Shown: positions 1 to 64,000 of the stretch, one piece after another
Position numbering within the stretch: the first letter of the stretch is position 1
How the letters are laid out: each line of letters begins with the position of its first letter
Assembly: GCA_025924315.1 (NCBI GenBank)
Contig: JAICIO010000002.1
Coordinates: 1-64,000 of the forward strand
Direction: 5' to 3'
Length of the DNA stretch: 64,000 bases
From: Phycisphaerae bacterium
Lineage (GTDB): Bacteria; Planctomycetota; Phycisphaerae; Tepidisphaerales; Tepidisphaeraceae
Notes under the pieces: model-generated
Told to the model about the DNA's origin: nothing
The model's input: the letters and a program-made list of their open reading frames with translations, nothing else
Databases searched by the model: none
Made by a program: the position numbers and the translations under genes

Positions 1-18
1 ATTCTGTAGCAAGTGTGG

Positions 19-89
19 GTGTCGCCGGCGAGGTGGCTCGCGGTGTCTTTTCCTCTACTCACACGGGCGCGCACGCTCGCCGGCTACAC
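19..89. repeat. imperfect inverted repeat
   Basis: Arms at 19-33 and 75-89 pair imperfectly around GCCGGCGAG. The stretch 1-101 holds no gene. It resembles the other long palindromic intergenic repeats of the window, but no second copy of this one was seen. Confidence 0.4.
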
Positions 90-101
90 AGAGATTCGCA
101 C

Positions 102-1004
102 CTAAAGCTTCGCCCCGCACCGCTTGCAGAACTTCGCGGCGCGGTCGTTTTCGGCGCCGCAGTTGGGACAGATCTTGACCGCGGAACTCGGGGCGACCGT
201 CGGAGTTGATGTGAGCGGCGCGGTCGTCGGCGCGACGGGTATCGTGGTCGGCGAGTTCGATGTCGCCATCGTCTGGCGACTCTCGAGGAATCGATCGATC
301 TTCGCCAGCGACTTCCGCAACGTGTCGTCGAGCGCGAGGCGCGCGACGGCCGCGCGGTCGGATTCGCTCACCCGCGGTTGGGTCGTCGCGCCGCCACCCG
401 TTTGCATCACGTCCATACCCATCGCGGACGCCGACGCCGTTTGATGCAGTTCGCTGTTATTAAATACAACCACATCGCCCGTGGCCGGATCGACAATCTG
501 GATCGCGACGGCGCAATCGGCCGTCACCATCGCCTCCTCGTTCTGCGTGAGCTTGTTGGTGAACCCTTTCACCTTGCCCATGAATCCGTCTTCCTGCGGC
601 GGCGCTTGTTGCCGCTGGATCTGCAGGTTCGAAAGCGTTCCCAGCAAGAGATAATCGATCCCGGGCACGTTCGCGGTCTGCACCAATCGGCCGGGACGGA
701 CGATTCCCGTGAGGTTGTTCCGTTCCAGGATTTCCGCGGTGCTGGTTCGATCGACAACGTCGAAGCGACCACTGCGAAGAAACAGCCGCCCCATCTCGTC
801 GGCGGCCGTGTTGCTCAGCGCCTGCGGCGACTCGCTTGGCTGATCGGCTTCGATCTTGAACGGCGTGACGCCGAGCTTCGCGTGACTCGTCATCGTCGGC
901 GCAGCGCCGTAGCTGCCGATGTTGCTGACGAGCGATTGCTGCGAGCCGCTTTTGCAACCACAGGCCGTCAGGAATAACAGCACGATCGCCGTGATATGCT
1001 TCAT
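102..1004 (-). CDS. CsgG-like lipoprotein with C-terminal zinc ribbon
   Basis: The ATG at 1004 is preferred over the upstream ATG at 1031 because it opens a lipoprotein signal: a short hydrophobic stretch and lipobox LTAC with Cys15. The middle, roughly residues 40-210, has the feel of CsgG/curli-assembly-type lipoproteins: conserved GxxPF start, a segment setting a receptor of other proteins 'GRFDVVDR', and an alternating 'DYLLLGTL' and 'VAIQIVDPATGDV' pattern. A Thr/Pro-rich linker follows, and the protein ends in a CPNCG...CKRCG zinc ribbon. Seen: the lipobox and the four Cys. Known: the CsgG family forms outer-membrane assembly pores or acts as periplasmic adaptors. Inferred: an envelope lipoprotein; a real export pore is unproven. 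It is followed on the same strand, upstream, by the AsmA-like gene. Confidence 0.7.
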   Translation of the reverse strand: MKHITAIVLLFLTACGCKSGSQQSLVSNIGSYGAAPTMTSHAKLGVTPFKIEADQPSESPQALSNTAADEMGRLFLRSGRFDVVDRTSTAEILERNNLTGIVRPGRLVQTANVPGIDYLLLGTLSNLQIQRQQAPPQEDGFMGKVKGFTNKLTQNEEAMVTADCAVAIQIVDPATGDVVVFNNSELHQTASASAMGMDVMQTGGGATTQPRVSESDRAAVARLALDDTLRKSLAKIDRFLESRQTMATSNSPTTIPVAPTTAPLTSTPTVAPSSAVKICPNCGAENDRAAKFCKRCGAKL

Positions 1005-1077
1005 TCTGAAACTCGCATTCCACCGAGACATCGGCTTTCAGGCCATGCACACGGCCTGGAAAGACCGTGTTACGTAA

Positions 1078-3411
1078 TCATTTCTTCGCGCTCTGCAGCG
1101 CCGGCGCCGCGATCACATCGATCTTCGGTTGATCGGTCGTGCCGGTGACGTGCACGCGATACAGGTAATTCTCCGTCACCTCGTTCATCTTCTGCTGCAC
1201 CTTCCCCGCGACGTTAGCGGCGATGTTCGCCACGACGTTGTCGTCGTCGCGGCGGAGATCCTTCTCCCAATCGCTCAGTGGGGTCGCGACGAGGTTGAGA
1301 TCGAGCGAGTCGTCGAGCCCGATCGTTCCTGCACCATGCACGCCAACCGCTGGCGAACCGACGGCCGCGTTCTCCAGGTGAATGACGCGGTCCTGAAGCA
1401 TAAAAGTCGTGCCCGCGTCCGCGACCGTCGCGGCGTCGTTCATCCCCATGTGCTGCACGATTCCTTCGAGCACCGGAATGTGAAACAGATCCCCGCGCGC
1501 GACCTGCACGGCGCCGTCGGCCTTGAGCGCATCGAGCGCCTTCTCATCGGTGCCCTGTCCGCTGTAGTTGATGTCGGCGTTGAGTTCGCCCGAGATCGTG
1601 AGCGGCTTCACATCGGGCCCCGTCGCGAAGTGGACGAACTCGTTGAGATCAACCCGGCGAAGACGCACGGTGCCGGCGTAGCTCACGTCTTTCTGAAGAT
1701 GGATGCGCCCGGTGGTCGACACCTTCCCCGCGAGGGCATCGGCATCGAAGCGATCGATCGAAATCACCTGCGGCGTGACGAGAATGTCAGACGCGACGTT
1801 GTACAGCGGAATGTGCTTGCGCAGCGGCGCGAGTCCCGCACGATCGCTCGTGATGTGCAGGTGATAATCGAACGAGGGCGTCGCGGCGGCTCGATCGATC
1901 TCCAAATTGCCATCGAAAAAGAACGGCCCGCGCGGTTGTGCGTCGGCGAGATGCTGTTCGATCGCCGGCGGATACTTCGCGCGCTTCGGATCAAACGTGA
2001 CGCACCCCGCGAGCTTGTCGAAGAACAGCTTCTGCGGAAGCATCTCGAGCGGCACGCGCGCTTCGCGGACGAAGAAGACATCGTTGCCGTAGCCGGCGCG
2101 AATCGTTTTGAGCGTCAGGAAACCATTCGTCAGATCGACCCTGAACGGCGCGAAATCGTGCAGGGCTTCGGGCAATTGTGGAAGCTGGATCGCGACGTTC
2201 TCCGGCGAGATTTCGCAGGTGGCATGAAAGTCTTGCAACCCGCTGCCGACCGGCCCGCTGCCGTTGATCACGCCGACGAGATCGCCCGCCAGGTGAAGTG
2301 CGTCGATCGTTTCGACGATCGACGTCGGCAATCCCGCGCGATTCTTCCCCGCGGAGATCTTAACCTTGAAGTCGTTCAGCCCGACCGCATTCGTTTTGTT
2401 GTTCAGCACCGCCGAGGGCATCGACAGCTCGATGGCGGTGTCATGGCTCCGCGCGACGATGCGGTCGATCTGCACCTTCACCGCCGACGGATCGGTCGAG
2501 CAGTGAATCTGCGCGCTCAGCTCATCGAGCGCATCCGTCGCCCCGGGCAAGCGCCCCACCGCCTTTGGCAGTTCAATCTTCGCCGCCAACTTCGATTGCC
2601 TCGGATCCGCCAGCGGCAAATCGCCAGTCACACTGACCGCGATCGCGCCTTTCACCTGATACTCGCGCAGCACGCGCTGAAGCTCGCCGGGAATCGGACT
2701 TTCGCTGCTCGTCGGATCGACGTTCACGTTCACGCCACAATCTTCGATGTGCAGTAAAAGCTGGTCGATATCGAACGCACCTTTGGCCGAGAGCGTCGCG
2801 GTCGCGCGATCGCCGGCATTCAAATCAAACGCATAGCTCGCACCTGACTGCGGCGTCGTGTTCAGATCGAGCGACAGATTCCTCCACGCCAGCGGCACGC
2901 TGCCCTTCACCGTTTGATCGTCGTAGATCAGCTGAGCATTCGTCACCGCCACCTTGCGCAGCTCGAACATCTCCGAAAGCTTCTGCTTTCGCTGCTCGAC
3001 GGGTTGATCAACCTTCTTCGTGATCCCCCGACCCACGAGCCCGTCTTCCGTCTGAATAAGGTGCACCGCCGGTGAAATGATGATGAGCCGCTCGATCACC
3101 AGCGGTCCGGGCAGGATCGGCAGCTTCGCGAGCTTGAGCTCGATCAGATCGGCCGTCAGCAGATTAAACTCGCGCCCCTTCGGATCCTGAGCAACGAGCT
3201 TCGCGTTGTAAACGCGCACGCCGTACGGGAAAAGATACTCAAGATGATCGAGCGACAGTCGCGCGTTCAGTTGATCCGACACCATCGCTTGCAGCTTGGC
3301 GCGCAGCCAAGGCGTGGCCATCTTCGGCACAAACGGAATCAGCAAGATGATCACAAGCGCCAGGCAACCAGAAGTGATCAAAAGCCGCCGGCGCGACCGC
3401 GACAAACCCAT
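1078..3411 (-). CDS. AsmA-like envelope protein
   Basis: The product has 777 residues. It begins with a positively charged N-terminus and one membrane anchor (about residues 10-30), followed directly by the AsmA/TamB-like start in which a short amphipathic region leads into 'LDHLEYLFPYGVRVYNAKL'. The long remainder is rich in beta-strand pattern. The last 200 residues ('GELNADINYSGQG', 'FHIPVLEGIVQHMG', 'GAGTIGLDDSLDLNL') match the AsmA-like C-terminal domain, which in the family sits in the periplasm and is linked to lipid transport and outer-membrane homeostasis. The gene lies 73 bases upstream of the CsgG-like lipoprotein on the same strand, so the two may be co-transcribed. Family membership is confident. 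The exact lipid role is inference. Confidence 0.8.
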   Translation of the reverse strand: MGLSRSRRRLLITSGCLALVIILLIPFVPKMATPWLRAKLQAMVSDQLNARLSLDHLEYLFPYGVRVYNAKLVAQDPKGREFNLLTADLIELKLAKLPILPGPLVIERLIIISPAVHLIQTEDGLVGRGITKKVDQPVEQRKQKLSEMFELRKVAVTNAQLIYDDQTVKGSVPLAWRNLSLDLNTTPQSGASYAFDLNAGDRATATLSAKGAFDIDQLLLHIEDCGVNVNVDPTSSESPIPGELQRVLREYQVKGAIAVSVTGDLPLADPRQSKLAAKIELPKAVGRLPGATDALDELSAQIHCSTDPSAVKVQIDRIVARSHDTAIELSMPSAVLNNKTNAVGLNDFKVKISAGKNRAGLPTSIVETIDALHLAGDLVGVINGSGPVGSGLQDFHATCEISPENVAIQLPQLPEALHDFAPFRVDLTNGFLTLKTIRAGYGNDVFFVREARVPLEMLPQKLFFDKLAGCVTFDPKRAKYPPAIEQHLADAQPRGPFFFDGNLEIDRAAATPSFDYHLHITSDRAGLAPLRKHIPLYNVASDILVTPQVISIDRFDADALAGKVSTTGRIHLQKDVSYAGTVRLRRVDLNEFVHFATGPDVKPLTISGELNADINYSGQGTDEKALDALKADGAVQVARGDLFHIPVLEGIVQHMGMNDAATVADAGTTFMLQDRVIHLENAAVGSPAVGVHGAGTIGLDDSLDLNLVATPLSDWEKDLRRDDDNVVANIAANVAGKVQQKMNEVTENYLYRVHVTGTTDQPKIDVIAAPALQSAKK

Positions 3412-3472
3412 TGCGGATTCAACGTATCGACCGCTCGGTTTGGAGGCAAGAATGTTCTAAAATGGATGACAG

Positions 3473-4312
3473 ATGTGGCACCGGGTTGTGCAATTTTCGC
3501 TATTCTTGCCGACCCTCTCCGCCTTCGGGGGTCCCGCTTCGGCCCCGGTGCCGACCCACACGTTTGACGCCATCGATCCGAAATGGTTCGCCAGCAAGTT
3601 GTACCTGGACACCGAACACGACCGCGGAATCCTGCCCACCGATCCCGATCCGAAGGACAAGTGCTTCCTTCTCGTCAATTACAGCGTCGATGAGCATTCG
3701 CCGTCAGTGAAGGAGATCGAGTTTTATCCTTCCGGCAAAATCTTCCGCGAAACGGATCTGCATACGCACTCGATCGGATTCGATCTGAAAGGCGACAGCT
3801 ATTCGCGGGTATTGCGTGAAGACGGGACGGTGATCTACTTCGATCACTTTCACGACGGACGATGCATCGAAGGCTTCAGCATTGACCGCAAGGGGAAGAA
3901 GGAGACCGTCACGAACGACGGCGGAACGCTCACGGAACCGGATGATCATGGAAAGGATACGCGCCGCTTCTTCGGCGACGGCGGCCGCGAGCTCATCCAC
4001 CGCGAAGGCGATGACATCTACCTAAACGACAGCTGGGGCTCGTGGCATCGAAAACCGAGCGGCGACGAAGAACTGAGTAAAGTCGATCCGATTTCGCGAA
4101 GCGCCGAGCAGTGGAGCCGATCGAAAGATGGCAACGTGACACGCCCACGCGGGGATCACGAAAACGCATCACAACAATCGCTTAAATCTGAGTTCGCTCG
4201 ATTGCGGAAAGAGTTCTTCGCCCATCTTGAGCAATCCGCGAAGGCAGGCGGGTTCTCACTGCGCGAGCTTGGAGTAGAACAATTCGCGACAGAAGCGACC
4301 ACACGTCCGTGA
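3473..4312 (+). CDS. secreted hypothetical protein
   Basis: The product has 279 residues. The start ATG at 3473 opens a short hydrophobic leader (residues about 5-24, ending ASA) consistent with export. The body is hydrophilic and rich in Asp/Glu/His, with short repeating phrases such as 'IEFYPSGKIFRETDLH' and 'REDGTVIYFDHFHDG' that recall MORN-like beta-hairpins, though the motif is not clear. No catalytic signature was recognised. Transcription converges on the PIN-domain gene, whose stop is only a few bases away, so there is no operon partner. Function unknown. Confidence 0.6.
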   Translation: MWHRVVQFSLFLPTLSAFGGPASAPVPTHTFDAIDPKWFASKLYLDTEHDRGILPTDPDPKDKCFLLVNYSVDEHSPSVKEIEFYPSGKIFRETDLHTHSIGFDLKGDSYSRVLREDGTVIYFDHFHDGRCIEGFSIDRKGKKETVTNDGGTLTEPDDHGKDTRRFFGDGGRELIHREGDDIYLNDSWGSWHRKPSGDEELSKVDPISRSAEQWSRSKDGNVTRPRGDHENASQQSLKSEFARLRKEFFAHLEQSAKAGGFSLRELGVEQFATEATTRP

Positions 4313-4318
4313 ATTCTA

Positions 4319-4726
4319 CTACCACTTCTCGATCGTAAGACCCGCAACGTGACGGAAGTGGGAATCTGCGCTGAGAAGCGGCAGCTTCTGCTGGATCGCT
4401 GATGCTGCGATCCAAATATCGTTATCGGGAATCGGTGTGCCCTGAGTTCGAAGGGCCTTCTTGATGCGCCCGTATTCGCGAGCCGTGCCAAGATCGCAAG
4501 GAAGCGTTCGGACACTTGCAGTGAACCTTTCGATGCGGGCGAGATTGCTGGTCACCCGTGAAGACTTTTCAGCACCGTAGAAGAGTTCACCCCACACTGC
4601 AACAGGAACGGACAAAAGCGTGCTGACCCGAATTCTGGCGGCTGCTGCCTTTGCGTCGTTGAGGAAGGCGATCGCGACGTTTGTATCGATGACGAATTCA
4701 GTCGAGGTTGACGTCGTTGCTGTCAT
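4319..4726 (-). CDS. vapC: PIN-domain toxin, VapC-like
   Basis: This 135-residue protein has the PIN-domain acidic residues in order: D14 in 'FVIDTNVAIAFL', E47 in 'VWGELFYGAE', D101/D103 in 'PDNDIWIAAS' and D121 near the C-terminus. PIN toxins are Mg-dependent ribonucleases that cut tRNA or rRNA. The start overlaps the end of the upstream antitoxin-like gene by 29 bases, the usual arrangement of a toxin-antitoxin pair with translational coupling. Length is normal for the family. The target RNA cannot be read from sequence. Confidence 0.88.
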   Translation of the reverse strand: MTATTSTSTEFVIDTNVAIAFLNDAKAAAARIRVSTLLSVPVAVWGELFYGAEKSSRVTSNLARIERFTASVRTLPCDLGTAREYGRIKKALRTQGTPIPDNDIWIAASAIQQKLPLLSADSHFRHVAGLTIEKW

Positions 4727-4952
4727 TTACCCCCTCGCGGCCCTTGGCGATCGCTCGTCGAATCTCCTCGGCGTCCTCGTCACTGATCGGTTCGAGATGT
4801 TTGGCAAGGTAGGCGGCCGTCCCGAACGCAGGCTCGTCATCGGCTTTGTCCGCTTCGATATGAAGGATGAGGCGCTGATTCTGCGGCAGGTCCACAGGAT
4901 CATCGGGAATGATCGCCTTTCCGTCGAAATGACCTTTGACGGTTCGGGTCAT
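4698..4952 (-). CDS. antitoxin-like protein paired with the PIN toxin
   Basis: The product has 84 residues. The N-terminal 35 residues ('TVKGHFDGKAIIPDDP') match the small beta-rich antitoxin type seen in AF2212/DUF104-like proteins, in which 'GKAxxPxxPxxLPxxxxVxV' is typical. The C-terminal half is acidic and helical and would wrap the toxin. It is the first gene of the pair and overlaps the toxin start by 29 bases. No helix-turn-helix is visible, so autoregulation may use the beta-barrel domain. The pairing is firm from the layout. The exact antitoxin family is an inference. Confidence 0.75.
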   Translation of the reverse strand: MTRTVKGHFDGKAIIPDDPVDLPQNQRLILHIEADKADDEPAFGTAAYLAKHLEPISDEDAEEIRRAIAKGREGVNDSNDVNLD

Positions 4953-5081
4953 GCTCTAATCGTATCGGCCATCGTTCGTCCCGTCATCATACATTGCTTT
5001 AACTATAACTAATTGGGGAAAACCTGGCCGCCGACAGACTGCCTCTTGCCATGCTAAGATCACCCTGTACTTTTGGCTAAC

Positions 5082-8000
5082 ATGGCTTCGAAGTTCACAC
5101 ATCTTCATGTTCACACGCACTACTCGCTGCTCGATGGCGCTTGCCGGGTCGATAAGCTCGTGAAACGGGCGAAAGAACTGGGGATGGAGAGCATCGCCAT
5201 CACGGATCACGGCTGCATGTATGGCGTGGTCGAGTTCTTCAACGAGTGCAAGAAGGAAGGCATCAAGCCGATCCTCGGGATGGAAGCGTACATGGCGCCG
5301 GGCGATCGTCGCGAGCGCTCGACGCCCGGCGGAAATGCCGGTGAAGCGGCGTATCACCTGCTGCTGCTCGCGGAGAATCTGGAGGGATACAAGAACCTCA
5401 TCAAGCTCTCGAGCATCGCCTACCGCGAAGGGTTTTATTACAAGCCGCGAATCGATAAGGAAGTTTTGCGGCTGTACAGCAAGGGCCTGATCGCAACGAG
5501 CGCGTGCCTGGGTGGCGAAGTGGCCTCCGCGTTTATGAAGCGCGACATGAAGGCGGCGCGCGAGGTGGCGGAGACGTATCTCGAGATCTTCGGGCCCGAG
5601 CGCTTTTTCATCGAAGTCCAAAAACACATCAAGGAACAGGACCAGGTCAATCCGGAACTGGCGGAGCTGGCGCAGAAAGTCGGCGCGGGACTGGTCGCGA
5701 CGAACGACGTGCACTTTTTGAACAAGGAAGATCACTTCGCGCACGACGTGCTCTGCTGCATCAGCATGGGCCGGCTCGTTTCGGATGAAGGCCGGCTGAA
5801 ATATCCGACTGAGCTGTACCTTAAGAGCGCCGATGAAATGCAGGCGGCGCTCGGCCATTTCGATGGCGCGCTCGACAACACCAATCGCATCGCCGCGATG
5901 TGCAACGTCGATCTTGATTTCACCAAGCGCTACGCGCCCGTTTACAAGGTTCCGACGGAGAAGCTGCGTCATCCAAATGGTGGCGAGGGCGTCTCGCCCT
6001 CGAATTCGCCGCGTGAGGGGCAAGAACGAGGGCAAGATGCCCTCGCCACGATGAAGGACGACGAGAAGTATCTCCGTCAGCTTTGCGAAGACGGACTCGT
6101 CTGGAGATACGGCAGCACCGACGTCTCCAAAGAAGTCCGCGAACGGCTTGAGTATGAGCTGAAGATCATCTGCATGAAGAACTTCTGCTCGTACTTCCTG
6201 ATCGTTTGGGATTTTTGCAACTACGCGCGGGAGAGCGGCATCCCCGTCGGCGCGAGAGGCAGCGGCGTCGGCACGATGGTCGGTTATCTGCTGGGCCTCT
6301 GTAACGTCGATCCGATCCGTTACGGCCTGCTCTTCGAGCGATTCATGGACCCCAGCCGTAATGAGATGCCCGATATCGATATCGACATCTGCCAGGACGG
6401 CCGCGGGCGCGTCATCGATTATGTCCGCAACAAGTACGGTCACGTCGCGCAGATCATCACGTTCGGAACTTTGGCGGCGAAAGCCGCGTGTAAAGACGTC
6501 GGCCGCGTAATGGGCGTTCCCCTCGCGGAGATCGATAAGCTCACCAAGCTCATCCCGGGCTTGCCGGGCACCAAGCTCGAGAAGGCGCTCAAGCAAGTTC
6601 CCGAGCTCGGCGAGATGTACAACTCGAATCCGCAGATCAAGCAGGTCATCGACTTGGCGCTGAAGCTCGAAGGCCTCTGCCGAAACGCCGGCGTTCACGC
6701 CGCCGGCGTCATCATCGCGGATCAATCGCTCGACGAAATCATCCCGCTCTGCAAGGACAAGGACGACAACGTCCTCACCCAGTTCGAAGGCCCCATCGCC
6801 GAAAAATGCGGCCTGCTGAAGATGGACTTCCTCGGCCTGCGCACGCTCACCACGCTGCAGCGATCGATCGATCTGGTGAAGCAGATCAAGAATGTCGAGG
6901 TCGACATCGAGCCCATCGACTTCACCGATCGCAAAGTGCTCGACATGTTCTGCCGCGGCGAAACGAAAGGCATTTTCCAGTTTGAATCCGGCGGCATGCA
7001 GGATCTGCTCATGAAGATGCAGCCTGACCGCTTGGAAGATCTTATCGCCGCCAACGCGCTCTATCGCCCCGGCCCGATGGAACTCATCCCCCTCTACTGC
7101 AACCGCAAACACGGCCGCGAAGCCGTGCCGAGCGTCCACCCGATCATGGACGCGATCCTGAAGGAGACCTACGGCATCATGGTCTACCAGGAACAGGTCA
7201 TGCAGATCTTCAATCAGCTCGGCGGGATCGAGCTGAGCAATGCGTACAAGCTCATCAAGGCGATCTCGAAAAAGACGGTCGATGTCATCGCAAAGTTCCA
7301 GCCCGCGTTCATCCAGGGCACGATGGCGAAAGGCGTGAGCAAGGAGAAGGCGGAAGAGATCTTCGACCTCATCCTGAAGTTCGGCGGATACGGCTTCAAC
7401 AAATCGCACTCGACACGCTACGCGATCGTCGCGTTCCAGACCGCGTACATGAAGACCTATCACCCGGTCGAATACATGGCCGCGCTCCTCACGTTCGAAA
7501 TGGGCTCGACGGAAAAAGTCGTCGAGTACATCGAAGAGTGCAAACGCCTGACGATGCCCGACGGCGAACGCGGTGTGAAAGTTCTTCCGCCGGATGTGAA
7601 TGTATCCGACAAAGATTTCACGCCGGTGTATGTCGAAGAGGAAGAAAAGGTCCGCCGGAAAAAGGTGACCAAGACTCGGGGGGTGATTCGCTTCGGCCTT
7701 TGCGCGGTGCGCGGCGTGGGTGAGAAGGCGGTCGAAGCGATCATTAAAGAACGGCAGGACAAGGGGAACTTCAACAGCATTTACGATTTCACCGAGCGCG
7801 TCGACCTGCGCATGGTGACGCGCAGCACGATCGAAGCGCTCGTCAAATGCGGCGCGTTCTCCAGCGTCAGCGAGAAACGCGCCCCGCTGCTCCAAGTGCT
7901 CGACAGCGCGATCGAAATGGGGCAGCAATCGCAGAACGACAAGCGATCCGGCCAATTAAACATGTTCGCGGTCGCGCAGGCCGCGACGCCGAGCGCCGCC

Positions 8001-8840
8001 CGGTCGATGGGCTCCGCCCTGCCGGATGTCGAAGAACTCCAAAGCGCCGAACTGCTCAAGTTTGAAAAGGAACTGCTCGGTTTCTACATCACGAGCCATC
8101 CGCTCACGGAACATCAGGTGGCGATGGACGCCTACACAACCGCGACGACGCGAGAAGCCATGAACCTCGCGGAAGGAACTGAAGTCACCATCGGCGGAAT
8201 GATTTCGCGGGTGAAGAAGGTGATGACCAAGAACGGCCGAAGCGCCGGCATGCCGATGGGCATCATCACGCTGGAAGATCTCGAAGGCCAGATCGACGGC
8301 ACGATGTTCGCCGAGACCTTCGCCGACATCACGACGAAATTCCCCACCGCCGTCGCGAACGAGTCGATCGTGTTCGTCAAAGGCAAGGTCGACAAGAAAC
8401 GCGAAACGCCCAGCCTGCTGGTCAACGAAGTCCTCCCCATTGGCGAAGCCATCCCGCGACTGACAACCAACATCGCCCTGAAATTCGACACAACGAAACA
8501 CAACGACGAGATGCTGAAGGAAGTGAAGTCGCTGCTCGCGAAGCACAAGGGTTCGCTGCGCGTTTACGCCCAGCTCATCACGGGCGATGGGAACAAAGTA
8601 ACGCTGCAGCTGCCGAAGGACCTGGGCGTACGCCCCAGCACGGCATTGCAGCAGGACGTCGATCAGCTCTTAGGCAACGGCACGCTCCTCCTCATCGGCG
8701 ACGGCGCTCGTCGTCAACGTCGACTGCGCCAACAGCAACTCTTCAAGCAGGAAGCGCAATCAATCGAGATGGAGGCTGTCGCTCCATCAGATGAATCAAT
8801 CGCTGCTGTAATGGATGAAGAGATGCTGCAGGAAGCCTAG
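5082..8840 (+). CDS. dnaE: DNA polymerase III subunit alpha
   Basis: About 1252 residues. The ATG at 5082 starts 'MASKFTHLHVHTHYSLLDG', the PHP domain entry; the in-frame TTG at 5073 is a less likely start. After the PHP domain come the catalytic palm aspartates in 'PDIDIDICQDGRGR' (near residue 430), 'KMDFLGL' (near 580), the finger region 'ALYRPGPMELIPLY', a helix-hairpin-helix region and an OB-fold around residues 1020-1110. It is the replicative polymerase chain synthesising DNA in the holoenzyme. Length is close to the DnaE1 class. Oddity: residues about 300-325 are encoded by a palindromic genomic repeat (see separate entry) and have no counterpart in the usual PHP-to-palm linker. No neighbouring replication genes. 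Confidence 0.97.
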   Translation: MASKFTHLHVHTHYSLLDGACRVDKLVKRAKELGMESIAITDHGCMYGVVEFFNECKKEGIKPILGMEAYMAPGDRRERSTPGGNAGEAAYHLLLLAENLEGYKNLIKLSSIAYREGFYYKPRIDKEVLRLYSKGLIATSACLGGEVASAFMKRDMKAAREVAETYLEIFGPERFFIEVQKHIKEQDQVNPELAELAQKVGAGLVATNDVHFLNKEDHFAHDVLCCISMGRLVSDEGRLKYPTELYLKSADEMQAALGHFDGALDNTNRIAAMCNVDLDFTKRYAPVYKVPTEKLRHPNGGEGVSPSNSPREGQERGQDALATMKDDEKYLRQLCEDGLVWRYGSTDVSKEVRERLEYELKIICMKNFCSYFLIVWDFCNYARESGIPVGARGSGVGTMVGYLLGLCNVDPIRYGLLFERFMDPSRNEMPDIDIDICQDGRGRVIDYVRNKYGHVAQIITFGTLAAKAACKDVGRVMGVPLAEIDKLTKLIPGLPGTKLEKALKQVPELGEMYNSNPQIKQVIDLALKLEGLCRNAGVHAAGVIIADQSLDEIIPLCKDKDDNVLTQFEGPIAEKCGLLKMDFLGLRTLTTLQRSIDLVKQIKNVEVDIEPIDFTDRKVLDMFCRGETKGIFQFESGGMQDLLMKMQPDRLEDLIAANALYRPGPMELIPLYCNRKHGREAVPSVHPIMDAILKETYGIMVYQEQVMQIFNQLGGIELSNAYKLIKAISKKTVDVIAKFQPAFIQGTMAKGVSKEKAEEIFDLILKFGGYGFNKSHSTRYAIVAFQTAYMKTYHPVEYMAALLTFEMGSTEKVVEYIEECKRLTMPDGERGVKVLPPDVNVSDKDFTPVYVEEEEKVRRKKVTKTRGVIRFGLCAVRGVGEKAVEAIIKERQDKGNFNSIYDFTERVDLRMVTRSTIEALVKCGAFSSVSEKRAPLLQVLDSAIEMGQQSQNDKRSGQLNMFAVAQAATPSAARSMGSALPDVEELQSAELLKFEKELLGFYITSHPLTEHQVAMDAYTTATTREAMNLAEGTEVTIGGMISRVKKVMTKNGRSAGMPMGIITLEDLEGQIDGTMFAETFADITTKFPTAVANESIVFVKGKVDKKRETPSLLVNEVLPIGEAIPRLTTNIALKFDTTKHNDEMLKEVKSLLAKHKGSLRVYAQLITGDGNKVTLQLPKDLGVRPSTALQQDVDQLLGNGTLLLIGDGARRQRRLRQQQLFKQEAQSIEMEAVAPSDESIAAVMDEEMLQEA
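5981..6048 (+). repeat. palindromic repeat inserted in dnaE coding sequence
   Basis: The outer arms TGGCGAGGGC (5981-5990) and GCCCTCGCCA (6039-6048) are perfect inverted repeats. Nested inside are two smaller hairpins, GAGGGCGTCTCGCCCTC and GAGGGCAAGATGCCCTC. Reading continues in frame and gives the low-complexity peptide 'GGEGVSPSNSPREGQERGQD'. Its placement in the linker between the PHP and palm domains suggests a tolerated insertion. Confidence 0.85.
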
Positions 8841-8850
8841 CGCGCCGCGG

Positions 8851-8873
8851 CTGCCTCAGCAAAGCTGAGGCAG
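8851..8873. terminator. hairpin between convergent genes
   Basis: CTGCCTCAGC and GCTGAGGCAG form a perfect 10-bp stem with a 3-base loop, ten bases past the dnaE stop and overlapping the last codons of the convergent gene. No clear T-run follows, so it may be a repeat rather than a strong intrinsic terminator. Confidence 0.55.
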
Positions 8874-9419
8874 TTCCGGACCATTCACTGCCTCACCGCA
8901 TTCCGGGCATCGATCCCCAGATGCACGCAGGTCGTAGCCGCAGCTCACGCATCGCCCTTCCTTCACACGCTGTCGCACGCGCCACATGGGCAGCCATAAC
9001 CAGACGGTGATCGCAAGCAGGGGAACCGTGAACCACGCGACGTGAATCGTGTGGTTACGCACTTCCACTGTCCAGTAGCCGGGGATCGAAACGACGGAGC
9101 GTTTTCCCGTGAACATCATCACATGCACCGGGTGATCGCCCCATCGGTCTTGGTGCTGCCGCAGTGTATAGAGCACCTGATCGCCGTCCGGTTCGCGAAC
9201 CCATTGAAGCGAATCGAAGTGCATCGACACATCCTTACGATCAGTGGTGAACCGCATGCTGCCGAGGGAGAAGTGCCCATCGATGACATCGATGCGATAG
9301 GACCAGCGACCAATCGACAACGTGATGTGGATCGGCCGCACGAATCCAACTGCCCAAAGGACAACGCTCGCAACGACAGCGAGCGTGCTGACGGCGCGAA
9401 TCATCCGCATCCGCGTCAT
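8856..9419 (-). CDS. two-TM protein with C-terminal zinc ribbon
   Basis: The product has 187 residues. One membrane segment lies at about 9-27 and a second at about 125-145, with a roughly 100-residue beta-rich domain between them on the outside. The cytoplasmic tail ends in 'CVSCGYDLRASGDRCPECG', a four-cysteine rubredoxin-like ribbon that recurs in many planctomycete (Phycisphaerae) proteins. No catalytic residues were recognised. The last codons are contributed by the hairpin that separates it from dnaE. Function unknown; the tail motif supports the taxonomic guess. Confidence 0.7.
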   Translation of the reverse strand: MTRMRMIRAVSTLAVVASVVLWAVGFVRPIHITLSIGRWSYRIDVIDGHFSLGSMRFTTDRKDVSMHFDSLQWVREPDGDQVLYTLRQHQDRWGDHPVHVMMFTGKRSVVSIPGYWTVEVRNHTIHVAWFTVPLLAITVWLWLPMWRVRQRVKEGRCVSCGYDLRASGDRCPECGEAVNGPELPQLC

Positions 9420-9440
9420 TCATCCCCGCATCGGAGTAGT

Positions 9441-10958
9441 CTATTTCGCGTTCGTTGCATTTTCCGCGTCCCAACCACCGCCGAGCGCTTTGTATAGCGC
9501 CACGAGATTCGACGATACCGCGGCGTCGCTTTGCACCAGTTGGTCTTCGGATGCGAACAGCGCCGCCTGCGCATCCAGCACATTCAGGAAGTCGACCAGC
9601 CCGCGGTTGTAGAGTTGCGTGGCCAGGTCGACCGCGCGCTGGTTCGCATTCACGGCGTTCGTCAGCTCGACGCGGCGGGATTGCTCGCGGTCGTAGGCAA
9701 TCAGCGCATCTTCCACTTCCTCCATCGACTGCAGGATCACGCCTTGATACTGATACAGCGCCTGGCGCGTCAGCGCATTCTGCAAGCCGACGTTTGATCG
9801 CACGCGGTAACCGTTAAACGCGCTCCAGGAAATTCCCGGTCCGATCGACCAGAACGTACTGCCTGCGTCGAAGAAATGGCTCGCCTTCTGGCTCTCCTGG
9901 CCGATCGAGCCGTTGAGCGTGAACTTCGGGAAGTAATCGGATGTCGCTTCGCCGATGCGGGCGGTGGCCGCGGCGAGCTGGCGCTCGGCGCGGCGAATAT
10001 CCGGCCGGCGGCGCAGGAGATCCGACGGCAACCCCATCGGCACATCCGGTACGACCGCGGGAATGTTCGCTGCCGGAGCCAACCGCGCTGTCAGCGCGTT
10101 TGGCTCCTGGGCAAGCAGCACGCTCAGCCGATGGATCGACTGGCGAATGGATGCTTCCAGCGTCGGAATCGTCGCAGCGGTCGCGGCCACCTGCGCCTGC
10201 TGTCGTGCAACATCCAGTTCGCTGATCAGCCCCGCCTTGAAGCGCGACCTCGTCAGCTCCAGCGTCTGCTTCTGCGCGTCAAGGTTCTTCGTCGCCACCT
10301 GAAGCTGACGTTGCGAGCTGCGCAGCTCGATGTAATCTCGCCCAATCTCGCCCATCAGGCTGACGAGCACGTCGCGGCGATCTTCGACCGCGGCCTGGAT
10401 GTCAGCATTGGCCGCCTCGACCGCGCGGCGCGTTCCGCCGAAGACATCGAGCTCCCACGTCGCATCAAATCCGCCCTGGTACAAATCGCTGTCGCGATTG
10501 CCGATGCCGAAGCTTGCGCCCGTTGCCTGACCCGATCCGATCGAAAACGCATTGAGGCTGTTACGGTTGTGCGAATACGACGCACGCGCATCCACTTGCG
10601 GGTAGTAATCGGACGTAACAATACCGCGCTGATAGCGCGCCTGCCGCAAGCGTTCCGTCGCCACCTTCAGGTCGAGATTCGACTTCTGCGCATCGACCAT
10701 CAGCTGATCGAGCACCGGATCGTCAAAGCTGCGCCACCATTCAGCCAGGTTCACCGGCTGACTGGCAGGCGTGGCCGCCTGAGTCGTCGGCTGCGTCGAT
10801 GACATTTGCGTGACCGCGGGCTGAGTGGCCGAAGGAAGCGGCTCGCTGAAAGTGGCCGGTGTTTCAATTTCCGGCTGTTTGTAGTTCGGGCCGACGGTGC
10901 AGCCCGCGACGACGAGGCCGCCACTGACTGACAAGATTCCGAGAGAGCGAAAGTTCAT
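9441..10958 (-). CDS. NodT/TolC-family outer-membrane efflux lipoprotein
   Basis: Start ATG at 10958 has an AGGA ribosome site seven bases upstream and opens a lipoprotein signal with lipobox VAGC (Cys20), followed by 'TVGPNYKQP', the hallmark of RND/ABC outer-membrane factors. About 505 residues, normal for the family. Two outer_efflux repeats are visible, with the helical coiled regions 'AQKQTLELTRSRFKAGLISELDVARQ' type (described by position about 220-260 and 430-480). It forms the trimeric outer-membrane channel of a tripartite exporter. It is the last gene of the TetR-permease-ATPase-adaptor operon and starts 17 bases after the adaptor stop. Confidence 0.93.
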   Translation of the reverse strand: MNFRSLGILSVSGGLVVAGCTVGPNYKQPEIETPATFSEPLPSATQPAVTQMSSTQPTTQAATPASQPVNLAEWWRSFDDPVLDQLMVDAQKSNLDLKVATERLRQARYQRGIVTSDYYPQVDARASYSHNRNSLNAFSIGSGQATGASFGIGNRDSDLYQGGFDATWELDVFGGTRRAVEAANADIQAAVEDRRDVLVSLMGEIGRDYIELRSSQRQLQVATKNLDAQKQTLELTRSRFKAGLISELDVARQQAQVAATAATIPTLEASIRQSIHRLSVLLAQEPNALTARLAPAANIPAVVPDVPMGLPSDLLRRRPDIRRAERQLAAATARIGEATSDYFPKFTLNGSIGQESQKASHFFDAGSTFWSIGPGISWSAFNGYRVRSNVGLQNALTRQALYQYQGVILQSMEEVEDALIAYDREQSRRVELTNAVNANQRAVDLATQLYNRGLVDFLNVLDAQAALFASEDQLVQSDAAVSSNLVALYKALGGGWDAENATNAK

Positions 10959-10974
10959 TAGCATTTCCTGCAAA

Positions 10975-12057
10975 TCACTGCGTTTGCGTCGCGACACTCG
11001 ATCCGACGCGCGCCGTCGGCGCTTCGATGAAAACATCCATCTGCTGCCCGACGTATACCGGCAACGCGCCATGATTGAAACTATAGAGCACCTGCAGCAC
11101 GCGGGTATCGACGCGCTCGGTGCTGTCGCCCGTGAGCGAACGCTTTGGAATAACGTAGGGCTCCACCCGCACAAACTTCAAGTTCGTCCACAATTCGGCG
11201 TTGCCACGCAGATACGCGCGGGCGGGCTGATCGCTCTTCAATCGCCACGCATCGTTCTCGTCGATATCCACGCGAACGTTCAGCGTGTCGACGTTCCCGA
11301 GCAGAATGAGCGGCTGCGCGAGCACGCCGGTTTGTGCGAATTCACCGAGGCGAATCTTCAATTGCATGATCTGCCCCGCCACCGGCGCGTGCACCGTGCG
11401 GCGATCGATTTCGGTCTGCGTGGCCTGAAGTTGTGCTTCCGCGGCGGCGACGTCGGCTTTCGCGATCTCGATGTCCGGTTTCCACGATCCTGCTTTCAGC
11501 AGCGCAAGCTCCCCCTCAGCCTGTTTGAACCGCGCGTCGGCGGCGTCCACCGCAAATTTCTTACGGTTTACATCCTCGGCGCTGACCGCCCGCTTGTCGG
11601 GCACGCTTTGCCACGTCTCGAGCTGATCTTTCGCATCCGCGAGCAGCGATTTCGCCTCCGCGACCTTCGCCTCGGCCGGCGGGATATCTTCCGGACGCGG
11701 TAGATTTTCGAGTCGCGTCAGTTTCTGCTTCGCCGATTCGAGCGCGCTCTTCCGCACGATCATCTCCGCCTGCAAATCGCGATCGTCGACTTTGAACAGC
11801 GGATCGCCCGCCTTTACGTTGTCGCCGACCTTCACGTACAGATCCGTCACGACGCCCGGCACGACGGTTCCGATGGCGATGTTCTCCGTGCTTGCTTCGA
11901 CGATGCCCGCGCCGGCGATGTACGACTGAAACGGCGCGTGCGCCGGCTCCGCGAGCGGCTGCGACGCTGGCACCGGTTTCGCCCCCGCCTTCACAAATAA
12001 AATCGCCCACAACACGCCCGCGATCGCGAGCACGGGGAGGATGATTTTGGTGAACAT
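10975..12057 (-). CDS. HlyD-family periplasmic adaptor (DevB-like)
   Basis: Start ATG at 12057 begins 'MFTKIILPVLAIAGVLWAIL', an uncleaved N-terminal anchor; longer in-frame starts would read into a palindromic repeat and are rejected. About 360 residues. The lipoyl/barrel-sandwich halves are 'GIVEASTENIAIGTVVPGVV' near 60-85 and 'VHAPVAGQIMQLKIRLGE' near 240, separated by a coiled-coil hairpin of about 130 residues. A beta-barrel domain follows, with 'LLGNVDTLNVRVDIDEND'. It bridges the inner-membrane ABC pump and the outer-membrane factor. It sits between the ATPase and NodT genes. Confidence 0.9.
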   Translation of the reverse strand: MFTKIILPVLAIAGVLWAILFVKAGAKPVPASQPLAEPAHAPFQSYIAGAGIVEASTENIAIGTVVPGVVTDLYVKVGDNVKAGDPLFKVDDRDLQAEMIVRKSALESAKQKLTRLENLPRPEDIPPAEAKVAEAKSLLADAKDQLETWQSVPDKRAVSAEDVNRKKFAVDAADARFKQAEGELALLKAGSWKPDIEIAKADVAAAEAQLQATQTEIDRRTVHAPVAGQIMQLKIRLGEFAQTGVLAQPLILLGNVDTLNVRVDIDENDAWRLKSDQPARAYLRGNAELWTNLKFVRVEPYVIPKRSLTGDSTERVDTRVLQVLYSFNHGALPVYVGQQMDVFIEAPTARVGSSVATQTQ

Positions 12058-12092
12058 GGTCTGCCTCTGCTCTTTCGTTGGCTTCTTCCTCC

Positions 12093-12173
12093 TTGTAGGG
12101 TCCGCTTCAGCGGACCGGTTATTCATCGTGCGTCAGAAAAGAAATAACCGGTCCGCTGAAGCGGACCCTACAA
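12093..12173. repeat. REPIN-like element, copy 1 (family A)
   Basis: Two 30-base arms (12093-12122 and 12144-12173) are perfect reverse complements around a 21-base loop. Each arm contains its own hairpin, GTCCGCTTCAGCGGAC. A second copy lies at 19594-19668 with the same arms and the same loop length but a different loop sequence. It interrupts the efflux operon between the ATPase and adaptor genes. Confidence 0.92.
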
Positions 12174-12181
12174 GGGGCGAA

Positions 12182-12907
12182 TTAGTTTTCGACAAAGTCT
12201 CGAACCTTCTCCGTAACCTCAACAATCCGCCCGTCGTCCATCTTCGCGATGCGGTCGGCGAACTCGAAAATTCGCGAATCGTGCGTGACGATCACCAGCG
12301 CCCGATCGGGTCCCACCGCCACCTCACGCATCAACTCCATCACGCGATGACCCGTCTCATGATCGAGCGCACTCGTCGGCTCGTCGCACACGATCAGCCG
12401 CGGGCTGTGAACCAGCGCGCGAGCGATCGCGACGCGTTGCTGCTGTCCGCCGGAAAGTTGTTTCGGCAATGAATGCAGTCGATCGCCGAGACCGACGCGG
12501 CTGAGTGCTTCGCCCGCGCGATCGAGCGCTTCGACACGCGACGAGCCGTTGATCAGCATCGGCACCGCGACGTTCTCGGCCGCCGTCAGCGTCGGCAGCA
12601 GGTTAAACGCCTGAAACACAAATCCGATGTTCTCCCCACGAAACCGCGTGCGCTCGCCTGGACGCATCTTCTGAAAATCGCGACCGAACACCGTGCACTC
12701 TCCGCCGTCGCGATCGAGAATTCCCGCGACCACGCTGATCAGCGTCGTCTTTCCGCATCCGCTCGGCCCGACGAGCATCATTAGCTCGCCGTGTTTCACG
12801 GTCAGATCGATCCCGCGCAGCGCGGTGACTTTCGTTCCGCCGGTGTCGTACGTCTTCGTCACGCCGCGGCAATCCACCGCGAGGTTGTTTTCGGTCTCGA
12901 TGCTCAT
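12182..12907 (-). CDS. ABC exporter ATP-binding protein (DevA/MacB-like)
   Basis: The product has 241 residues: Walker A 'GPSGCGKTT' near 47-55, Q-loop 'FVFQAFNLLP', signature 'LSGGQQQR' near 150, Walker B 'LIVCDEPTSALD' near 170 and H-loop 'VIVTHD' near 207. This is the LolD/MacB/DevA class that powers mechanotransmission-type exporters. It begins five bases after the permease stop and drives the FtsX-like permease upstream in the operon. Confidence 0.93.
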   Translation of the reverse strand: MSIETENNLAVDCRGVTKTYDTGGTKVTALRGIDLTVKHGELMMLVGPSGCGKTTLISVVAGILDRDGGECTVFGRDFQKMRPGERTRFRGENIGFVFQAFNLLPTLTAAENVAVPMLINGSSRVEALDRAGEALSRVGLGDRLHSLPKQLSGGQQQRVAIARALVHSPRLIVCDEPTSALDHETGHRVMELMREVAVGPDRALVIVTHDSRIFEFADRIAKMDDGRIVEVTEKVRDFVEN

Positions 12908-12912
12908 CTCAA

Positions 12913-14091
12913 TCAGCTCTTAAACACGATCGCCGGTTCGAGCGCCATGACCTTTCGAATGCTGACCAGCGCCGATAGCACGCAGATCATCACCACCGCG
13001 CCGGCGGTGAAGATCAGCAGTTGCCACGGCAAGAGAAACGCCAGTTCGCTCTTCTGCGTGAAATACCCAAACAGCGTCGCCGCGCCGACGCCGAGCCCAT
13101 ATCCAATGATTCCGACGAGCAGCGACTGCAAAAGAATCATCCGCAGAAGCATCCAGTTTCCCGCGCCCATTGCCTTGAGCGCGCCGAAGTGTTTCAGGTT
13201 TTCCAGCGTGAAACTGTGAAACGTCTGCCCCGCGATCGCCGTGCCGACGATGAACCCCAGCACCACCGCGATGCCGAAGTTGATCGGAATGCCGGTGTAC
13301 TTCATGAAGTACATGAACGTTTTCTTTTTGAAGTTCTCGCGCGTGTAGGCGGCGAGATGGGTCGTCTGCTCGATGCGCTGCGCGACACAGGTCGGATCAA
13401 CCGCGCGGTCGGTCTTCACGAGCACGAACGAGAGCAGTTTGCGCTCTTTCGGCGCGAACAGCGTCGCCCGCGAATAGGTTGTGTAGACGATCGGCTGCGA
13501 TTGAAACGTCCGTGAGCTGCGGCAGATGCCGACGACGATCGCGCGGTGGTCGTTCAGTTCCAGTGCATCACCGACTTTGAGTGGCACCGCGACGGCGCCC
13601 GGCTTGGGATTGCCTTCGAGATCTGAATCGATGTGCGCGAGTTTTCCATTCGCGCCGTTCTCATCGACGATCACGGCATCCGCGCGACGAAGATCCGCGA
13701 GTTTGCCGACCACCATCTCCGGCGGGCCACCGATCAGCGTCGCGTCGTCGAGCCCCAGTACATTGCACGTCTGGAAATTCCCGTTGTCGAGTCGCGCCTT
13801 GAGGAGCCCCTTGTAAAGCGGAACCGCCCACTCCACACCTTCGATGCCGCGGACGCGGTACAGCACGGTGTCCTGCAGCGGTTTGATGTCGTCGATGAAC
13901 TGCACCTTCGGATCCATTACCCAGACGTCCGGCTGTGCAAGATCGGTGATCGCGCCGTACGTCCGCGACATCAGGCCGATGAAAATCGCGAGCTGCTGCG
14001 TGATGAGCAGCGACGCGAAGGTCAGGCCCATAATGATCCCGAGGTATTTCGCCCGATCCCCCGTGAGCATTTTCAGTGCGACCCAGTTCAT
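12913..14091 (-). CDS. ABC exporter permease (DevC-like, FtsX fold)
   Basis: The product has 392 residues: one N-terminal membrane helix (about 17-40), a periplasmic domain of about 220 residues, then three helices in the last 140 residues with the FtsX core phrase 'LKHFGALKAMGAGNWMLLRM'. The order and partners (TetR, DevC, DevA, HlyD, TolC) match the DevBCA type of ABC exporter, which in cyanobacteria moves glycolipids and in other bacteria toxic compounds. The ATG overlaps the TetR stop by four bases (ATGA), indicating translational coupling. Confidence 0.88.
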   Translation of the reverse strand: MNWVALKMLTGDRAKYLGIIMGLTFASLLITQQLAIFIGLMSRTYGAITDLAQPDVWVMDPKVQFIDDIKPLQDTVLYRVRGIEGVEWAVPLYKGLLKARLDNGNFQTCNVLGLDDATLIGGPPEMVVGKLADLRRADAVIVDENGANGKLAHIDSDLEGNPKPGAVAVPLKVGDALELNDHRAIVVGICRSSRTFQSQPIVYTTYSRATLFAPKERKLLSFVLVKTDRAVDPTCVAQRIEQTTHLAAYTRENFKKKTFMYFMKYTGIPINFGIAVVLGFIVGTAIAGQTFHSFTLENLKHFGALKAMGAGNWMLLRMILLQSLLVGIIGYGLGVGAATLFGYFTQKSELAFLLPWQLLIFTAGAVVMICVLSALVSIRKVMALEPAIVFKS

Positions 14092-14735
14092 GACGCGCTC
14101 ACGTCTTTCATTTCTCGTAATCCCGCGAGGCAGAATCGCGTGATGTGCTGCGCGAGGTTTTCAATTTCGTTCATGTCGTACACGACGTCGGGAAACATGC
14201 GATCGAGCGCGGGACGGCACACGTGATAAAAAACGATCTGCCCGACGACGCTCGCGGCGGCGTGACGAAGCTGTGTTTCGGTTGCATCGGGTCCGAGGAT
14301 TTCGCCCACGATGCCGAGCAGGCGATCGCGCATCGGACGCATGTTTTCGCGAACGCGCTCGTCGAGCGCGGGCGTTGGATCGGCCATCTCGCGCGCGATC
14401 AACTTGCCGAACCAGGACGATTTACCCGTGTCGAGGATTCGAAGGAGAAACGATCTGATGAACGCCGCCAACCGCTCCTCGACGCTGGAGTCCGGCGAAG
14501 TGCCGAGCGTCGGCGGGTATTGCTCCATCGCCTGGCCAAACCAGAAGCGAAGGGTCTCGGAGTAGAGCCGTTCCTTGTCGCCGAAGTGGTAGTTGACGGC
14601 GGCGATATTGGCGTCGGCGCGCGCGCAGATCTCACGAACGGTGGCGTTGCGAAAGCCACGCTCAGAAAAAATCTCCCCCGCCGCTTCCAAGAGCCGCCGA
14701 CGCGTTTCCAAGTTGATTGAGCCGTCATCGTGCAT
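14088..14735 (-). CDS. TetR/AcrR-family transcriptional regulator
   Basis: The product has 215 residues. The N-terminal helix-turn-helix runs from 'TRRRLLEAAGEIFSERGF' through 'ATVREICARADANIAAVNYHFGDKERLY' (residues about 11-62). The C-terminal part, with 'FGKLIAREMADPTPAL', resembles the CecR/DUF1956 ligand domain found on regulators of multidrug exporters. It is the first gene of the exporter operon. A perfect inverted repeat sits seven bases upstream of its start, so autorepression is likely. Confidence 0.92.
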   Translation of the reverse strand: MHDDGSINLETRRRLLEAAGEIFSERGFRNATVREICARADANIAAVNYHFGDKERLYSETLRFWFGQAMEQYPPTLGTSPDSSVEERLAAFIRSFLLRILDTGKSSWFGKLIAREMADPTPALDERVRENMRPMRDRLLGIVGEILGPDATETQLRHAAASVVGQIVFYHVCRPALDRMFPDVVYDMNEIENLAQHITRFCLAGLREMKDVSAS

Positions 14736-14741
14736 TGAAAC

Positions 14742-14761
14742 AACAGATTAAAACATCTGTT
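14742..14761. promoter_or_regulatory. candidate TetR operator
   Basis: AACAGAT (14742-14748) and ATCTGTT (14755-14761) are perfect inverted repeats separated by TAAAAC. The site is immediately upstream of the TetR gene and between it and the divergent amidohydrolase gene. A related palindrome, ACAGATCTGT, lies at 14874-14883 just inside the divergent gene. Confidence 0.75.
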
Positions 14762-14865
14762 TTAATTTTGCAACAGGTTGTGTTCTGCCGCCGGGGATTT
14801 TCTCCTAGCCCTTGTAAAAACAAGCGTTATCATCTGCACGCGGGCCACTTCGCTGGTTTTTTCTG

Positions 14866-17800
14866 ATGAAAAGACAGATCTGTTTTGTGATCCTTCTGAC
14901 CGCGTGGACGCTGTCGCTTCGCGCCGATCCGCCGGCGTCGACGACGCCACCACAGGGCTTGCGGCAGAACACCCCGCAGCTGCATGCGATCGTCCATGCG
15001 CATGTGATTCCCGGACCGGGCCAATCGATCGACGACGCGACGATCATCATCCGCGACGGCGTGATCGAATCGGTCGGCGCAAAACTCCCCGCCCCGCCGG
15101 ATGCGCGCGTATCCGACCTCGCCGGCAAGACGGTCTATGCCGGCCTCATCGACGCCTACAGCGAACTACCCGCCGACGCGGTGAAGAACGATCCCGCCGC
15201 GACGAGCGGCGCGAAATATTGGAACAGTGGTGTCACGCCACAGCTCAGCGTCGCGCGGCTTTACAAACCCGACAACGGTTTGAGCGCGTCGTTCCGAGCG
15301 CAAGGCATCACCGCGCGCCTCGTGGCGCCGCCGACCGGAATCATCAAAGGCACAAGCGCCGTCGTCAGCTGCGGCGATGATTCCGCCTCGCGCGCGATCC
15401 TGAAAGACGTCGCCGCCCTTCACGTGAAGCTCATGCCTGAGGCGACGGACGATGACGAGTACCCGAATTCGCCGATGGGCGCGGTCGCGCTCGTCCGCCA
15501 GGCCTTTTACGATGCGCAGTGGTATGCGAGCGCGATGGCCGCGTGGGAGAAAGATCGATCCCTCCCACGCCCGGAAGAAAATGCCGCTCTGGCGGCGCTC
15601 GTTGCGCAAACGACAAACAAACTGCCGGTGATCATCGATTCTCCCGACGACCTTTATGCGATGCGCGCGGATCGCATGGGCAAGGAATTCAAGCTCACGA
15701 CAATCCTGCATGGTTCAGGCGAGGAATATCGCCGCGTAAACGACATCGCGAAAACGGAGCGGCCGATCATCGTGCCGGTCAATTTTCCCAAGCCTCCGCT
15801 GGTCGCCACGCCCGAATCTGCCAACGCCGTCTCGCTCGAAGATCTGATGGACTGGGACATCGCGCCTGAAAACCCGGCGCGACTCGATCACGCCGGAATC
15901 AAATTCGCCCTTACCAGCGACGGGTTGAAGGATCGTGGAGCGTTTCTGACGAACGTCCGCAAAGCCGTCGCGCGAGGATTATCAAAGGAATCCGCCCTGC
16001 GTGCCCTCACGCAAACGCCCGCGGATTTACTGGGTGTTTCCAATCGTCTCGGCACGATCGAGCCGGGAAAGAGCGCGAATCTCGTCATCACGGATGGCGA
16101 TCTCTTCACGGAGAAAACGAAGGTTTTGGAGACGTGGGTCGATGGAAAGCGTTATGAGATTCTCCCCGCCCCGATTGTCGAGCCGCGCGGTCAGTGGAAA
16201 CTGACGATGGGTGAGCAGACGTACACGATCGACATCAAAGGCGAGCCCGCGAAGTTGAGTGGGAAGCTATCGAAGATTTCGACAACGACGACCACAACGA
16301 CGACCACAACGACGACCACAACGACAACGACAACTTCCGCGACGACGCAAGCGACCTCGAAGCCTTCTGAGGTTGAGCTGAACAATTTGAAGCTCAGCGA
16401 TGCGCTGGTGAGTTTTACGATCAAAGGTGAATCGATCGGGCGCGAAGGCATCGTGCAGGTGAGTGCGACGATCATTGATGATACGTGGACCGGCGCCGGG
16501 ATGGTCGGTGACGAGCGCCTCGTGGTGAATGCGACCCGATCAAAACAATACACACCCGACAAGGACGCGCCGGTCACGCGACCGGTGGCGACAACCGTGC
16601 CGGTTGTTCAACCGACCGGCACGGTAAATCCGCCGACGGAACAAGGCGGCGGTACGACCAAGGTTGTCGTGCCTGCGACCGGTCCGAGCGCGGTTGCTGA
16701 GGCGAAACCAGCCGCGACGAAGCCGACGAGCGCGCCTTCGACTCAGGCCGCGCTGTATCCGGTGAATTATCCGTTTGGTGATTTTGGCCGCACCACACCG
16801 CCGGCGCAAAAGGCGGTGCTGTTCACGCACGCGACGATCTGGACCTGCGGGCCGCAGAATGTTTTGCAGGATGCGTCTCTTCTCGTCGAGAACGGCAAGA
16901 TCACCGGCATCGGCGGAAAGATTTTGAATGTGCCGGAAGGCGTCGTCACGATCGACTGCACCGACAGGCACATTTCGCCGGGCATCATCGATTGCCATTC
17001 GCACATCGCCACCGATGGTGGGATCAACGAGTCGGGCCAGGCGATCACGGCCGAGGTGCGGATCAGCGATTTCATCGATCCGACCGACATCAACATTTAC
17101 CGCCAACTCGCCGGCGGAGTGACGACCTCGCACATCCTGCACGGCTCTGCGAACCCAATCGGCGGACAGGATCAGGTCATCAAAATGCGCTGGGGTGCGA
17201 ACGCGGAAGACATGAAATTCGCGGGCGCGCCGGCGGGGATCAAGTTCGCGCTCGGCGAGAACGTGAAGCAGAGCAACTGGGGCGAGAAATATACCAATCG
17301 ATATCCGCAGTCGCGCATGGGCGTCGAGCAACTCATCCGCGATGAGTTCAAGGCGGCGATGGACTATCACCGCAAGCAGATGATGTATGAAACGGATCCG
17401 ACCGGCATTCCGCCACGAAAAGACCTGGAGCTCGATGCCATCGTCGAGATTCTGCAGGGCAAGCGGATGATTCACTGCCACTGCTACCGGCAGGATGAAA
17501 TCCTGGCGCTGATCCGCGTGTGCGACGAGTTCAAGATTCACGTCGGCGACTTCCATCACGTGCTCGAGGGATACAAGATCGCCGACGAGATCTTGAAACA
17601 CGGTGCGGGCGTGACGACGTTCAGCGACTGGTTTGCCTTCAAGATGGAGGCGATCGACGCGATTCCATACAACGGCGCGATGATGTACAGCCGCGGGCTG
17701 ATCGTTTCGTTCAATTCGGACGATCCCGAACTGGCGCGACGTTTAAACCTCGAAGCCGCCAAGGCTGTGAAATACGGCGGAGTTCCGCCAGTCGAGGCGC

Positions 17801-18138
17801 TGAAGTTCGTCACGATTAACCCGGCCCGTCAGCTCGGGATCGACAAGCAGGTCGGCTCGCTTGAACCGGGTAAGGACGCGGACCTCGTGGTGTGGAGCGA
17901 ATCGCCGCTGTCGAATTTCACGCGATGCGAGCAAACGTGGATCGATGGGCGCAAATATTTCGATCGTCGTGAAGACAAGCAGATGGAGGAAGACCAGCGG
18001 AAAATGCGAACGAAGTTGATCAATCGCATTTTGCAATCCGGCGAGCCGATGGCGGAGCCGGATGATTCCACGGGGAAGAAGTTGTGGGCGACGGAGGATG
18101 TCTTTTGCGAGCACGGGGCCGAGGAGGTTGGGCAATGA
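14866..18138 (+). CDS. tandem amidohydrolase-domain protein, secreted
   Basis: The product has 1090 residues and an N-terminal signal peptide (about 1-21). Module 1 (about 40-450) has the amidohydrolase frame, with 'DGVIESVG' and 'LGTIEPGKSANLVITDGD', but the metal-binding H-x-H is replaced by 'GLIDAYSEL'. A Thr-only tract from an ACAACGACG microsatellite and a Pro/Thr linker (about 465-640) follow. Module 2 (about 645-1060) keeps 'GIIDCHSHI', 'RMIHCHCYRQDE', 'HHVLEGYKIADEI', 'NSDDPELARRL' and 'GSLEPGKDADLVVW', so it is likely an active metal-dependent hydrolase. The substrate is unknown. Its stop overlaps the start of the next amidohydrolase gene. The gene is divergent from the TetR operon and could share its operator. 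Confidence 0.88.
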   Translation: MKRQICFVILLTAWTLSLRADPPASTTPPQGLRQNTPQLHAIVHAHVIPGPGQSIDDATIIIRDGVIESVGAKLPAPPDARVSDLAGKTVYAGLIDAYSELPADAVKNDPAATSGAKYWNSGVTPQLSVARLYKPDNGLSASFRAQGITARLVAPPTGIIKGTSAVVSCGDDSASRAILKDVAALHVKLMPEATDDDEYPNSPMGAVALVRQAFYDAQWYASAMAAWEKDRSLPRPEENAALAALVAQTTNKLPVIIDSPDDLYAMRADRMGKEFKLTTILHGSGEEYRRVNDIAKTERPIIVPVNFPKPPLVATPESANAVSLEDLMDWDIAPENPARLDHAGIKFALTSDGLKDRGAFLTNVRKAVARGLSKESALRALTQTPADLLGVSNRLGTIEPGKSANLVITDGDLFTEKTKVLETWVDGKRYEILPAPIVEPRGQWKLTMGEQTYTIDIKGEPAKLSGKLSKISTTTTTTTTTTTTTTTTTTSATTQATSKPSEVELNNLKLSDALVSFTIKGESIGREGIVQVSATIIDDTWTGAGMVGDERLVVNATRSKQYTPDKDAPVTRPVATTVPVVQPTGTVNPPTEQGGGTTKVVVPATGPSAVAEAKPAATKPTSAPSTQAALYPVNYPFGDFGRTTPPAQKAVLFTHATIWTCGPQNVLQDASLLVENGKITGIGGKILNVPEGVVTIDCTDRHISPGIIDCHSHIATDGGINESGQAITAEVRISDFIDPTDINIYRQLAGGVTTSHILHGSANPIGGQDQVIKMRWGANAEDMKFAGAPAGIKFALGENVKQSNWGEKYTNRYPQSRMGVEQLIRDEFKAAMDYHRKQMMYETDPTGIPPRKDLELDAIVEILQGKRMIHCHCYRQDEILALIRVCDEFKIHVGDFHHVLEGYKIADEILKHGAGVTTFSDWFAFKMEAIDAIPYNGAMMYSRGLIVSFNSDDPELARRLNLEAAKAVKYGGVPPVEALKFVTINPARQLGIDKQVGSLEPGKDADLVVWSESPLSNFTRCEQTWIDGRKYFDRREDKQMEEDQRKMRTKLINRILQSGEPMAEPDDSTGKKLWATEDVFCEHGAEEVGQ

Positions 18139-19568
18139 GACTTCCAATGCCAAATCCCGCTGATACCGTCATCCTGAGCGCCAGCGAAGGATCTCGATAC
18201 CGTGCGCGGCATCCGAACCCGAGATCCTTCGCTTCGCTCAGGATGACATGTGTGATGATGCTGACGGTTGGTGCATTGATCAGCGTTGCGTTTGCTTCCG
18301 AAGAAGTTCCCGCGCCGCCCCAATCGAAACCAATCGCAATTGTCGGGGCGACGGTGCATCCGGTCAGTGGGCCGGACATTGAGCAGGCGACACTGATCTT
18401 TGAGAACGGGAAGATCACTGCGGTCGGTAAAGATCTGTCGATTCCCTCGTCGGCGGAGAGGATCGACGCGACGGGCAAGCAGATATACCCCGGGCTGTTT
18501 GATGCGACGAGCGATTTGGGGCTCGTTGAAGTGAGCGCCGTTCGCGCGACACGCGATGTGAGCGAAGCCGGGTCGGTCAATCCGAACGCTCGGCCGCAGG
18601 TCGCGGTGAATCCGGACAGCGAAATGATTCCGATCGCGCGGGCCAATGGAGTTCTGCTGACGGGCGTCGCGCCGGAAGGTGGCGTGCTTTCGGGCAGCAT
18701 GGCCGCGATTCAGCTCGATGGGTGGACGTGGGAGGACATGACGCTGCGCGCCCCGGTCGCGATCGTGATGAACTGGCCGAACATGTCGCCCATCCAGGCG
18801 TGGTGGATGCAGGATTCGGCGAAGAAACAGCTGGAGAAACGCGACGAAGCGCTGAGGAACATGCGGCAGATCTTCGACGATGCGCGGGCGTATCAAGCGT
18901 CGAAGAAAGCGAACACCTCGCCGACGAGTCGGCCGTCCTATGATGCGCGGTGGGAGGCGATGATCCCGCTACTCGAAGGAAAGGTTCCCCTGATCGTTCG
19001 CGCGGATGAAATGCAACAGATCGAGTCGGCGGTCGCATTCGCGGCGAGGGAGAAGGTGAAGCTGATCATCGAAGGCGGATACGACGCGGAGAACTGCGCG
19101 AACTTGCTCAAGGCACATGATGTGCCGGTGATCGTCGGTGCGATCCAGCGGCTGCCGATGCGCCGCGGGGATGATTACGAAGATCCCGCGACGTTGCCGG
19201 CGCGGCTCGCGAAGGCGGGCGTGAAGTTCTGCATCAGCGGAAAGAACAACGCGACGATGATCCGCAATCTTCCCTACCACGCCGCAGCTGCGGTCGCGGC
19301 TGGACTAGCGCACGATGACGGGATCAAATCGATCACGCTTTGGCCCGCGGAAATCCTCGGCGTCGCGGATCGGGTTGGCTCGATCGAAGTCGGCAAAGAC
19401 GCGACAATTATCGTCACGGATGGCGATCCGCTGCAAACGCCGACGCACGTCGAGCAGGCGTTTATCCAGGGGCGAAAGATCGATCTGAACGATCGACAGC
19501 AACGGCTCTGGCACAAGTACGATGAGAAGTACAAGCAGGCAGCACCGACGACAAACGCCACGCCGTAA
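18135..19568 (+). CDS. amidohydrolase-like protein, degenerate metal site
   Basis: ATG at 18135 overlaps the previous stop (ATGA) and has GGAGG eight bases upstream, so it is the likely start. The reading frame then crosses a genomic palindromic repeat (residues about 12-37) before a hydrophobic leader 'MMLTVGALISVAFA'. An alternative start after the repeat is ATG 18243 or 18255. The body has the amidohydrolase frame 'IAIVGATVHPVSGPDIEQAT' and 'VGSIEVGKDATIIVTDGDP', but H-x-H is replaced by 'GLFDATSDLGLVEV'. This is characteristic of a secreted sub-family that also keeps 'SAVRATRDVSEAG' and lacks the first metal ligands. It is probably a non-hydrolytic partner of the preceding protein. Confidence 0.85.
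   Translation: MRLPMPNPADTVILSASEGSRYRARHPNPRSFASLRMTCVMMLTVGALISVAFASEEVPAPPQSKPIAIVGATVHPVSGPDIEQATLIFENGKITAVGKDLSIPSSAERIDATGKQIYPGLFDATSDLGLVEVSAVRATRDVSEAGSVNPNARPQVAVNPDSEMIPIARANGVLLTGVAPEGGVLSGSMAAIQLDGWTWEDMTLRAPVAIVMNWPNMSPIQAWWMQDSAKKQLEKRDEALRNMRQIFDDARAYQASKKANTSPTSRPSYDARWEAMIPLLEGKVPLIVRADEMQQIESAVAFAAREKVKLIIEGGYDAENCANLLKAHDVPVIVGAIQRLPMRRGDDYEDPATLPARLAKAGVKFCISGKNNATMIRNLPYHAAAAVAAGLAHDDGIKSITLWPAEILGVADRVGSIEVGKDATIIVTDGDPLQTPTHVEQAFIQGRKIDLNDRQQRLWHKYDEKYKQAAPTTNATP
18168..18247. repeat. palindromic repeat, family B, copy 1, inside a gene start
   Basis: GTCATCCTGAGCG... at the left and ...CGCTCAGGATGAC at the right form an 80-base imperfect palindrome with GAAGGATCTCG/CGAGATCCTTC inside. 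A second copy is at 55969-56047. Here it is translated within the N-terminal region of the amidohydrolase-like gene. Confidence 0.9.
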
Positions 19569-19593
19569 CCCTTCACTCTTCAGTAAAGCTCTC

Positions 19594-19668
19594 GTAGGGT
19601 CCGCTTCAGCGGACCGGTTATTTGCTTTTCGAACGAATGAGTAACCGGTCCGCTGAAGCGGACCCTAC
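19594..19668. repeat. REPIN-like element, copy 2 (family A)
   Basis: The 27-base arms (19594-19620 and 19642-19668) are perfect reverse complements and match the arms of the copy at 12093-12173. The 21-base loop differs in sequence. It lies between the stops of convergent genes. Confidence 0.92.
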
Positions 19669-19675
19669 AAATCAG

Positions 19676-21097
19676 TCAGTGACGGGCGATCGCCGCTACA
19701 AACAAAACGACTCCACCCGCGACAAGGGGGATGACGATGCGCTTCACGAGCGTCAGCGGTCGCGAGCGAGCGAGCGTGGCGCACATGATGACTACCGGCG
19801 CAACGGGCGAGCTTGTGCGCCCGAACTGCGCAGCAATCGAGTTCACGGCTCCGATCCGCAATCCATCGGCGTGATTCAAAGACGGCCCGAGCGCAATCGG
19901 GACGAGGATTTTCAGCACGAGCGGCGCGGTGCCGACGGCGGTGCCGGTAACCGTCGCCATCAACCACGGAACGATGACGCTCGCGGCCGTAAGCAAATGC
20001 GGCGCGCGCTCCACCGAAGGCGCCACCATGCGGATGATGCCGTTGGCGCTGATGGCCTCCGCGAACATCGTCGCGGCGGTGATCACGCTGATCACGTGCG
20101 AATAAGTGAAGCCCGCCCCTTCGAAAAATGCCGACGCAATGTGACTCGTGCGCCGCGGTGAACTGACGGCGGCGCAGACCACACCAATAAGCATCGCTGC
20201 GCCGATTGTCGCCTGTTCAGTGATCACCGCCTTTGTCCCGACAGGCCAATACACATCCGGCAAGCGGACCCACCGTTTCACAACGACGAGAAGAATGATG
20301 GGAATGAGCGGAACGATCGCCTTGAAGAGATTGACGCGCTCGATGTGCTGCGCGTCGGCGCCGCTGGCCATCGTCGCGGCGATCGAGCCGGGCGCGACCG
20401 CGAATTGCGCGTCCTCTTGCGACGCCAGTTGATCCGGCGAAGCGGTTGCCAGGCGCCGCTCGTAGCGCAGGGCCATGAACCAGAACACCAGAAGCGCGGT
20501 TCCACTGGCGAGCATGTTATACGGCAGGAGATGCCCGATGACGCCGTTGTAGTCGGCGCCTGTGAGCTCTGCGGTGGTTCGCACTTCGATCGCGGCGGGA
20601 TTGAGCAATTCGCCGCCCATCGATCCACCGAGGAGCAGCAGCGCGCCGGCGGTCTGTCGCGAAATCCCCGCGCCGACCAGCAGCGGAATGAGCACGGGCC
20701 CCACGACGCTCACCGTGCTGGTCTGGCTGACGATCGCGGAATTCACGAAAAACGCAACCGCGATGCCACCCGGAATGAGCAGCCAGCGCACATGACGCAG
20801 CGGCACGCACAGCAGATGCACGAGATGCGCATCACACCCCGTCAGCTTGCAGACGTATGCGAATCCCATCGCCGAGCAGATGGGAATGACCGACGACGGG
20901 TTCACCATTCCGCGGGCAAATTCGGCGAAGAATTGTGAGAAGGCGTCCCATCGCGCGCCGGCGACTTCAGGTTGCGTCGCGCGAAGGAGAAAAAGCGCCC
21001 CCGCCGCGAGGATGAGAACCAGTCGAACGTCCGTTCGTCGAAATAAGAAGTAACCGCCGACAACAACGACAAGAATCGTCGCGGGAATGACGGGCAT
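19676..21097 (-). CDS. dcuC: DcuC-family C4-dicarboxylate/anion transporter
   Basis: The product has 473 residues and is highly hydrophobic, with about 12 membrane segments. Conserved phrases include 'RFFAEF..GM' (residues about 55-65), 'FFVNSAIVSQTSTVSVVGPVLIPLL' type text around 120-145 and 'LLLGGSMGGELLNPAA'. Together these match the DcuC family of C4-dicarboxylate exchangers (fumarate/succinate) and related anion permeases. The late motif 'ATVTGTAVGTAPLVL' fits as well. The gene is alone, converging on the amidohydrolase pair. Family confident, substrate uncertain. Confidence 0.82.
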   Translation of the reverse strand: MPVIPATILVVVVGGYFLFRRTDVRLVLILAAGALFLLRATQPEVAGARWDAFSQFFAEFARGMVNPSSVIPICSAMGFAYVCKLTGCDAHLVHLLCVPLRHVRWLLIPGGIAVAFFVNSAIVSQTSTVSVVGPVLIPLLVGAGISRQTAGALLLLGGSMGGELLNPAAIEVRTTAELTGADYNGVIGHLLPYNMLASGTALLVFWFMALRYERRLATASPDQLASQEDAQFAVAPGSIAATMASGADAQHIERVNLFKAIVPLIPIILLVVVKRWVRLPDVYWPVGTKAVITEQATIGAAMLIGVVCAAVSSPRRTSHIASAFFEGAGFTYSHVISVITAATMFAEAISANGIIRMVAPSVERAPHLLTAASVIVPWLMATVTGTAVGTAPLVLKILVPIALGPSLNHADGLRIGAVNSIAAQFGRTSSPVAPVVIMCATLARSRPLTLVKRIVIPLVAGGVVLFVAAIARH

Positions 21098-21173
21098 AGT
21101 GCGGCGACATTGTAGCGGCGGTCGCGTGTAAGACGACTCTTAGCTTCGCGTGCGTCAGATGTACATAAAAAGA

Positions 21174-21203
21174 AACAGCCGACGTCGTTGGACGCCGGCT
21201 GTT
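21174..21203 (-). terminator. intrinsic terminator of the HEAT-repeat gene
   Basis: AACAGCCGACGTC and GACGCCGGCTGTT form a 13-bp stem (one mismatch) with loop GTTG, 25 bases past the stop at 21228. On the minus strand the stem is followed by a U-rich tract. Confidence 0.75.
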
Positions 21204-21227
21204 CTTGTTTTCACATGATAGAAGCAG

Positions 21228-23639
21228 TCAATGCTTCGCCTGCTTAAGGATCAAGGCTTTGGCCTGATCTGGCGGAAGATTGGCGGCGCCGTGGGCTTCG
21301 GCGGCGGCGCTTCTTACATCTAGATTCGCGGCGGTTTCCATGACACCTTGCAACGTTTTGACCTGGTTCGGGTCGAGCTTGTTGCCGAAGAATTTGGCGT
21401 TGCTCGCGAGGCTCTTAAAGAGGCTGATCTTCACGTCGTCGGCGGTCTTATCGTGGGCGGCCTTCGTGAGCAGGCCGGTCTGGGCATCCTGCACGTCGAG
21501 GTAACCGAGTACCTCGCCCGAGAGCTTCACGATCTCGGGGCGAGCGTCGTTGAGCGCGCCGAGGAGCGCGGTGCGAGCGGCCGTAAGATCGAGCACCTGG
21601 CTGTGAGCGATCGCGAGCTTCTGCAGGAGCTCGGCGGATCGGGTCGCGAACTGCGTCGCGAGCGCCGGGTCCATCGAGAGCGAACCGGCTTTCTTCAGCG
21701 CCTGTTCGATCGGGGGCTTCATCGCGGCCGGATCCTGCACCTGCGTGGTGCTGAGCATCAGGTCGCTGGCCTTGCGGGTCTCGTAAGGCGAAGCAGCGGT
21801 CTTGGTCATTACCAAGCGAGCGGCGCCTTCGAGCTTGGGATTCTGCGCGGCCATCGCGAAGAGCTGATCGATCGGCGCGGGGCCGAGATCTTCGGAGATG
21901 AGGATCACGTCGACCGCGGGCATCGAGTTGGCCGTTGCGAGGATCGCTTCGCCGCTGGTCGAGCCGGTCGCCTGATAGCCGGCGGCCTTCAGTCCCTGCA
22001 CGAGCGTGTTGACCTTGTCCTGCGACGGTGCCACAACGAGCACGCTGATCTGCCCGGTTTGAGCGAGCGCTTCGGCCAGAAGCGGAACGACACGCTGTGA
22101 ACCTTCGAACGCCTGCTGCGGCATCGCTCCCGCGATCGCGAAGGCGGCTTCGAAGCGCACCTGGCGATCCGGATAGCTCATGGCCGCGATGAGCGGTGCA
22201 CCGGCTTCGCCGGAGAACGCGTTGGATTGTCCCGCGATTTCCTGCAGCGACTTGATCACCTTCAGCGCAACGGCGCCGTTGTGATCGTGAAGAGCGCGGT
22301 TGAGAGCGGCGTTGAGATACTGCGCGCCCGCGGCGACGCCGTAGTAATGTGCGTTGGGCGAATTCTCCGGACGCGTGGCATCGGTCTGACCCTGCGGCAG
22401 CTCGACTTCACGCTTGTAATTCGAAGCGAGCCAGAGGCTGAGGGCGTCGCCACCCTGCCCGCCGAGCTCGAGCGCGTATTCCGCTTCGCGCATCGCCATG
22501 ATTTCGTTGAAGATTTCGTGCGGAACGTTGGTCTTGATCAGGCCCTTCTGGTTGTCCCAATACCACACGAACGCCTGCGGGCCGCGCGTGTCGGAAACGA
22601 CGGCGGCGCGATCGTAGTAGAACTTTTCGCCGAGCTGGTAGAAGAGCCCGGCGGCGGGCGTGTTCGGGTCGGTATTGAGCTGCGCGAGCGAGCGCCGCGA
22701 AGCGTCCTTGATCGCGCCCGAGGTCTTGGGATCCTGCGCGAGCCTCGCGAGGTAGGGTGAGGCGACGTCATAGCCGATGTCGCCGAGCGCCTGGATCACT
22801 TCGATCTGAAGATCGGGATCATTCGAATTGGTCGCGGCGAGAAGCGGATTGAGCGCGAGACGGCCCAGGTCGCGAAGCGCGCGGCGGATCGCATCGCGAT
22901 TCGCGGTCTGCGCCGGATCGCGAAGATCCTGCAGCATGAGCGGGACCGCAAGTTCGCCACTCTGGCGAAGACGCTCGATCGCGAGGTCGTACGCGCGCTG
23001 GTTGACCGACAGCCGCTGAATGTGCTCTTCGATGAATTTCGGATCGGAGCGACGCGCTTCGTAACCCTGCTGAAGCACGGCGGTGATTTTGGTGACGTTG
23101 TCCTTCACCTGCGGCACGCCCTGCCAGCGGAGAAGCCACTCGTCGATGTGGCTGAGCTCGTTGCGTTTATTGAGGACCTGCTCGAAGGCCATCAGAACCT
23201 GGAGCGGCTCGTTAGAGTGAGAGAGGATCTTGGCGGCGTTTTGGTTTTGAAGGTCGTAACGGGCGATCTTGCCGGAGTACCAGAAGTCTTCGACGGCATC
23301 GACGAGATCTTTTGCGGGAGCAGCCGGCGCGTTGGCGTCGGCGGGCGCGGCAGCGGCAGGCGCGGGCGCGGGGGCGGCGGCTTCGGGCGCCGGAGCAGTC
23401 GGCGCGTTGGTTGCCGGCGCGGGCGTTGCAGCCGCGGGCGTTCCCGGCGCGGGCGTCGCGGGCGCGGCGGTTGTGCCCTGATCGGCCGCGGGGGCAGCTG
23501 CTGGCGCAGCAGTCGCCGGTGCTGCCGCGGCGGGTGGCGCAATATCAGGAGCATCCGCAAATGCCGACGAGGCCAGCGGAACGGAATTCACAGCGCATGC
23601 GAGCGCAACGACGGAAACATAACGAGGCAGTCGCATCAT
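21228..23639 (-). CDS. secreted HEAT-repeat protein with receiver-like domain
   Basis: Start ATG at 23639 has GGAGG eight bases upstream. A signal peptide (about 1-28, ending AFA) precedes an Ala/Pro low-complexity region (about 30-105). HEAT-type repeats cover about 185-280 ('AIRRALRDLGRLALNPLLAA', 'IQALGDIGYDVASPYLARLA') and again about 460-520. Residues about 530-650 have an alternating pattern like a CheY receiver: 'ISVLVVAPSQDKVNTLVQGL' then 'VDVILISEDLG' and 'ARLVMTKTA', but lack a clear phospho-acceptor set. A final helical repeat region follows. Seen: leader, repeats. Inferred: an envelope scaffold. The combination of a signal peptide and a receiver-like fold is unusual. Confidence 0.78.
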   Translation of the reverse strand: MMRLPRYVSVVALACAVNSVPLASSAFADAPDIAPPAAAAPATAAPAAAPAADQGTTAAPATPAPGTPAAATPAPATNAPTAPAPEAAAPAPAPAAAAPADANAPAAPAKDLVDAVEDFWYSGKIARYDLQNQNAAKILSHSNEPLQVLMAFEQVLNKRNELSHIDEWLLRWQGVPQVKDNVTKITAVLQQGYEARRSDPKFIEEHIQRLSVNQRAYDLAIERLRQSGELAVPLMLQDLRDPAQTANRDAIRRALRDLGRLALNPLLAATNSNDPDLQIEVIQALGDIGYDVASPYLARLAQDPKTSGAIKDASRRSLAQLNTDPNTPAAGLFYQLGEKFYYDRAAVVSDTRGPQAFVWYWDNQKGLIKTNVPHEIFNEIMAMREAEYALELGGQGGDALSLWLASNYKREVELPQGQTDATRPENSPNAHYYGVAAGAQYLNAALNRALHDHNGAVALKVIKSLQEIAGQSNAFSGEAGAPLIAAMSYPDRQVRFEAAFAIAGAMPQQAFEGSQRVVPLLAEALAQTGQISVLVVAPSQDKVNTLVQGLKAAGYQATGSTSGEAILATANSMPAVDVILISEDLGPAPIDQLFAMAAQNPKLEGAARLVMTKTAASPYETRKASDLMLSTTQVQDPAAMKPPIEQALKKAGSLSMDPALATQFATRSAELLQKLAIAHSQVLDLTAARTALLGALNDARPEIVKLSGEVLGYLDVQDAQTGLLTKAAHDKTADDVKISLFKSLASNAKFFGNKLDPNQVKTLQGVMETAANLDVRSAAAEAHGAANLPPDQAKALILKQAKH

Positions 23640-23919
23640 GGTGCTGGCCTCCAAAGGTGAGGGAGCGAAGAAGTTACAGTGTCCAAAGCCGTAGATCGAT
23701 CAGGCATTGGCGGACAACTCAATCGGCGAGTTCACGAAACCCGCTCTCGTTTAGCCACGGCAGGTTTCGAACGGTCATTTATCGACGCGGCGCGATCTTA
23801 AAATTGGGCCCGGTGAGTGTCAAGAAATCGCTTGCTAAACGACAGTTATGAACAAGTTCGAGGTATCGGACGATCGACGCATTGGCGCAGCCCGCCTAAG
23901 CCCGCCGCGCCGATTCTGG

Positions 23920-26067
23920 TTACGGCTTTTTTCGCGCCGCTTCCAGCTCGCTTTTGATTGTTTCGACGTTCAGTTTGACGTCCATCAATTGAAGCGGAAC
24001 GCCGGGCGGCTGGCAGGTCAGGACGACATGCTCGCCGTTGGTTTCATCGGTGAAGCGGGCGCTGTGAACGTTCGGGACGCCCAGATCGCCGATGTGCTTG
24101 CCGGTGATGGCGTCGAAGATCGACTGGCCGTACATCAAATAGGCTTCCATCCCCGGAATCCATTCAAATGACGACACGGATTCGACCTGATTGGCCCGCC
24201 CCGCGACGGGACCGTTGGGGAACTGCAGCGTGTGCATGAGGCGATAGTTTTGCTGCATGTCCCAGTCGAGCAGCAGGCCATTGCCCCCGTTCTCGATGAG
24301 AACAGCGAGCCGCTTCTCGGCGGCGGAAAACGCCAAGCCAGTCGGCGTCCTGTATTGCGAAGGATCGAGTGAGCTGATGGCGAGCTTGCGAGGCGCTCGT
24401 ACGCCATTGAGGTCATACAGTAAAACCTGCGGACCACCGATGTTGGTTGGCACGGCGAACCATCGACCATTTTCGAAGGGGCTAACTGCCCAACCCCGCG
24501 GGGAAGGATCGAAATTCGCCATATCGACACCCTTGCGCTTGTTCGAGGCGATGTCAATGACCTCGATGCTGTTCTGCTCGCCGCGCGTCCAACGAACCAG
24601 CAGCCGATCTTCAGTGGCCATGGCGAGAAGGTCGGGCTGCGCTGATGCGGCAGGCTGGGTGAGTTCAATGGTCTTGACGACCGAACCTGCGGAAAACGAG
24701 TAGAATTGCACCGACAGCCCGGGAAAACGCGCAATGCGCGCGAGCAAATCGCCGCTGGGGCTGATCACGTAATGATCGTTGCTGTTGACAGCGGGCGTAA
24801 ACGTTCCCTTCTTGGTCCAATCCGCGCTGCTCCAAAGCTCAACGTGGGAGACTCCATCGGGCGTGAGCTTTGTGATCGCAAACGCAGGGGAGTTGATCGC
24901 CGGCTGAAGCACGCCTTGGAATGCGCCGGGCGCTTCAACGACTTTCGCTTCCTGCACGAGCGGGGATGCGACCGCTTCCACATGGGTCACCGGCGAGGGC
25001 GGCGCGGGCGGTGGAGTCGGCGGGGTCGGCGCGACGATTTCCGTTGTAGGCGACGGCACGCTCGTGGTGGCCGGAGTCGGCGTCGACGGATTCTGGTCCG
25101 TCGGCGCTGGCGGAGTCGGCGTTGGATTCTCCGGCAACGCGGCCGTTTCGATCTTCTTCGTCGTCGGCGATTTCTTAGGTTGCGTCACCTCCGGTGGAGC
25201 AATCGTGGGTCCCCACGCGAACAGCTCGCCCAGCGGGCTCCCTGGCAACACATACGTCTTCTTCATCGACGTGAAGACCTGCAGCGTCAGCAGGTTGATG
25301 ACGAACAGAATCCCTCCCGCGATAATTGCGCCGGAGAGGAACCCAACCGCGCCATAAATTCCGCTGGTGATGATCTCGTGCGGCTGTAGACGGAATAGGA
25401 GCCAGATGAGGAACGCGGCGAGGATCAATCCACTGACGACGCCGAGAATCAAACCGAGCAGGCTTTGGCCGATGTACCAGAACAGCACGCCGAGCATGAG
25501 TGCCGGCATGAACACCGTGAAGGTTCGCCACTTCGGCTTCTTCGGAAGCTGATAGCGCATCGCCTTCGATGCCTTGCGCAAACCGACCAGCGCCAGCGGG
25601 CAGGCGACAAACGTGTAGGACAGGAAGATCACCAGAAACCGCAGGACGACCATCCACCCGCGGTTGCTTGTGTCTTCGTCAACGATCACATAGCCCGCAA
25701 TGAAGATGCCGATTACCGCGAGGATCATCGGCAGGTATTGATCGACCTGCCGCGCCATCGGAAAGGTGAAGCGGAAGTTCTGCCGCCCGAACATATGCGG
25801 CTCTTCGTCCCCCTCCACCTTCATTTCCGAGCCGGCTTTAGATTCGACGCGCGGCATGCGATGCGTCGCCGCCTGCTCGTCGCTCATCGGCGACTCTGCA
25901 AGCGCGGACAGCGCATTCAGATCCACATCCGGATCGAGGCTTTCGCTCGAATCTTTCGGAACCGGAATGAGATTCCCACATTGGCGGCACTTCACCGTCC
26001 GACCAGCAATGCTGTCGTCAACGTTGTAGCGCCTGCCGCAATTCGAACATTCAACCGTGATGGCCAT
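23920..26067 (-). CDS. zinc-ribbon membrane protein with beta-propeller-like domain
   Basis: The product has 715 residues. It starts with an MJ0042-type ribbon, 'ECSNCGRRYNVDD..' then 'KCRQCG' (residues about 7-32). Two groups of membrane helices follow (about 115-190 and 200-285), then a Pro/Thr-rich linker (about 300-390) and a C-terminal domain (about 400-690) of repeated 'SxxGDLLARIA', 'LLVRW', 'RLAVLIENGGNGLLLDW' blades resembling a WD40-like propeller. The ribbon and propeller on opposite sides of the membrane suggest a scaffold or sensor; no enzymatic motif is visible. It lies between the HEAT protein and the FHA-ATPase on the same strand. Confidence 0.72.
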   Translation of the reverse strand: MAITVECSNCGRRYNVDDSIAGRTVKCRQCGNLIPVPKDSSESLDPDVDLNALSALAESPMSDEQAATHRMPRVESKAGSEMKVEGDEEPHMFGRQNFRFTFPMARQVDQYLPMILAVIGIFIAGYVIVDEDTSNRGWMVVLRFLVIFLSYTFVACPLALVGLRKASKAMRYQLPKKPKWRTFTVFMPALMLGVLFWYIGQSLLGLILGVVSGLILAAFLIWLLFRLQPHEIITSGIYGAVGFLSGAIIAGGILFVINLLTLQVFTSMKKTYVLPGSPLGELFAWGPTIAPPEVTQPKKSPTTKKIETAALPENPTPTPPAPTDQNPSTPTPATTSVPSPTTEIVAPTPPTPPPAPPSPVTHVEAVASPLVQEAKVVEAPGAFQGVLQPAINSPAFAITKLTPDGVSHVELWSSADWTKKGTFTPAVNSNDHYVISPSGDLLARIARFPGLSVQFYSFSAGSVVKTIELTQPAASAQPDLLAMATEDRLLVRWTRGEQNSIEVIDIASNKRKGVDMANFDPSPRGWAVSPFENGRWFAVPTNIGGPQVLLYDLNGVRAPRKLAISSLDPSQYRTPTGLAFSAAEKRLAVLIENGGNGLLLDWDMQQNYRLMHTLQFPNGPVAGRANQVESVSSFEWIPGMEAYLMYGQSIFDAITGKHIGDLGVPNVHSARFTDETNGEHVVLTCQPPGVPLQLMDVKLNVETIKSELEAARKKP

Positions 26068-26078
26068 GGAATGAAAAA

Positions 26079-26161
26079 AAGTTGTCAGTTATCAGTTGGC
26101 AGTTGTCAGTAGATGGCGGGGCATTTCACTGCCAACTGGCAACTATCAACTGACAACTATT
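26079..26161. repeat. inverted repeat, family G
   Basis: A left arm with TTGTCAGTTATCAGTTGGCA (26079 onward) pairs with a right arm reading TGCCAACTGGCAACTATCAA and ACTGACAA near 26131-26158. The arms are imperfect and use short CAGTT/AACTG units. It fills the gap between two minus-strand genes. Confidence 0.8.
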
Positions 26162-26162
26162 C

Positions 26163-27908
26163 CTATCGTCCTACTGCCTTGTCGATCTCTTGAAATGCGA
26201 CCGCCCCTTCTGCGACCAATTCATATCCGCTTTGCGAGAGTTTCACAAACTGCGTCTTGGCCAGCGCCGCCTGAATCTCCTGCATGTTCGGCGAACGGAT
26301 GATCACATCGCGGAGCTCATCGGTCGTTCGCAGGAGTTCGAAAAACGCCCGGCGCCCCGCGAAGCCGGTTCCGAGGCATCGCATGCAGCCGACGGGAACG
26401 AAGATCTTCTCAACCTTTTCCCCCGCCGGGCCCATCGCCTCGCGCTGTTCCTGCGTTGGCTTCACCGGTTTCTTGCAGTATTTGCAAAGCTGTCGAACCA
26501 ACCGCTGCGCCAGCGCCAAGTGCAAACCCTGCGCGATCAAATACGGCTCAACGCCCAGATCGAGCAGCCGGAAGATCGTGCCGATCGTGTCCTTGGTATG
26601 AATAGTAGAAAAGACGAGGTGTCCTGTAATCGCCGCCTGCATCGCAATGCGCGCGGTTTCGGAATCGCGCACTTCGCCGACCAGAATCACATCCGGGTCC
26701 TGTCGCAAAACCGAGCGAAGCAGCGCCGAAAACGATTTGCCTTCCTCTTCGTTCACCGGGATCTGCGTCACGCCTTCGAGCTGGATTTCGACCGGATCTT
26801 CGATCGTCACGACGTTACGACGATTGACCTCGATGCTTCTTACCAGCGAATAAAGCGACGTCGTCTTACCGGAACCGGTGGGCCCCGCGACGAGAATCAT
26901 GCCGGCGTCCGCTCGCACCGCATTTCCGAGTTCATCGAGCATCCAGCGCGGCATATTCAGATCCGTCGCGCGAAGCGGCGCGTTGGCGGCGTCGAGGATA
27001 CGAATCACCAGCTTCTGTCCGTAAACCGCCGGGGCAAAACTCACGCGATAATCCACCCGGCGATGCGAGCCGCCGGTCTTTCCCCCGCCCGGGACGCGCG
27101 ATGCGAAGTGCCCTTCCTGAATGGCGTTACGCTGCGAAATGTCGATGTCGCTCAGCACCTTCACGAGCGTCGCGAGGCGGTGTCCGACCTGGGTCGGCAA
27201 CCGCGCGACGTCCACCATCGTGCCGTCGATACGCAATCGCGTCTGGTAGCAATCCTGCCGCGGTTCGATGTGAATGTCGGTCGTCCGCGACCGGAAGCAG
27301 ACAAGCATGACCAAACGGAAAATATCGACCGCCTCGCGACGATGACCCGCCGCGTGGGGCTTCCCGGCCTCGTGAATCAGCTGCCCGCGCGAGTTGATCA
27401 GGGCAATGTCGTGCTCGCCGAAGTTGTGGTCGGGCAATGACTCGGCCAGCTCTTCGAGCGATTGCTCGAAATCCACATCAGCACTGAGCGCCTGTCCGCT
27501 GAGCGTCGCCGGAGCGAGCGTTGGGCCGGAAAGGCCGTCGTCGACCACGTCCTCGGCCGTCAGCGTTTCCAGATCCTCGCCGTTGCCGTTTGCGCTGCTG
27601 ACTTGCCCCGCCTCATCCGCGCCGGGAATCACCAGGCGGATCATGGTTTTCCCGATCGTGATCACGTCGCCATGGGCCAGTGTGGCCGTGCGAATGATCT
27701 GGCCGTTCAGTCGTGTGCCGTTGGAAGAATTGAGATCGCGCACGCGAAAGCGATCGCCTTCGCGCTCGACAACGCAGTGCTGGCGACTGGACATTCCGTC
27801 CGAAAGCACCACCAAGTTGGTGGGATGCCGGCCGATCGAAATCGGCTTATCCACCGTGACTTGCGAGTGCCCGGTCGGCGTGTGAATTTCGAGATACGGC
27901 TTTTCCAT
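26163..27908 (-). CDS. FHA-domain GspE/PilB-type secretion ATPase
   Basis: The product has 581 residues. Residues about 1-95 form an FHA phosphothreonine-binding domain: 'SIGRHPTNLVVL', 'SSRQHCVV', 'LNSSNGTRLNGQ'. The rest is a GspE/PilB ATPase: 'PRQDCYQTRLRIDGTM', Walker A 'GPTGSGKTTS' near 345, Asp box 'TIEDPVE', Walker B 'DVILVGEVRDSETA', His box 'VFSTIHTKD' and a four-Cys zinc motif 'CKYC...CMRC'. These ATPases polymerise type IV pili or type II secretion pseudopili. The usual N1 domain is replaced by FHA, implying recruitment by a Ser/Thr-phosphorylated partner. No other pilus genes are adjacent; a pseudopilin is 18 kb away. Confidence 0.93.
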   Translation of the reverse strand: MEKPYLEIHTPTGHSQVTVDKPISIGRHPTNLVVLSDGMSSRQHCVVEREGDRFRVRDLNSSNGTRLNGQIIRTATLAHGDVITIGKTMIRLVIPGADEAGQVSSANGNGEDLETLTAEDVVDDGLSGPTLAPATLSGQALSADVDFEQSLEELAESLPDHNFGEHDIALINSRGQLIHEAGKPHAAGHRREAVDIFRLVMLVCFRSRTTDIHIEPRQDCYQTRLRIDGTMVDVARLPTQVGHRLATLVKVLSDIDISQRNAIQEGHFASRVPGGGKTGGSHRRVDYRVSFAPAVYGQKLVIRILDAANAPLRATDLNMPRWMLDELGNAVRADAGMILVAGPTGSGKTTSLYSLVRSIEVNRRNVVTIEDPVEIQLEGVTQIPVNEEEGKSFSALLRSVLRQDPDVILVGEVRDSETARIAMQAAITGHLVFSTIHTKDTIGTIFRLLDLGVEPYLIAQGLHLALAQRLVRQLCKYCKKPVKPTQEQREAMGPAGEKVEKIFVPVGCMRCLGTGFAGRRAFFELLRTTDELRDVIIRSPNMQEIQAALAKTQFVKLSQSGYELVAEGAVAFQEIDKAVGR

Positions 27909-28221
27909 CAGCGACTACAACTCCCGCGCACCCGCCCTTTTGATTATTGTACCGAACCTGCCCAAAAGTCGTAGTTTGAACCGGTTCCAGCGTAACCGCG
28001 AAGTGACGGTGAATCAATTAATTAACTCCGATACGTGAGCCGGGCAACGGAGGTATGTGATCTCAGCAAGAACCCGGACTTCCGCTTGCGGTTTCGCAGA
28101 TCGAATCCGTGTTGATCTGCGAAACCGCCAAGCGGTAACCGAGCGCTCATGCCTTCTCTGGCACAGTTCCCCCCCACGCCTATAATTCCTCCGCTTCGCA
28201 AGTCCTTCGAACGGAGTCACC
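27909..28221. other. intergenic region between divergent genes
   Basis: It holds a palindromic repeat of family C (28082-28135). Near 27945 there is a possible minus-strand -10 (TACAAT on that strand) for the FHA-ATPase gene. A GGAG ribosome site at about 28212 serves the next gene. Nothing else was recognised. Confidence 0.6.
28082..28135. repeat. palindromic repeat, family C, copy 1
   Basis: CCGCTTGCGGTTTCGCAGATC (written 5' to 3' from 28082) pairs with the arm ending ...CGAAACCGCCAAGCGG at 28135. Other copies are at 33243-33303 and 57406-57461. Confidence 0.88.
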
Positions 28222-29457
28222 TTGGCCCAGCGGTTTTTGCAGCAGACGTTTCCCAATGGCCTCACCTTACTCGCCGAGCAGATGCCCGGCATGCAATCCG
28301 GTGCAATGACGCTGCTGGTGACGGCCGGTTCGTCCAACGATCCGATCAACCAGTCCGGCGCCGCCACGGTCCTGGCCGACCTCATCCTGCGTGGCGCCGG
28401 CGACCGCGATAACCGCCAGCTGACCGAATACCTCGACAGCCTCGGCCTGCAGCGTTCCAGCAGCGTCGGCGTGCACCACACGCGACTGGGTTGCGCAGCG
28501 CTGGCGGGCAAAGTCATCGAAGGCCTCCCCGCGTATGCCGATATCGTCCAGCGTCCGCAGATGCCCGGCCCCGGTTTTCAGGCCGGCCGAGACCTCGCGC
28601 TACAAGCCCTCGCCGGAATAGACGACGATCCGCGGCAAAAGTTGATGATCAAATTGCGCGAGTGGGCCTGGCCTTCGCCCTATGGGCGCTCTTCCATGGG
28701 CACGAAGGAAGATCTTGAAAAGCTCACGCTCGAAGACGCCAGGAACGATTTCGCCACGCGGTTCGGCCCGAAAAATGCAATTATCTCATTTGCGGGCAAT
28801 GTCGATTTCAACCAGCTCAAAACCGAGATCGAAAAACATTTCGGAAACTGGAAGCAGCAGCCCGGCCTGACGATCCCGCGAACGCCTCCGCCCGGAAATC
28901 TGCATCACCTGACGCAGGAAAGCGAGCAGACCCACATCGGCATTGCCTATCCATCGATTACGGAAACCCATCCCGACTATTACAGCGCGCGAATGGCCGT
29001 CGAGATCCTCAGCGGTGGAATGAGCGGCCGGCTCTTCACCGAAGTCCGCGAAAAACGCGGGCTCTGCTATTCGGTCGGCGCCAGCTACAGCTCTCTCAAA
29101 GAATTCGCGAGCATCTTCGGCTACGCCGGCACGAGCAACGATCGCGCGCAAGCCACGCTCGACTGCTTCATCGCCGAACTCCACCGTTTAAGCGACGGCG
29201 TAACCAACGACGAGCTCGACCGCGCCAAGATCGGCCTGAAGGCCAGCACGATCATGACCGGCGAATCGACCAGCGCGAGAGCCGGCACGATCGCGCACGA
29301 CTTCTTCATCCGCGGACGCATCCGCACGCTCGAGGAAATCAAAGACGCCATCGACGCGGTGACGGTTGATCAAGTCAACGCCTATCTGAAGAACAACAAA
29401 CCGGGCCCCTTCACCATCGTGACCGTCGGCCCCAAACCCTTGAATGTTCCGAAATAG
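28222..29457 (+). CDS. M16-family peptidase homologue, inactive-type subunit
   Basis: TTG start at 28222 with GGAG six bases upstream; 411 residues. The M16 fold is clear: 'FPNGLTLLAEQMPGMQSGAM' start, 'SMGTKEDLEKLTLEDAR', 'ISFAGNVDFNQLKTEIEKHF' and 'EVLSGGMSGRLF'-like text near 265. The zinc/catalytic HxxEH is replaced: where the family has G-x-x-H-F-L-E-H, this protein reads 'GAATVLADLILRG'. It keeps the C-terminal R/Y substrate-binding element, 'LFTEVREKRGLCYSV'. It therefore looks like the non-catalytic subunit of a heterodimeric M16 peptidase. The HxxEH-bearing partner is at 31915. Confidence 0.92.
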   Translation: MAQRFLQQTFPNGLTLLAEQMPGMQSGAMTLLVTAGSSNDPINQSGAATVLADLILRGAGDRDNRQLTEYLDSLGLQRSSSVGVHHTRLGCAALAGKVIEGLPAYADIVQRPQMPGPGFQAGRDLALQALAGIDDDPRQKLMIKLREWAWPSPYGRSSMGTKEDLEKLTLEDARNDFATRFGPKNAIISFAGNVDFNQLKTEIEKHFGNWKQQPGLTIPRTPPPGNLHHLTQESEQTHIGIAYPSITETHPDYYSARMAVEILSGGMSGRLFTEVREKRGLCYSVGASYSSLKEFASIFGYAGTSNDRAQATLDCFIAELHRLSDGVTNDELDRAKIGLKASTIMTGESTSARAGTIAHDFFIRGRIRTLEEIKDAIDAVTVDQVNAYLKNNKPGPFTIVTVGPKPLNVPK

Positions 29458-29461
29458 ATTT

Positions 29462-29537
29462 GCCACCGATGGGGCACCGATGCACACCGATAAAAGAATT
29501 TTTCTTCATCGGTGTTCATCAGTGCCCCATCTGTGGC
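29462..29537. repeat. inverted repeat, family H
   Basis: GCCACCGATGGGGCACCGAT (from 29462) pairs with the arm ATCGGTGTTCATCAGTGCCC (from 29508) across an A/T-rich loop. It lies between an M16 gene and the SGNH gene and may also terminate transcription. Confidence 0.85.
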
Positions 29538-29568
29538 TAAATTCCTTTCTTCCTCTCTCGGAGCACAC

Positions 29569-30810
29569 ATGAAAAAGTTTCTCTGTCTCTTCTCGGTGGC
29601 ACTCTGCACGTTCGCTGTCCGCGCCGATTCGAACGTCCTTCAAGACGGCGATCGCGTCGCGATCATTGGCGATTCGATCACCGAGCAGAAGCTCTACTCC
29701 GTTTACATGGAAGATTACCTGCTGATGTGTCAGCCGAAGAAGAATCTTCAGACGATACAGTTCGGCTGGGGCGGGGAAACATCCTGGGGCTTTTACGATC
29801 GCATGAAGAACGACACGCTCCCGTATAAGCCCACCGTCGCCACCACGTGCTACGGCATGAACGACGGCGGATATGGACCGCTCAAGCCCGACCTCTACAA
29901 AAAGTACATCGAGTTCGAGAACAAAGTTTCCAGCGGACTGAAAGAAGGCGGCGTGCGCTTCCTCGTCGTCGGCTCGCCCGGCGCGGTCGACACGACGACG
30001 TTCCACGTCTTCAACACCCCGCCGGAGGTTTACAACAAAACGCTCGGCCAGCTCGCAGAAGCCGCACACACCGTCGCCGGCGAAAACGACGCCGCCTTCG
30101 CGGACGTTCACGCCATCATGATGGACGTCATGGCCAAGGCGAAGGAAAAGTTCGGCAAGGATTATCAAGTCGCCGGCCCGGACGGTGTCCACCCGGGCCC
30201 CAACGGCCATCTCATCATGGCCTACGCGTTTCTCAAAGCCCTCGGCTGCGACGGAAACATCGGCGCGATCGATGTCGATCTGAAAACAAAACAAACCACC
30301 GCCACCGACGGACACAAGGTCTTGAAAGGCGACCCGACCGCCGAGATCGAAATCGAAAGCACGCGCTATCCGTTCTGCTTCACGGACGAAAACGTGCAGA
30401 AGATCGCGTGGCTCTTTCCCTTCAACCCCGACCTCAACCGCTTCATGCTCAAAGTGACGGGACTCGAATCGCAATACGCCAAAATCACCTGGGGCAGCGA
30501 AACCAAAACGATCGACGCGAGAGACCTCGCCGCCGGCGTGAACCTCGCCGCCGAGTTCCCCAACAACCCGTTCGTCGAGCCGTTCAAGAAAGTCGAAAAG
30601 CTCATTCGAGACCAGCAAAACTTCGAAACCCCCGCGGTGAAGGAAATCATCCACTCCCTCCCGCGCTGGAAAGAAACCATGCCCGAAGACGCGGACGTCC
30701 TCGAAAAAATCCGCACCGACGTGATGACCAAGCAACAAAAGCTCTCCGACGCCGCCCGAGCCGCCGTCGTTCCCGTGACACACACGATCAAGATTGAATC
30801 TCAAAAGTAG
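29569..30810 (+). CDS. secreted SGNH/GDSL hydrolase
   Basis: ATG at 29569 has GGAG six bases upstream and opens a signal peptide (about 1-20, ending VRA); longer in-frame starts read into the repeat. About 413 residues. Block I 'IIGDSITEQ' carries the nucleophile Ser, block II 'GWGGETS' supplies the oxyanion Gly, block III 'CYGMNDGGY' has the Asn, and block V 'PDGVHPGPNGH' has the Asp and His. It is an esterase of the carbohydrate- or lipid-acetyl type. The C-terminal 150 residues form an added beta-rich region. The substrate is unknown; planctomycetes carry many such enzymes for polysaccharide use. Confidence 0.9.
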   Translation: MKKFLCLFSVALCTFAVRADSNVLQDGDRVAIIGDSITEQKLYSVYMEDYLLMCQPKKNLQTIQFGWGGETSWGFYDRMKNDTLPYKPTVATTCYGMNDGGYGPLKPDLYKKYIEFENKVSSGLKEGGVRFLVVGSPGAVDTTTFHVFNTPPEVYNKTLGQLAEAAHTVAGENDAAFADVHAIMMDVMAKAKEKFGKDYQVAGPDGVHPGPNGHLIMAYAFLKALGCDGNIGAIDVDLKTKQTTATDGHKVLKGDPTAEIEIESTRYPFCFTDENVQKIAWLFPFNPDLNRFMLKVTGLESQYAKITWGSETKTIDARDLAAGVNLAAEFPNNPFVEPFKKVEKLIRDQQNFETPAVKEIIHSLPRWKETMPEDADVLEKIRTDVMTKQQKLSDAARAAVVPVTHTIKIESQK

Positions 30811-30825
30811 CGAATACTTAACTCC

Positions 30826-30866
30826 CTCTCCCCACCGGGGAGAGGGATGGGGAGAGGGAGAGCGCA
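30826..30866. repeat. GGGGAGAGGG palindromic repeat, copy 1
   Basis: CTCCCTCTCCCC and GGGGAGAGGG units flank each other and repeat between the SGNH and alpha/beta hydrolase genes. A related palindrome, CCCTCTCCCCAGTGGGGAGA, is near 33372-33394. Confidence 0.75.
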
Positions 30867-30881
30867 CTCAGGAATCTCTCA

Positions 30882-31760
30882 ATGCCCGACGCCCGCGAGC
30901 GGATGATCGATACCAACGGCGTGAAGCTCTGGACGACGCGCCAGGGTTTTGGCGTGCCCGTTGCGTTACTTCATGGTGGTCCCGGCGCATGCGACTACCT
31001 CGCGCCCATCGCCGAGATGATCGAAGACCTCGCAGAATGCCTTCGATTCGATCAGCGCGGTTGCGGGCGTAGCGAAAACAAACCACCCTACGACGTGGCA
31101 AGCGCCGTCGCCGACCTCGATGGTTTGCGAAGCGCGTGTGGCGTGAACCAATGGACCGTCATCGGCCATTCCTGGGGCTGCTGTCTCGCCCTCGCGTACG
31201 CGGTCGAGCATCCCGATCGCGTCACATCCCTCATCCTTATCTCCCCGCATCAACTCCTCGGCCGCGGACCATGGAGCAATGAATACCGCACCAACTTCAG
31301 CCTGCGGCTCAAAAGCGAAACGCTCCATCGCTACCGCGAATTGCGCGAGCGCTTGCCGAATGCGTCGCCGGACGAAGCGAAGCAGATCCAGGACGAGCTC
31401 ATCGAAATTCAGCGCCCGACCGACTATGCGCACGGAACGGATCCGTCGAAGTTCCTGCACTTCGACCACGCACCCGCCCACGAGGTGAACGCGCTCCTCA
31501 ACAGATCCTGGTACACCCACGCGGCCGACGCAGAATTCCAAGCCAGCGCGAAAGCAATAAGAACGCCCAAACTCCTTCTCCACGGCGAAGAAGATCCGCG
31601 CCCCGCGTGGCCCAATAAACAATTCGCGGAGGATTCGACGAACTCGCTCTTTCGATTGATCCCCAAGGCCGGCCATTTCCCCTGGATCGAAAATCCCGAA
31701 GTCCTCGCCGCCGCCCTCCGCAGCTTTCTGGTCCGCCACGCCGGAGCGACTACAATATGA
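30882..31760 (+). CDS. alpha/beta hydrolase, proline iminopeptidase-like
   Basis: The product has 292 residues with no signal peptide, so probably cytosolic. 'LLHGGPGACDYL' supplies the oxyanion hole (HGGPG, typical of proline iminopeptidases), 'VIGHSWGCCLALAYA' the nucleophile Ser, 'LLLHGEEDPRPAW' the acid and 'KAGHFPWIENP' the His. A cap domain lies at about 130-210. Proline iminopeptidases free N-terminal proline from peptides, but HGGPG enzymes also hydrolyse other small esters and amides. It lies between the two M16 homologues, hinting at a peptide-degradation cluster. Confidence 0.85.
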   Translation: MPDARERMIDTNGVKLWTTRQGFGVPVALLHGGPGACDYLAPIAEMIEDLAECLRFDQRGCGRSENKPPYDVASAVADLDGLRSACGVNQWTVIGHSWGCCLALAYAVEHPDRVTSLILISPHQLLGRGPWSNEYRTNFSLRLKSETLHRYRELRERLPNASPDEAKQIQDELIEIQRPTDYAHGTDPSKFLHFDHAPAHEVNALLNRSWYTHAADAEFQASAKAIRTPKLLLHGEEDPRPAWPNKQFAEDSTNSLFRLIPKAGHFPWIENPEVLAAALRSFLVRHAGATTI

Positions 31761-31773
31761 ATACTTGTAGTGA

Positions 31774-31890
31774 CACGGGCGCTTCGCCCGTGCGCAGAAA
31801 AGAAGAAAAAATGAACCACGAAGCCACAAAGACACGAAGCGTCCGTTCAACTTGAAACGCCAGCTTCGTGTCTTCGTGTCTTAGTGGTTT
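31774..31890. repeat. hairpin plus inverted repeat family E, copy 1
   Basis: CACGGGCGCTTCGCCCGTG (31774-31792) is a perfect hairpin soon after the hydrolase stop. It is followed by a long inverted repeat: AACCACGAAGCCACAAAGAC at 31814 pairs with GTGTCTTCGTGTCTTAGTGG ending near 31887. A related copy of the second element is at 63441-63507. Confidence 0.82.
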
Positions 31891-31914
31891 ATACTACTTT
31901 TAGAGAATTGATAT

Positions 31915-33144
31915 ATGCCTCTGACTTTTCAACATCATCAGTTAAAAAACGGCCTCGACATCGTCGCGGAGATCAACCCTGATTCGCACTCCTTCGCGGC
32001 CGGCTTCTTCGTGAAAACCGGCGCGCGCGATGAAGCGACCGACATCAACGGCGTCTCGCATTTCCTCGAGCACATGATGTTCAAAGGCTCGAGCACATAC
32101 ACCTGGGAAGACGTCAACCGCATCTTCGACGAGATGGGCGCGCGCTACAACGCGTTCACCAGCCAGGAAATGACCGCCTACTACGCGAACGTCCTTCCCG
32201 AATTCACCGAGCGCACCATCGAGCATCTCGCTCACCTGCTTCGCCCCGCCATTCGGAATGAGGATTTCACGACGGAGAAGAACGTGATCCTCGAAGAGAT
32301 CGCGATGTATCTCGACGATCCGGGGCATCGGCTTTATGAGAAGGTGATGGAGTCGCACTTCGCAAACCATCCGCTGAGCCTCAGCGTGCTCGGCTCGGCC
32401 GACTCGATCAAAAAGCTCGAGCGCGATCAGATGGCGAATTATTTCAAGAGCCGCTACGGCCCCGGCAACATGGTGCTGTCGGTCACCGGCCGTCTCGATT
32501 TCGATGAAGTCGTGCGCCTGACGGAAAAGTATTGCGGCGATTGGCCGCGCGTGAATGCGCCGCGGGAGAATCTCAATCCGATCTACACGCCCCGCCGCGA
32601 ATACCTCACCGATGCGAAGCTCAATCGCAATTACACGATGGGCATGACCCCCGGCCCGAGCAGCCAGGACGATCGCCGCTTCGCCGCGCGCGTCCTCGCC
32701 GACGTCATCGGCGATTCCGACGGCTCGCGCTTCTACTGGGCCCTGGTCGACAACGCCATCGCGGAAGACGCCGACTTCGGCTTCTACCCCCACGACGGCT
32801 GCGGAAGTTTTTATATCTCCCTCACCACCGACCCCGAGCGCACCGATCAGGCGATGAAGATCGCGCTCGATGAGCTGAACAAGGTGAAAACCGATCTAAA
32901 GGATGACGAAGTCGATCGTGCGAAAAACAAAATCGCCAGCAGTCTGGTGCTCAGCGGCGAAGTCCCCATCGGCCGCATGCGGGCGATCGGCTCCCAGTGG
33001 CTCTATAACCACGAATACCGCAGCCTCGAAAAAGACATGGCGACGCTGATGAGCGTCACACCGGCGTCACTGCGACAGCTGATGAAGGATTTCCCGTTCG
33101 ACCCGATGACGATCGTGACGCTGGGACCGGGGGAAAAGAAGTAA
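31915..33144 (+). CDS. M16-family zinc peptidase, catalytic subunit
   Basis: The product has 409 residues. The zinc-binding and catalytic motif is intact: 'HFLEH' at residues 49-53, with the third ligand Glu in 'NVILEEIAMYLDDPGHRLYE' about 75 residues later. Conserved 'VLGSADSIKKLERDQMANYF' and 'NMVLSVTGRLDFDEVV' follow. At the place where the family has LxxxxREKxGLxYxV, this protein reads 'RFYWALVDNAIAEDADFG' and lacks the R/Y pair. That pair is present in the gene at 28222, so the two proteins together make a complete active site. No signal peptide is evident. Its start has no strong ribosome site. Confidence 0.94.
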   Translation: MPLTFQHHQLKNGLDIVAEINPDSHSFAAGFFVKTGARDEATDINGVSHFLEHMMFKGSSTYTWEDVNRIFDEMGARYNAFTSQEMTAYYANVLPEFTERTIEHLAHLLRPAIRNEDFTTEKNVILEEIAMYLDDPGHRLYEKVMESHFANHPLSLSVLGSADSIKKLERDQMANYFKSRYGPGNMVLSVTGRLDFDEVVRLTEKYCGDWPRVNAPRENLNPIYTPRREYLTDAKLNRNYTMGMTPGPSSQDDRRFAARVLADVIGDSDGSRFYWALVDNAIAEDADFGFYPHDGCGSFYISLTTDPERTDQAMKIALDELNKVKTDLKDDEVDRAKNKIASSLVLSGEVPIGRMRAIGSQWLYNHEYRSLEKDMATLMSVTPASLRQLMKDFPFDPMTIVTLGPGEKK

Positions 33145-33242
33145 GCGTCAAGCGCGAGCACATCCTCCGTCTCCTCACAGGGGAGAGGCGAGCCGCGCGA
33201 GAGTTCGAGACCGGACCTTCGCGCGAAACGCGCGATATCTTC

Positions 33243-33303
33243 TGCGAAACCGCAAGCGACGCCGATCGCGCCATTCCGCATCGGGGTCGCTTGCGATTTC
33301 GCG
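33243..33303. repeat. palindromic repeat, family C, divergent copy
   Basis: TGCGAAACCGCAAGCGAC (33243-33260) and GTCGCTTGCGATTTCGCG (33286-33303) are near-perfect inverted arms. The sequence is related to the copies at 28082 and 57406. A CCCTCTCCCC palindrome follows near 33372. Confidence 0.8.
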
Positions 33304-33404
33304 GACGTTAATGCGCCGGCACTGCATCCGACCGTTATCAAGCTACCGCGCCGCTCGCCCCACTCCCGAGCCCTCTCCCCAGTGGGGAGAGGGGGTAAAG
33401 ACGG

Positions 33405-35813
33405 TCATCGTGGTCGACCACCACCGCCACCTCCGTGCGATCCACCGCCTCCTCCTCCGCCATCCGACGGCGCGGGTGAACTATGTGACGGCTCAGCATG
33501 GGCCGGCTCCGAATGCTGCGGCGGCGCTTCATGCGACGGCGCGGGCGCGAACGGCCGCTCATAACTGCGTAGCCGATTCTCGCCCGCCTCGCGCGCGTGA
33601 TACTCGCGGTCGAGGTCCTGCGAGTTCGTGTGAGCGGGTGGTGGCGGTTGTTGATGCGGTTCCTCATGCCGCGGCTCCTCGTGCCGCTCTTCGTGATGCG
33701 GTGTGGTCGGCGCAGGTGTCGGCGTTGCCGTTGCGTGGTGCTCCTCGGCGCCGGGCGAACCCGTGGCCTGCCACTGATTCCGATCGCGACGTTCCCAGTT
33801 TCCATTCTCACCGCGACGATAAACCTGGCCGTTGCGGTCGATCATCACATCATCGCGATGATCATTTTCACTCGCATGAGCGCGATCGGTGTTCGTGTCG
33901 CGTCGCTCGTTCTCCATACGCGCCCGCGCGGTATCCCAATGCACATCGTTTCGCCACTGATAAAGATTGCGCCCGTACGTGTCGCGGTGAATCGCCTCGG
34001 GCGGACGACCTTCGTGAATCCGCGAAATGTACTCCGTGCGGAACATCGCCTGATTCACATCGCGGTGCACGACGACCGGCCGATACCCGCCGTAACCGAA
34101 CCACGGCTCGCGTCGGCCCCACGCGTGATCGCCTGTGCCGACCCACAACCCTCCGCCGCCGGTCGCCAACCCAAAATCAAATCCCCAATGTCCGACATAG
34201 CTGTTGTAATGCGCCGCGAAGCCAAACGTGCACGGCCGCGGGATGAACTCGTGACGGTACCACGGGTGATAGCGATAACCCGTGCCGAACACGACCACGT
34301 GCGAATACGGATAGCATCCGACATAACCCGGCGTGTAGCCGACATACACGACCTGCGGGGTATATCCGTAGACGTAGCAGTAGCGCACCGAATAGATCGG
34401 ACACGAGGGCGGAATGAGGTAAATCTCCCGCGGAACCTGCGTGCACAATTCCCATGGCCCGCGCGCATTTCGCCCGCGATACCACACCGCATTGGAGCAA
34501 CAATAGTAATCGCCACTAAATTGAATCACCGGCGTCGCGCAGTTCGATGCATACGTGCACGGCGACTGGTCGATCGCATCGAACTGCGGCTCGCCGTCGT
34601 ATTGCACATCCGGCTGATCGTAATGCTGCCGGTCGATCGTCGCGGTTTGCGGGACCGACGTATCGGCGATCGCGTCCTCCGCCGCCTGCGTGCCCGCGAC
34701 ATGCGCGAGCACATCGCCTTTGTCACTGTTCGGCGGGATCTTCGCAAAATCCGCGGGCAGCTTGTCCGGCGCGACGTACGCCCACGGCCCATTGCGATTC
34801 GCCGCGGTGTACCACCGGCCGGACAGCAGCACATACATCTGCTGATTGCCGATGGTCAGAAACACATCCGAATCGGTGTTCGAGTAATAGAGCAGGCTCG
34901 TGCCGGTGATCGTCCCCATCTGCGGCGGGCCGTCCGTCCAGATCAGCTCGGTTGGATCCGTCGCGGTGATGATCTCCAGCCCCGCGAGCTGCTGCGCAGA
35001 GATTGGCTGCTGCGGATCTTTGTAATCGCTCGCGTCTGCAAGCTGCGACACCGCCGCCGGCACGTTCGCCGCGTTTTGCCACGGGCCCATCGGATCAGGC
35101 GCACTGAACCAATGACCGCCGCCCTTCAGGAAATACGTCTTGCTCCCCGGATCGAGCACGACAAAAAACGGCGTGTTCACCACGCGCATCAGATTCGAAT
35201 TCTGCACCTGCGTCAGCTGCGGCTTGCCCTCGTATTGAATCTTGATCGTTGGATGTTCACGAAAGATGATCGTGGGAGGCGTGTTGTCGAGCTGCGCCGC
35301 CGTCTGCTGTTCGCGCTGCACGACCTCGAGCATCGCGAGAATCTGGTCGAGCGAAAGCGTGATCGGCTGCGCGACAATCGCCTGCCGAACCTGCTCCGCC
35401 AACTGCTTTTCGGCGGGATCTTCCAGATTCGGAAAGTTTGTGCGCGTGACCTTTGTGTCGAGGATGCGAACGGTTCGCGCCACGCGATCGGTGGATACCC
35501 GACTCTCCAGCCAGATCGCGCCGTAAATTGGATCGGTCTGCTTCGATGTCGTGACCGCGACCGCGGCGCGACCTTTCAGCGTGTCGCCCTGGAAATCCTC
35601 GAGTTGTGGCTGGAAAACAGTGATCTGTCCGTCGCTCGTCGGGATGTTCATCGGCCAGCGCGAGACGCCGTTCACGTCATCGTCCGGGTTGTTGGGCGCA
35701 CCCGGCGCGGGTGTGGTCGATTGCGCCGGCGGAGCAACTTCATCCGCGGCCCACAGGCCCGCGCTCGCGATAAGGATCAACACCAGCGCTACGTACAGAT
35801 TACGAATTCGCAT
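33405..35813 (-). CDS. large secreted protein, His/Gly-rich C-terminus
   Basis: The product has 802 residues and a signal peptide (about 1-22, ending LWA). The N-terminal half (about 50-400) contains 'ITVFQPQLEDFQGDTLKGRA', resembling secreted proteins annotated in other genomes as 'carbohydrate-binding family V/XII', though no binding site was recognised. Repeated 'VNTPFFVVLDPGSKTYFLKG' and 'RWYTAANRNGPWAYV' units describe WYxA-type blades. The middle has Tyr/Gly-rich text, and the last 200 residues are charged, then His/Pro- and finally Gly/Ser-rich. Not assigned a function. Transcribed towards the M16 gene. Confidence 0.65.
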   Translation of the reverse strand: MRIRNLYVALVLILIASAGLWAADEVAPPAQSTTPAPGAPNNPDDDVNGVSRWPMNIPTSDGQITVFQPQLEDFQGDTLKGRAAVAVTTSKQTDPIYGAIWLESRVSTDRVARTVRILDTKVTRTNFPNLEDPAEKQLAEQVRQAIVAQPITLSLDQILAMLEVVQREQQTAAQLDNTPPTIIFREHPTIKIQYEGKPQLTQVQNSNLMRVVNTPFFVVLDPGSKTYFLKGGGHWFSAPDPMGPWQNAANVPAAVSQLADASDYKDPQQPISAQQLAGLEIITATDPTELIWTDGPPQMGTITGTSLLYYSNTDSDVFLTIGNQQMYVLLSGRWYTAANRNGPWAYVAPDKLPADFAKIPPNSDKGDVLAHVAGTQAAEDAIADTSVPQTATIDRQHYDQPDVQYDGEPQFDAIDQSPCTYASNCATPVIQFSGDYYCCSNAVWYRGRNARGPWELCTQVPREIYLIPPSCPIYSVRYCYVYGYTPQVVYVGYTPGYVGCYPYSHVVVFGTGYRYHPWYRHEFIPRPCTFGFAAHYNSYVGHWGFDFGLATGGGGLWVGTGDHAWGRREPWFGYGGYRPVVVHRDVNQAMFRTEYISRIHEGRPPEAIHRDTYGRNLYQWRNDVHWDTARARMENERRDTNTDRAHASENDHRDDVMIDRNGQVYRRGENGNWERRDRNQWQATGSPGAEEHHATATPTPAPTTPHHEERHEEPRHEEPHQQPPPPAHTNSQDLDREYHAREAGENRLRSYERPFAPAPSHEAPPQHSEPAHAEPSHSSPAPSDGGGGGGGSHGGGGGGRPR

Positions 35814-35898
35814 CCGATCCTTTCGTCATCTATTGCATCAGACAACAATCGGACGGCCGAGGTAAGGGGAAATTCCCGGGTGAATCTGGTATCAAACA

Positions 35899-37047
35899 AT
35901 GATGATGCGATCTTCGATCGGCGCGCTCGTCATCGCGATGGGACTGCTCAGTGGAATCGCTTGCCATTCGCATCACGAACCGTCGGTCGCAACGCTCCCT
36001 TCGAACATGTCATTCCCGGACCCGCTTATTTTTCAGAATGGCACGCGCCTGCAGTCGCCCGCTGACTGGCCACGCCGACGCGCGGAACTGCGCGAGCTGA
36101 TCCTTCACAACGAGTACGGCGAGCCACCGCCCGCGCCGGGAAATGTGAAAGCGCTCTTGCTCACGTCGAGCCCCATGAAGCCGAATCCCGCGAAGCCCCA
36201 GCACCGCGAATACAAAATCACCTGCGGGCCGCACGACAGCCTCTCATGTCTGGTGGATCTCACACTTCCCCCGGGCAACGGCCCGTTCCCCATCATCATC
36301 CGCGGAGATCGATGCTGGGGCGCCGTCGCGGATCCGATCGCCGACGAACTCAAATCGCGCGGCTACGCGCTCGCGGACTTCAATCGCCTCGAATTCGCGC
36401 CCGACACTGGCGTTCGCGAAGGCGCGCTCTTCGCCGCGTATCCGAATCGCCATTTCGGCGCGCTCGCGGCGTGGGCGTGGGGATTTTCCCGCGTCATCGA
36501 CTTCGTCGAAACGCTGCCGGAGATCGACAAAACCAAGATCATCGTGACCGGCGCCTCGCGCGGTGGAAAGGCGTCGCTGCTTGCCGGTGCGCTCGACGAG
36601 CGCGTCGCGATCACCAATCCGGTCGGCTCCGGCACCGGCGGAATCATCCCCTTCCGCAATCAGCCCGCCCAGGCGGAAAAACTCAGCAGCATGCTGAAGA
36701 TGTTTCCGCACTGGATGAGCCCGCGATTAGCTGCGTTTAATGGAAATGAAGAGAAACTCCCCTTCGACAGCCACGAGGTGATCGCCCTCTGCGCCCCAAG
36801 AGCCTTCATCGCCACCGAAGCAACGGAAGACAAATACTCCAATCCGCGCGAGACATGGAAGAGCATCCAGGCCGCCCGCGAAGTCTACGATTTCCTCGGA
36901 ATCCCCCAAAAGATCGCGGTCACCTATCGCTCCGGTCCGCACGAGCACAACCTGACCGACTGGAAATCCCTCCTCGACTTCGCGGATAAAACCTTCTACG
37001 GCAAAGTCACAACTCGGCCGTTTGATCAACCGCCGAACACACCATGA
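35899..37047 (+). CDS. CE15-like glucuronoyl esterase / alpha-beta hydrolase
   Basis: The product has 382 residues, starting at one of three tandem ATGs (35899, 35902, 35905). An N-terminal hydrophobic segment ends 'GIACHS' and could be a lipobox. The CE15 pattern is visible: 'WPRRRAELRELILHNEYGEPP', 'LPPGNGPFPIIIRGD', nucleophile 'VTGASRGGKASLLAGALDER' (the family usually has GCSRxGK, so the Cys of a conserved disulfide is missing), 'NPVGSGTGGIIPF' and 'SGPHEHNLTDW' with the catalytic His. CE15 enzymes cut lignin-glucuronate esters. The stop overlaps the next start by four bases. Confidence 0.8.
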   Translation: MMMRSSIGALVIAMGLLSGIACHSHHEPSVATLPSNMSFPDPLIFQNGTRLQSPADWPRRRAELRELILHNEYGEPPPAPGNVKALLLTSSPMKPNPAKPQHREYKITCGPHDSLSCLVDLTLPPGNGPFPIIIRGDRCWGAVADPIADELKSRGYALADFNRLEFAPDTGVREGALFAAYPNRHFGALAAWAWGFSRVIDFVETLPEIDKTKIIVTGASRGGKASLLAGALDERVAITNPVGSGTGGIIPFRNQPAQAEKLSSMLKMFPHWMSPRLAAFNGNEEKLPFDSHEVIALCAPRAFIATEATEDKYSNPRETWKSIQAAREVYDFLGIPQKIAVTYRSGPHEHNLTDWKSLLDFADKTFYGKVTTRPFDQPPNTP

Positions 37048-37637
37048 CAAGTGAACCGCCAACCGTCCTGAACTACGCTCCGCCGGCCAGAGATACCACG
37101 CGCCTGCGAAAGTCCGTGCGAATCTTCGGCAAATCACTATTGTTGGTCGGCGTCGTACTAGCTGCCAGCGTCACCGCGTACTTTCTTCAGCCTGCTCGAT
37201 ATACCGCCGTGGGTAGCCTTCGATTCACGCCAATAGCAGGCGTCGAATCGACCCTTGACGCGGATCCGGTGCGCACGGCAAACGCGTTGTGCTCAAATGA
37301 GAAGCTCGCGCAGGCAATCTCGTATGCAATGGAGTCCGAAGCGAGATTCTGGACAGTGGAGGAATATCGATCAAAACTCGACGTGCGCGTCGTTCCCGGA
37401 TCCAATTCCATTCTAGTGCGCTGCACGGATAAGACCCCGCTCGCGGCTGCTGTCGGTATCCAAATCATGATTCAGGAGGCGATCATTGCCTCGCACGGGC
37501 AATGGCTTGGGACACAGTCGACCACGTCGCCGAAAGTTCCAGAGAGGAATCCAATGTGGGCGCTGGTGGGCGGCGTTGTCTCTATTTTCTGCTTAGTATG
37601 TTGGCGCGCCTGCCGCATGCGAACCGCGACAAGGTAA
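37044..37637 (+). CDS. Wzz-like two-TM membrane protein
   Basis: The product has 197 residues: one helix at about 25-48, a periplasmic loop of about 120 residues and a second helix at about 170-188, the topology of Wzz/PCP chain-length regulators. The loop starts 'YTAVGSLRFTPIAG', similar to the 'YxAxxxLxV' opening of that family, and contains 'VPGSNSILVRCTDKTPLAAA'. No kinase domain is present. It overlaps the CE15-like gene by four bases (ATGA), so they are probably translated together. A role in polysaccharide export is inference. Confidence 0.65.
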   Translation: MTSEPPTVLNYAPPARDTTRLRKSVRIFGKSLLLVGVVLAASVTAYFLQPARYTAVGSLRFTPIAGVESTLDADPVRTANALCSNEKLAQAISYAMESEARFWTVEEYRSKLDVRVVPGSNSILVRCTDKTPLAAAVGIQIMIQEAIIASHGQWLGTQSTTSPKVPERNPMWALVGGVVSIFCLVCWRACRMRTATR

Positions 37638-37733
37638 TCGAAACGCCATCCTCTTCTTGATGCAGCGAATGCGCGGAGTTTCCAAAAGTCTTCAGAATAT
37701 TGATTCGGAACACGGGTTTCGGAACTCGTCATT

Positions 37734-37751
37734 CCGCGACTTCAGTCGCGG
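37734..37751. terminator. hairpin at end of atpG
   Basis: CCGCGAC-TTCA-GTCGCGG is a perfect 7-bp hairpin abutting the atpG stop codon on the minus strand. There is no T-run, so the terminator call is tentative. Confidence 0.5.
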
Positions 37752-38675
37752 TTAGCCCTTCATCGCTTCCACACCGCCCATGATTTCTGACAGCTCGGTC
37801 GTGATCTGGCTCTGGCGGGCGCGGTTGTATTGCATCGACAAGGCCTTGACCATCTTGTCCGCGTTGTCCGTGGCGCTCTTCATGGCGACCATTCGCGCGA
37901 CGTGTTCGCTGGTGGTGGCGTCGAGGAACGCCTGGAACAGCGCCGTGCGGACGGTGAGCGGAAGGATTTCGTCGAGCAGTTCCGTGGCCGACGGGGAGAA
38001 ATCGTACATCGTCTGCGCGTCGTACGCGGGGCCTCGTTGAGTTCCACCCGTCGCGCCGGGCTTGGCGCCTTCGCCTTCACTCTGCACGCCGGCGAGCGGG
38101 AGCAGCGTCATCACGTCCGGCTTTTGCTGGCCGGCGCTGATGAAGTTCACGTACGCGACGTAAACCGCGTCGTATTTGCCGGCGATGAAGTCGGCCATGA
38201 ACTGGTTTGCGAGTTTCTCCACATCCACGAACTTCGGCGTGTCCTGGGCATCGATGCGCTGAGCGATCGGGCGCTTCTGGAAGTTGAAGAAGCTGTAGCC
38301 CTTCTTGCCGACGACATACAGGTCGATCGCGTTGCCGGCGGCCTCCTGCTCGCGCACGAAATGCTGGGTGCGGCGCAACACGCTGCCGTTGTACGCGCCG
38401 GCGAGACCTCGATTGCTCGTGATCACGAGCAGCGCAATTCGATTCTTGCGATCCTCGGCCGTTGGACGACGCAGCAGTGGATGCTCAACGTTGCCAACGC
38501 TCGCGGCCAGCTCGCGCACGAGCTCGCGAACCTTTTGCGTATAAGGCTTGGTGCCGATCGCGCGCTTCAGCGATTTCTGGAACTTCGCCGTCGCGATCAT
38601 CTGCATCGTCTTGGTGATTTTCTTGATGTTCCGCACCGCCTTGCGGCGCTTCACAATCGCACGTGCCTTGGCCAT
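37752..38675 (-). CDS. atpG: ATP synthase F1 gamma subunit
   Basis: ATG at 38675 starts 'MAKARAIVKRRKAVRNIKKI', the invariant N-terminal helix of gamma, continuing 'TKTMQMIATAKF'. The C-terminal helix 'VAMKSATDNADKMVKALSMQ' and 'YNRARQSQITTELSEIMGG' are also intact. About 307 residues, slightly long because of a Gly-rich insert near residues 205-235. It is the rotating central stalk of F-type ATP synthase. None of the other subunits is in the neighbourhood: the gene is flanked by a Wzz-like gene and a divergent MerR gene, so the operon is split here. Confidence 0.96.
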   Translation of the reverse strand: MAKARAIVKRRKAVRNIKKITKTMQMIATAKFQKSLKRAIGTKPYTQKVRELVRELAASVGNVEHPLLRRPTAEDRKNRIALLVITSNRGLAGAYNGSVLRRTQHFVREQEAAGNAIDLYVVGKKGYSFFNFQKRPIAQRIDAQDTPKFVDVEKLANQFMADFIAGKYDAVYVAYVNFISAGQQKPDVMTLLPLAGVQSEGEGAKPGATGGTQRGPAYDAQTMYDFSPSATELLDEILPLTVRTALFQAFLDATTSEHVARMVAMKSATDNADKMVKALSMQYNRARQSQITTELSEIMGGVEAMKG

Positions 38676-38787
38676 TTCATCCTCAGTCAGAGCACACTTT
38701 TCGGGCCGCAAAATGTAAGAGAATTGGGATGAAGATGCAAACCCGCGGCAATTCGCCGCAGCGGGCTGGCTGCGTTAGAATGGTGAC

Positions 38788-39198
38788 ATGCAGACTTACA
38801 CGATCGGTCAGCTCGCTCGATCTGTCGGCGTCCCCATTTCCACCGTTCGCTACTACGAACGCGCCGGACTCCTCAAACCCGAAGCGCGCACGGGCGGCAA
38901 CTACCGCGTCTATTCGCAGCATTCCCTCGAACGGATGCAATTCATCCGCTCCGCCCAGGCTGTCGGTCTCAGCCTTGACGACATCGAGAAAATGCTTGAC
39001 ATCGCCCACGGCTCCGAGCAGCCGTGCGACGAGATCGTCACCCTCGCGCAACAGCGTCTCGACGAAGTGCGCGAAAAGCTCAAGGATCTGAAGACCGTCG
39101 AGAAAACCCTCGCCAAAGCCGTCGCCAACTGCTGCAACGAAGAGGTGGGCCTGTGCAGCAAAGTCGTCCATCTGAGAAAAATCTGCCAAAGGGCTTGA
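38788..39198 (+). CDS. MerR-family metal-sensing regulator, ZntR-like
   Basis: The product has 136 residues. The MerR winged helix is 'TIGQLARSVGVPISTVRYYE' then 'LLKPEARTGGNYRVYS' (residues about 5-43), followed by the dimerisation coiled coil. Metal ligands are likely C80, C115/C116 ('ANCCNEEVGLC'), C123 and C133. The spacing of C80, the CC pair and C123 matches ZntR (C79, C114/C115, C124), so Zn/Cd/Pb-type divalent metals are more likely than Cu(I). Its stop lies inside the -35 of the downstream promoter. It is divergent from atpG. Confidence 0.93.
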   Translation: MQTYTIGQLARSVGVPISTVRYYERAGLLKPEARTGGNYRVYSQHSLERMQFIRSAQAVGLSLDDIEKMLDIAHGSEQPCDEIVTLAQQRLDEVREKLKDLKTVEKTLAKAVANCCNEEVGLCSKVVHLRKICQRA

Positions 39199-39226
39199 CC
39201 CTGCACCATGGTTCAACCTCTAGGCT
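39195..39226 (+). promoter_or_regulatory. MerR-type promoter with 20-bp spacer
   Basis: -35 TTGACC (39195-39200) and -10 TAGGCT (39221-39226) are separated by 20 bp instead of 17, the distorted spacing that MerR proteins untwist. The spacer holds the near-palindrome TGCACCATGGTTCA. The expected transcription start near 39233 is about 18 bases ahead of the small Cys-rich ORF. Confidence 0.85.
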
Positions 39227-39250
39227 TCTTTCATACAGAAAGGAGCTTCC

Positions 39251-39340
39251 ATGAAGCGCATCCATCTCGCGATTGCGTGCTGCGACGACGGCGAATGCTG
39301 CCCGGATTGTCCGGACTGCCCGCCGTGCCCGAAATGCTGA
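39251..39340 (+). CDS. 29-residue cysteine-rich peptide, metallothionein-like
   Basis: ATG at 39251 has a strong ribosome site (AAGGAG, six to seven bases upstream) and the ORF ends TGA at 39340. Eight of 29 residues are Cys: C10, C11, C16, C17, C20, C23, C26, C29. The C-terminal third is the periodic run 'CPDCPDCPPCPKC'. A CC pair sits in the middle ('AIACCDDGECC'). The N-terminal nine residues, 'MKRIHLAIA', are mildly hydrophobic but too short for export. It is the first gene behind the MerR-type promoter, before the MIP channel. No family was recognised. A metal-binding or metal-delivery role is inferred from composition and position. It is not in the frame of the overlapping MIP 5' extension. 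Confidence 0.78.
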   Translation: MKRIHLAIACCDDGECCPDCPDCPPCPKC

Positions 39341-39405
39341 CACGCAACCATTGCAATGCCCGACGCGACTGCAGCGCGCCGGGCGCTGCTTCGATTCAAG
39401 TAGAC

Positions 39406-40065
39406 ATGAACAAACTTCTCGCCGAAGCGATCGGCACTTTTGCGATGGTCTTCGCCGGCACCGGCGCGATCATCATCAATGACGTCACCGCCGGCGGCGT
39501 GACACACGTCGGTATCGCGATCACGTTCGGGCTGGTCGTGATGGCGATGATCTACGCCGTCGGTGACGTCTCGGGCGCGCACCTGAACCCTGCCGTCACG
39601 CTCGGCTTCCTCGCCGCGCGACGAACGACCGCGCGCTGCGCCATTGGATACATCATCGCGCAATTGATCGGCGCGCTTGCGGCAAGTGCCATCCTGCGCC
39701 TGCTCTTCCGCTCACATGGAAACCTCGGCGCAACAATTCCGCTCGGCTCAGACCTGCAGTCGTTCATCCTCGAAACGATCCTCACCGCCATCCTGATGTT
39801 CGTGATCCTCTCGGTTGCGGTCGGCTCGAAAGAACGCGGTCTGATGGCCGGCATCGCAATCGGCGGAGTGATCGGCCTCGAAGCGATGTTCGCCGGCCCG
39901 ATCTGCGGCGCGTCGATGAATCCCTTCCGCTCGCTCGCCCCCGCGATCGTCTCCGGGCATCTCGCGCACGTGTGGCTCTACCTGATCGCCCCGCCGCTTG
40001 GCGCACTCATCTCCGTCCCCCTCTGGCGAGGCGTCTACAATCATGAGGGCAAGCAGGATGAATAA
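39406..40065 (+). CDS. MIP-family channel (aquaglyceroporin-like)
   Basis: ATG at 39406 starts 'MNKLLAEAIGTFAMVFAGTG', the MIP beginning; an upstream in-frame extension back to 39208 reads through the Cys-rich ORF region and is rejected. About 219 residues, six membrane helices. The first pore motif is 'GAHLNPAV'. The second is 'GASMNPFRS', where NPF replaces the usual NPA. MIP channels in arsenic operons let arsenite out of the cell. Here it sits between the Cys-rich peptide and the arsenate-reductase-like gene, which supports that reading. Its end overlaps the next gene by eight bases. Confidence 0.9.
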   Translation: MNKLLAEAIGTFAMVFAGTGAIIINDVTAGGVTHVGIAITFGLVVMAMIYAVGDVSGAHLNPAVTLGFLAARRTTARCAIGYIIAQLIGALAASAILRLLFRSHGNLGATIPLGSDLQSFILETILTAILMFVILSVAVGSKERGLMAGIAIGGVIGLEAMFAGPICGASMNPFRSLAPAIVSGHLAHVWLYLIAPPLGALISVPLWRGVYNHEGKQDE

Positions 40066-40465
40066 GAAACGAATCGTCTTCGTCTGCGTCGAGAACTCCA
40101 ACCGCAGCCAGATGGCGGAAGCGTTCGGGCGAATCCACGGCGCAGACGTCGCGGAAGTTCACAGCGCCGGCTCCCGCCCCAGCGGCATCGTCAATCCCAA
40201 AGCCATCGCCGCCATGGCCGAAAAGAACTACGACCTCACAACGCACCAATCGAAATCGCTCGACGATCTTCCCCAAATGGAATGGGACTACGCCATCACA
40301 ATGGGCTGCGGCGACGAATGCCCCAACCTCCGCGCCAAGCACCGCGAAGACTGGACGCTGCCCGATCCGAAACACCTCCCGCCCGATCAGTTCAACCACA
40401 TCCGCGACGAGATCGAATCTCGCGTGAAAAAGCTCATTGACACGTTTTCATCGCATGCTCGTTGA
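40058..40465 (+). CDS. arsC: arsenate reductase-like LMW phosphatase
   Basis: ATG at 40058 gives 135 residues. The LMW phosphatase P-loop is 'FVCVENSNRSQMAEAF' (C-x5-R). A second cysteine pair follows in 'MGCGDECPNL', matching the thioredoxin-linked arsenate reductase pattern, then 'REDWTLPDPKHLPPDQF'. This family is called ArsC in operons where it turns arsenate into arsenite for export through MIP or ArsB. It is translationally coupled to the MIP gene. A different phosphatase role is possible, since the reaction cannot be read from sequence. Confidence 0.88.
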   Translation: MNKKRIVFVCVENSNRSQMAEAFGRIHGADVAEVHSAGSRPSGIVNPKAIAAMAEKNYDLTTHQSKSLDDLPQMEWDYAITMGCGDECPNLRAKHREDWTLPDPKHLPPDQFNHIRDEIESRVKKLIDTFSSHAR

Positions 40466-40480
40466 CCTATACTCTGGTCA
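40463..40480. promoter_or_regulatory. candidate operator dyad
   Basis: TGACC (40463-40467) and GGTCA (40476-40480) are inverted repeats spaced by TATACTCT. The site overlaps the end of the arsC-like gene and the start of the next gene and includes a TATACT that could be a -10. Confidence 0.45.
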
Positions 40481-40866
40481 TGTCTGTGCGGCTGGCGACA
40501 CTTGTTTTGATGGCGTGGACCAACATCTATTGTTGCTGCACCGCGCCCGCCGCGACGATCGCGACGCAGGCGAATCATCCGAAACACGCCTGCTGTGCCG
40601 ACAAACCGACCGCGCCCGAAACGCCGCAGCATCGCATGCCGGACGGGCGGAAATGCAATCAATGTCCGTATCTGGCAATTCGTCAGAACTCGCTGCTCGA
40701 GGATGCGCAGCCGACCGTACCTTCGCTCGATCTAGTCGCCTTCGATCCGGTAATTGAACCGGCGTCATTCTCACTCGTCGCCTCAATCACAACTCAAGAT
40801 CGCTCCACCGAGGCCATCCCCATCTCCGTCACGCTTCTCGACCTGAGCACCTCTCTCGTGCGCTGA
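40480..40866 (+). CDS. exported Cys/His-rich protein
   Basis: ATG at 40480 gives about 128 residues. An N-terminal hydrophobic segment (about 4-16) precedes three consecutive Cys, then 'HPKHACCADKP' and 'RKCNQCPYL', seven cysteines and several His by residue 62. The rest is hydrophilic with no motif. Such pattern suits a periplasmic or surface metal-binding protein. It follows arsC by 14 bases and precedes an HMA lipoprotein. No family recognised. Confidence 0.65.
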   Translation: MSVRLATLVLMAWTNIYCCCTAPAATIATQANHPKHACCADKPTAPETPQHRMPDGRKCNQCPYLAIRQNSLLEDAQPTVPSLDLVAFDPVIEPASFSLVASITTQDRSTEAIPISVTLLDLSTSLVR

Positions 40867-40923
40867 TTCCGCCTCCTCGTTGAATCGTTTTTTCGAATTC
40901 GTGTCATACGAGTGAGGTTTCTC

Positions 40924-41271
40924 ATGTACAGGTATGTACTCATTCTCGCATTGCTTCTTCTCATCGCCGGGTGTCAGAGCACCAGACCCGGCGATCCCAT
41001 GCCCGAGCCGACGACGGCTCCCACCGCATCGTCGCAGCCTCTCGCTGGCTCGAGCGCCACGCTGGTCGTCAACGGCATGGCCTGCCCGATGTGCAAGAGC
41101 AACATCAACGACCAGTTGCTCAAGATCCCCGGCGTGAACAAGGTCAAAGTCAATCTCGGCACCGGCGAAGTGGCCGTGAACTTCAAGCCCGACGTTCACC
41201 CGACGCGTCAGCAGCTGGCCGCCGCGGTCGAGCAAAGCGGGTTCACGCTTCGCGAGATTCGTCAGCCCTAG
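40924..41271 (+). CDS. HMA-domain lipoprotein
   Basis: ATG at 40924 has GAGG six bases upstream, so it is preferred over the GTG at 40912. About 115 residues: lipoprotein signal with lipobox LIAGC (Cys17), a Pro/Thr/Ser linker, then a heavy-metal-associated (ferredoxin-like) domain with 'MACPMCKSNIND' and 'VNKVKVNLGTGEVAV'. The CxxC binds soft metals. Being lipid-anchored, it could pick up metal in the periplasm and pass it to an efflux channel. The next gene is an outer-membrane beta-barrel. Confidence 0.9.
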   Translation: MYRYVLILALLLLIAGCQSTRPGDPMPEPTTAPTASSQPLAGSSATLVVNGMACPMCKSNINDQLLKIPGVNKVKVNLGTGEVAVNFKPDVHPTRQQLAAAVEQSGFTLREIRQP

Positions 41272-41286
41272 GAAGGAGCGCACAAC

Positions 41287-42144
41287 ATGAACTCTCATCC
41301 CCGCACGGGATGCCGCGCGCTCGCTGCGCTCGTCATCACCCTTGTCGCCTCGCCTGCGCTCTTTGCGCAGGAAGGCATCTTCACGATGGCTGCCACCGAG
41401 CCCTCCACCGGCGTGTGGATGTTCCGCCAGCAGGTGCAGTATCTCAGCCTGAGTCGCGATCCCACGCCGCTCAAGCGCGACGTGACCGAATGGCGAAGCC
41501 ACACGATGCTCGCCTACGGACTCACGCCGAGTATCTCCGCCATGGTGATGGTCCCCGCCGTCTATCGCGACGTCAGCAGCTCCGTCGCGGGCGAATCGTT
41601 TCTGGCCAAAGGTCTCGATGACCCGCTGCTGATGGCCCATTGGCGCGTCTACCAAAACCATTCCGGCCCCATCGACACGACGCGCTTCAGCCTGATGACC
41701 GGAGTGAAAGTTCCGGTCGGCGCTCCCGACATCTCCGCCGGCCGGTTTGAGCCCGTCTTCGGAGGGATCTTCACCTTCATCCGCGGCAGGCATGGCGCCG
41801 ACTTTACGCTCGAGTACGAATTCAACACCGGTGGATTCGCCAACCCCATCCGCGCCGGCGACGGACAAGATGACGCCATCTACTACAACGCAGCGTATCT
41901 CTATCGCCTGTTCCCAGCGCAATACACCGCCGACACGAGCGAAGGCGCGTGGTATGCGCTCGTCGAGATGAACGGCACGTACGAAACCGACGGCGACAAC
42001 GAGATCCTGATCGCCCCCGGCATCATGTTCGAGGGCGGCCGCTTCGGCCTCGAATTCGGCGTGCAATTGCCGGCCTGGCAACGCATCGAGCATCGCCCCA
42101 AGACCGACTTCAACTTCACCGTTGGTCTGCGGTTGCTCTTCTGA
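41287..42144 (+). CDS. outer-membrane beta-barrel protein
   Basis: The product has 285 residues, a signal peptide (about 1-27, ending LFA) and a beta-strand-rich body that ends in 'VGLRLLF' with the C-terminal aromatic of outer-membrane barrels. It resembles the 'MetA-pathway of phenol degradation / transporter' family of small barrels often found beside metal genes: 'EWRSHTMLAYGLTPSISAMV', 'TGVKVPVGAPDISAGRFEP'. The ribosome site AGGAG is about six bases upstream of ATG 41287. It follows the HMA lipoprotein by 15 bases and is likely in the same operon. Confidence 0.75.
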   Translation: MNSHPRTGCRALAALVITLVASPALFAQEGIFTMAATEPSTGVWMFRQQVQYLSLSRDPTPLKRDVTEWRSHTMLAYGLTPSISAMVMVPAVYRDVSSSVAGESFLAKGLDDPLLMAHWRVYQNHSGPIDTTRFSLMTGVKVPVGAPDISAGRFEPVFGGIFTFIRGRHGADFTLEYEFNTGGFANPIRAGDGQDDAIYYNAAYLYRLFPAQYTADTSEGAWYALVEMNGTYETDGDNEILIAPGIMFEGGRFGLEFGVQLPAWQRIEHRPKTDFNFTVGLRLLF

Positions 42145-42191
42145 TCCACGCAAGGGACTGAAGCGGGGCAAGAACGATGAACATAAGTAGA

Positions 42192-42225
42192 TCGGCGTCC
42201 CAAGTCACTGGACCCGGGACGCCGA
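42192..42225. terminator. bidirectional hairpin
   Basis: CGGCGTCCC (42193-42201) and GGGACGCCG (42216-42224) pair perfectly, extended by one T-A pair. It stands between the stop of the beta-barrel gene and the stop of the convergent PEP-CTERM gene. Confidence 0.65.
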
Positions 42226-42256
42226 CTTACAAAAGACAGAGCTGTGCGACTGGGGA

Positions 42257-43291
42257 TCACGCGGGGCGAGGGCGTCGACGTTGCGTGAGCAGCGCGATTC
42301 CGCCCATCAAAAGAAGGCTCATCGAAGCGGGTTCGGGAATCGATTCGACTTGAACGTCATCGAACAAACCGAAGAGCAGGCTGCGCGCGTTTGAGTCCGC
42401 CGAACTGGTCGCGTTAATGTCCGCTTGCCCGAGAGCAAAATTGTTTCCCGCGAACGTTGGGAAGAGGCTGGAGTTGACGGTGCCAATGAGTTTTCCGTCG
42501 ACGTAAACGGTGATCTGATCACTGGCCTTCACCATGACCCAGTCGTGCCAGGCAAATGCCGGCGCGCCGTTCTCGGTCGTTCCGGTTTGTGACGGGAATA
42601 GGCCCGCCTGCGCGGCCGGCGGACTTTGGCCGGGGAAGCGCGTGGTGTAGTAGACATTTTCCGCGGCGCGCGGATCCTTGCCATTGGCATCAGCCGCATC
42701 GCCCGCGGCGTACGTGCCGGGGTGCGCGCTGGGGACGATGGTTGAACCAGCGCCATCCGGGAACGAGCCGGTGTAAAGCCGCCAATCCTGCGTGCTTCCG
42801 CCGTCGCCGGTCACGCCCAGCTGTACGCCGCCCTCACCGGTGCCGGGAAATTCGGCGCTTGTCCCCGAAACACCGACCGCCAGATTGGTGACCTGGGTCG
42901 ATCCGCTTCCACCGCTGGGCATCGGACCAATCGTGTTCTGCCACACCTTGACGTGCAGGATGTACTGGTCCGGCAGTGTCAGACCGGTAGGCGAGGCGCT
43001 GCATCCTTCGAACACGCCGGTACCGGGAATGTTCGCCTCGACCTTCAGGCCGAACGTCGAGCCGCCAGGCCCGTCGGCCGACGGGATGCCGACCGTGCTG
43101 TAGTCAAAGTGATAGTCCGCCTCGTTGTTCGAATTGTCTGCTGCGAGATCTCCAGAGCCTGCGGACGAATTGAAGGTCCAGAACGGCGTTTGGTCCGTGT
43201 CGAAATTTTCTGCGTAGACTTGATCAGCACGAGTCAGACACGGGAAAGCCAGAAGCGCAGCGGCAGCAATGATGCACTTGGTATGTCGCAT
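42257..43291 (-). CDS. PEP-CTERM sorted secreted protein
   Basis: The product has 344 residues: signal peptide (about 1-22), a lectin/LamG-like beta-rich body with 'LPDQYILHVKVWQNTIGP' and 'WHDWVMVKASDQITVYVDGK', then the PEP-CTERM tail 'IPEPASMSLLLMGGIALLTQ' followed by Arg-rich cytosolic residues. PEP-CTERM proteins are processed by an exosortase and linked to extracellular polysaccharide. A perfect TTGTATG inverted repeat is about 85 bases upstream of its start. Confidence 0.9.
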   Translation of the reverse strand: MRHTKCIIAAAALLAFPCLTRADQVYAENFDTDQTPFWTFNSSAGSGDLAADNSNNEADYHFDYSTVGIPSADGPGGSTFGLKVEANIPGTGVFEGCSASPTGLTLPDQYILHVKVWQNTIGPMPSGGSGSTQVTNLAVGVSGTSAEFPGTGEGGVQLGVTGDGGSTQDWRLYTGSFPDGAGSTIVPSAHPGTYAAGDAADANGKDPRAAENVYYTTRFPGQSPPAAQAGLFPSQTGTTENGAPAFAWHDWVMVKASDQITVYVDGKLIGTVNSSLFPTFAGNNFALGQADINATSSADSNARSLLFGLFDDVQVESIPEPASMSLLLMGGIALLTQRRRPRPA

Positions 43292-43376
43292 TTCCTACCC
43301 TTCAAAAACACCCCCTGCCACGATCGATGTGTCCCCGAGGCGATTCTCCAAATCGTCGGGGACGCGTCAAGAAAAA

Positions 43377-43396
43377 TTGTATGGGATCACATACAA
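43377..43396. promoter_or_regulatory. TTGTATG/CATACAA operator dyad
   Basis: TTGTATG and CATACAA are perfect inverted repeats spaced by GGATCA, resembling GntR-type or LacI-type operators. Half-sites TTTGTATGG recur at 45332 and 45371 upstream of the pseudopilin. Confidence 0.7.
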
Positions 43397-43419
43397 ATTC
43401 TTGCTCACAGGTTCGAGTT

Positions 43420-43439
43420 GAACAATCCGCGGATTGTTC
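43420..43439. promoter_or_regulatory. perfect 20-bp palindrome
   Basis: GAACAATCCGCGGATTGTTC is an exact palindrome, 24 bases from the TTGTATG dyad and upstream of the divergent PEP-CTERM gene. It is the form of a dimeric repressor site. Confidence 0.6.
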
Positions 43440-43668
43440 TTGAATTTTGCCATCCCGCGGCGGTAGGTTGCACATCGCGCCGCATTTCACGGCGCGCGTG
43501 AAGGCTTCATTCCTGGGGTTTGCTCCGATGTTCCGTCGGAGATTCAAATTGTTCCGGTTATTGCTGCTGACCAGGTTGTGCAAAGTGTCAAATGAAGCGC
43601 AACAATCTTCGAATATCACTCCGAAAGCCCCCACTGCATCCGCGCCTCGCGCGCGAAGCATGCCGCGC

Positions 43669-43728
43669 GGCGCTGCGCTCTGGGACGGCCTTGAAGGTGC
43701 ACTCAAGGCCGCCCCAGAGCGAAGCGCC
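43669..43728. repeat. 26-base inverted repeat
   Basis: A left arm 43669-43694 and right arm 43703-43728 pair with few mismatches around an 8-base loop; GGCCTTGA and TCAAGGCC are the perfect core. A second copy was not found in the window. Confidence 0.7.
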
Positions 43729-43939
43729 GGGCTGCATTCGTGCGTTCCGAGTTGTGCGCTTCTCGCACAGGTCGAAAATTCAGAACGAACCCACCGCAGC
43801 GCGCAACTCTTGTCGGCGCGGACGGATGAAGAGATTCTCGGGAAAGCGTCTCGCGTTCCGGAATGTTCCAAATCGTTCGTTTCTGTTCGCGCGGTTCCGG
43901 GTGACAACCCACCATTCCTGCGATACAAGGTGGTCCTGC

Positions 43940-45160
43940 ATGACGCAATCCGTCCCGACGCCGACGATGCCGCATCGCCCGCCGTCGGACGCGCGCGAAA
44001 CGAACCCACCGATGGCGCGAAGAGTCCTCGCGAAGTTCAGCTCGATCGCCGGGCCCTTTGTGGGGCTCGTGCTGGTGATCCTCATCTTCGGCACGTGGAA
44101 ACCCACACTCTTTTTCAAACCGCAAGTGCTCATCAATGTGCTGTCGAGCAACTATCACTTCGCGGTCGCGGCAATCGGGGCGACGTTTGTGATCATCACC
44201 GCGGGGATCGATCTGTCGGTCGGCAGCACGATGGCGCTGGCGTGCGTGTGTTGCGCGATGACGATCAAGGGGTTCGAAACGCCCGATTTCGAGATTGGCC
44301 AGGCGATCACGATTGCGGGCGGGGTCGCTCTGTTCGTGGCGCTATGCGTCGCCGGGCGGATGCGCCAGCGCGGCGAGCGGCGCTGGCGGACGATCACCGT
44401 GGCCTGCGGAATCGGCGCGATCTGCGGGCTCCTCGCGATGGGGTTGTGGTTTTTGCTCGCGGGCCATTCACTCTCGCCAAAGCCGGTCGCGATCGGCGTG
44501 ATCGTGGGGATTGTCGCCGGTGCAGTGGTTGGCTGGATCAACGGGCTCCTGGTGACGAGTCTCGATCTTCCGCCGTTCATCGTGACGCTCGCGACGTTGG
44601 AGGCCGTGCGCGGGGCGGCGCTTTACATCACCAATGCGATCCCGGTGAGCAATCTGCCCGGCGATCTGCGCCTGGCCCATTATGGAGCGTGGCTTGGCGT
44701 TGCCCCGAATATCTGGTTGACGGGCGCGGTGCTATTGGTAGCAATTCCTATTTTGCATTACACGGTGCTTGGCCGATATGCGTACGCGATCGGTTCGAGC
44801 GAGCGGACGGCGCGGCTCTGCGGGGTGCGCGTCGAGCGATGGAAGACCGCGTGCTACGTGATTGCGGGAATCTGCGCGGGGATCGCCGGCGTGATGATGG
44901 CCGCGAAATACAACGGCGGGCCGCCCGACGAATTCCGCGGCTCCGAGCTGACGATCATCGCCGCGGTGGTGATCGGCGGAACGAGCCTTTTCGGCGGCGA
45001 GGGGACCGTCGTCGGCAGCGTCCTGGGCGTGCTGATGCTCGGCTTTCTCTACAGCGGCTGCAACATCGCCGACATCTCCCCGCACGTGCAGCGCATCTTC
45101 ATCGGTGCGACGATCGTCCTCGCCGCCGCGGTCGACCGGTTCCGGCATCTGGGGCGCTGA
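43940..45160 (+). CDS. sugar-type ABC transporter permease (RbsC-like)
   Basis: ATG at 43940 with AAGG upstream; about 406 residues and nine or ten membrane helices. The BPD_transp_2 family signature is present: 'IGATFVIITAGIDLSVGSTM' and 'VAGAVVGWINGLLVTSLDLP', 'FIVTLATLEAVRGAALYITN', 'GVMMAAKYNGGPPDEFRGSE', 'VVIGGTSLFGGEGTVVGSVL'. These are pentose/sugar importers of the ribose class. An unusual hydrophilic/extended loop lies near 100-160. Neither the ATPase nor the binding protein is adjacent, so the permease is an orphan here. Confidence 0.9.
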   Translation: MTQSVPTPTMPHRPPSDARETNPPMARRVLAKFSSIAGPFVGLVLVILIFGTWKPTLFFKPQVLINVLSSNYHFAVAAIGATFVIITAGIDLSVGSTMALACVCCAMTIKGFETPDFEIGQAITIAGGVALFVALCVAGRMRQRGERRWRTITVACGIGAICGLLAMGLWFLLAGHSLSPKPVAIGVIVGIVAGAVVGWINGLLVTSLDLPPFIVTLATLEAVRGAALYITNAIPVSNLPGDLRLAHYGAWLGVAPNIWLTGAVLLVAIPILHYTVLGRYAYAIGSSERTARLCGVRVERWKTACYVIAGICAGIAGVMMAAKYNGGPPDEFRGSELTIIAAVVIGGTSLFGGEGTVVGSVLGVLMLGFLYSGCNIADISPHVQRIFIGATIVLAAAVDRFRHLGR

Positions 45161-45180
45161 CGCGAGCCGATTCAGATAAG

Positions 45181-45277
45181 AGACCGCGAAGGCGCGAAGA
45201 CGCGAAGGTCTCGCGAAGAAAATCAGAGTGAGAGCAACCCTTCGCGCGTCCTTCGCGACATCGCGCCTTCGCGGTCT
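45181..45277. repeat. inverted repeat, family F
   Basis: AGACCGCGAAGGCGCGAAGA (from 45181) pairs with ...CGCCTTCGCGGTCT ending at 45277. The loop is about 41 bases. It is probably a genome repeat of the same general type as family E. Confidence 0.8.
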
Positions 45278-45331
45278 CTTCGGTTTCAGGGAACCTTTCC
45301 CGCCTGCGGGGTCAGCGATCCCGCCTGCAGA

Positions 45332-45379
45332 TTTGTATGGGATTCAAAATAATTTTCATTTTCCGAAGAATTTGTATGG
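45332..45379 (+). promoter_or_regulatory. two TTTGTATGG half-sites
   Basis: The half-sites at 45332-45340 and 45371-45379 are 39 bp apart, close to four helical turns, in the same orientation. They match the operator dyad at 43377. The region lies upstream of the pseudopilin gene. Confidence 0.5.
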
Positions 45380-45494
45380 TGTCCCATTCACTTTCTGTAT
45401 ACATTCCTCCCTGACGGCATTTCAGGGGCTTCTCTCAAACAGCCCCGCCTGATTCGCGACTTTTGGCAGGTAAACCATCTGCGGAGGACATCCC

Positions 45495-46454
45495 ATGTGT
45501 CTGCGCCCTCACTGCGCTCGCAAGGCATTCACGCTGGTCGAGCTGCTCGTTGTCATCGGAATTATCGCCCTGCTCATTTCCATCCTGCTGCCCACGCTCG
45601 GCAAGGCGCAGGAAGCCGCCAAGCGAACGGAGTGCGCTTCGCAGCTCCGCTCGATCGGGCAGATGCTCTTCATGTACGCCGATTCCTACAAAGGCCATGT
45701 GCCACTCGGTATCAGCGGATCCGGCGTCGCGGGGAAAGGCATCGGCGAAGGCAATGCGTACGACCTCACACGCAAAGCTTCATCGGGACAGGCCGATCCT
45801 GACACGTTGCAGCCCGATCCCGATGCGAATTTCAAAGTCGGGCCCGGCGTGCGCTATATCGGCCTTGGGCTACTCATGAAGGCGGGTTTCGTAAAGACCG
45901 CGGGCGTCGCGGCCAAGACCTTCTACTGCCCTTCCTTTGCCGGCGACCTCTATCACTACTACGACAGCCCCGCGAATCGCTGGCCCCCGGTCTCGTACGC
46001 CTACGGCAGCGGCACGCGCTGCCGAATGACCTACAGCGTGCGCGGATCGTTCTGGGACAATCCCAAGCCCGGCCAGCAACCCCCGGTGATTGTCTCGTGG
46101 GGAACGAGCGGACCGTTCTATCCGGTCAAGATCGTCAACGGCGCGGTCGCCTCGCCGGTGCAAGAGCAGCCGATGTTCAAGCTCTCGCAACTGCAGAACC
46201 GCGCGATCGTGTCCGACCTGATGGCCGCGATCGATCGCGTCATCGTCGCGCACAAGTCCGGCATCAACGCGCTCTATTCCGACGGCTCGGTGAAGTGGAA
46301 CCGCCACGAGGTGTTCGACAACCAGTTCAAGGCAATTGGCGGAACCGGCAAGGATCTGTTCTGGAGTTTCAATCCGCTGGCCTTCATCAACGCGGAGATC
46401 TGGGACAACCTCGACGCGCAGGGCAACAGGTATCCGGATCCGATGAATCCGTAA
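45495..46454 (+). CDS. prepilin-type pseudopilin protein
   Basis: ATG at 45495 has GGAGG at about 45482. The 319-residue product opens with the class III prepilin signal 'RKAFTLVELLVVIGIIALLI', in which the peptidase would cut before F and E+5 is present. The rest is a beta-rich globular domain ending with 'INALYSDGSVKWNRHEVF', the planctomycete pseudopilin DG-type C-terminus. It probably forms part of a type II secretion pseudopilus or surface fibre. No secretion genes are adjacent; an FHA-GspE ATPase is 18 kb upstream. Confidence 0.9.
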   Translation: MCLRPHCARKAFTLVELLVVIGIIALLISILLPTLGKAQEAAKRTECASQLRSIGQMLFMYADSYKGHVPLGISGSGVAGKGIGEGNAYDLTRKASSGQADPDTLQPDPDANFKVGPGVRYIGLGLLMKAGFVKTAGVAAKTFYCPSFAGDLYHYYDSPANRWPPVSYAYGSGTRCRMTYSVRGSFWDNPKPGQQPPVIVSWGTSGPFYPVKIVNGAVASPVQEQPMFKLSQLQNRAIVSDLMAAIDRVIVAHKSGINALYSDGSVKWNRHEVFDNQFKAIGGTGKDLFWSFNPLAFINAEIWDNLDAQGNRYPDPMNP

Positions 46455-46480
46455 TGTGTGAAGCGAGTGTTCGCAGCAAG

Positions 46481-46513
46481 AAGCGGCGTGGTTTAATTGC
46501 AACCACGCCGCTT
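46481..46513 (+). terminator. strong hairpin after pseudopilin
   Basis: AAGCGGCGTGGTT (46481-46493) and AACCACGCCGCTT (46501-46513) form a perfect 13-bp stem with a 7-base loop, 26 bases past the stop. No long T-run follows. Confidence 0.8.
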
Positions 46514-46540
46514 CGTCATTCGATCATGGCTCGCGCACGA

Positions 46541-47695
46541 TTATCCAGCGGAGCGCAGGCGGGTGGTGAAGGGTTGGCGCTCTTCGATCAGCTCGGGTTT
46601 GCTTCCGGCGGGATCGATGTTCTGCATGTCGTGCCGCATGTGATTTGCGAACGTCGTGATGTAGCGGTCCCAACGCACGCGGAGGTTCACGTAGTTTTCG
46701 AAGCCGAGGTGCTCATCGGCGATGGTGCGGATGTTCGCCTGGCGAAAGCGCTCGAGCGCCGCGAGGTAGCGTCGGCGCCACAGCTCGATCTTCTCAGGTT
46801 CCGGTGGACTCGGATCTTCGGGGATGCCGTCGGGAAGGAACGAGACGGCCAGAAGCGTCAGCGTGTGCATCGACCCGCGCCACAGCTGCGAGACCGCAGC
46901 GGATTCCTTCAGCCATGCGTACGCCTTGTCGTCGAGCGCGCTTTTGATGAGCGAGATGCCGTCGAGCACCATGAGCGTGATGCGCGACACCGCGTAGTAC
47001 GGCTCTTTGAAGCGGAAATAGAAAAGCACCGAGTAGAAGTGATGCGATTCCTTGAAGCTGGCCATCTCCGCGGCGATCTCTGTGAGGTGCGTATAGCCCG
47101 CGGTGAATTCGCCCTGCGGACCAATGCCCGCGACGAGCTCGGCCGCGTCGGCGGTCTCACCGCTCGCGAGGTGCAGCTTCAGCGCGAACGTATTGCGCCG
47201 CTGCAGCGCGTTGTAGATTTCGAGGATGTATGTGAGCGTCAGCGTGAGCGTCGAGATCCCAACCAGCGACAGGAACGTCGTCAGCCACCGCGCGATTCCA
47301 TTCGGCGTGATGTCGCTTGCCCCCGCGGTCGTCAGATAATCACCGGCGAGATACATCGCAGTGATCAGATCGTGCGGGGTCGGGCCTTTCGTCGCGATGA
47401 ATGATTTGCCGAGCATCGGTTGAAGGATCAATCCGCCGCCGAGCATCAGCATGCTGAACCAGATCGCAATCATCAGCACGAGCATGGTCGGCCCGGCGAA
47501 GGAGAGAATCAGCTCCTGCAGGTGCCACCGCGAGAATGGTTTGGACAGCAGGCGGAAGAACCGCCACATCCAGCACGCGGCGAGGTGGCTGATGATGCCC
47601 GTGCCGATGCGTGCGTAGAGCACGGTGAGAAATACATCGAGCATCACCAGGGCGATAAGCAGTACGCCGAGGATGGGGAGAATCCAGTGGAGCAT
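46541..47695 (-). CDS. two-TM ion-channel-like membrane protein
   Basis: ATG at 47695 is chosen because it starts the first helix; ATG 47734 would add 13 residues. About 384 residues: helix 1 (about 4-25), helix 2 (about 65-90), a pore-like loop 'ITAMYLAGDYLTTAGASDIT' and helix 3 (about 145-168), the layout of Ion_trans_2 channels. The selectivity filter is atypical: TTAGASD in place of TVGYGD. A long cytoplasmic helical tail of about 200 residues follows. K+ selectivity is doubtful. Confidence 0.7.
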   Translation of the reverse strand: MLHWILPILGVLLIALVMLDVFLTVLYARIGTGIISHLAACWMWRFFRLLSKPFSRWHLQELILSFAGPTMLVLMIAIWFSMLMLGGGLILQPMLGKSFIATKGPTPHDLITAMYLAGDYLTTAGASDITPNGIARWLTTFLSLVGISTLTLTLTYILEIYNALQRRNTFALKLHLASGETADAAELVAGIGPQGEFTAGYTHLTEIAAEMASFKESHHFYSVLFYFRFKEPYYAVSRITLMVLDGISLIKSALDDKAYAWLKESAAVSQLWRGSMHTLTLLAVSFLPDGIPEDPSPPEPEKIELWRRRYLAALERFRQANIRTIADEHLGFENYVNLRVRWDRYITTFANHMRHDMQNIDPAGSKPELIEERQPFTTRLRSAG

Positions 47696-47790
47696 AAGAT
47701 GGCCGTCCTTGGCTTCCCCAACGTCCGCCCGCAACAGCCTACACGTGGACCGTTATTTCTCGCAGCGTAGAAATCCGTGATTTATCGCGA

Positions 47791-49029
47791 TCATTTCAGG
47801 TCGGATGGACGCTTCTCGGCAGGCTCGACATACAGATCCCAGATGTCGGCTGAATCGCGCGCGTAGCCGGTGCTTCCGCGCAATGAAAGCCGCAGCGTCC
47901 TGGGCGATTGGCAATCGCCGCTAATCGAATGACCATTGGCAGAGAACTCGAAGTGGCCGTCGTAAAACTCGATCGCGCAATCGAGGTCCTCGCCCGCTTT
48001 GTACGGGATCGGATCGCCCTTGAGATGCGGCACAGGCTTGAGGCTATTGGGGGCACTCTGCACGGTAAGCGCCGGCGTGTGGAGGGCGCTCGCGATGCAG
48101 ATGCCCGCCCCATCGAAATAAATTCGCGGAGCCGGTCCGCTCGCGACGCTCATGTGAAACGAGATGCGCGAATCCGCCGGGATGTCGCCGCTGAACGCGA
48201 TGCTCGCGCTTCCCTCGCAGCGAAGCCGTCCGTCCGTCATTGTGTGAAGCGAGTTCTGCTTCACCGACCAGTTCTTCGCATCGTCCAATTGCTCGTTGAC
48301 CTTTTGGAATGCGACAGGCATCGGCGGACGGAGGATCTTTCCCGTGCCGGTAACTTCGGTGACACGGATCGATCGAAACTCGGTCTGGAAAGCCGAAGTC
48401 GCGAGGCCGAGCGCCGCGTTGTCCTGCAGCCGCCAGAACGGACGACTCTCGACGTCGCTGTAGTCGGTGTCCCATGAGCTGACAAGCTCACCATCGAGAT
48501 ACGCCTTCACGCCGTGGCGCCGAACCTTCACGACCGACACATATTCGCGGCCGGAAACCATCTGCGTGTAATCGCGCGTGGTGCGATTTTCGAAATCGCC
48601 CGCACCTTTGAGGTAATGAAACGTGAAACGTTTGCTGGCACCGGTGCCCATGACCCAGATGAACGGCATATTCTCGTGCGAGAGGATCTGGATCACGCAG
48701 TTGTCGCCGCGGACGCGCACAAAGTGGATTTCGTAGTCATATTCCTCCGGCGGCTCGTACGGAATTTGGAGCAGCTCGTCGCCTTGGCCACTGGAGCGCA
48801 GCACCCCGCCGCGAAGTGTCCACTTCCCGCGCAAGCCATCGAGCCGCGGGTTACTGAGCGGCATCAGATCGATCTGTCGCGCTTCCGCAGCGGCGGTCGT
48901 CGGCGCGGAGGTCGTCGTTGTGGTCGTCGTCGTGGCTCTGGTCGCGGAAGTTGTCGGCCGCGTCGTCTGAGCCATTAGCGAACACGAAACCATCAACAGC
49001 GGCAGCGATGCGACGATGTACTTGTTCAT
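47791..49029 (-). CDS. secreted LamG/DUF1080-like protein
   Basis: The product has 412 residues, a signal peptide (about 1-20) and a Thr-rich tract from an ACGACGACC microsatellite (about 25-45). Two beta-jellyroll-like halves follow: 'GKWTLRGGVLRSSGQGDELL' with 'FIWVMGTGASKRFTFHYL', and a second with 'KNWSVKQNSLHTMTDGRL' and 'YDGHFEFSANGH'. This looks like the 3-keto-disaccharide-hydrolase (DUF1080)/LamG group common in planctomycetes, a carbohydrate-linked role. It overlaps the upstream gene by four bases. Confidence 0.65.
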   Translation of the reverse strand: MNKYIVASLPLLMVSCSLMAQTTRPTTSATRATTTTTTTTSAPTTAAAEARQIDLMPLSNPRLDGLRGKWTLRGGVLRSSGQGDELLQIPYEPPEEYDYEIHFVRVRGDNCVIQILSHENMPFIWVMGTGASKRFTFHYLKGAGDFENRTTRDYTQMVSGREYVSVVKVRRHGVKAYLDGELVSSWDTDYSDVESRPFWRLQDNAALGLATSAFQTEFRSIRVTEVTGTGKILRPPMPVAFQKVNEQLDDAKNWSVKQNSLHTMTDGRLRCEGSASIAFSGDIPADSRISFHMSVASGPAPRIYFDGAGICIASALHTPALTVQSAPNSLKPVPHLKGDPIPYKAGEDLDCAIEFYDGHFEFSANGHSISGDCQSPRTLRLSLRGSTGYARDSADIWDLYVEPAEKRPSDLK

Positions 49030-49517
49030 TGGGCCTCCCCCTTCCGCGGCTGGACGCGAATTTCGATCGTGTATGTGTCGGCGCCGTTCGCGGAATCAGC
49101 AAAGCTGATCTCGCACCCGTCATCTTCCTGTTCGACGCTCAAGATACCCCGGCCATGTTTGGCGATGGCGCGGGCCGTGGAAAAGTCGTAGTCTCGCAGA
49201 AACTCGAACTGCTTCTGGTCCTTGAAGGCAAGGTCGCTTTGCGATTCGGGAGCCCAGTCGACGTCATCGATTTTCACGTCCGTCGGCCACTGCCACTCTT
49301 TGTGCGTCCAGTGCGCACCATCGCGCGTGAATTTGAGAATGTCACTCCCATCGATGCGGGCGGTGATGATGAGCACAACCGGCTTCAGTGCGGATGTCGC
49401 CGTCGCAGGCTTCGTCGCCGGAGTCGGAGCGGAGGGCGCGCTTGTTCGACCGAACGTGGTAAGGGTCACAACCAGCAGGATGAGCAGCGCTATTGCACCA
49501 CCGGTGGATCGGGTCAT
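49026..49517 (-). CDS. membrane-anchored hypothetical protein
   Basis: ATG at 49517 with GAGG six bases upstream gives about 163 residues. An N-terminal hydrophobic segment (about 8-24) and a Pro/Ala/Thr linker precede a compact domain with 'PVVLIITARIDGSDILKFTR' and 'DDCEISFADSANGADTYTIE'-like text (the exact text is 'DDGCEISFADSANGADTY'). No catalytic motif. Translationally coupled (ATGA) to the DUF1080-like gene downstream, so the two are likely partners. Longer starts up to 49652 lack a leader. Confidence 0.6.
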   Translation of the reverse strand: MTRSTGGAIALLILLVVTLTTFGRTSAPSAPTPATKPATATSALKPVVLIITARIDGSDILKFTRDGAHWTHKEWQWPTDVKIDDVDWAPESQSDLAFKDQKQFEFLRDYDFSTARAIAKHGRGILSVEQEDDGCEISFADSANGADTYTIEIRVQPRKGEAQ

Positions 49518-49669
49518 GAGAGGCCTCGTATGCAAGGTCGCTGGAGACCCGGCCAGTCTACCACAATCAAAACTCGCGCGCGAATTCGTCGATCTGTGGG
49601 CGGGACGTGATGGATATGACCTGAGAGCAGCCCGTGCTCGATGACGAAACAATGAAGTGGACCAAGCGT

Positions 49670-50578
49670 TTAATCCAGATCGACCGGCCCCGTGGTCGGC
49701 ATCGATAGGGTTGTGATTTTTCCGGCGAGGTCCGTCTTCTCGATCAGGGTCCCGGCGGGAATTCCCATGTTCTCGGTCTCGAATTTCGCCGGATCGATCC
49801 GCTTGTTCACATGGATGTTGATGAACTCGCGCTCTGTGGTTTTCAGAGGCTGCTGCGGCGCTTCGCCGACTTTGGATTTGAACTGAACACTGGTGACATG
49901 GACAGGCATCCAGACACCGTCGATCTGCTCTGCCGTCACATCGGTCGTCTGCTGAAGATCGCCGATCTCGGTGAACCCGGCCGTATGTGTCAACAGGAAT
50001 CCACGATCGGCATTGAATTCATAAATCGCGCGGTCTATCTCGCGCGCTGGGCCGATGGGGCTCATCGCAACCCACTTCACACGTACGATTCGCTCGTTCT
50101 TTTCGTTTCGCACCTCTTCAACACGATAGGTAAGCTGATCGAAATAAATTGCGCCTCGGAGTTCGCCGAAGCCAAGCCCAAATCCCCACAAAAGCGGGTC
50201 GTGCCCGGCCATAACATTAATCAGATCTGTTGTCATTTCGCTCGGCGGCTTGCCTGGAGCACGAAGATAGATGCGCACGTATTCGCTTCGCTCCCACAGC
50301 GCGATATACCGATCATTGATCACACAACGAGCATCCTTGAACATCGACGAATGATATGTGTTCGCCCGATTCGGGCCATCGTAGATGAAATGCCCGCCTG
50401 TCTGTCGATCGATGCCGAAATCAAACTCGATCGATCGAATCTTTGCGCGCGACGCTTCGTTCTTCGAAATCAGATCGTTGATCATCTGCCGAGCCGTTGG
50501 TTGCGCTGCGCGAGCGGAGTTGCCAGCCAACGATGCGATTAGCGTCACGATGAGTAACCGAGCTATGATAGTCCGCAT
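49670..50578 (-). CDS. secreted hypothetical protein
   Basis: The product has 302 residues with a clear signal peptide (about 1-24, ending ARA). The body is beta-rich: 'IRSIEFDFGIDRQTGGHFIY', then 'RVEEVRNEKNERIVRVKWVA' and 'FTEIGDLQQTTDVTAEQIDG'. Its fold pattern recalls LolA/outer-membrane-lipoprotein-sorting relatives that are frequent in planctomycetes as family-level expansions. No lipobox, so probably periplasmic. It is alone on its strand next to a divergent dehydrogenase. Confidence 0.6.
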   Translation of the reverse strand: MRTIIARLLIVTLIASLAGNSARAAQPTARQMINDLISKNEASRAKIRSIEFDFGIDRQTGGHFIYDGPNRANTYHSSMFKDARCVINDRYIALWERSEYVRIYLRAPGKPPSEMTTDLINVMAGHDPLLWGFGLGFGELRGAIYFDQLTYRVEEVRNEKNERIVRVKWVAMSPIGPAREIDRAIYEFNADRGFLLTHTAGFTEIGDLQQTTDVTAEQIDGVWMPVHVTSVQFKSKVGEAPQQPLKTTEREFINIHVNKRIDPAKFETENMGIPAGTLIEKTDLAGKITTLSMPTTGPVDLD

Positions 50579-50608
50579 GTCGCCGGATCATACGTTTCGT
50601 CAGCTAGG

Positions 50609-51580
50609 ATGGCCAGCAAACCCATGACATCCAACAGCCGCCCCATTGTGTTGATGACAGAGCATTCCGATCCGGTTCCTCTTCAATGGCTACGCGAGCG
50701 CGTGGATCTGCGCGAAGTGAAGCTGGACGATCCGAACTTCGAGCGTGAGATCGCGCACGCAGAGGGGTTGCTGGTGCGGACCTACACGCAGGTGAACGAA
50801 GCGCTGCTCGCCAAGGCGCCGAAGCTTCGCGTCGTGGCGCGCGGGGGAGTGGGCCTCGAAAACATTGACGTAAAGGCATGCCGCGCGCGCGGCATCGAAG
50901 TCGTTTACACCCCGGATGCGAATACGATCGCGGTGGGTGATTTCGTCTTCGGCTACATCCTGCAGTTGCTTCGGCCGTGGAATTTCTTTCGCGAGCGCGC
51001 GTATGCCAAGAAAGAGTTCAAGCGCATTCGCGACACGGTTCGCGGCCGGCAATTGAACGAGCTCACGATCGGCATCATCGGCATGGGCCGCGTCGGCCGA
51101 CGCGTCGGTCACATCGCCGCGAACGGCTTCGGCATGCGCGTGCTCTACAACGATCTGCTTGACGTGCACGAGCACGTGCACTTCCCCGCCACTTCCGTCG
51201 ATAAGAAGACACTCTATCGCGAAGCGGACATCCTTTCGCTTCACGTCACGATGCTGCCCGGCAACGAGAACATGATCGGCCGCGAGCAGCTTGCGATGAT
51301 GAAGCCCACCGCGATCGTGATCAACACCTCCCGCGGCGAAGTGCTCGATGCACAAGCGCTCGCGGATGCGATTCGCGAGAAACGTCTCGCCGGCGCGGCG
51401 CTCGACGTCTATCACCCCGAGCCGCCGCCACCGGATTTTCCACTCCTCGGACTGGACAACGTGCTGCTCACGCCGCATCTCGCGGCGCGAACCAATACCG
51501 CGATGGAAAACATGAGCTGGGTCGTCCGAGATGTGGTCGAAGTGCTCGAAGGTCGAAAGCCGAAGTACCCGGCGCCCTAG
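50609..51580 (+). CDS. D-2-hydroxyacid dehydrogenase
   Basis: The product has 323 residues (start 50609; ATG 50624 is an alternative). The substrate domain opens with 'GLLVRTYTQVNEALLAKAPK' and 'LRVVARGGVGLENIDVKACR'. The NAD fold is 'GIIGMGRVGRRVGHIA'. The catalytic triad is Arg in 'INTSRGEVLD', Glu in 'VYHPEPPPPD' and His in 'LTPHLAART'. This is the phosphoglycerate-dehydrogenase/hydroxyacid class. The ACT regulatory domain is absent, so 3-phosphoglycerate is one possible substrate among several. Stand-alone gene. Confidence 0.9.
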   Translation: MASKPMTSNSRPIVLMTEHSDPVPLQWLRERVDLREVKLDDPNFEREIAHAEGLLVRTYTQVNEALLAKAPKLRVVARGGVGLENIDVKACRARGIEVVYTPDANTIAVGDFVFGYILQLLRPWNFFRERAYAKKEFKRIRDTVRGRQLNELTIGIIGMGRVGRRVGHIAANGFGMRVLYNDLLDVHEHVHFPATSVDKKTLYREADILSLHVTMLPGNENMIGREQLAMMKPTAIVINTSRGEVLDAQALADAIREKRLAGAALDVYHPEPPPPDFPLLGLDNVLLTPHLAARTNTAMENMSWVVRDVVEVLEGRKPKYPAP

Positions 51581-51587
51581 CCCGTTC

Positions 51588-51648
51588 GCCGCTTGCGGCT
51601 TAGCGGGAATTGAAACGCCGTTCGACGTCGCGCTAAGCCGCAAGCGGC
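51588..51648. repeat. palindromic repeat, family D
   Basis: GCCGCTTGCGGCTTAGCG (51588-51605) and CGCTAAGCCGCAAGCGGC (51631-51648) are perfect 18-bp arms. Related in style to family C but not in sequence. Confidence 0.88.
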
Positions 51649-51657
51649 AGGAACGCA

Positions 51658-52200
51658 TCACACTTGATCGTACAACTCGCGCAACGCCTCACGAATGTTT
51701 CCGCGGTGTCGCGCGAAAAGCGATTCCACATCAACAGAATAATCCGGCCCCACAAGTCGCTCGATGATTTCGCGAAGCAACGCCGGATTCGTCGAGCATT
51801 CAACGACCGTCGTCAATCGTCCCGGCGAATGCGTCGTGACGATCAATCCCGCGGCGTGTCGGGTGCGCTTCTCGAAACTTCGCCACGCACGATCGGACAG
51901 CTGCTCGCAACCGTCGAAGCAGATCACATCGGACCGCCCGATGCTCTCGAAAAATGATTCATCGATCGTCCGATGCGCTTCATTCAACCGCAGAAACTTC
52001 GCGTGAAACTTGTGCTTCGCCAGATGCGGCGCGAGATCTTCGAGCAAGGTCGTCTTGCCGGATCCTTCCGCCCCGACGATCGCACCGCGATAGTTGAGTC
52101 TTTCGAGCCGATCCATCAGCTGCTCGAACGTCCAGCCCGGGGGCCGATAGCGAACCGTCAGCACGCGCTCGACGCGGAATGGATTCTCGCGGGCCTTCAT
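51658..52200 (-). CDS. small P-loop NTPase
   Basis: The product has 180 residues. Walker A is 'GAEGSGKTTLLEDL' near residue 43-56. A likely Walker B is 'DVICFDGCEQLSDRAW' near 95, followed by 'AAGLIVTTHSPGRLTTVVEC'. No other domain. It overlaps the preceding gene by four bases and ends in the operon of arrestin-like and DUF3592 proteins, so it may power or regulate that complex. Not assigned to a known family. Confidence 0.7.
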   Translation of the reverse strand: MKARENPFRVERVLTVRYRPPGWTFEQLMDRLERLNYRGAIVGAEGSGKTTLLEDLAPHLAKHKFHAKFLRLNEAHRTIDESFFESIGRSDVICFDGCEQLSDRAWRSFEKRTRHAAGLIVTTHSPGRLTTVVECSTNPALLREIIERLVGPDYSVDVESLFARHRGNIREALRELYDQV

Positions 52201-52571
52201 TTGTTCATCGCGGTATGCAGCTCGATTTCTTCGGCGGTGGGTGACATCGTGAAGGTCTGCCGCGTGGACTCCTTGCTCGGGCGAACCACCAGTTCCACCG
52301 CCCAGATCAGCGAGATGAGTTTGCCCGAGAAGCTGTATGGCGACGGCGGAAGCTCGAACTGGAACGGATAGCTCTGCGTCTGCTGCGGGTGCTCAAGCGT
52401 TGTGGAGTGAACGATCGTCACGTCCTGCGTGCCCTTGCCTTCGGTGTACCAGAAGAGGCGAAGATCAATCTCCGCCGCGGGTTGATTGAGCTTCCAGCTT
52501 GCAATCCCGCGAAGCGTTTCGCCGGGACCAAAGTGCGTGGCGCTTTCAAATTGGAGTTTCAGTTCGCTCAT
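52197..52571 (-). CDS. arrestin-like beta-sandwich protein
   Basis: The product has 124 residues without a leader. The pattern 'FGPGETLRGIASWKL' and alternating strands ('QSYPFQFELPPSPYSFSGKL', 'ISLIWAVELVV') match the N-terminal arrestin/Spo0M-type sandwich. The same phrase style appears in the C-terminal part of the DUF3592 protein just upstream. It overlaps both neighbours by four bases. Probably a cytosolic adaptor; no enzymatic motif. Confidence 0.65.
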   Translation of the reverse strand: MSELKLQFESATHFGPGETLRGIASWKLNQPAAEIDLRLFWYTEGKGTQDVTIVHSTTLEHPQQTQSYPFQFELPPSPYSFSGKLISLIWAVELVVRPSKESTRQTFTMSPTAEEIELHTAMNK

Positions 52572-54193
52572 GTTCGCACCTCGATCGGTTGAACGTCGAG
52601 GGGGTATTCGACATTAAGGTCCGGCCAATTCGGAATCTCACCACGCACCTTGATTGACCAGATGATCTTGTTGTGCGGCGCCTGGAACGAATGCATTGTG
52701 TTCGCGGGGACGTCGAACTTCGCTTCTCCGCGGGCGATATGCATCGCGGACGTTGCTTCAGTGACATCGATGATCTGAAACACGTTGGTGTCGGTGGCCG
52801 ACCGAGTCCCGCGCTGATAGGTCGCTTCCTCGCGCGCTTCAACGCGGATTTTGAGTTTGGTGATGCGATCGCTGCGGCCGTTGATTTGCCAGCGGACGGT
52901 GGCCTGCGTTCCAAGGATCAAAGCGCCCGGCAGAAGCTCGAGCTCGGCCGATGGATTGAACATTGCGAGGAAACTATAGATGACCCCGACGATCACGCCG
53001 ATTCCCACCGCGATAAACGGAATCATGAACAGCACCATGCAGATACTGTGGTCGTTGTTTAGCCATGCGTAGTATGCGATCGCAATAAATCCGTTCCAAA
53101 ACAGCGCGAAGATGACCATGCCAAGGAAGCGCTTGCGCGCCGTTGCGGCCGGTTTGAGCACGATGCTTTTCTGAATCGGCATCATGTGCGGCGCGGTGCT
53201 CGACGTTCCAATGCCGGGCCGTTTCATCGCCCAAATTTTCTCGTTCGACTGCGTGCGCCGCTGATATTTGTACATGCCGATCAGCCCGCCGGCGCCGACG
53301 AGCAGAAACAGGACGGGTAAAAACGGAAATATCCCTTCAGTCGTCCATCCCCGCACAAGCACTGCTTCGGTTGGATCATTTGGGTTGACGTAGCAGGTCG
53401 CGCGGCTACGCGGACGATACTGGTCCACCACCTTTTTCTTCCCCGCGAAGCCGCTCGATGATCCGCCGACAAAGTTGTAGCGAGCGGAGGTGTACGTCTG
53501 CCCGTTCACTTTGTATGTGTAAAGGATGTCGATGCTGTAGGTTGTTCCGTCGTCGTCGCTGTGTGACTGCACGCGGCTGGAAAGGATGGTGCACGGCGTA
53601 GCGGGCCAGCTTTTCGACGCGAAGATCTTTCGCTCGGTCGGGATCGTCCAAAAACACGTGACCGCCACGCCGATCAGGAAGAAGAGGCCGAAAAGAAACA
53701 CACCAACACCCAATTTTCTGACGCCACGTTCGGAGATGGGCGAGGCCTCGCCAGAGCCCGCGCTCGCGCGCGTCTTCCTTGGAAACCACACGTAGAACAA
53801 TCCCCCGCCACCGATGACGATGAAGATGATCGGAATGAATGCAAACGCGGCGATGGCCCATGGCGATTGCACTTCGAGCACAGCATCCGCCGCATTGGTC
53901 GGATTGACGAAACAACTGGATGAGGCGCCGCCGGGAAAACGCTTCTGAATCTTCTCAGCGTCCGAGTACTTTTCGGAATCGGTGTAGTTGGCGCGATAAG
54001 TCTTGCCGACGTAGCGCTTGCCACCGACGCTATAGCGGTAGGTCACCTCGAACGTGTAGCCGTTGCTCTTCGGCTCGATGGCGCTGCTCTGAATCGTGCA
54101 CGGCACTTTAGGCCAGTGCAGCATGCGAACGTCTTTGCTGATCTCCTTCGTCATCAGGACGAGGGCCATGACCCCAAAACCGCCAAAGATCAA
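52568..54193 (-). CDS. DUF3592 membrane protein with arrestin-like C-terminus
   Basis: 541 residues from TTG 54193, but no strong ribosome site is visible. An in-frame CTG at 54265, after a stop codon, would add about 24 residues ('SVSSSSRSGGVGGKLG') that look like a natural start, so the 5' end is uncertain. Two DUF3592 units (about 25-110 and 175-290) each carry 'WPxxPCTI', 'YTY.xxGxxY' and 'PxxAVL' and alternate with membrane helices (about 110-130, 150-175, 290-310, 360-400). The last 140 residues are an arrestin-like sandwich. It is the first gene of a three-gene coupled operon. Confidence 0.7.
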   Translation of the reverse strand: MIFGGFGVMALVLMTKEISKDVRMLHWPKVPCTIQSSAIEPKSNGYTFEVTYRYSVGGKRYVGKTYRANYTDSEKYSDAEKIQKRFPGGASSSCFVNPTNAADAVLEVQSPWAIAAFAFIPIIFIVIGGGGLFYVWFPRKTRASAGSGEASPISERGVRKLGVGVFLFGLFFLIGVAVTCFWTIPTERKIFASKSWPATPCTILSSRVQSHSDDDGTTYSIDILYTYKVNGQTYTSARYNFVGGSSSGFAGKKKVVDQYRPRSRATCYVNPNDPTEAVLVRGWTTEGIFPFLPVLFLLVGAGGLIGMYKYQRRTQSNEKIWAMKRPGIGTSSTAPHMMPIQKSIVLKPAATARKRFLGMVIFALFWNGFIAIAYYAWLNNDHSICMVLFMIPFIAVGIGVIVGVIYSFLAMFNPSAELELLPGALILGTQATVRWQINGRSDRITKLKIRVEAREEATYQRGTRSATDTNVFQIIDVTEATSAMHIARGEAKFDVPANTMHSFQAPHNKIIWSIKVRGEIPNWPDLNVEYPLDVQPIEVRT

Positions 54194-54323
54194 AAGGAAT
54201 ATCGAGGCGCCGAGTTTGCCACCGACGCCGCCGGAACGAGAGGAACTTGAGACGCTGATGTCCAGTCGCGGGGATTATGAAGTGCGCGCGTTGCAGTTGC
54301 CAGTAGACGCGAGGGCGGATTTT

Positions 54324-55820
54324 CTAAGCGGCCTTCGGCTTGGGCTTCGGCATCGAGAAGACTTTGACGCAGTTTCGGCCGCTGTGCTTGGCGTTGTAGA
54401 GCGCGAGGTCCGCGGCCTTGAGGATCTGGCCAGGCTGAGTGAACGGAATACCCTTCTCGAACGTGACAACGCCGAAGCTCGCGGTCACGGGAATATGCAG
54501 CTTTTCGTGCTGCACCGGTCGAGCGCCAACCGCGCGCCGTACGGTCTCTGCGACCGTCGCGGCGGTGCTTCGATTGGTGTCGGGCATGAGCAGCGCCATT
54601 TCCTCACCGCCGTAGCGCGCCGCGACGTCCTGCTGACGCGCCGCGGTCTTCAGCAGCTTGCCGATCACACGAATGACCTGGTCGCCCGCAGGATGACCGT
54701 ACTTGTCGTTCACGCTCTTAAACTTGTCGATGTCGATCAGCACGAGCGAGAGCGGCCGACCCATTTTCACCGACAACGCGAACTGCTCCGCGAGGAATTG
54801 ATCGAACCGCGCGCGGTTCGCGAGGCCCGTGAGCGCGTCGGTGGTCGCCTGTTCCTTGAGCTGAATGTTGATCTGCTGCAGCGTCGTCGCCTGCCGCTGC
54901 GATTGCAGCGTGATCTCGATCAGCGCTTCGTTCGCCTTCTTGAGAATCGCTTCGTATTCCTGCGTCGAGCCGACGTTGATCTCGAAGAGCGATGCGACTT
55001 CCTTCGTGCGCTTCCCGATGTCCGCGAGAAGCGCGTCGACTTCGGCTTCGGGCATCTGGTGACGTTCGAGAAACGTCTTGCGCACCGTCGCGATGGCCTG
55101 GGCGGGCTCCGGATCGACGAAGACGTCGGCGCAACCTCCGCTGAGCTCGACGACTTCGGCCAGCTTTTTGAGCCCCGGATCCGAAACCTCAGAGGATTTG
55201 TGGTGATGCGAAATCGGGATCGACAAGAGCGGCGGAAGCTTCCATTGTTCCGCGAGAATTCCACCGACCTCCGCGTGCGTTCCGCCGAGCGATTCCTGCT
55301 CGACCTCGCACAGTTCGCGATGCGTTTTGATCTTTTCGTGTACGACGCCGTACTCGTCGCCAACCACCTGGTCGAGCACGAGCATGCCGATGTCTTGGAG
55401 CAGCGCCGCGAGAAACGCTTCTTCCTGCTGCACGAGGTTAATCTTCGCCGCGATCGATCGGGCGGCCGTCGCGCTGAAGATGCTGCGCTTCCAGTATGTG
55501 ATGTGCTTAAATCCGCGACTCTTGTTCTTGGTGAGGTTTGTGACGAGCGAAAAACCGAGCACGAGCGTCTTCACCGATTGCAGGCCGAGGATGACGAGTG
55601 CGTGCGAGATCGTGCTGACATGCTGGCTGCGGCCGTAAAAGCTCGAGTTGACGGTGCGGAGAATCTTCGACGACAGCGCCGGATCCTTCGAGATGATCCG
55701 CGCGATTTCCGCGATATCGACGTCCGCCTTCTGCGCCAAATCCAACACCTGCACCGCGATCGACGGCAGCGATGGCAGGTTAGGGCACTGGCGGACTTTT
55801 TGAATGAGCTGTTCGTTCAT
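54324..55820 (-). CDS. HDOD-GGDEF signalling protein, diguanylate cyclase
   Basis: ATG at 55820 starts 'MNEQLIQKVRQCPNLPSLPS' and gives about 498 residues. An HDOD domain occupies about 10-210 ('RIISKDPALSSKILRTVNSS', 'ALVILGLQSVKTLVL', 'AALLQDIGMLVLDQ'), then a coiled linker to about 320, then a GGDEF domain: 'DALTGLANRARFDQFL', 'LVLIDIDKFKSVND', 'RYGGEEMALLMPD' (GGEEM active site). It makes cyclic di-GMP, coupled to an HDOD sensor module. Cytosolic. Not in an operon. Confidence 0.93.
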   Translation of the reverse strand: MNEQLIQKVRQCPNLPSLPSIAVQVLDLAQKADVDIAEIARIISKDPALSSKILRTVNSSFYGRSQHVSTISHALVILGLQSVKTLVLGFSLVTNLTKNKSRGFKHITYWKRSIFSATAARSIAAKINLVQQEEAFLAALLQDIGMLVLDQVVGDEYGVVHEKIKTHRELCEVEQESLGGTHAEVGGILAEQWKLPPLLSIPISHHHKSSEVSDPGLKKLAEVVELSGGCADVFVDPEPAQAIATVRKTFLERHQMPEAEVDALLADIGKRTKEVASLFEINVGSTQEYEAILKKANEALIEITLQSQRQATTLQQINIQLKEQATTDALTGLANRARFDQFLAEQFALSVKMGRPLSLVLIDIDKFKSVNDKYGHPAGDQVIRVIGKLLKTAARQQDVAARYGGEEMALLMPDTNRSTAATVAETVRRAVGARPVQHEKLHIPVTASFGVVTFEKGIPFTQPGQILKAADLALYNAKHSGRNCVKVFSMPKPKPKAA

Positions 55821-55968
55821 ACTCACGGCCGCATGTGGTTCACGTTCAGTCGGGACGAGGTCCCCACTGTTTATTATCGACCGTCCGAGCACCTCACTTT
55901 GTCAGTGTTTGCGGAATCGTGGAGAGACAATATCGGACGTGAGAATACGATGTGGAATCGCCGGGCGC

Positions 55969-56047
55969 GTCATTCTGAGCGAAGCGAAGAATCTCGACAT
56001 CGAGCACGTCTTACGATTTCGGGATCCTTCGCTTCGCTCAGGATGAC
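55969..56047. repeat. palindromic repeat, family B, copy 2
   Basis: GTCATTCTGAGCGAAGCGAA (from 55969) pairs with ...CTTCGCTTCGCTCAGGATGAC ending at 56047 with a few mismatches. Same family as 18168-18247. It lies between two minus-strand genes. Confidence 0.9.
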
Positions 56048-56086
56048 GTCTTCTTTTTTATGCGTTAGCGCTTTTCCAAAAACGCG

Positions 56087-57313
56087 TCACTTCAATGCAT
56101 CCTGCACTTCTTTGTCCCACTCGTTCTCTTCACCCGGGCCGTAGCCGATGTGGATTTGCTTGATGAGGCCGTCTTTGCCGATGATCACGGTTTGCGGAAT
56201 GCCCTGCACCTTGTACTTGTCGGCGATGTCGCCGGGATCGAGCAGGACGGGGACGGTCAGGCTTTTCTCCTTGAGGAAGTTGTCGATCGTTTCCTTGTCT
56301 TCCTTCTGGTTCATGCCGTAGACCTTCACGCCCTTGTCCGCGTATTTCTTCGCGAGCTCATCGATGTGCGGGAATCCGGCGACGCACGGGCCGCACCATG
56401 TCGCCCAGAAGTCGAGCACGACGACGTTACCCTTCAGCGACGCGAGCGACACTTCCTTGTCGTCCATGCCTTTGAGCTTGAAGTCCGGCGCCGGTTTGCC
56501 GACGAGCGCCATCGCGGCGTCCTGCTTGCCGAAATCTTCGGCCTTGGCGACCTTCGCTTCCTGCGGGGGAGTGAAGGCATACTGCGAATCGACGATCGTC
56601 GAGTCGGGCGAGATCTGCGAATAGGTGATCGTGATCAACGCCTTCTTCACGTCCGTCGCGCCCTTAGCCGCGAGCGCTTTGGCCATGTCGACGCGCCACT
56701 GTTTGATGAGATGCGTGTCGGGATCAATAACGGCGGTGATCTCTTGATCGTCCATCGTGAAGGTCAGGGCGGGATCGTCCTGGTTGTCGACCTTCACCTT
56801 CACCGCGGCGACGTTCGACTTGCCTTCGGTCAAGATCTTCGACGCGTCGTCCGCAAGCGCCAGCTCGAGCGACGGATTCTGCGTGTTGAGCAGCTCAGTG
56901 GCCGGCGAGGGAAGTTTATTGAGATCGCGCGAGCCTTTGTCGATGTCGCCGACGGTGTAAGCGCCGACGCCGGAGTTGAACACGTATGCCTTCACGCCGT
57001 CGGAGATGATGAGCACATCGTCCTTCATCTCGTGGCGGAACTTGTTCGGCGCGGTGTACATGGCGCTAAACTCGGCGCCGTAGGATTTCTGCTCGCCTGC
57101 GACGTCGATCGCGAATTCGAGATTGCCTGTGAGCTCGAGAGATTTGAGCTTGCTGTACGCGTCGCGCACCTGGTCGAGAAGTTTCTTCGCGTCGGGTGAG
57201 ATGGTGGCCGACTGGGTTGCGGCAGAGGCGGCGGGCTTGGTGTCCTGCGCACTGGCGACGGTCGCGAAAACGCAAGCGACGGCGAGAACGGTTCGTGCGA
57301 TGCGAGACGTCAT
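56087..57313 (-). CDS. exported thioredoxin-fold protein (TlpA-like) with N-terminal domain
   Basis: ATG at 57313 with GAGG six bases upstream gives about 408 residues; longer in-frame starts read into a family C repeat. Signal peptide about 1-23. Residues about 40-260 are a LolA/DUF2092-type domain ('KLKSLELTGNLEFAIDVAGE', 'MYTAPNKFRHEMKDDVLIIS'). Residues about 270-408 are a redoxin: 'VGKPAPDFKLKGMDDKEV', 'VLDFWATWCGPCVAGFPHID', 'VQGIPQTVIIGKDG'. The CxxC is intact. This fusion of a lipid-carrier-like domain and a thiol-disulfide domain recurs in planctomycetes; it probably acts in the periplasm. Confidence 0.88.
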   Translation of the reverse strand: MTSRIARTVLAVACVFATVASAQDTKPAASAATQSATISPDAKKLLDQVRDAYSKLKSLELTGNLEFAIDVAGEQKSYGAEFSAMYTAPNKFRHEMKDDVLIISDGVKAYVFNSGVGAYTVGDIDKGSRDLNKLPSPATELLNTQNPSLELALADDASKILTEGKSNVAAVKVKVDNQDDPALTFTMDDQEITAVIDPDTHLIKQWRVDMAKALAAKGATDVKKALITITYSQISPDSTIVDSQYAFTPPQEAKVAKAEDFGKQDAAMALVGKPAPDFKLKGMDDKEVSLASLKGNVVVLDFWATWCGPCVAGFPHIDELAKKYADKGVKVYGMNQKEDKETIDNFLKEKSLTVPVLLDPGDIADKYKVQGIPQTVIIGKDGLIKQIHIGYGPGEENEWDKEVQDALK

Positions 57314-57405
57314 AGCGAACCTCAGTGTTGGTGACACAACATCATAGCCGCTCGACGCTAAAACGTGACAATGGATCCGCTTGAATTGCGCCGAACCCGC
57401 ATCAG

Positions 57406-57461
57406 CCGCTTGGCGGTTTCGCAGAGGGAAACCGTGTTCGCTTTGCGAAACCGCCAAGCGG
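57406..57461. repeat. palindromic repeat, family C, copy 3
   Basis: CCGCTTGGCGGTTTCGCA (57406-57423) and TGCGAAACCGCCAAGCGG (57444-57461) are perfect 18-bp arms, 20-base loop. It stands between the redoxin start and the lptB stop. Confidence 0.9.
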
Positions 57462-57486
57462 CGGGACGCACTTGCCCTGCCATCGA

Positions 57487-58224
57487 TCACCCGAACTCGT
57501 CCCCGCGGAAGGTGTTGCCGAGGTACGCCGCTCGGACCGCCGGGTCGTTAATCACCTGCTTCGGCGTGCCCTCTTTAATTACCCGGCCATCCACGATGAT
57601 CAACGCGCGATCGCAGACGCGAAGCGTGAACGCGACGTCGTGGTCGGTAATGAGCACGCTCTTGCCGAACTCGTGCTTGAGCCGCTTCACTTCGCGACTC
57701 AGCTCTTCCTTCGCGATCGGATCGACACCCGCGAACGGTTCGTCGAGCAGGATCAACTTGGGATCCGTCACGAGGGCGCGGGCGATTTCAAGCTTTCGAC
57801 GCTCTCCGCCGCTTAGAGTTTCAGCGCGCTGATTGCGCTGCCGCGTCAGGCCATATTGTGCGAGCAGTCGCTCGGCGCGCTGGTTTCTTTCAGTCTTGGT
57901 GATCGCGCGCGTTTCGAGGATCGCCATCAGATTTTGCCAAACGGTCAGCCGGCGAAAGTCGCTGCGCTCCTGCGAGAGATAGCCCATGCCGAGCCGCGCG
58001 CGTTTGTACATCGGCAGATGCGTGACGTCCTGGGCGTCGAACGCGACCGCCCCGCTGTCCGGCACGATCATGCCGAGGATCATGCGGAAGGTGGTCGTTT
58101 TGCCGGCGCCGTTTCGGCCGAGCAGCCCGACGATCTCCTGCTGCGAAAGGACGAAGCTGATCTCGTCAACGACCGTGCGGCCGTTGTAGCTCTTCACCAA
58201 CTTGGTCGTTTCCAGCAGGTTCAT
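57487..58224 (-). CDS. lptB: LPS export ABC ATPase
   Basis: The product has 245 residues: Walker A 'GLLGRNGAGKTTTFRM' near 34-48, Q-loop 'GYLSQERSDFRRL', signature 'LSGGERRKLEIARAL', Walker B 'LILLDEPFAGVDP', H-loop 'VLITDHDV'. 'YLSQE.S.FRRLTV' and 'FAGVDPIA' are LptB hallmarks. LptB drives lipopolysaccharide transport to the outer membrane with LptFG. The partners are not in the window. Confidence 0.93.
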   Translation of the reverse strand: MNLLETTKLVKSYNGRTVVDEISFVLSQQEIVGLLGRNGAGKTTTFRMILGMIVPDSGAVAFDAQDVTHLPMYKRARLGMGYLSQERSDFRRLTVWQNLMAILETRAITKTERNQRAERLLAQYGLTRQRNQRAETLSGGERRKLEIARALVTDPKLILLDEPFAGVDPIAKEELSREVKRLKHEFGKSVLITDHDVAFTLRVCDRALIIVDGRVIKEGTPKQVINDPAVRAAYLGNTFRGDEFG

Positions 58225-58294
58225 AAATCACAATTTCTGCAAAGGGCGGGGCTAGTCTCGCGAGAAGAAATCGAAAATCAAGCGACGTAAACCG

Positions 58295-58303
58295 TGTGGA
58301 TAA
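58295..58303. other. DnaA-box-like 9-mer
   Basis: TGTGGATAA is the exact reverse complement of TTATCCACA, the DnaA-box consensus. A second copy in the same orientation is at 58543-58551, with A/T-rich sequence between. Confidence 0.4.
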
Positions 58304-58542
58304 CTCGTGGAAAACCGCGAAAAATCATCAGATTTCCGAGGAAATTGAGCCAATTTAAGCCGGCGTCTTAACTGTTTCCAAACATCAGGATTTTTTCTGC
58401 CAAAATCAATGTAACCCGAAATTGCGCCGCGACTTCCCGCAGATCCGCGCGCGACTTAGCGACTACGACGGCATCAGGGATTCCGGAAGGCGCCGTCGCG
58501 CGGGACATATGTAGCCGTCAAGCGCGTCACGTCTTGCCCAGT

Positions 58543-58551
58543 TGTGGATAA
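58543..58551. other. DnaA-box-like 9-mer, second copy
   Basis: Same 9-mer, TGTGGATAA, 240 bases further on in the same orientation as the copy at 58295. It is followed closely by the cold-shock promoter region, so a regulatory role is as possible as a replication role. Confidence 0.4.
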
Positions 58552-58758
58552 GTTCTTATCGCCAATGGCCATTTTGAGCGTTGACAGATTATAAAAGTTT
58601 TGCAGTTTTGCGGTGCCCTGCGTTATCGTTCTGCTCCGTTGTTGGTCGCTTCCTTCGTGGCACAGAGGAAGAAATCCGTTCGGGAAGGGCTCGGCGGAGT
58701 GAAGCGTGCCTAAGTTGGGAGGCCCCGCGCCTCCTCACGTCTGAAAGGAGTGGCTTGT

Positions 58759-58977
58759 ATGGCCACTGGTAAAGTCAAGTGGTTCAATGATCAGAAGGGG
58801 TTTGGGTTTATCTCTTCCGATAAGGGCGGAAAAGACATCTTCGTTCACCATTCTGTGATCGAAGGTCAGGGCTTTAAGACTCTCCAGGATGGGGAAACGG
58901 TCGAATACGAAGCGGAAGAAGGACCCAAAGGTTCAAAGGCCACCCGCGTGCGTCGGATGACAACCGCGAACGCCTGA
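58759..58977 (+). CDS. cold-shock protein, CspA family
   Basis: ATG at 58759 (AGGAG about nine bases upstream) gives 72 residues. '[16 protein letters not shown]', '[18 protein letters not shown]' and '[20 protein letters not shown]' contain both RNP motifs (KGFGFI and DIFVHH) of the OB-fold. It binds single-stranded RNA and DNA as an RNA chaperone. Long leader upstream is typical for regulation of csp genes. Perfect terminator follows. Confidence 0.97.
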
Positions 58978-59003
58978 AGTTCCAAACAATCTGAACCACA
59001 CAT

Positions 59004-59043
59004 CACACCACCCGCCCTCCCCGGCGGGTGGTGTGCTTTTTTT
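59004..59043 (+). terminator. intrinsic terminator after cspA
   Basis: CACACCACCCGCC (59004-59016) and GGCGGGTGGTGTG (59023-59035) form a perfect 13-bp stem with loop CTCCCC, followed by a T-run (59037-59043). Confidence 0.97.
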
Positions 59044-59060
59044 CCGATCACGCACAAGTC

Positions 59061-59089
59061 AAAAAAAGAACCCATGGCTTAGCCATGGG
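59061..59089 (-). terminator. intrinsic terminator of the reductase gene
   Basis: CCCATGGCT (59071-59079) and AGCCATGGG (59081-59089) form a 9-bp stem with a one-base loop. The A-run at 59061-59067 is a U-run on the minus strand. It lies past the stop at 59120. Confidence 0.85.
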
Positions 59090-59119
59090 CTTTGTGCGCG
59101 ACTGATTGTCTCGCCAGAA

Positions 59120-60838
59120 TCAAGCCGGTGTCGTCGCTTGTGCCGGTGGGCCCTTCTTCTTGAGAGGCGCCGGCTTCCAATCGGGAATGTCCGACCACGC
59201 GCGAAGCTGATCGACTTCAATTCGCGACGCGAAATCGCGGAAGGTTTCGACGTCGCCGTCGACATCCTGGACCCGATAGGTCTTGTAGTTCTCAACGAGC
59301 GCCCCGATCACACGCGGGACGATCGCGCCAGGAATCTTTCGCACGATCTCTTGCGTGAATTCGGGGTTCTCGCCGAGCGCTCCGCCGATCAACATGTCGA
59401 AGGCGTCGGTCTTTTTCGGATCGTCCGCGCGTGGTTCGCAGCCGAGGGAGCGGAGATTGTCGTCGAGCAGAATCGGAATCCCGCGTAAGCCGATGTCCGC
59501 GATCTGATATTGCGAGCAGGAGTTCGGGCAACCGGTCACCGAGACCATGATCGGCGAGTCGAGCTGCACTTCCTTTTCGAGGTACTCGAGGATGTGCTTG
59601 GCGCGGTCTTTCGTCTCGGCGACGGCGAGGTTGCAGAACTGCGTGCCGGTGCAGCTGACGAGCGACTCGCGCCAGATCGGCGCGTCCGGCGTAAGACCGA
59701 TTTTCTCAAGCTCGCGCGTGAGCGACGCGACGTTCTCTTTCGGAATGTTCACGAAGATCAGATTCTGCTTCTGCGAGAAGCGAATTTGTGCCTTGCCGCT
59801 CGCTGCAAATTTGTCCGCGAGGTTCGCGACCGCGATCATCTGATCGCCGCTCCATCGGCCGCGTTCGATCGCGACGCCGACGTAATACAATCCGTCCTTC
59901 TGTTCGCCCGTGCCGGTGTGATCCGTGTGCAGCGCGCCGCGCGGATTCACGATTGAATCATCGTGCTCGATCTGATAGCCGAGGCGCCGTTCGACATCAT
60001 CGCGCACCCATTGCCAACCTTTGTCGGCCACGAGGAACTTCAGTCGCGCACGGCCGCGCTTGTAACGCAGCTCATCGGCATCGCGAAAGATTCCGGCGAC
60101 CGCGGCGAAGATCTGCGGGATCTGCTCCTGGATTTTGTCTTCCGGGACAAAGACGCGCAAACCCTGAGCAAAGTGCGGCGTAGACGAAAGCCCCCCGCCG
60201 ACCATGATGCCGAGGCCCTTGCGTCCGTCGCTTTTGATCACGCCGAACGCCGAAACGTCCTGAATCTGCGGCTGATGGCAATGCAGCGGGCATGCCGAGA
60301 GCGCACTCTTAAACTTTCGCGGAAGGTTCGAGAATTCCTTGCCGGCGTTCTTGAACATGTCCGCGATGCCGGGAACCAGATTGCCCAGATCGACGATCTG
60401 ATTCTTAATGACGCCATCAAGCGGGCACGCGCAGGTGTTTCGCGGCGTGTCTCCGCAAGCGAAGTGGGTGTAAAGGCCGGCCTTGTTGTAGATATCATCA
60501 AGCGCTTCGGGGAAATCTTCGATCGAGAGCCAGTGAAGTTGAATGTCCTGTCGAGTCGTGATGTCGCTGAACCCGCGCGCGCGGCGGTTGGTCAGTTCGC
60601 CGATGATACGGAGTTGGTGCGGCGTGACGCGTCCGCCGGGCAGCTTAATGCGCCACATGAAATGGCCGACGTTGGGCTTCTGCTGATAGATCCCATACCA
60701 GCGCATGCGGGCAAACTGTTCCTCGGGGATCATGCCGAAACCAATGCGGGCGTATTCAAAAATGTCCTGCCAGACGTCGAGCCCGTCTTTGGTGTGCTTG
60801 ACGTGCTCGGTCTTGGACATGCCAGGGTCGAATTTCAT
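59120..60838 (-). CDS. ferredoxin-type siroheme nitrite/sulfite reductase
   Basis: ATG at 60838 starts the protein; about 572 residues. The two siroheme/4Fe-4S Cys pairs are 'CTGTQFC' (Cx5C) and 'CPNSC' (Cx3C) near residues 405 and 445. Other family phrases include 'RWYGIYQQKPNVGHFMWRIK', 'QLRIIGELTNRRARGFSDIT', 'TRQDIQLHWLSIEDFPEAL', 'FIACGDTPRN'-like 'THFACGDTPRNTCACPLDGV' and 'SACPLHCHQPQIQDV'. It makes ammonium from nitrite or sulfide from sulfite; the sequence alone does not decide. Cytosolic. It has a strong promoter with dyad upstream. Confidence 0.92.
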   Translation of the reverse strand: MKFDPGMSKTEHVKHTKDGLDVWQDIFEYARIGFGMIPEEQFARMRWYGIYQQKPNVGHFMWRIKLPGGRVTPHQLRIIGELTNRRARGFSDITTRQDIQLHWLSIEDFPEALDDIYNKAGLYTHFACGDTPRNTCACPLDGVIKNQIVDLGNLVPGIADMFKNAGKEFSNLPRKFKSALSACPLHCHQPQIQDVSAFGVIKSDGRKGLGIMVGGGLSSTPHFAQGLRVFVPEDKIQEQIPQIFAAVAGIFRDADELRYKRGRARLKFLVADKGWQWVRDDVERRLGYQIEHDDSIVNPRGALHTDHTGTGEQKDGLYYVGVAIERGRWSGDQMIAVANLADKFAASGKAQIRFSQKQNLIFVNIPKENVASLTRELEKIGLTPDAPIWRESLVSCTGTQFCNLAVAETKDRAKHILEYLEKEVQLDSPIMVSVTGCPNSCSQYQIADIGLRGIPILLDDNLRSLGCEPRADDPKKTDAFDMLIGGALGENPEFTQEIVRKIPGAIVPRVIGALVENYKTYRVQDVDGDVETFRDFASRIEVDQLRAWSDIPDWKPAPLKKKGPPAQATTPA

Positions 60839-60863
60839 CGCGTCTATTCTCCGAAGGGGGAGA

Positions 60864-60892
60864 ACTATAGTGAGGCACCGGCCAGTTTGCAA
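60864..60892 (-). promoter_or_regulatory. sigma70-type promoter of the reductase gene
   Basis: On the minus strand, -35 TTGCAA (60892-60887), 17-bp spacer, -10 TATAGT (60869-60864). It is 26 bases upstream of the start codon. A 13-base-spaced inverted repeat lies further upstream (see next entry). Confidence 0.85.
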
Positions 60893-60903
60893 CTCTCTGA
60901 AAA

Positions 60904-60928
60904 ATCTCCCATAGGATAAGTAGGAGAT
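60904..60928. promoter_or_regulatory. candidate operator upstream of the reductase promoter
   Basis: ATCTCC (60904-60909) and GGAGAT (60923-60928) are inverted repeats around 13 bases. On the minus strand the same sequence has CTTATC units repeated. A nitrogen- or sulfur-responsive activator would fit the position just upstream of -35. Confidence 0.55.
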
Positions 60929-60975
60929 AAGGCACCGACCGTAGATCTCGGTGGTGAATGAGCTTACATGAGCCA

Positions 60976-61009
60976 AAGGCCCTCTTCGTCGCCAAACGAA
61001 GAGGGCCTT
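60976..61009 (-). terminator. terminator of the Gly/Ser/Thr repeat gene
   Basis: AAGGCCCTCTTCG (60976-60988) and CGAAGAGGGCCTT (60997-61009) form a perfect 13-bp stem with an 8-base loop, 28 bases past the stop at 61037. Confidence 0.8.
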
Positions 61010-61036
61010 CGAAATTATTGGTCGGTCTAGACGGAG

Positions 61037-62470
61037 TTACTTCGGCGAGCTGCTGGAAGAGCCACTGCTGCTGGACGACCCGCCACTGGCGCTCCCGCTG
61101 CTGCTGTTACTCGGCTGCTGCGTACTGCCGGCGGTCTGAGCATTCTGGTCGTTGCTCGAGGTGGAATTGCCGGCCGTTCCAGTGTTCCCACCCGCGACAC
61201 CCGTTGATCCACCGGCGGTGCCTGTCGAGCCGCCAGCAGTTCCGGTCGAGCCACCGGCAACGCCGGTCGGTCCTCCTGCCGTCCCAGTTGAACCTCCGGC
61301 AACTCCAGTTGACCCACCGGCCGTCCCCGTTGAACCACCTGCCGTCCCTGTCGAGCCACCGGCGGTCCCAGTTGAGCCACCTGCGACGCCGGTTGAGCCA
61401 CCCGCCGTCCCAGTCGATCCGCCAGCCGTTCCCGTCGAGCCGCCTGCGACACCTGTCGACCCACCGGCAACTCCCGGCGATCCGGTGCCTGCGGTTCCGG
61501 TCGATCCACCCGCGGTTCCGGGCGAACCGTTACCCGCAACGCCTGGCGATCCGTTGCCGGCAGTGCCCGGCGAACCGTTCCCGGCGACGCCTGCGGTTCC
61601 CGATCCGCCGTTGATCGCGCCAGTCCCGGCGGTTCCATTCGCGGTGCTGTTCACGCCGGTCTGACCTGTGCCTGCGGTCCCGTTCGCAGTGCTGTTCACG
61701 CCGGTCTGGCCTGTGCCAGCCGTGCCGTTGGCCGTCGAATTCACGCCGACCTGTCCGGTGCCGTTCGCGCCGTTGGCGGTGTTGTTCGCGGGCGAACCGC
61801 CTGTGCTTCCAGCGCCCGTTGTGTTCGCAGCCGTCGAACCGGTTCCGGTCACGTCGCTCGCTCCCGTGCTCCCCGCGCCAGTCGTGTTCGCCTTTGATGT
61901 GCCGACAGAGTCGCCGGCGCCGGTGCTACCCGCACCAGTTGTATTTGCTCCAGTCGATCCAGATACATCACTGGCGCCGGTGCTGCCCGCTCCCGTCGTG
62001 TTGGCGGCGTTATTCGATGCGGCGCTTCCGCTGCTGCCCGTCGCACCGGTGCCGGCGCCCGTGCCCCCCGACGTGCCGGGAGGAGCGCCGGTCGATCCCG
62101 CGCCGGTGCTGCCTGGTCCGCCACTCGCAGGCGTGCCGGCAGTGCCAGATGCGGCTGCGCCCGCGGTTCCAGCGGCGGTTGGGGCGTTCGCGCCGGTACC
62201 AGCGCCATTGCCGGCGGACGTTCCGTTTCCAGCACTGCTTGAATTCGCGCCGATCGCGCCCGCGGACGATTGACCCGCCCCACTGGACGCCGTGTTTGCA
62301 TCGCCCGATGTCCCGCCGCTGCCGCTTGTGCTTCCCGCGGAGCTGCCACCACTACTGCTGCCACTGCCGCCTCCACCGCTCGCGGCGAGGGTGCTCGTCG
62401 GATTGAAACTCAACGAAAGTCCCGCGACCGCCATCGCTGCAGCCGCCACGATTCGCCAATCGTTCCGCAT
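61037..62470 (-). CDS. exported Gly/Ser/Thr low-complexity repeat protein
   Basis: The product has 477 residues: signal peptide (about 1-30, ending LAA), then almost only G, S, T, A, N and V. Three repeat types occur: 'GSTGAxxxxTTGAGSTGA' in the first half, 'NGTAGTGQTGVNSTA' repeats in the middle, and seven-residue 'GGSTGTA'/'GGSTGVA' units (21 bases) in the last 170 residues. A Ser-rich tail ends the protein. No domain is recognisable; it may be a surface or matrix fibre. Strand and frame are decided by the leader and terminator. The opposite-strand proline-rich frame is a shadow. Confidence 0.8.
   Translation of the reverse strand: MRNDWRIVAAAAMAVAGLSLSFNPTSTLAASGGGGSGSSSGGSSAGSTSGSGGTSGDANTASSGAGQSSAGAIGANSSSAGNGTSAGNGAGTGANAPTAAGTAGAAASGTAGTPASGGPGSTGAGSTGAPPGTSGGTGAGTGATGSSGSAASNNAANTTGAGSTGASDVSGSTGANTTGAGSTGAGDSVGTSKANTTGAGSTGASDVTGTGSTAANTTGAGSTGGSPANNTANGANGTGQVGVNSTANGTAGTGQTGVNSTANGTAGTGQTGVNSTANGTAGTGAINGGSGTAGVAGNGSPGTAGNGSPGVAGNGSPGTAGGSTGTAGTGSPGVAGGSTGVAGGSTGTAGGSTGTAGGSTGVAGGSTGTAGGSTGTAGGSTGTAGGSTGVAGGSTGTAGGPTGVAGGSTGTAGGSTGTAGGSTGVAGGNTGTAGNSTSSNDQNAQTAGSTQQPSNSSSGSASGGSSSSSGSSSSSPK
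61150..61640 (-). repeat. coding 21-nt minisatellite
   Basis: Units of 21 bases encoding GGSTGTA or GGSTGVA repeat many times with scattered synonymous changes. The minus-strand frame stays open throughout. Such arrays change copy number by slippage. Confidence 0.8.
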
Positions 62471-62668
62471 GGGAACTCCTCACAAAAAAATCCGTGATTA
62501 TGGCCCCCGCGGCGGTCACATCGTCGCGGCAAACTGAGCCGGGTTTGCGAAAATGCAAAGCCCAGGCCCAATCAAGGGAATTGCTTGAAAGGATGACGGA
62601 AATTTCCCGCCGCCTAGGCACGATGCCGCTGAAACCTATAATGCCACCGAGTTTGTGAAGGAGACCGC

Positions 62669-63442
62669 GTGGCCAAACGATCGCCGCTTGCTGAAAAATT
62701 GGACGAGGTGAAGGATCGCATCGCCAAAGCCTGTCAAAAGGCCAAGCGCGATCCGAGCGAAGTGACGCTCATCGCCGTGACAAAAACCGCTGCCCCCGAG
62801 CAGATCAGGGAAATACTGGGGCTGGGCGTATCCGACCTCGGCGAATCGCGCGTACAGGTGCTCGCGCAGCGCGCGGGCCAAGTCAATGAATATCACCAGC
62901 GCCGCGTGCAGCACGGCGAGGCCGGAAATCTCCCGGCAAAGATCCGCTGGCACATGATCGGCCATCTCCAGCGCAACAAGGTGAAGGCGATCCTTCCGAT
63001 CGTGTCACTCATCCACAGCATCGATTCACTGAGACTCGCGGAGGAGATTGACAACCACGCGGCCAAGGCGGATCGAAAGGTGCCGGTTCTTCTTCAGGTC
63101 AACGCGAGCGAAGAGTCGAGCAAGTTTGGCGTCGCCGTCGGCGCCGCCGTGCACCTCGCCGAGCAGCTCGACTCGATGCCGAACCTGCAGATGATGGGCC
63201 TCATGACGATGGCCGAGCCCGATCAAACCGAAACGAAGCTCCGCCACACCTTCGCGCGAACGCGTGAGCTCTTCGAAGAAATGAAATGGCACAAAATCGG
63301 CGGAAATCACTTGCGCCACCTCAGCATGGGCATGAGCAACGATTTCGAAGCAGCAATCCTGGAAGGCGCGACGATGGTGAGAGTCGGAACAGCATTGTTC
63401 GGAGGGAAGATTCAGGACCACGAGGAAGCAGAGGAAAAGTGA
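62669..63442 (+). CDS. YggS/PLPBP-family PLP-binding protein
   Basis: GTG start at 62669 with AAGGAG a few bases upstream; 257 residues. The PLP lysine is in 'LIAVTKTAAPEQI'. Other family features include 'GESRVQVL', 'WHMIGHLQRNKVKAIL', 'LLQVNASEESSKFG', 'LMTMAEPDQTETKLRHTF' and 'LSMGMSNDFEAAILEGATMV'. It keeps PLP homeostasis. Fully typical, slightly long at the N-terminus because of the insert 'YHQRRVQHGEAGNL'. Confidence 0.95.
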   Translation: MAKRSPLAEKLDEVKDRIAKACQKAKRDPSEVTLIAVTKTAAPEQIREILGLGVSDLGESRVQVLAQRAGQVNEYHQRRVQHGEAGNLPAKIRWHMIGHLQRNKVKAILPIVSLIHSIDSLRLAEEIDNHAAKADRKVPVLLQVNASEESSKFGVAVGAAVHLAEQLDSMPNLQMMGLMTMAEPDQTETKLRHTFARTRELFEEMKWHKIGGNHLRHLSMGMSNDFEAAILEGATMVRVGTALFGGKIQDHEEAEEK

Positions 63443-63507
63443 ACCACTAAGCCACGAAGGCCGCAAAGAACAAAAACTGCTTAGTGCTCTTCGTGTCTTC
63501 GTGGTTC
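63441..63507. repeat. inverted repeat, family E, copy 2
   Basis: GAACCACTAAGCCACGAAGG (from 63441) pairs with the arm CTTCGTGTCTTCGTGGTTC (63489-63507). It is related to 31814-31890 and sits one base after the yggS-type stop. Confidence 0.8.
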
Positions 63508-63517
63508 AATCCACGGC

Positions 63518-63832
63518 GTGCCCCAAATCGACTTCTTCAACTTCTTCCGCTACTTCCTCGGCACGGTGGTGACGATCTACGCCACTGTCATCACACTGCA
63601 ATCTTTATGGGGCTGGTACGTGTGGCTGGCGGGGAGCGATAAGTATGTCAGCCTGATTCGCCGATATGTGATTCTGCAGGGCCTGCGGCTGCGGTTTAAG
63701 ACGTTTTGGGGAGACGTGATTATCTGCCTGCTGCTGTGCATTGCCTTTTTGATTCTTTGGCGCGGGCACGTGTTGATTTACGATCTGGGGTACCGAATCG
63801 AAGATGTCCAGCGGCACGCCCAATCCTTCTGA
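63518..63832 (+). CDS. small membrane protein
   Basis: GTG start at 63518; 104 residues with a hydrophobic helix at about 8-30 and another at about 65-85, separated by a charged 'RRYVILQGLRLRFKTFW' stretch. No ribosome site is obvious and no family was recognised, though a YggT-like shape is possible by its position after yggS. It overlaps the next gene by 29 bases. Confidence 0.55.
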   Translation: MPQIDFFNFFRYFLGTVVTIYATVITLQSLWGWYVWLAGSDKYVSLIRRYVILQGLRLRFKTFWGDVIICLLLCIAFLILWRGHVLIYDLGYRIEDVQRHAQSF

Positions 63833-64000
63833 TGTCAAAATGCTTCCCGGAAGCGCAGGCGAAACCGCGCCTATCCGCGCGCCGCAGCAGCCGATCGCAA
63901 CCACGCCCCCGCCGCGGCAGCTCTCCGAAGTCCCGAAAGACGAGCTCGAACATCTCGCGGAGGAATACGGACTCGATCCGACGCGCTTCAAAACGCGGCA
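63804..64000 (+). CDS. hypothetical protein, cut by window end
   Basis: ATG at 63804 (inside the previous gene, other frame) gives at least 65 residues to the window end without a stop. The start is Pro/Ala-rich ('APQQPIATTPPPRQLSE'), then acidic 'VPKDELEHLAEEYGLDPTRF'. Function unknown; the overlap suggests coupling with the membrane protein. Confidence 0.55.
   Translation, partial: MSSGTPNPSDVKMLPGSAGETAPIRAPQQPIATTPPPRQLSEVPKDELEHLAEEYGLDPTRFKTR

Follow-up and report, generated by a model that had tools for sequence, protein, structure and literature searches.

Results

A cysteine-rich reading frame behind a MerR-type promoter

Positions 39251 to 39340 of the window (the whole stretch of 64,000 nucleotides that was analysed) hold, on the forward strand, an open reading frame that translates as MKRIHLAIACCDDGECCPDCPDCPPCPKC, followed by a TGA stop. 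The 29-residue peptide (29-mer) has eight Cys residues, at positions 10, 11, 16, 17, 20, 23, 26 and 29, arranged as CC-x4-CC and four overlapping CPxC units (CPDC, CPDC, CPPC and CPKC). With 8/29 Cys, it has the small size and very high Cys fraction by which a metallothionein is recognized. A Shine-Dalgarno sequence, AAAGGAG (39239 to 39245, forward strand; ribosome site GAAAGGAG), ends 5 nt before its ATG. The initial annotation had described this frame as eight Cys in 29 residues behind a strong ribosome site, and both the translation and AAAGGAG confirm it. Third-position GC is 0.79, comparable to that of the neighbouring genes (0.70–0.82). The peptide is without a signal peptide and should therefore act in the cytosol; a reading of its start, MKRIHLAIAC, as a signal peptide or lipoprotein was rejected, as this segment is too short.

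The preceding gene (38788 to 39198, forward strand) encodes a MerR-family metal sensor of 136 residues (Pfam MerR_1, 2.7e-21), with Cys80, Cys115-Cys116 and Cys123 in metal-site positions. Its relatives in the PDB are CueR, CadR and MerR. The best NCBIfam match was TIGR02051 (MerR), at 108.7 bits under a cut-off of 150.85, and since every score against the NCBIfam equivalog models of named sensors (MerR, ZntR, CadR/PbrR and CueR) fell below its cut-off, the protein was not assigned to any of them. The opposite strand carries an ATP synthase gamma-subunit-like gene (37752 to 38711), which runs divergently from the MerR operon.

A MerR-type promoter/operator (39195 to 39226, forward strand) separates the two reading frames, with a −35 element (TTGACC) overlapped by the MerR stop codon, a 20-bp spacer containing the dyad TGCACCATGGTTCA, and a −10 element (TAGGCT). 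A spacer of 20 bp is abnormally long, as is typical of promoters that MerR proteins activate. The 29-mer frame begins 24 bases past the −10 element. A transcript starting about 7 bases past −10 would carry an 18-base leader with little in it but AAAGGAG, and the 29-mer is therefore the first thing that such a transcript can translate. The operator element, TTGACnnTnnACCnnnGTnCAnnnTnTA, had one match in the 6.57-Mb genome with up to 2 mismatches allowed; a reversed control pattern had no match anywhere in the genome. As the operator is unique in the genome, the MerR protein probably controls this operon alone. The same element occurs in 38 of 397 genomes of the class, mostly beside MerR genes. 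From its position, the single genomic operator is predicted to direct transcription to the 29-mer frame. The TTGACC–20 bp–TAGGCT promoter and the Shine-Dalgarno sequence directly upstream support the proposed place of the peptide at the head of a metal(loid) operon under MerR control.

Genes downstream of the peptide

All of the following genes lie on the forward strand. The first (39406 to 40065) encodes a NIP-like MIP/aquaporin of 219 residues (Pfam MIP, 1.2e-46), whose best PDB match is plant NIP2-1 (3.5e-39); its first channel motif is NPA and its second NPF. An N-terminal extension of this protein through the peptide region (a 285-residue frame from 39208) was rejected, because stop codons lie a short way before 39406 in three near homologues and because a start at 39208 would lie upstream of the promoter −10. 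The MIP stop is overlapped by the start of a gene for an ArsC-like arsenate reductase of the LMWPc type (40058 to 40465; Pfam LMWPc, 1.4e-19). The NCBIfam arsenate reductase models scored below cut-off for this protein, and arsenate reductases in the PDB matched it at 3e-22.

Between arsC and an HMA gene lies a gene for a small, probably exported Cys/His-rich protein of no family (40480 to 40866), with the sequence features CCCTAPA...HPKHACCADKP...CNQCPY. The HMA-domain protein (40924 to 41271; Pfam HMA, 1.6e-12) has a lipoprotein-like N-terminus (GMACPMCKSN), and is followed by a putative outer-membrane protein of 285 residues (41287 to 42144) with no Pfam match, which recurs beside MerR, Cys-rich and HMA genes. 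Relatives of the latter were found at loci L046, L047, L071, L115 and L116. The cassette of HMA protein and putative outer-membrane protein (40924 to 42144) recurs with MerR and Cys-rich proteins at L046, L071, L115 and L116.

Arsenic or another metal

In a tree of 48 MerR proteins, the window MerR grouped, with support of 100/98, with the MerRs of two genomes from its own taxonomic family. One of these two nearest MerRs (loci L102 and L103, genomes G022 and G020) precedes arsM and the other arsC-arsM, and the arsenite methyltransferase model NF008823 scored above its cut-off at both loci. In the metal-site loop, all three proteins share a CC pair and one more Cys (NCCNEEVGLC, SCCKGDGPDIC and DCCKGDSPSLC).

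Sequence matches place an arsenate reductase and an arsenite-permeable type of channel (ArsC and the NIP-like MIP) in one operon, the combination that marks an ars-type operon. No ACR3 or ArsB pump was detected in the genome, the assembly of which is about 97% complete. Rice Lsi1, a channel of the NIP2-1 type, carries arsenite both ways (PMC9510833), and MIPs of bacterial ars operons, which have no other pump beside them, are taken as the arsenite exit route (PMC4435449). The operon context points to arsenic rather than Zn or Cd, and further weight is lent to this reading by the MerR clade, the NIP-like MIP, ArsC and the failure to detect ACR3 or ArsB. The MerR clade and the ars genes beside its other members would favour As(III) over Zn or Cd as the ligand of the window MerR. 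On the other side stand the HMA protein and the exported Cys/His protein, which suit Cu, Hg or Zn as well as As. The MerR clade formed by the window protein (38788 to 39198), L102 and L103, standing before MIP-arsC, arsM and arsC-arsM, is a candidate natural arsenic-sensing MerR group; we found no natural arsenic-sensing MerR in the open-access literature.

Distribution of the peptide

Searches of 60 relatives, and then of 397 genomes of the class, 25 of them of the same family, gave no homologue of the 29-mer. Matches in the latter search had E values of 7e-4 and weaker and all fell outside short Cys-rich reading frames, the best of them inside the purM region of L336. PLSDB held no relatives, and the PDB no related sequence, only a chance match at 0.17. 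Nothing in Pfam, NCBIfam or PHROGs matched, and thus no metallothionein family model did; nor was a matching peptide found in the open-access literature. The 29-mer is known from one planctomycete genome only.

These searches in Pfam, NCBIfam, PHROGs, the PDB and PLSDB bear out the earlier statement that the peptide belongs to no family. The accompanying expectation of a conserved reading frame at the same place in relatives fails: there are no homologues in the 397 class genomes, and the slot of the 29-mer is filled by arsC or arsM at the two sister MerR loci. That the sister arsenic MerR operons manage without the 29-mer counts against reading it as a thiol peptide.

Coding potential and alternative functions

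Apart from the 29-mer, no ATG reading frame of 20–60 codons in the window combines 8 or more Cys with a Cys fraction of 20% or higher. DNA was simulated with Markov models of order 2 and order 5 that reproduce the window composition. There, a Cys fraction of at least 8/29 was reached by 2 of 882,765 ATG reading frames of 20–60 codons; among the 61,821 frames preceded by a Shine-Dalgarno-like motif, not one reached it. The Cys content is far beyond chance. On balance, the composition and placement of the frame incline us to regard 39251 to 39340 as a genuine gene, coding for a thiol peptide that is inducible, cytosolic and metallothionein-like. The product, very small as it is, probably binds arsenite or other thiol-loving metals in the manner of a metallothionein, because it is encoded by the first gene behind the sole such MerR promoter, just ahead of arsenic-detoxification genes.

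The position of the frame directly behind the promoter would also suit a leader peptide, in which ribosomes would stall at the eight Cys codons once thiol metals had run down the supply of Cys or Cys-tRNA, altering RNA folding and MIP-ArsC expression, with an inert product. Cys-rich leader reading frames have been reported as Cys-responsive attenuators in mycobacteria. A perfect 7-bp G+C hairpin (39371 to 39389, forward strand) lies between the peptide and MIP genes, and whereas the ribosome site of the 29-mer is strong and well spaced, the MIP gene has none. A leader might act through access to a Shine-Dalgarno sequence. However, the hairpin has no T tract, a terminator scan between the two genes found no terminator-like site of the kind expected of an attenuator, and folding was only mildly stable compared to shuffled sequences (z −1.6). 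Moreover, the Cys codons are mixed with Pro and Asp codons in CC-x4-CC and CPxC order rather than forming a plain Cys run, and MerR control is already present. We regard a leader peptide as unlikely.

The overlapping CPxC motifs recall those of glutaredoxin and thioredoxin and, with ArsC in the same operon, could suggest that the peptide does not store metal but serves as a small redox donor of thiols, either recycling ArsC or maintaining As(III) in its reduced state. We give this little probability: 29 residues cannot form a thioredoxin fold, and the adjacent CC pairs would fit metal binding too.

Cysteine-rich proteins in the same slot

A small Cys-rich reading frame with a ribosome site was found within 650 nt downstream in 21 of 45 MerR loci of the class (that of the window included), compared to 21 of 500 random stretches (4%), which were drawn from the same loci and may include the same Cys-rich frames. 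Two exported Cys-rich types recur in the slot, and neither has a Pfam or NCBIfam model. The first has the form (signal peptide)...RPDCPGKIVCPLTGELVCRDRCPL...SCC and the second the form ...CKNPQCTPKSPHCNQPGCKPGCC. With one or two units and the SCC tail, the exported RPDCPGKIVCPLTGELVCRDRCPL type directly follows MerR, ahead of any other gene, in many genomes of the class (L046, L054–L057, L060–L067, L104, L105, L110, L115, L119, L346, L354, L358 and L362). The CKNPQCTPKSPHCNQPGCKPGCC type was seen in one family of the class (L107, L111, L369, L370, L378, L381 and L383). At L058, the Cys-rich protein behind MerR is broken by an in-frame stop just before its Cys-rich part. The gene order at L046 and L115, MerR, Cys-rich protein, HMA protein and outer-membrane protein, agrees with the framework of the operon in the window.

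The 29-mer has neither the signal peptide nor the DCPG or CKNPQC Cys pattern of these proteins, and is the only Cys-rich protein in the slot that lacks a signal peptide. Sharing the slot, it might be an eroded or shortened form of them, possibly functionless, in which the short MKRIHLAIAC start is what is left of a signal or lipobox region. This is quite improbable. The 29-mer shows no alignable similarity to the exported proteins, in which the Cys spacing differs (DCPGKxxCPxTGxxxCxDxCP or CKNPQCxPKxPxC), its reading frame, Shine-Dalgarno sequence and stop are intact, and the operon already holds another exported Cys/His protein.

Tandem repeats of 9 bp whose translation gives CPx runs are common in genomes of the phylum and, among the matches listed, in GTDB genomes, where they are non-genic artefacts. 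As such repeats give CPx runs artefactually in many genomes, a CPx run alone is weak evidence, and matches to the patterns CPxCPx or CC-x4-CCPxCPxC (in GTDB, among those listed) were set aside as artefacts of this kind. That the window frame is itself untranslated spacer with a chance or repeat-derived CPx run, as such repeats and its lack of conservation would allow, has a low probability, given a chance of less than 1 in 60,000 per frame with a Shine-Dalgarno sequence, a CC-x4-CC that lies outside the repeat, CPDCPD units that have diverged (the first two differ only at two synonymous third positions), and a Shine-Dalgarno sequence and promoter that place the frame precisely.

Discussion

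We favour reading the 29-mer as an inducible, cytosolic, metallothionein-like peptide. Of the earlier interpretation, three points have stood: the placement in a MerR operon, the lack of any family and, as a prediction, metal binding. Conservation has not. The locus offers the reading frame with its Shine-Dalgarno sequence, promoter and single operator, an operon context, and ars genes beside the sister MerRs; upon these we infer a course of events from transcription and translation to ligand, binding and stoichiometry. The MerR-family regulator would bind As(III) or another soft metal through Cys80, Cys116 and Cys123 and untwist the 20-bp-spaced promoter. An mRNA with a short leader would then be made, with the 29-mer as its first cistron. 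The eight Cys of the peptide could bind about two As(III), using three thiolates for each, or else a small cluster of d10 metal ions, and the 29-mer would lower free As(III) until efflux, as an inducible cytosolic buffer or carrier. As(III) produced by ArsC, together with incoming As(III), would leave via the NIP-like channel, ArsC thereby feeding arsenate into the same exit route.

A more far-reaching version, which we put forward tentatively and with considerable doubt, is that a natural As(III)-sensing MerR drives this operon, that the 29-mer is an arsenite chaperone or buffer that hands As(III) to the NIP-like channel in a pump-free route, and that this exemplifies a broader tendency of planctomycetes to place Cys-rich mini-proteins at the head of MerR operons.

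If translated and metal-binding, the 29-mer would be among the smallest bacterial metallothionein-like peptides. If the proposed route is true, such a peptide would be tied to arsenic efflux through a channel, and the locus would point to an arsenic-sensing MerR clade, where the usual sensors are ArsR proteins. The first few hundred bases behind MerR operators hold, across the class, unnamed small Cys-rich proteins, most of them without a family model.

Comparison with known systems

Like the bacterial metallothioneins SmtA/BmtA, PmtA and MymT, the 29-mer is small, Cys-rich, expected to be metal-induced and without any other fold signature. Bacterial metallothioneins have about 50 residues or more, compared to 29 here, and usually show CxC spacing, whereas the 29-mer has CC and CPxC and stands in an arsenic-type operon. 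As far as its sequence tells, it would be metallothionein-like in its working, while being a member of no described metallothionein family. The fungal copper metallothionein of Neurospora has 25 residues with 7 Cys (28%), and is thus similar in size and Cys fraction, but it is eukaryotic and CxC-based, with no sequence relation to the 29-mer shown.

The exported planctomycete MerR-operon proteins (DCPGKIVCPxTGELVCxDxCP and CKNPQCxPK) are likewise small and Cys-rich and the first gene after a related MerR and operator; they differ from the 29-mer in having a signal peptide, a greater length and other Cys spacing.

The regulator of the Sinorhizobium ars operon is ArsR, whereas the window operon has MerR as its regulator and a Cys peptide added. 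The two have in common a pump-free arsenite exit through a MIP together with ArsC, to go by the account of AqpS and ArsC cited in PMC4435449.

In P. aeruginosa, the MerR-family protein CadR activates a small metallothionein-like protein, Zrd (PMC12301328). As here, a MerR-family sensor is paired with an overlooked small Cys protein for which metal sequestration is proposed, by prediction in the case of the 29-mer. Zrd has two zinc ribbons (CxxC-N10-CxxC) and is encoded apart from cadR, whereas the 29-mer is the shorter of the two and comes first in the operon directly downstream of its regulator.
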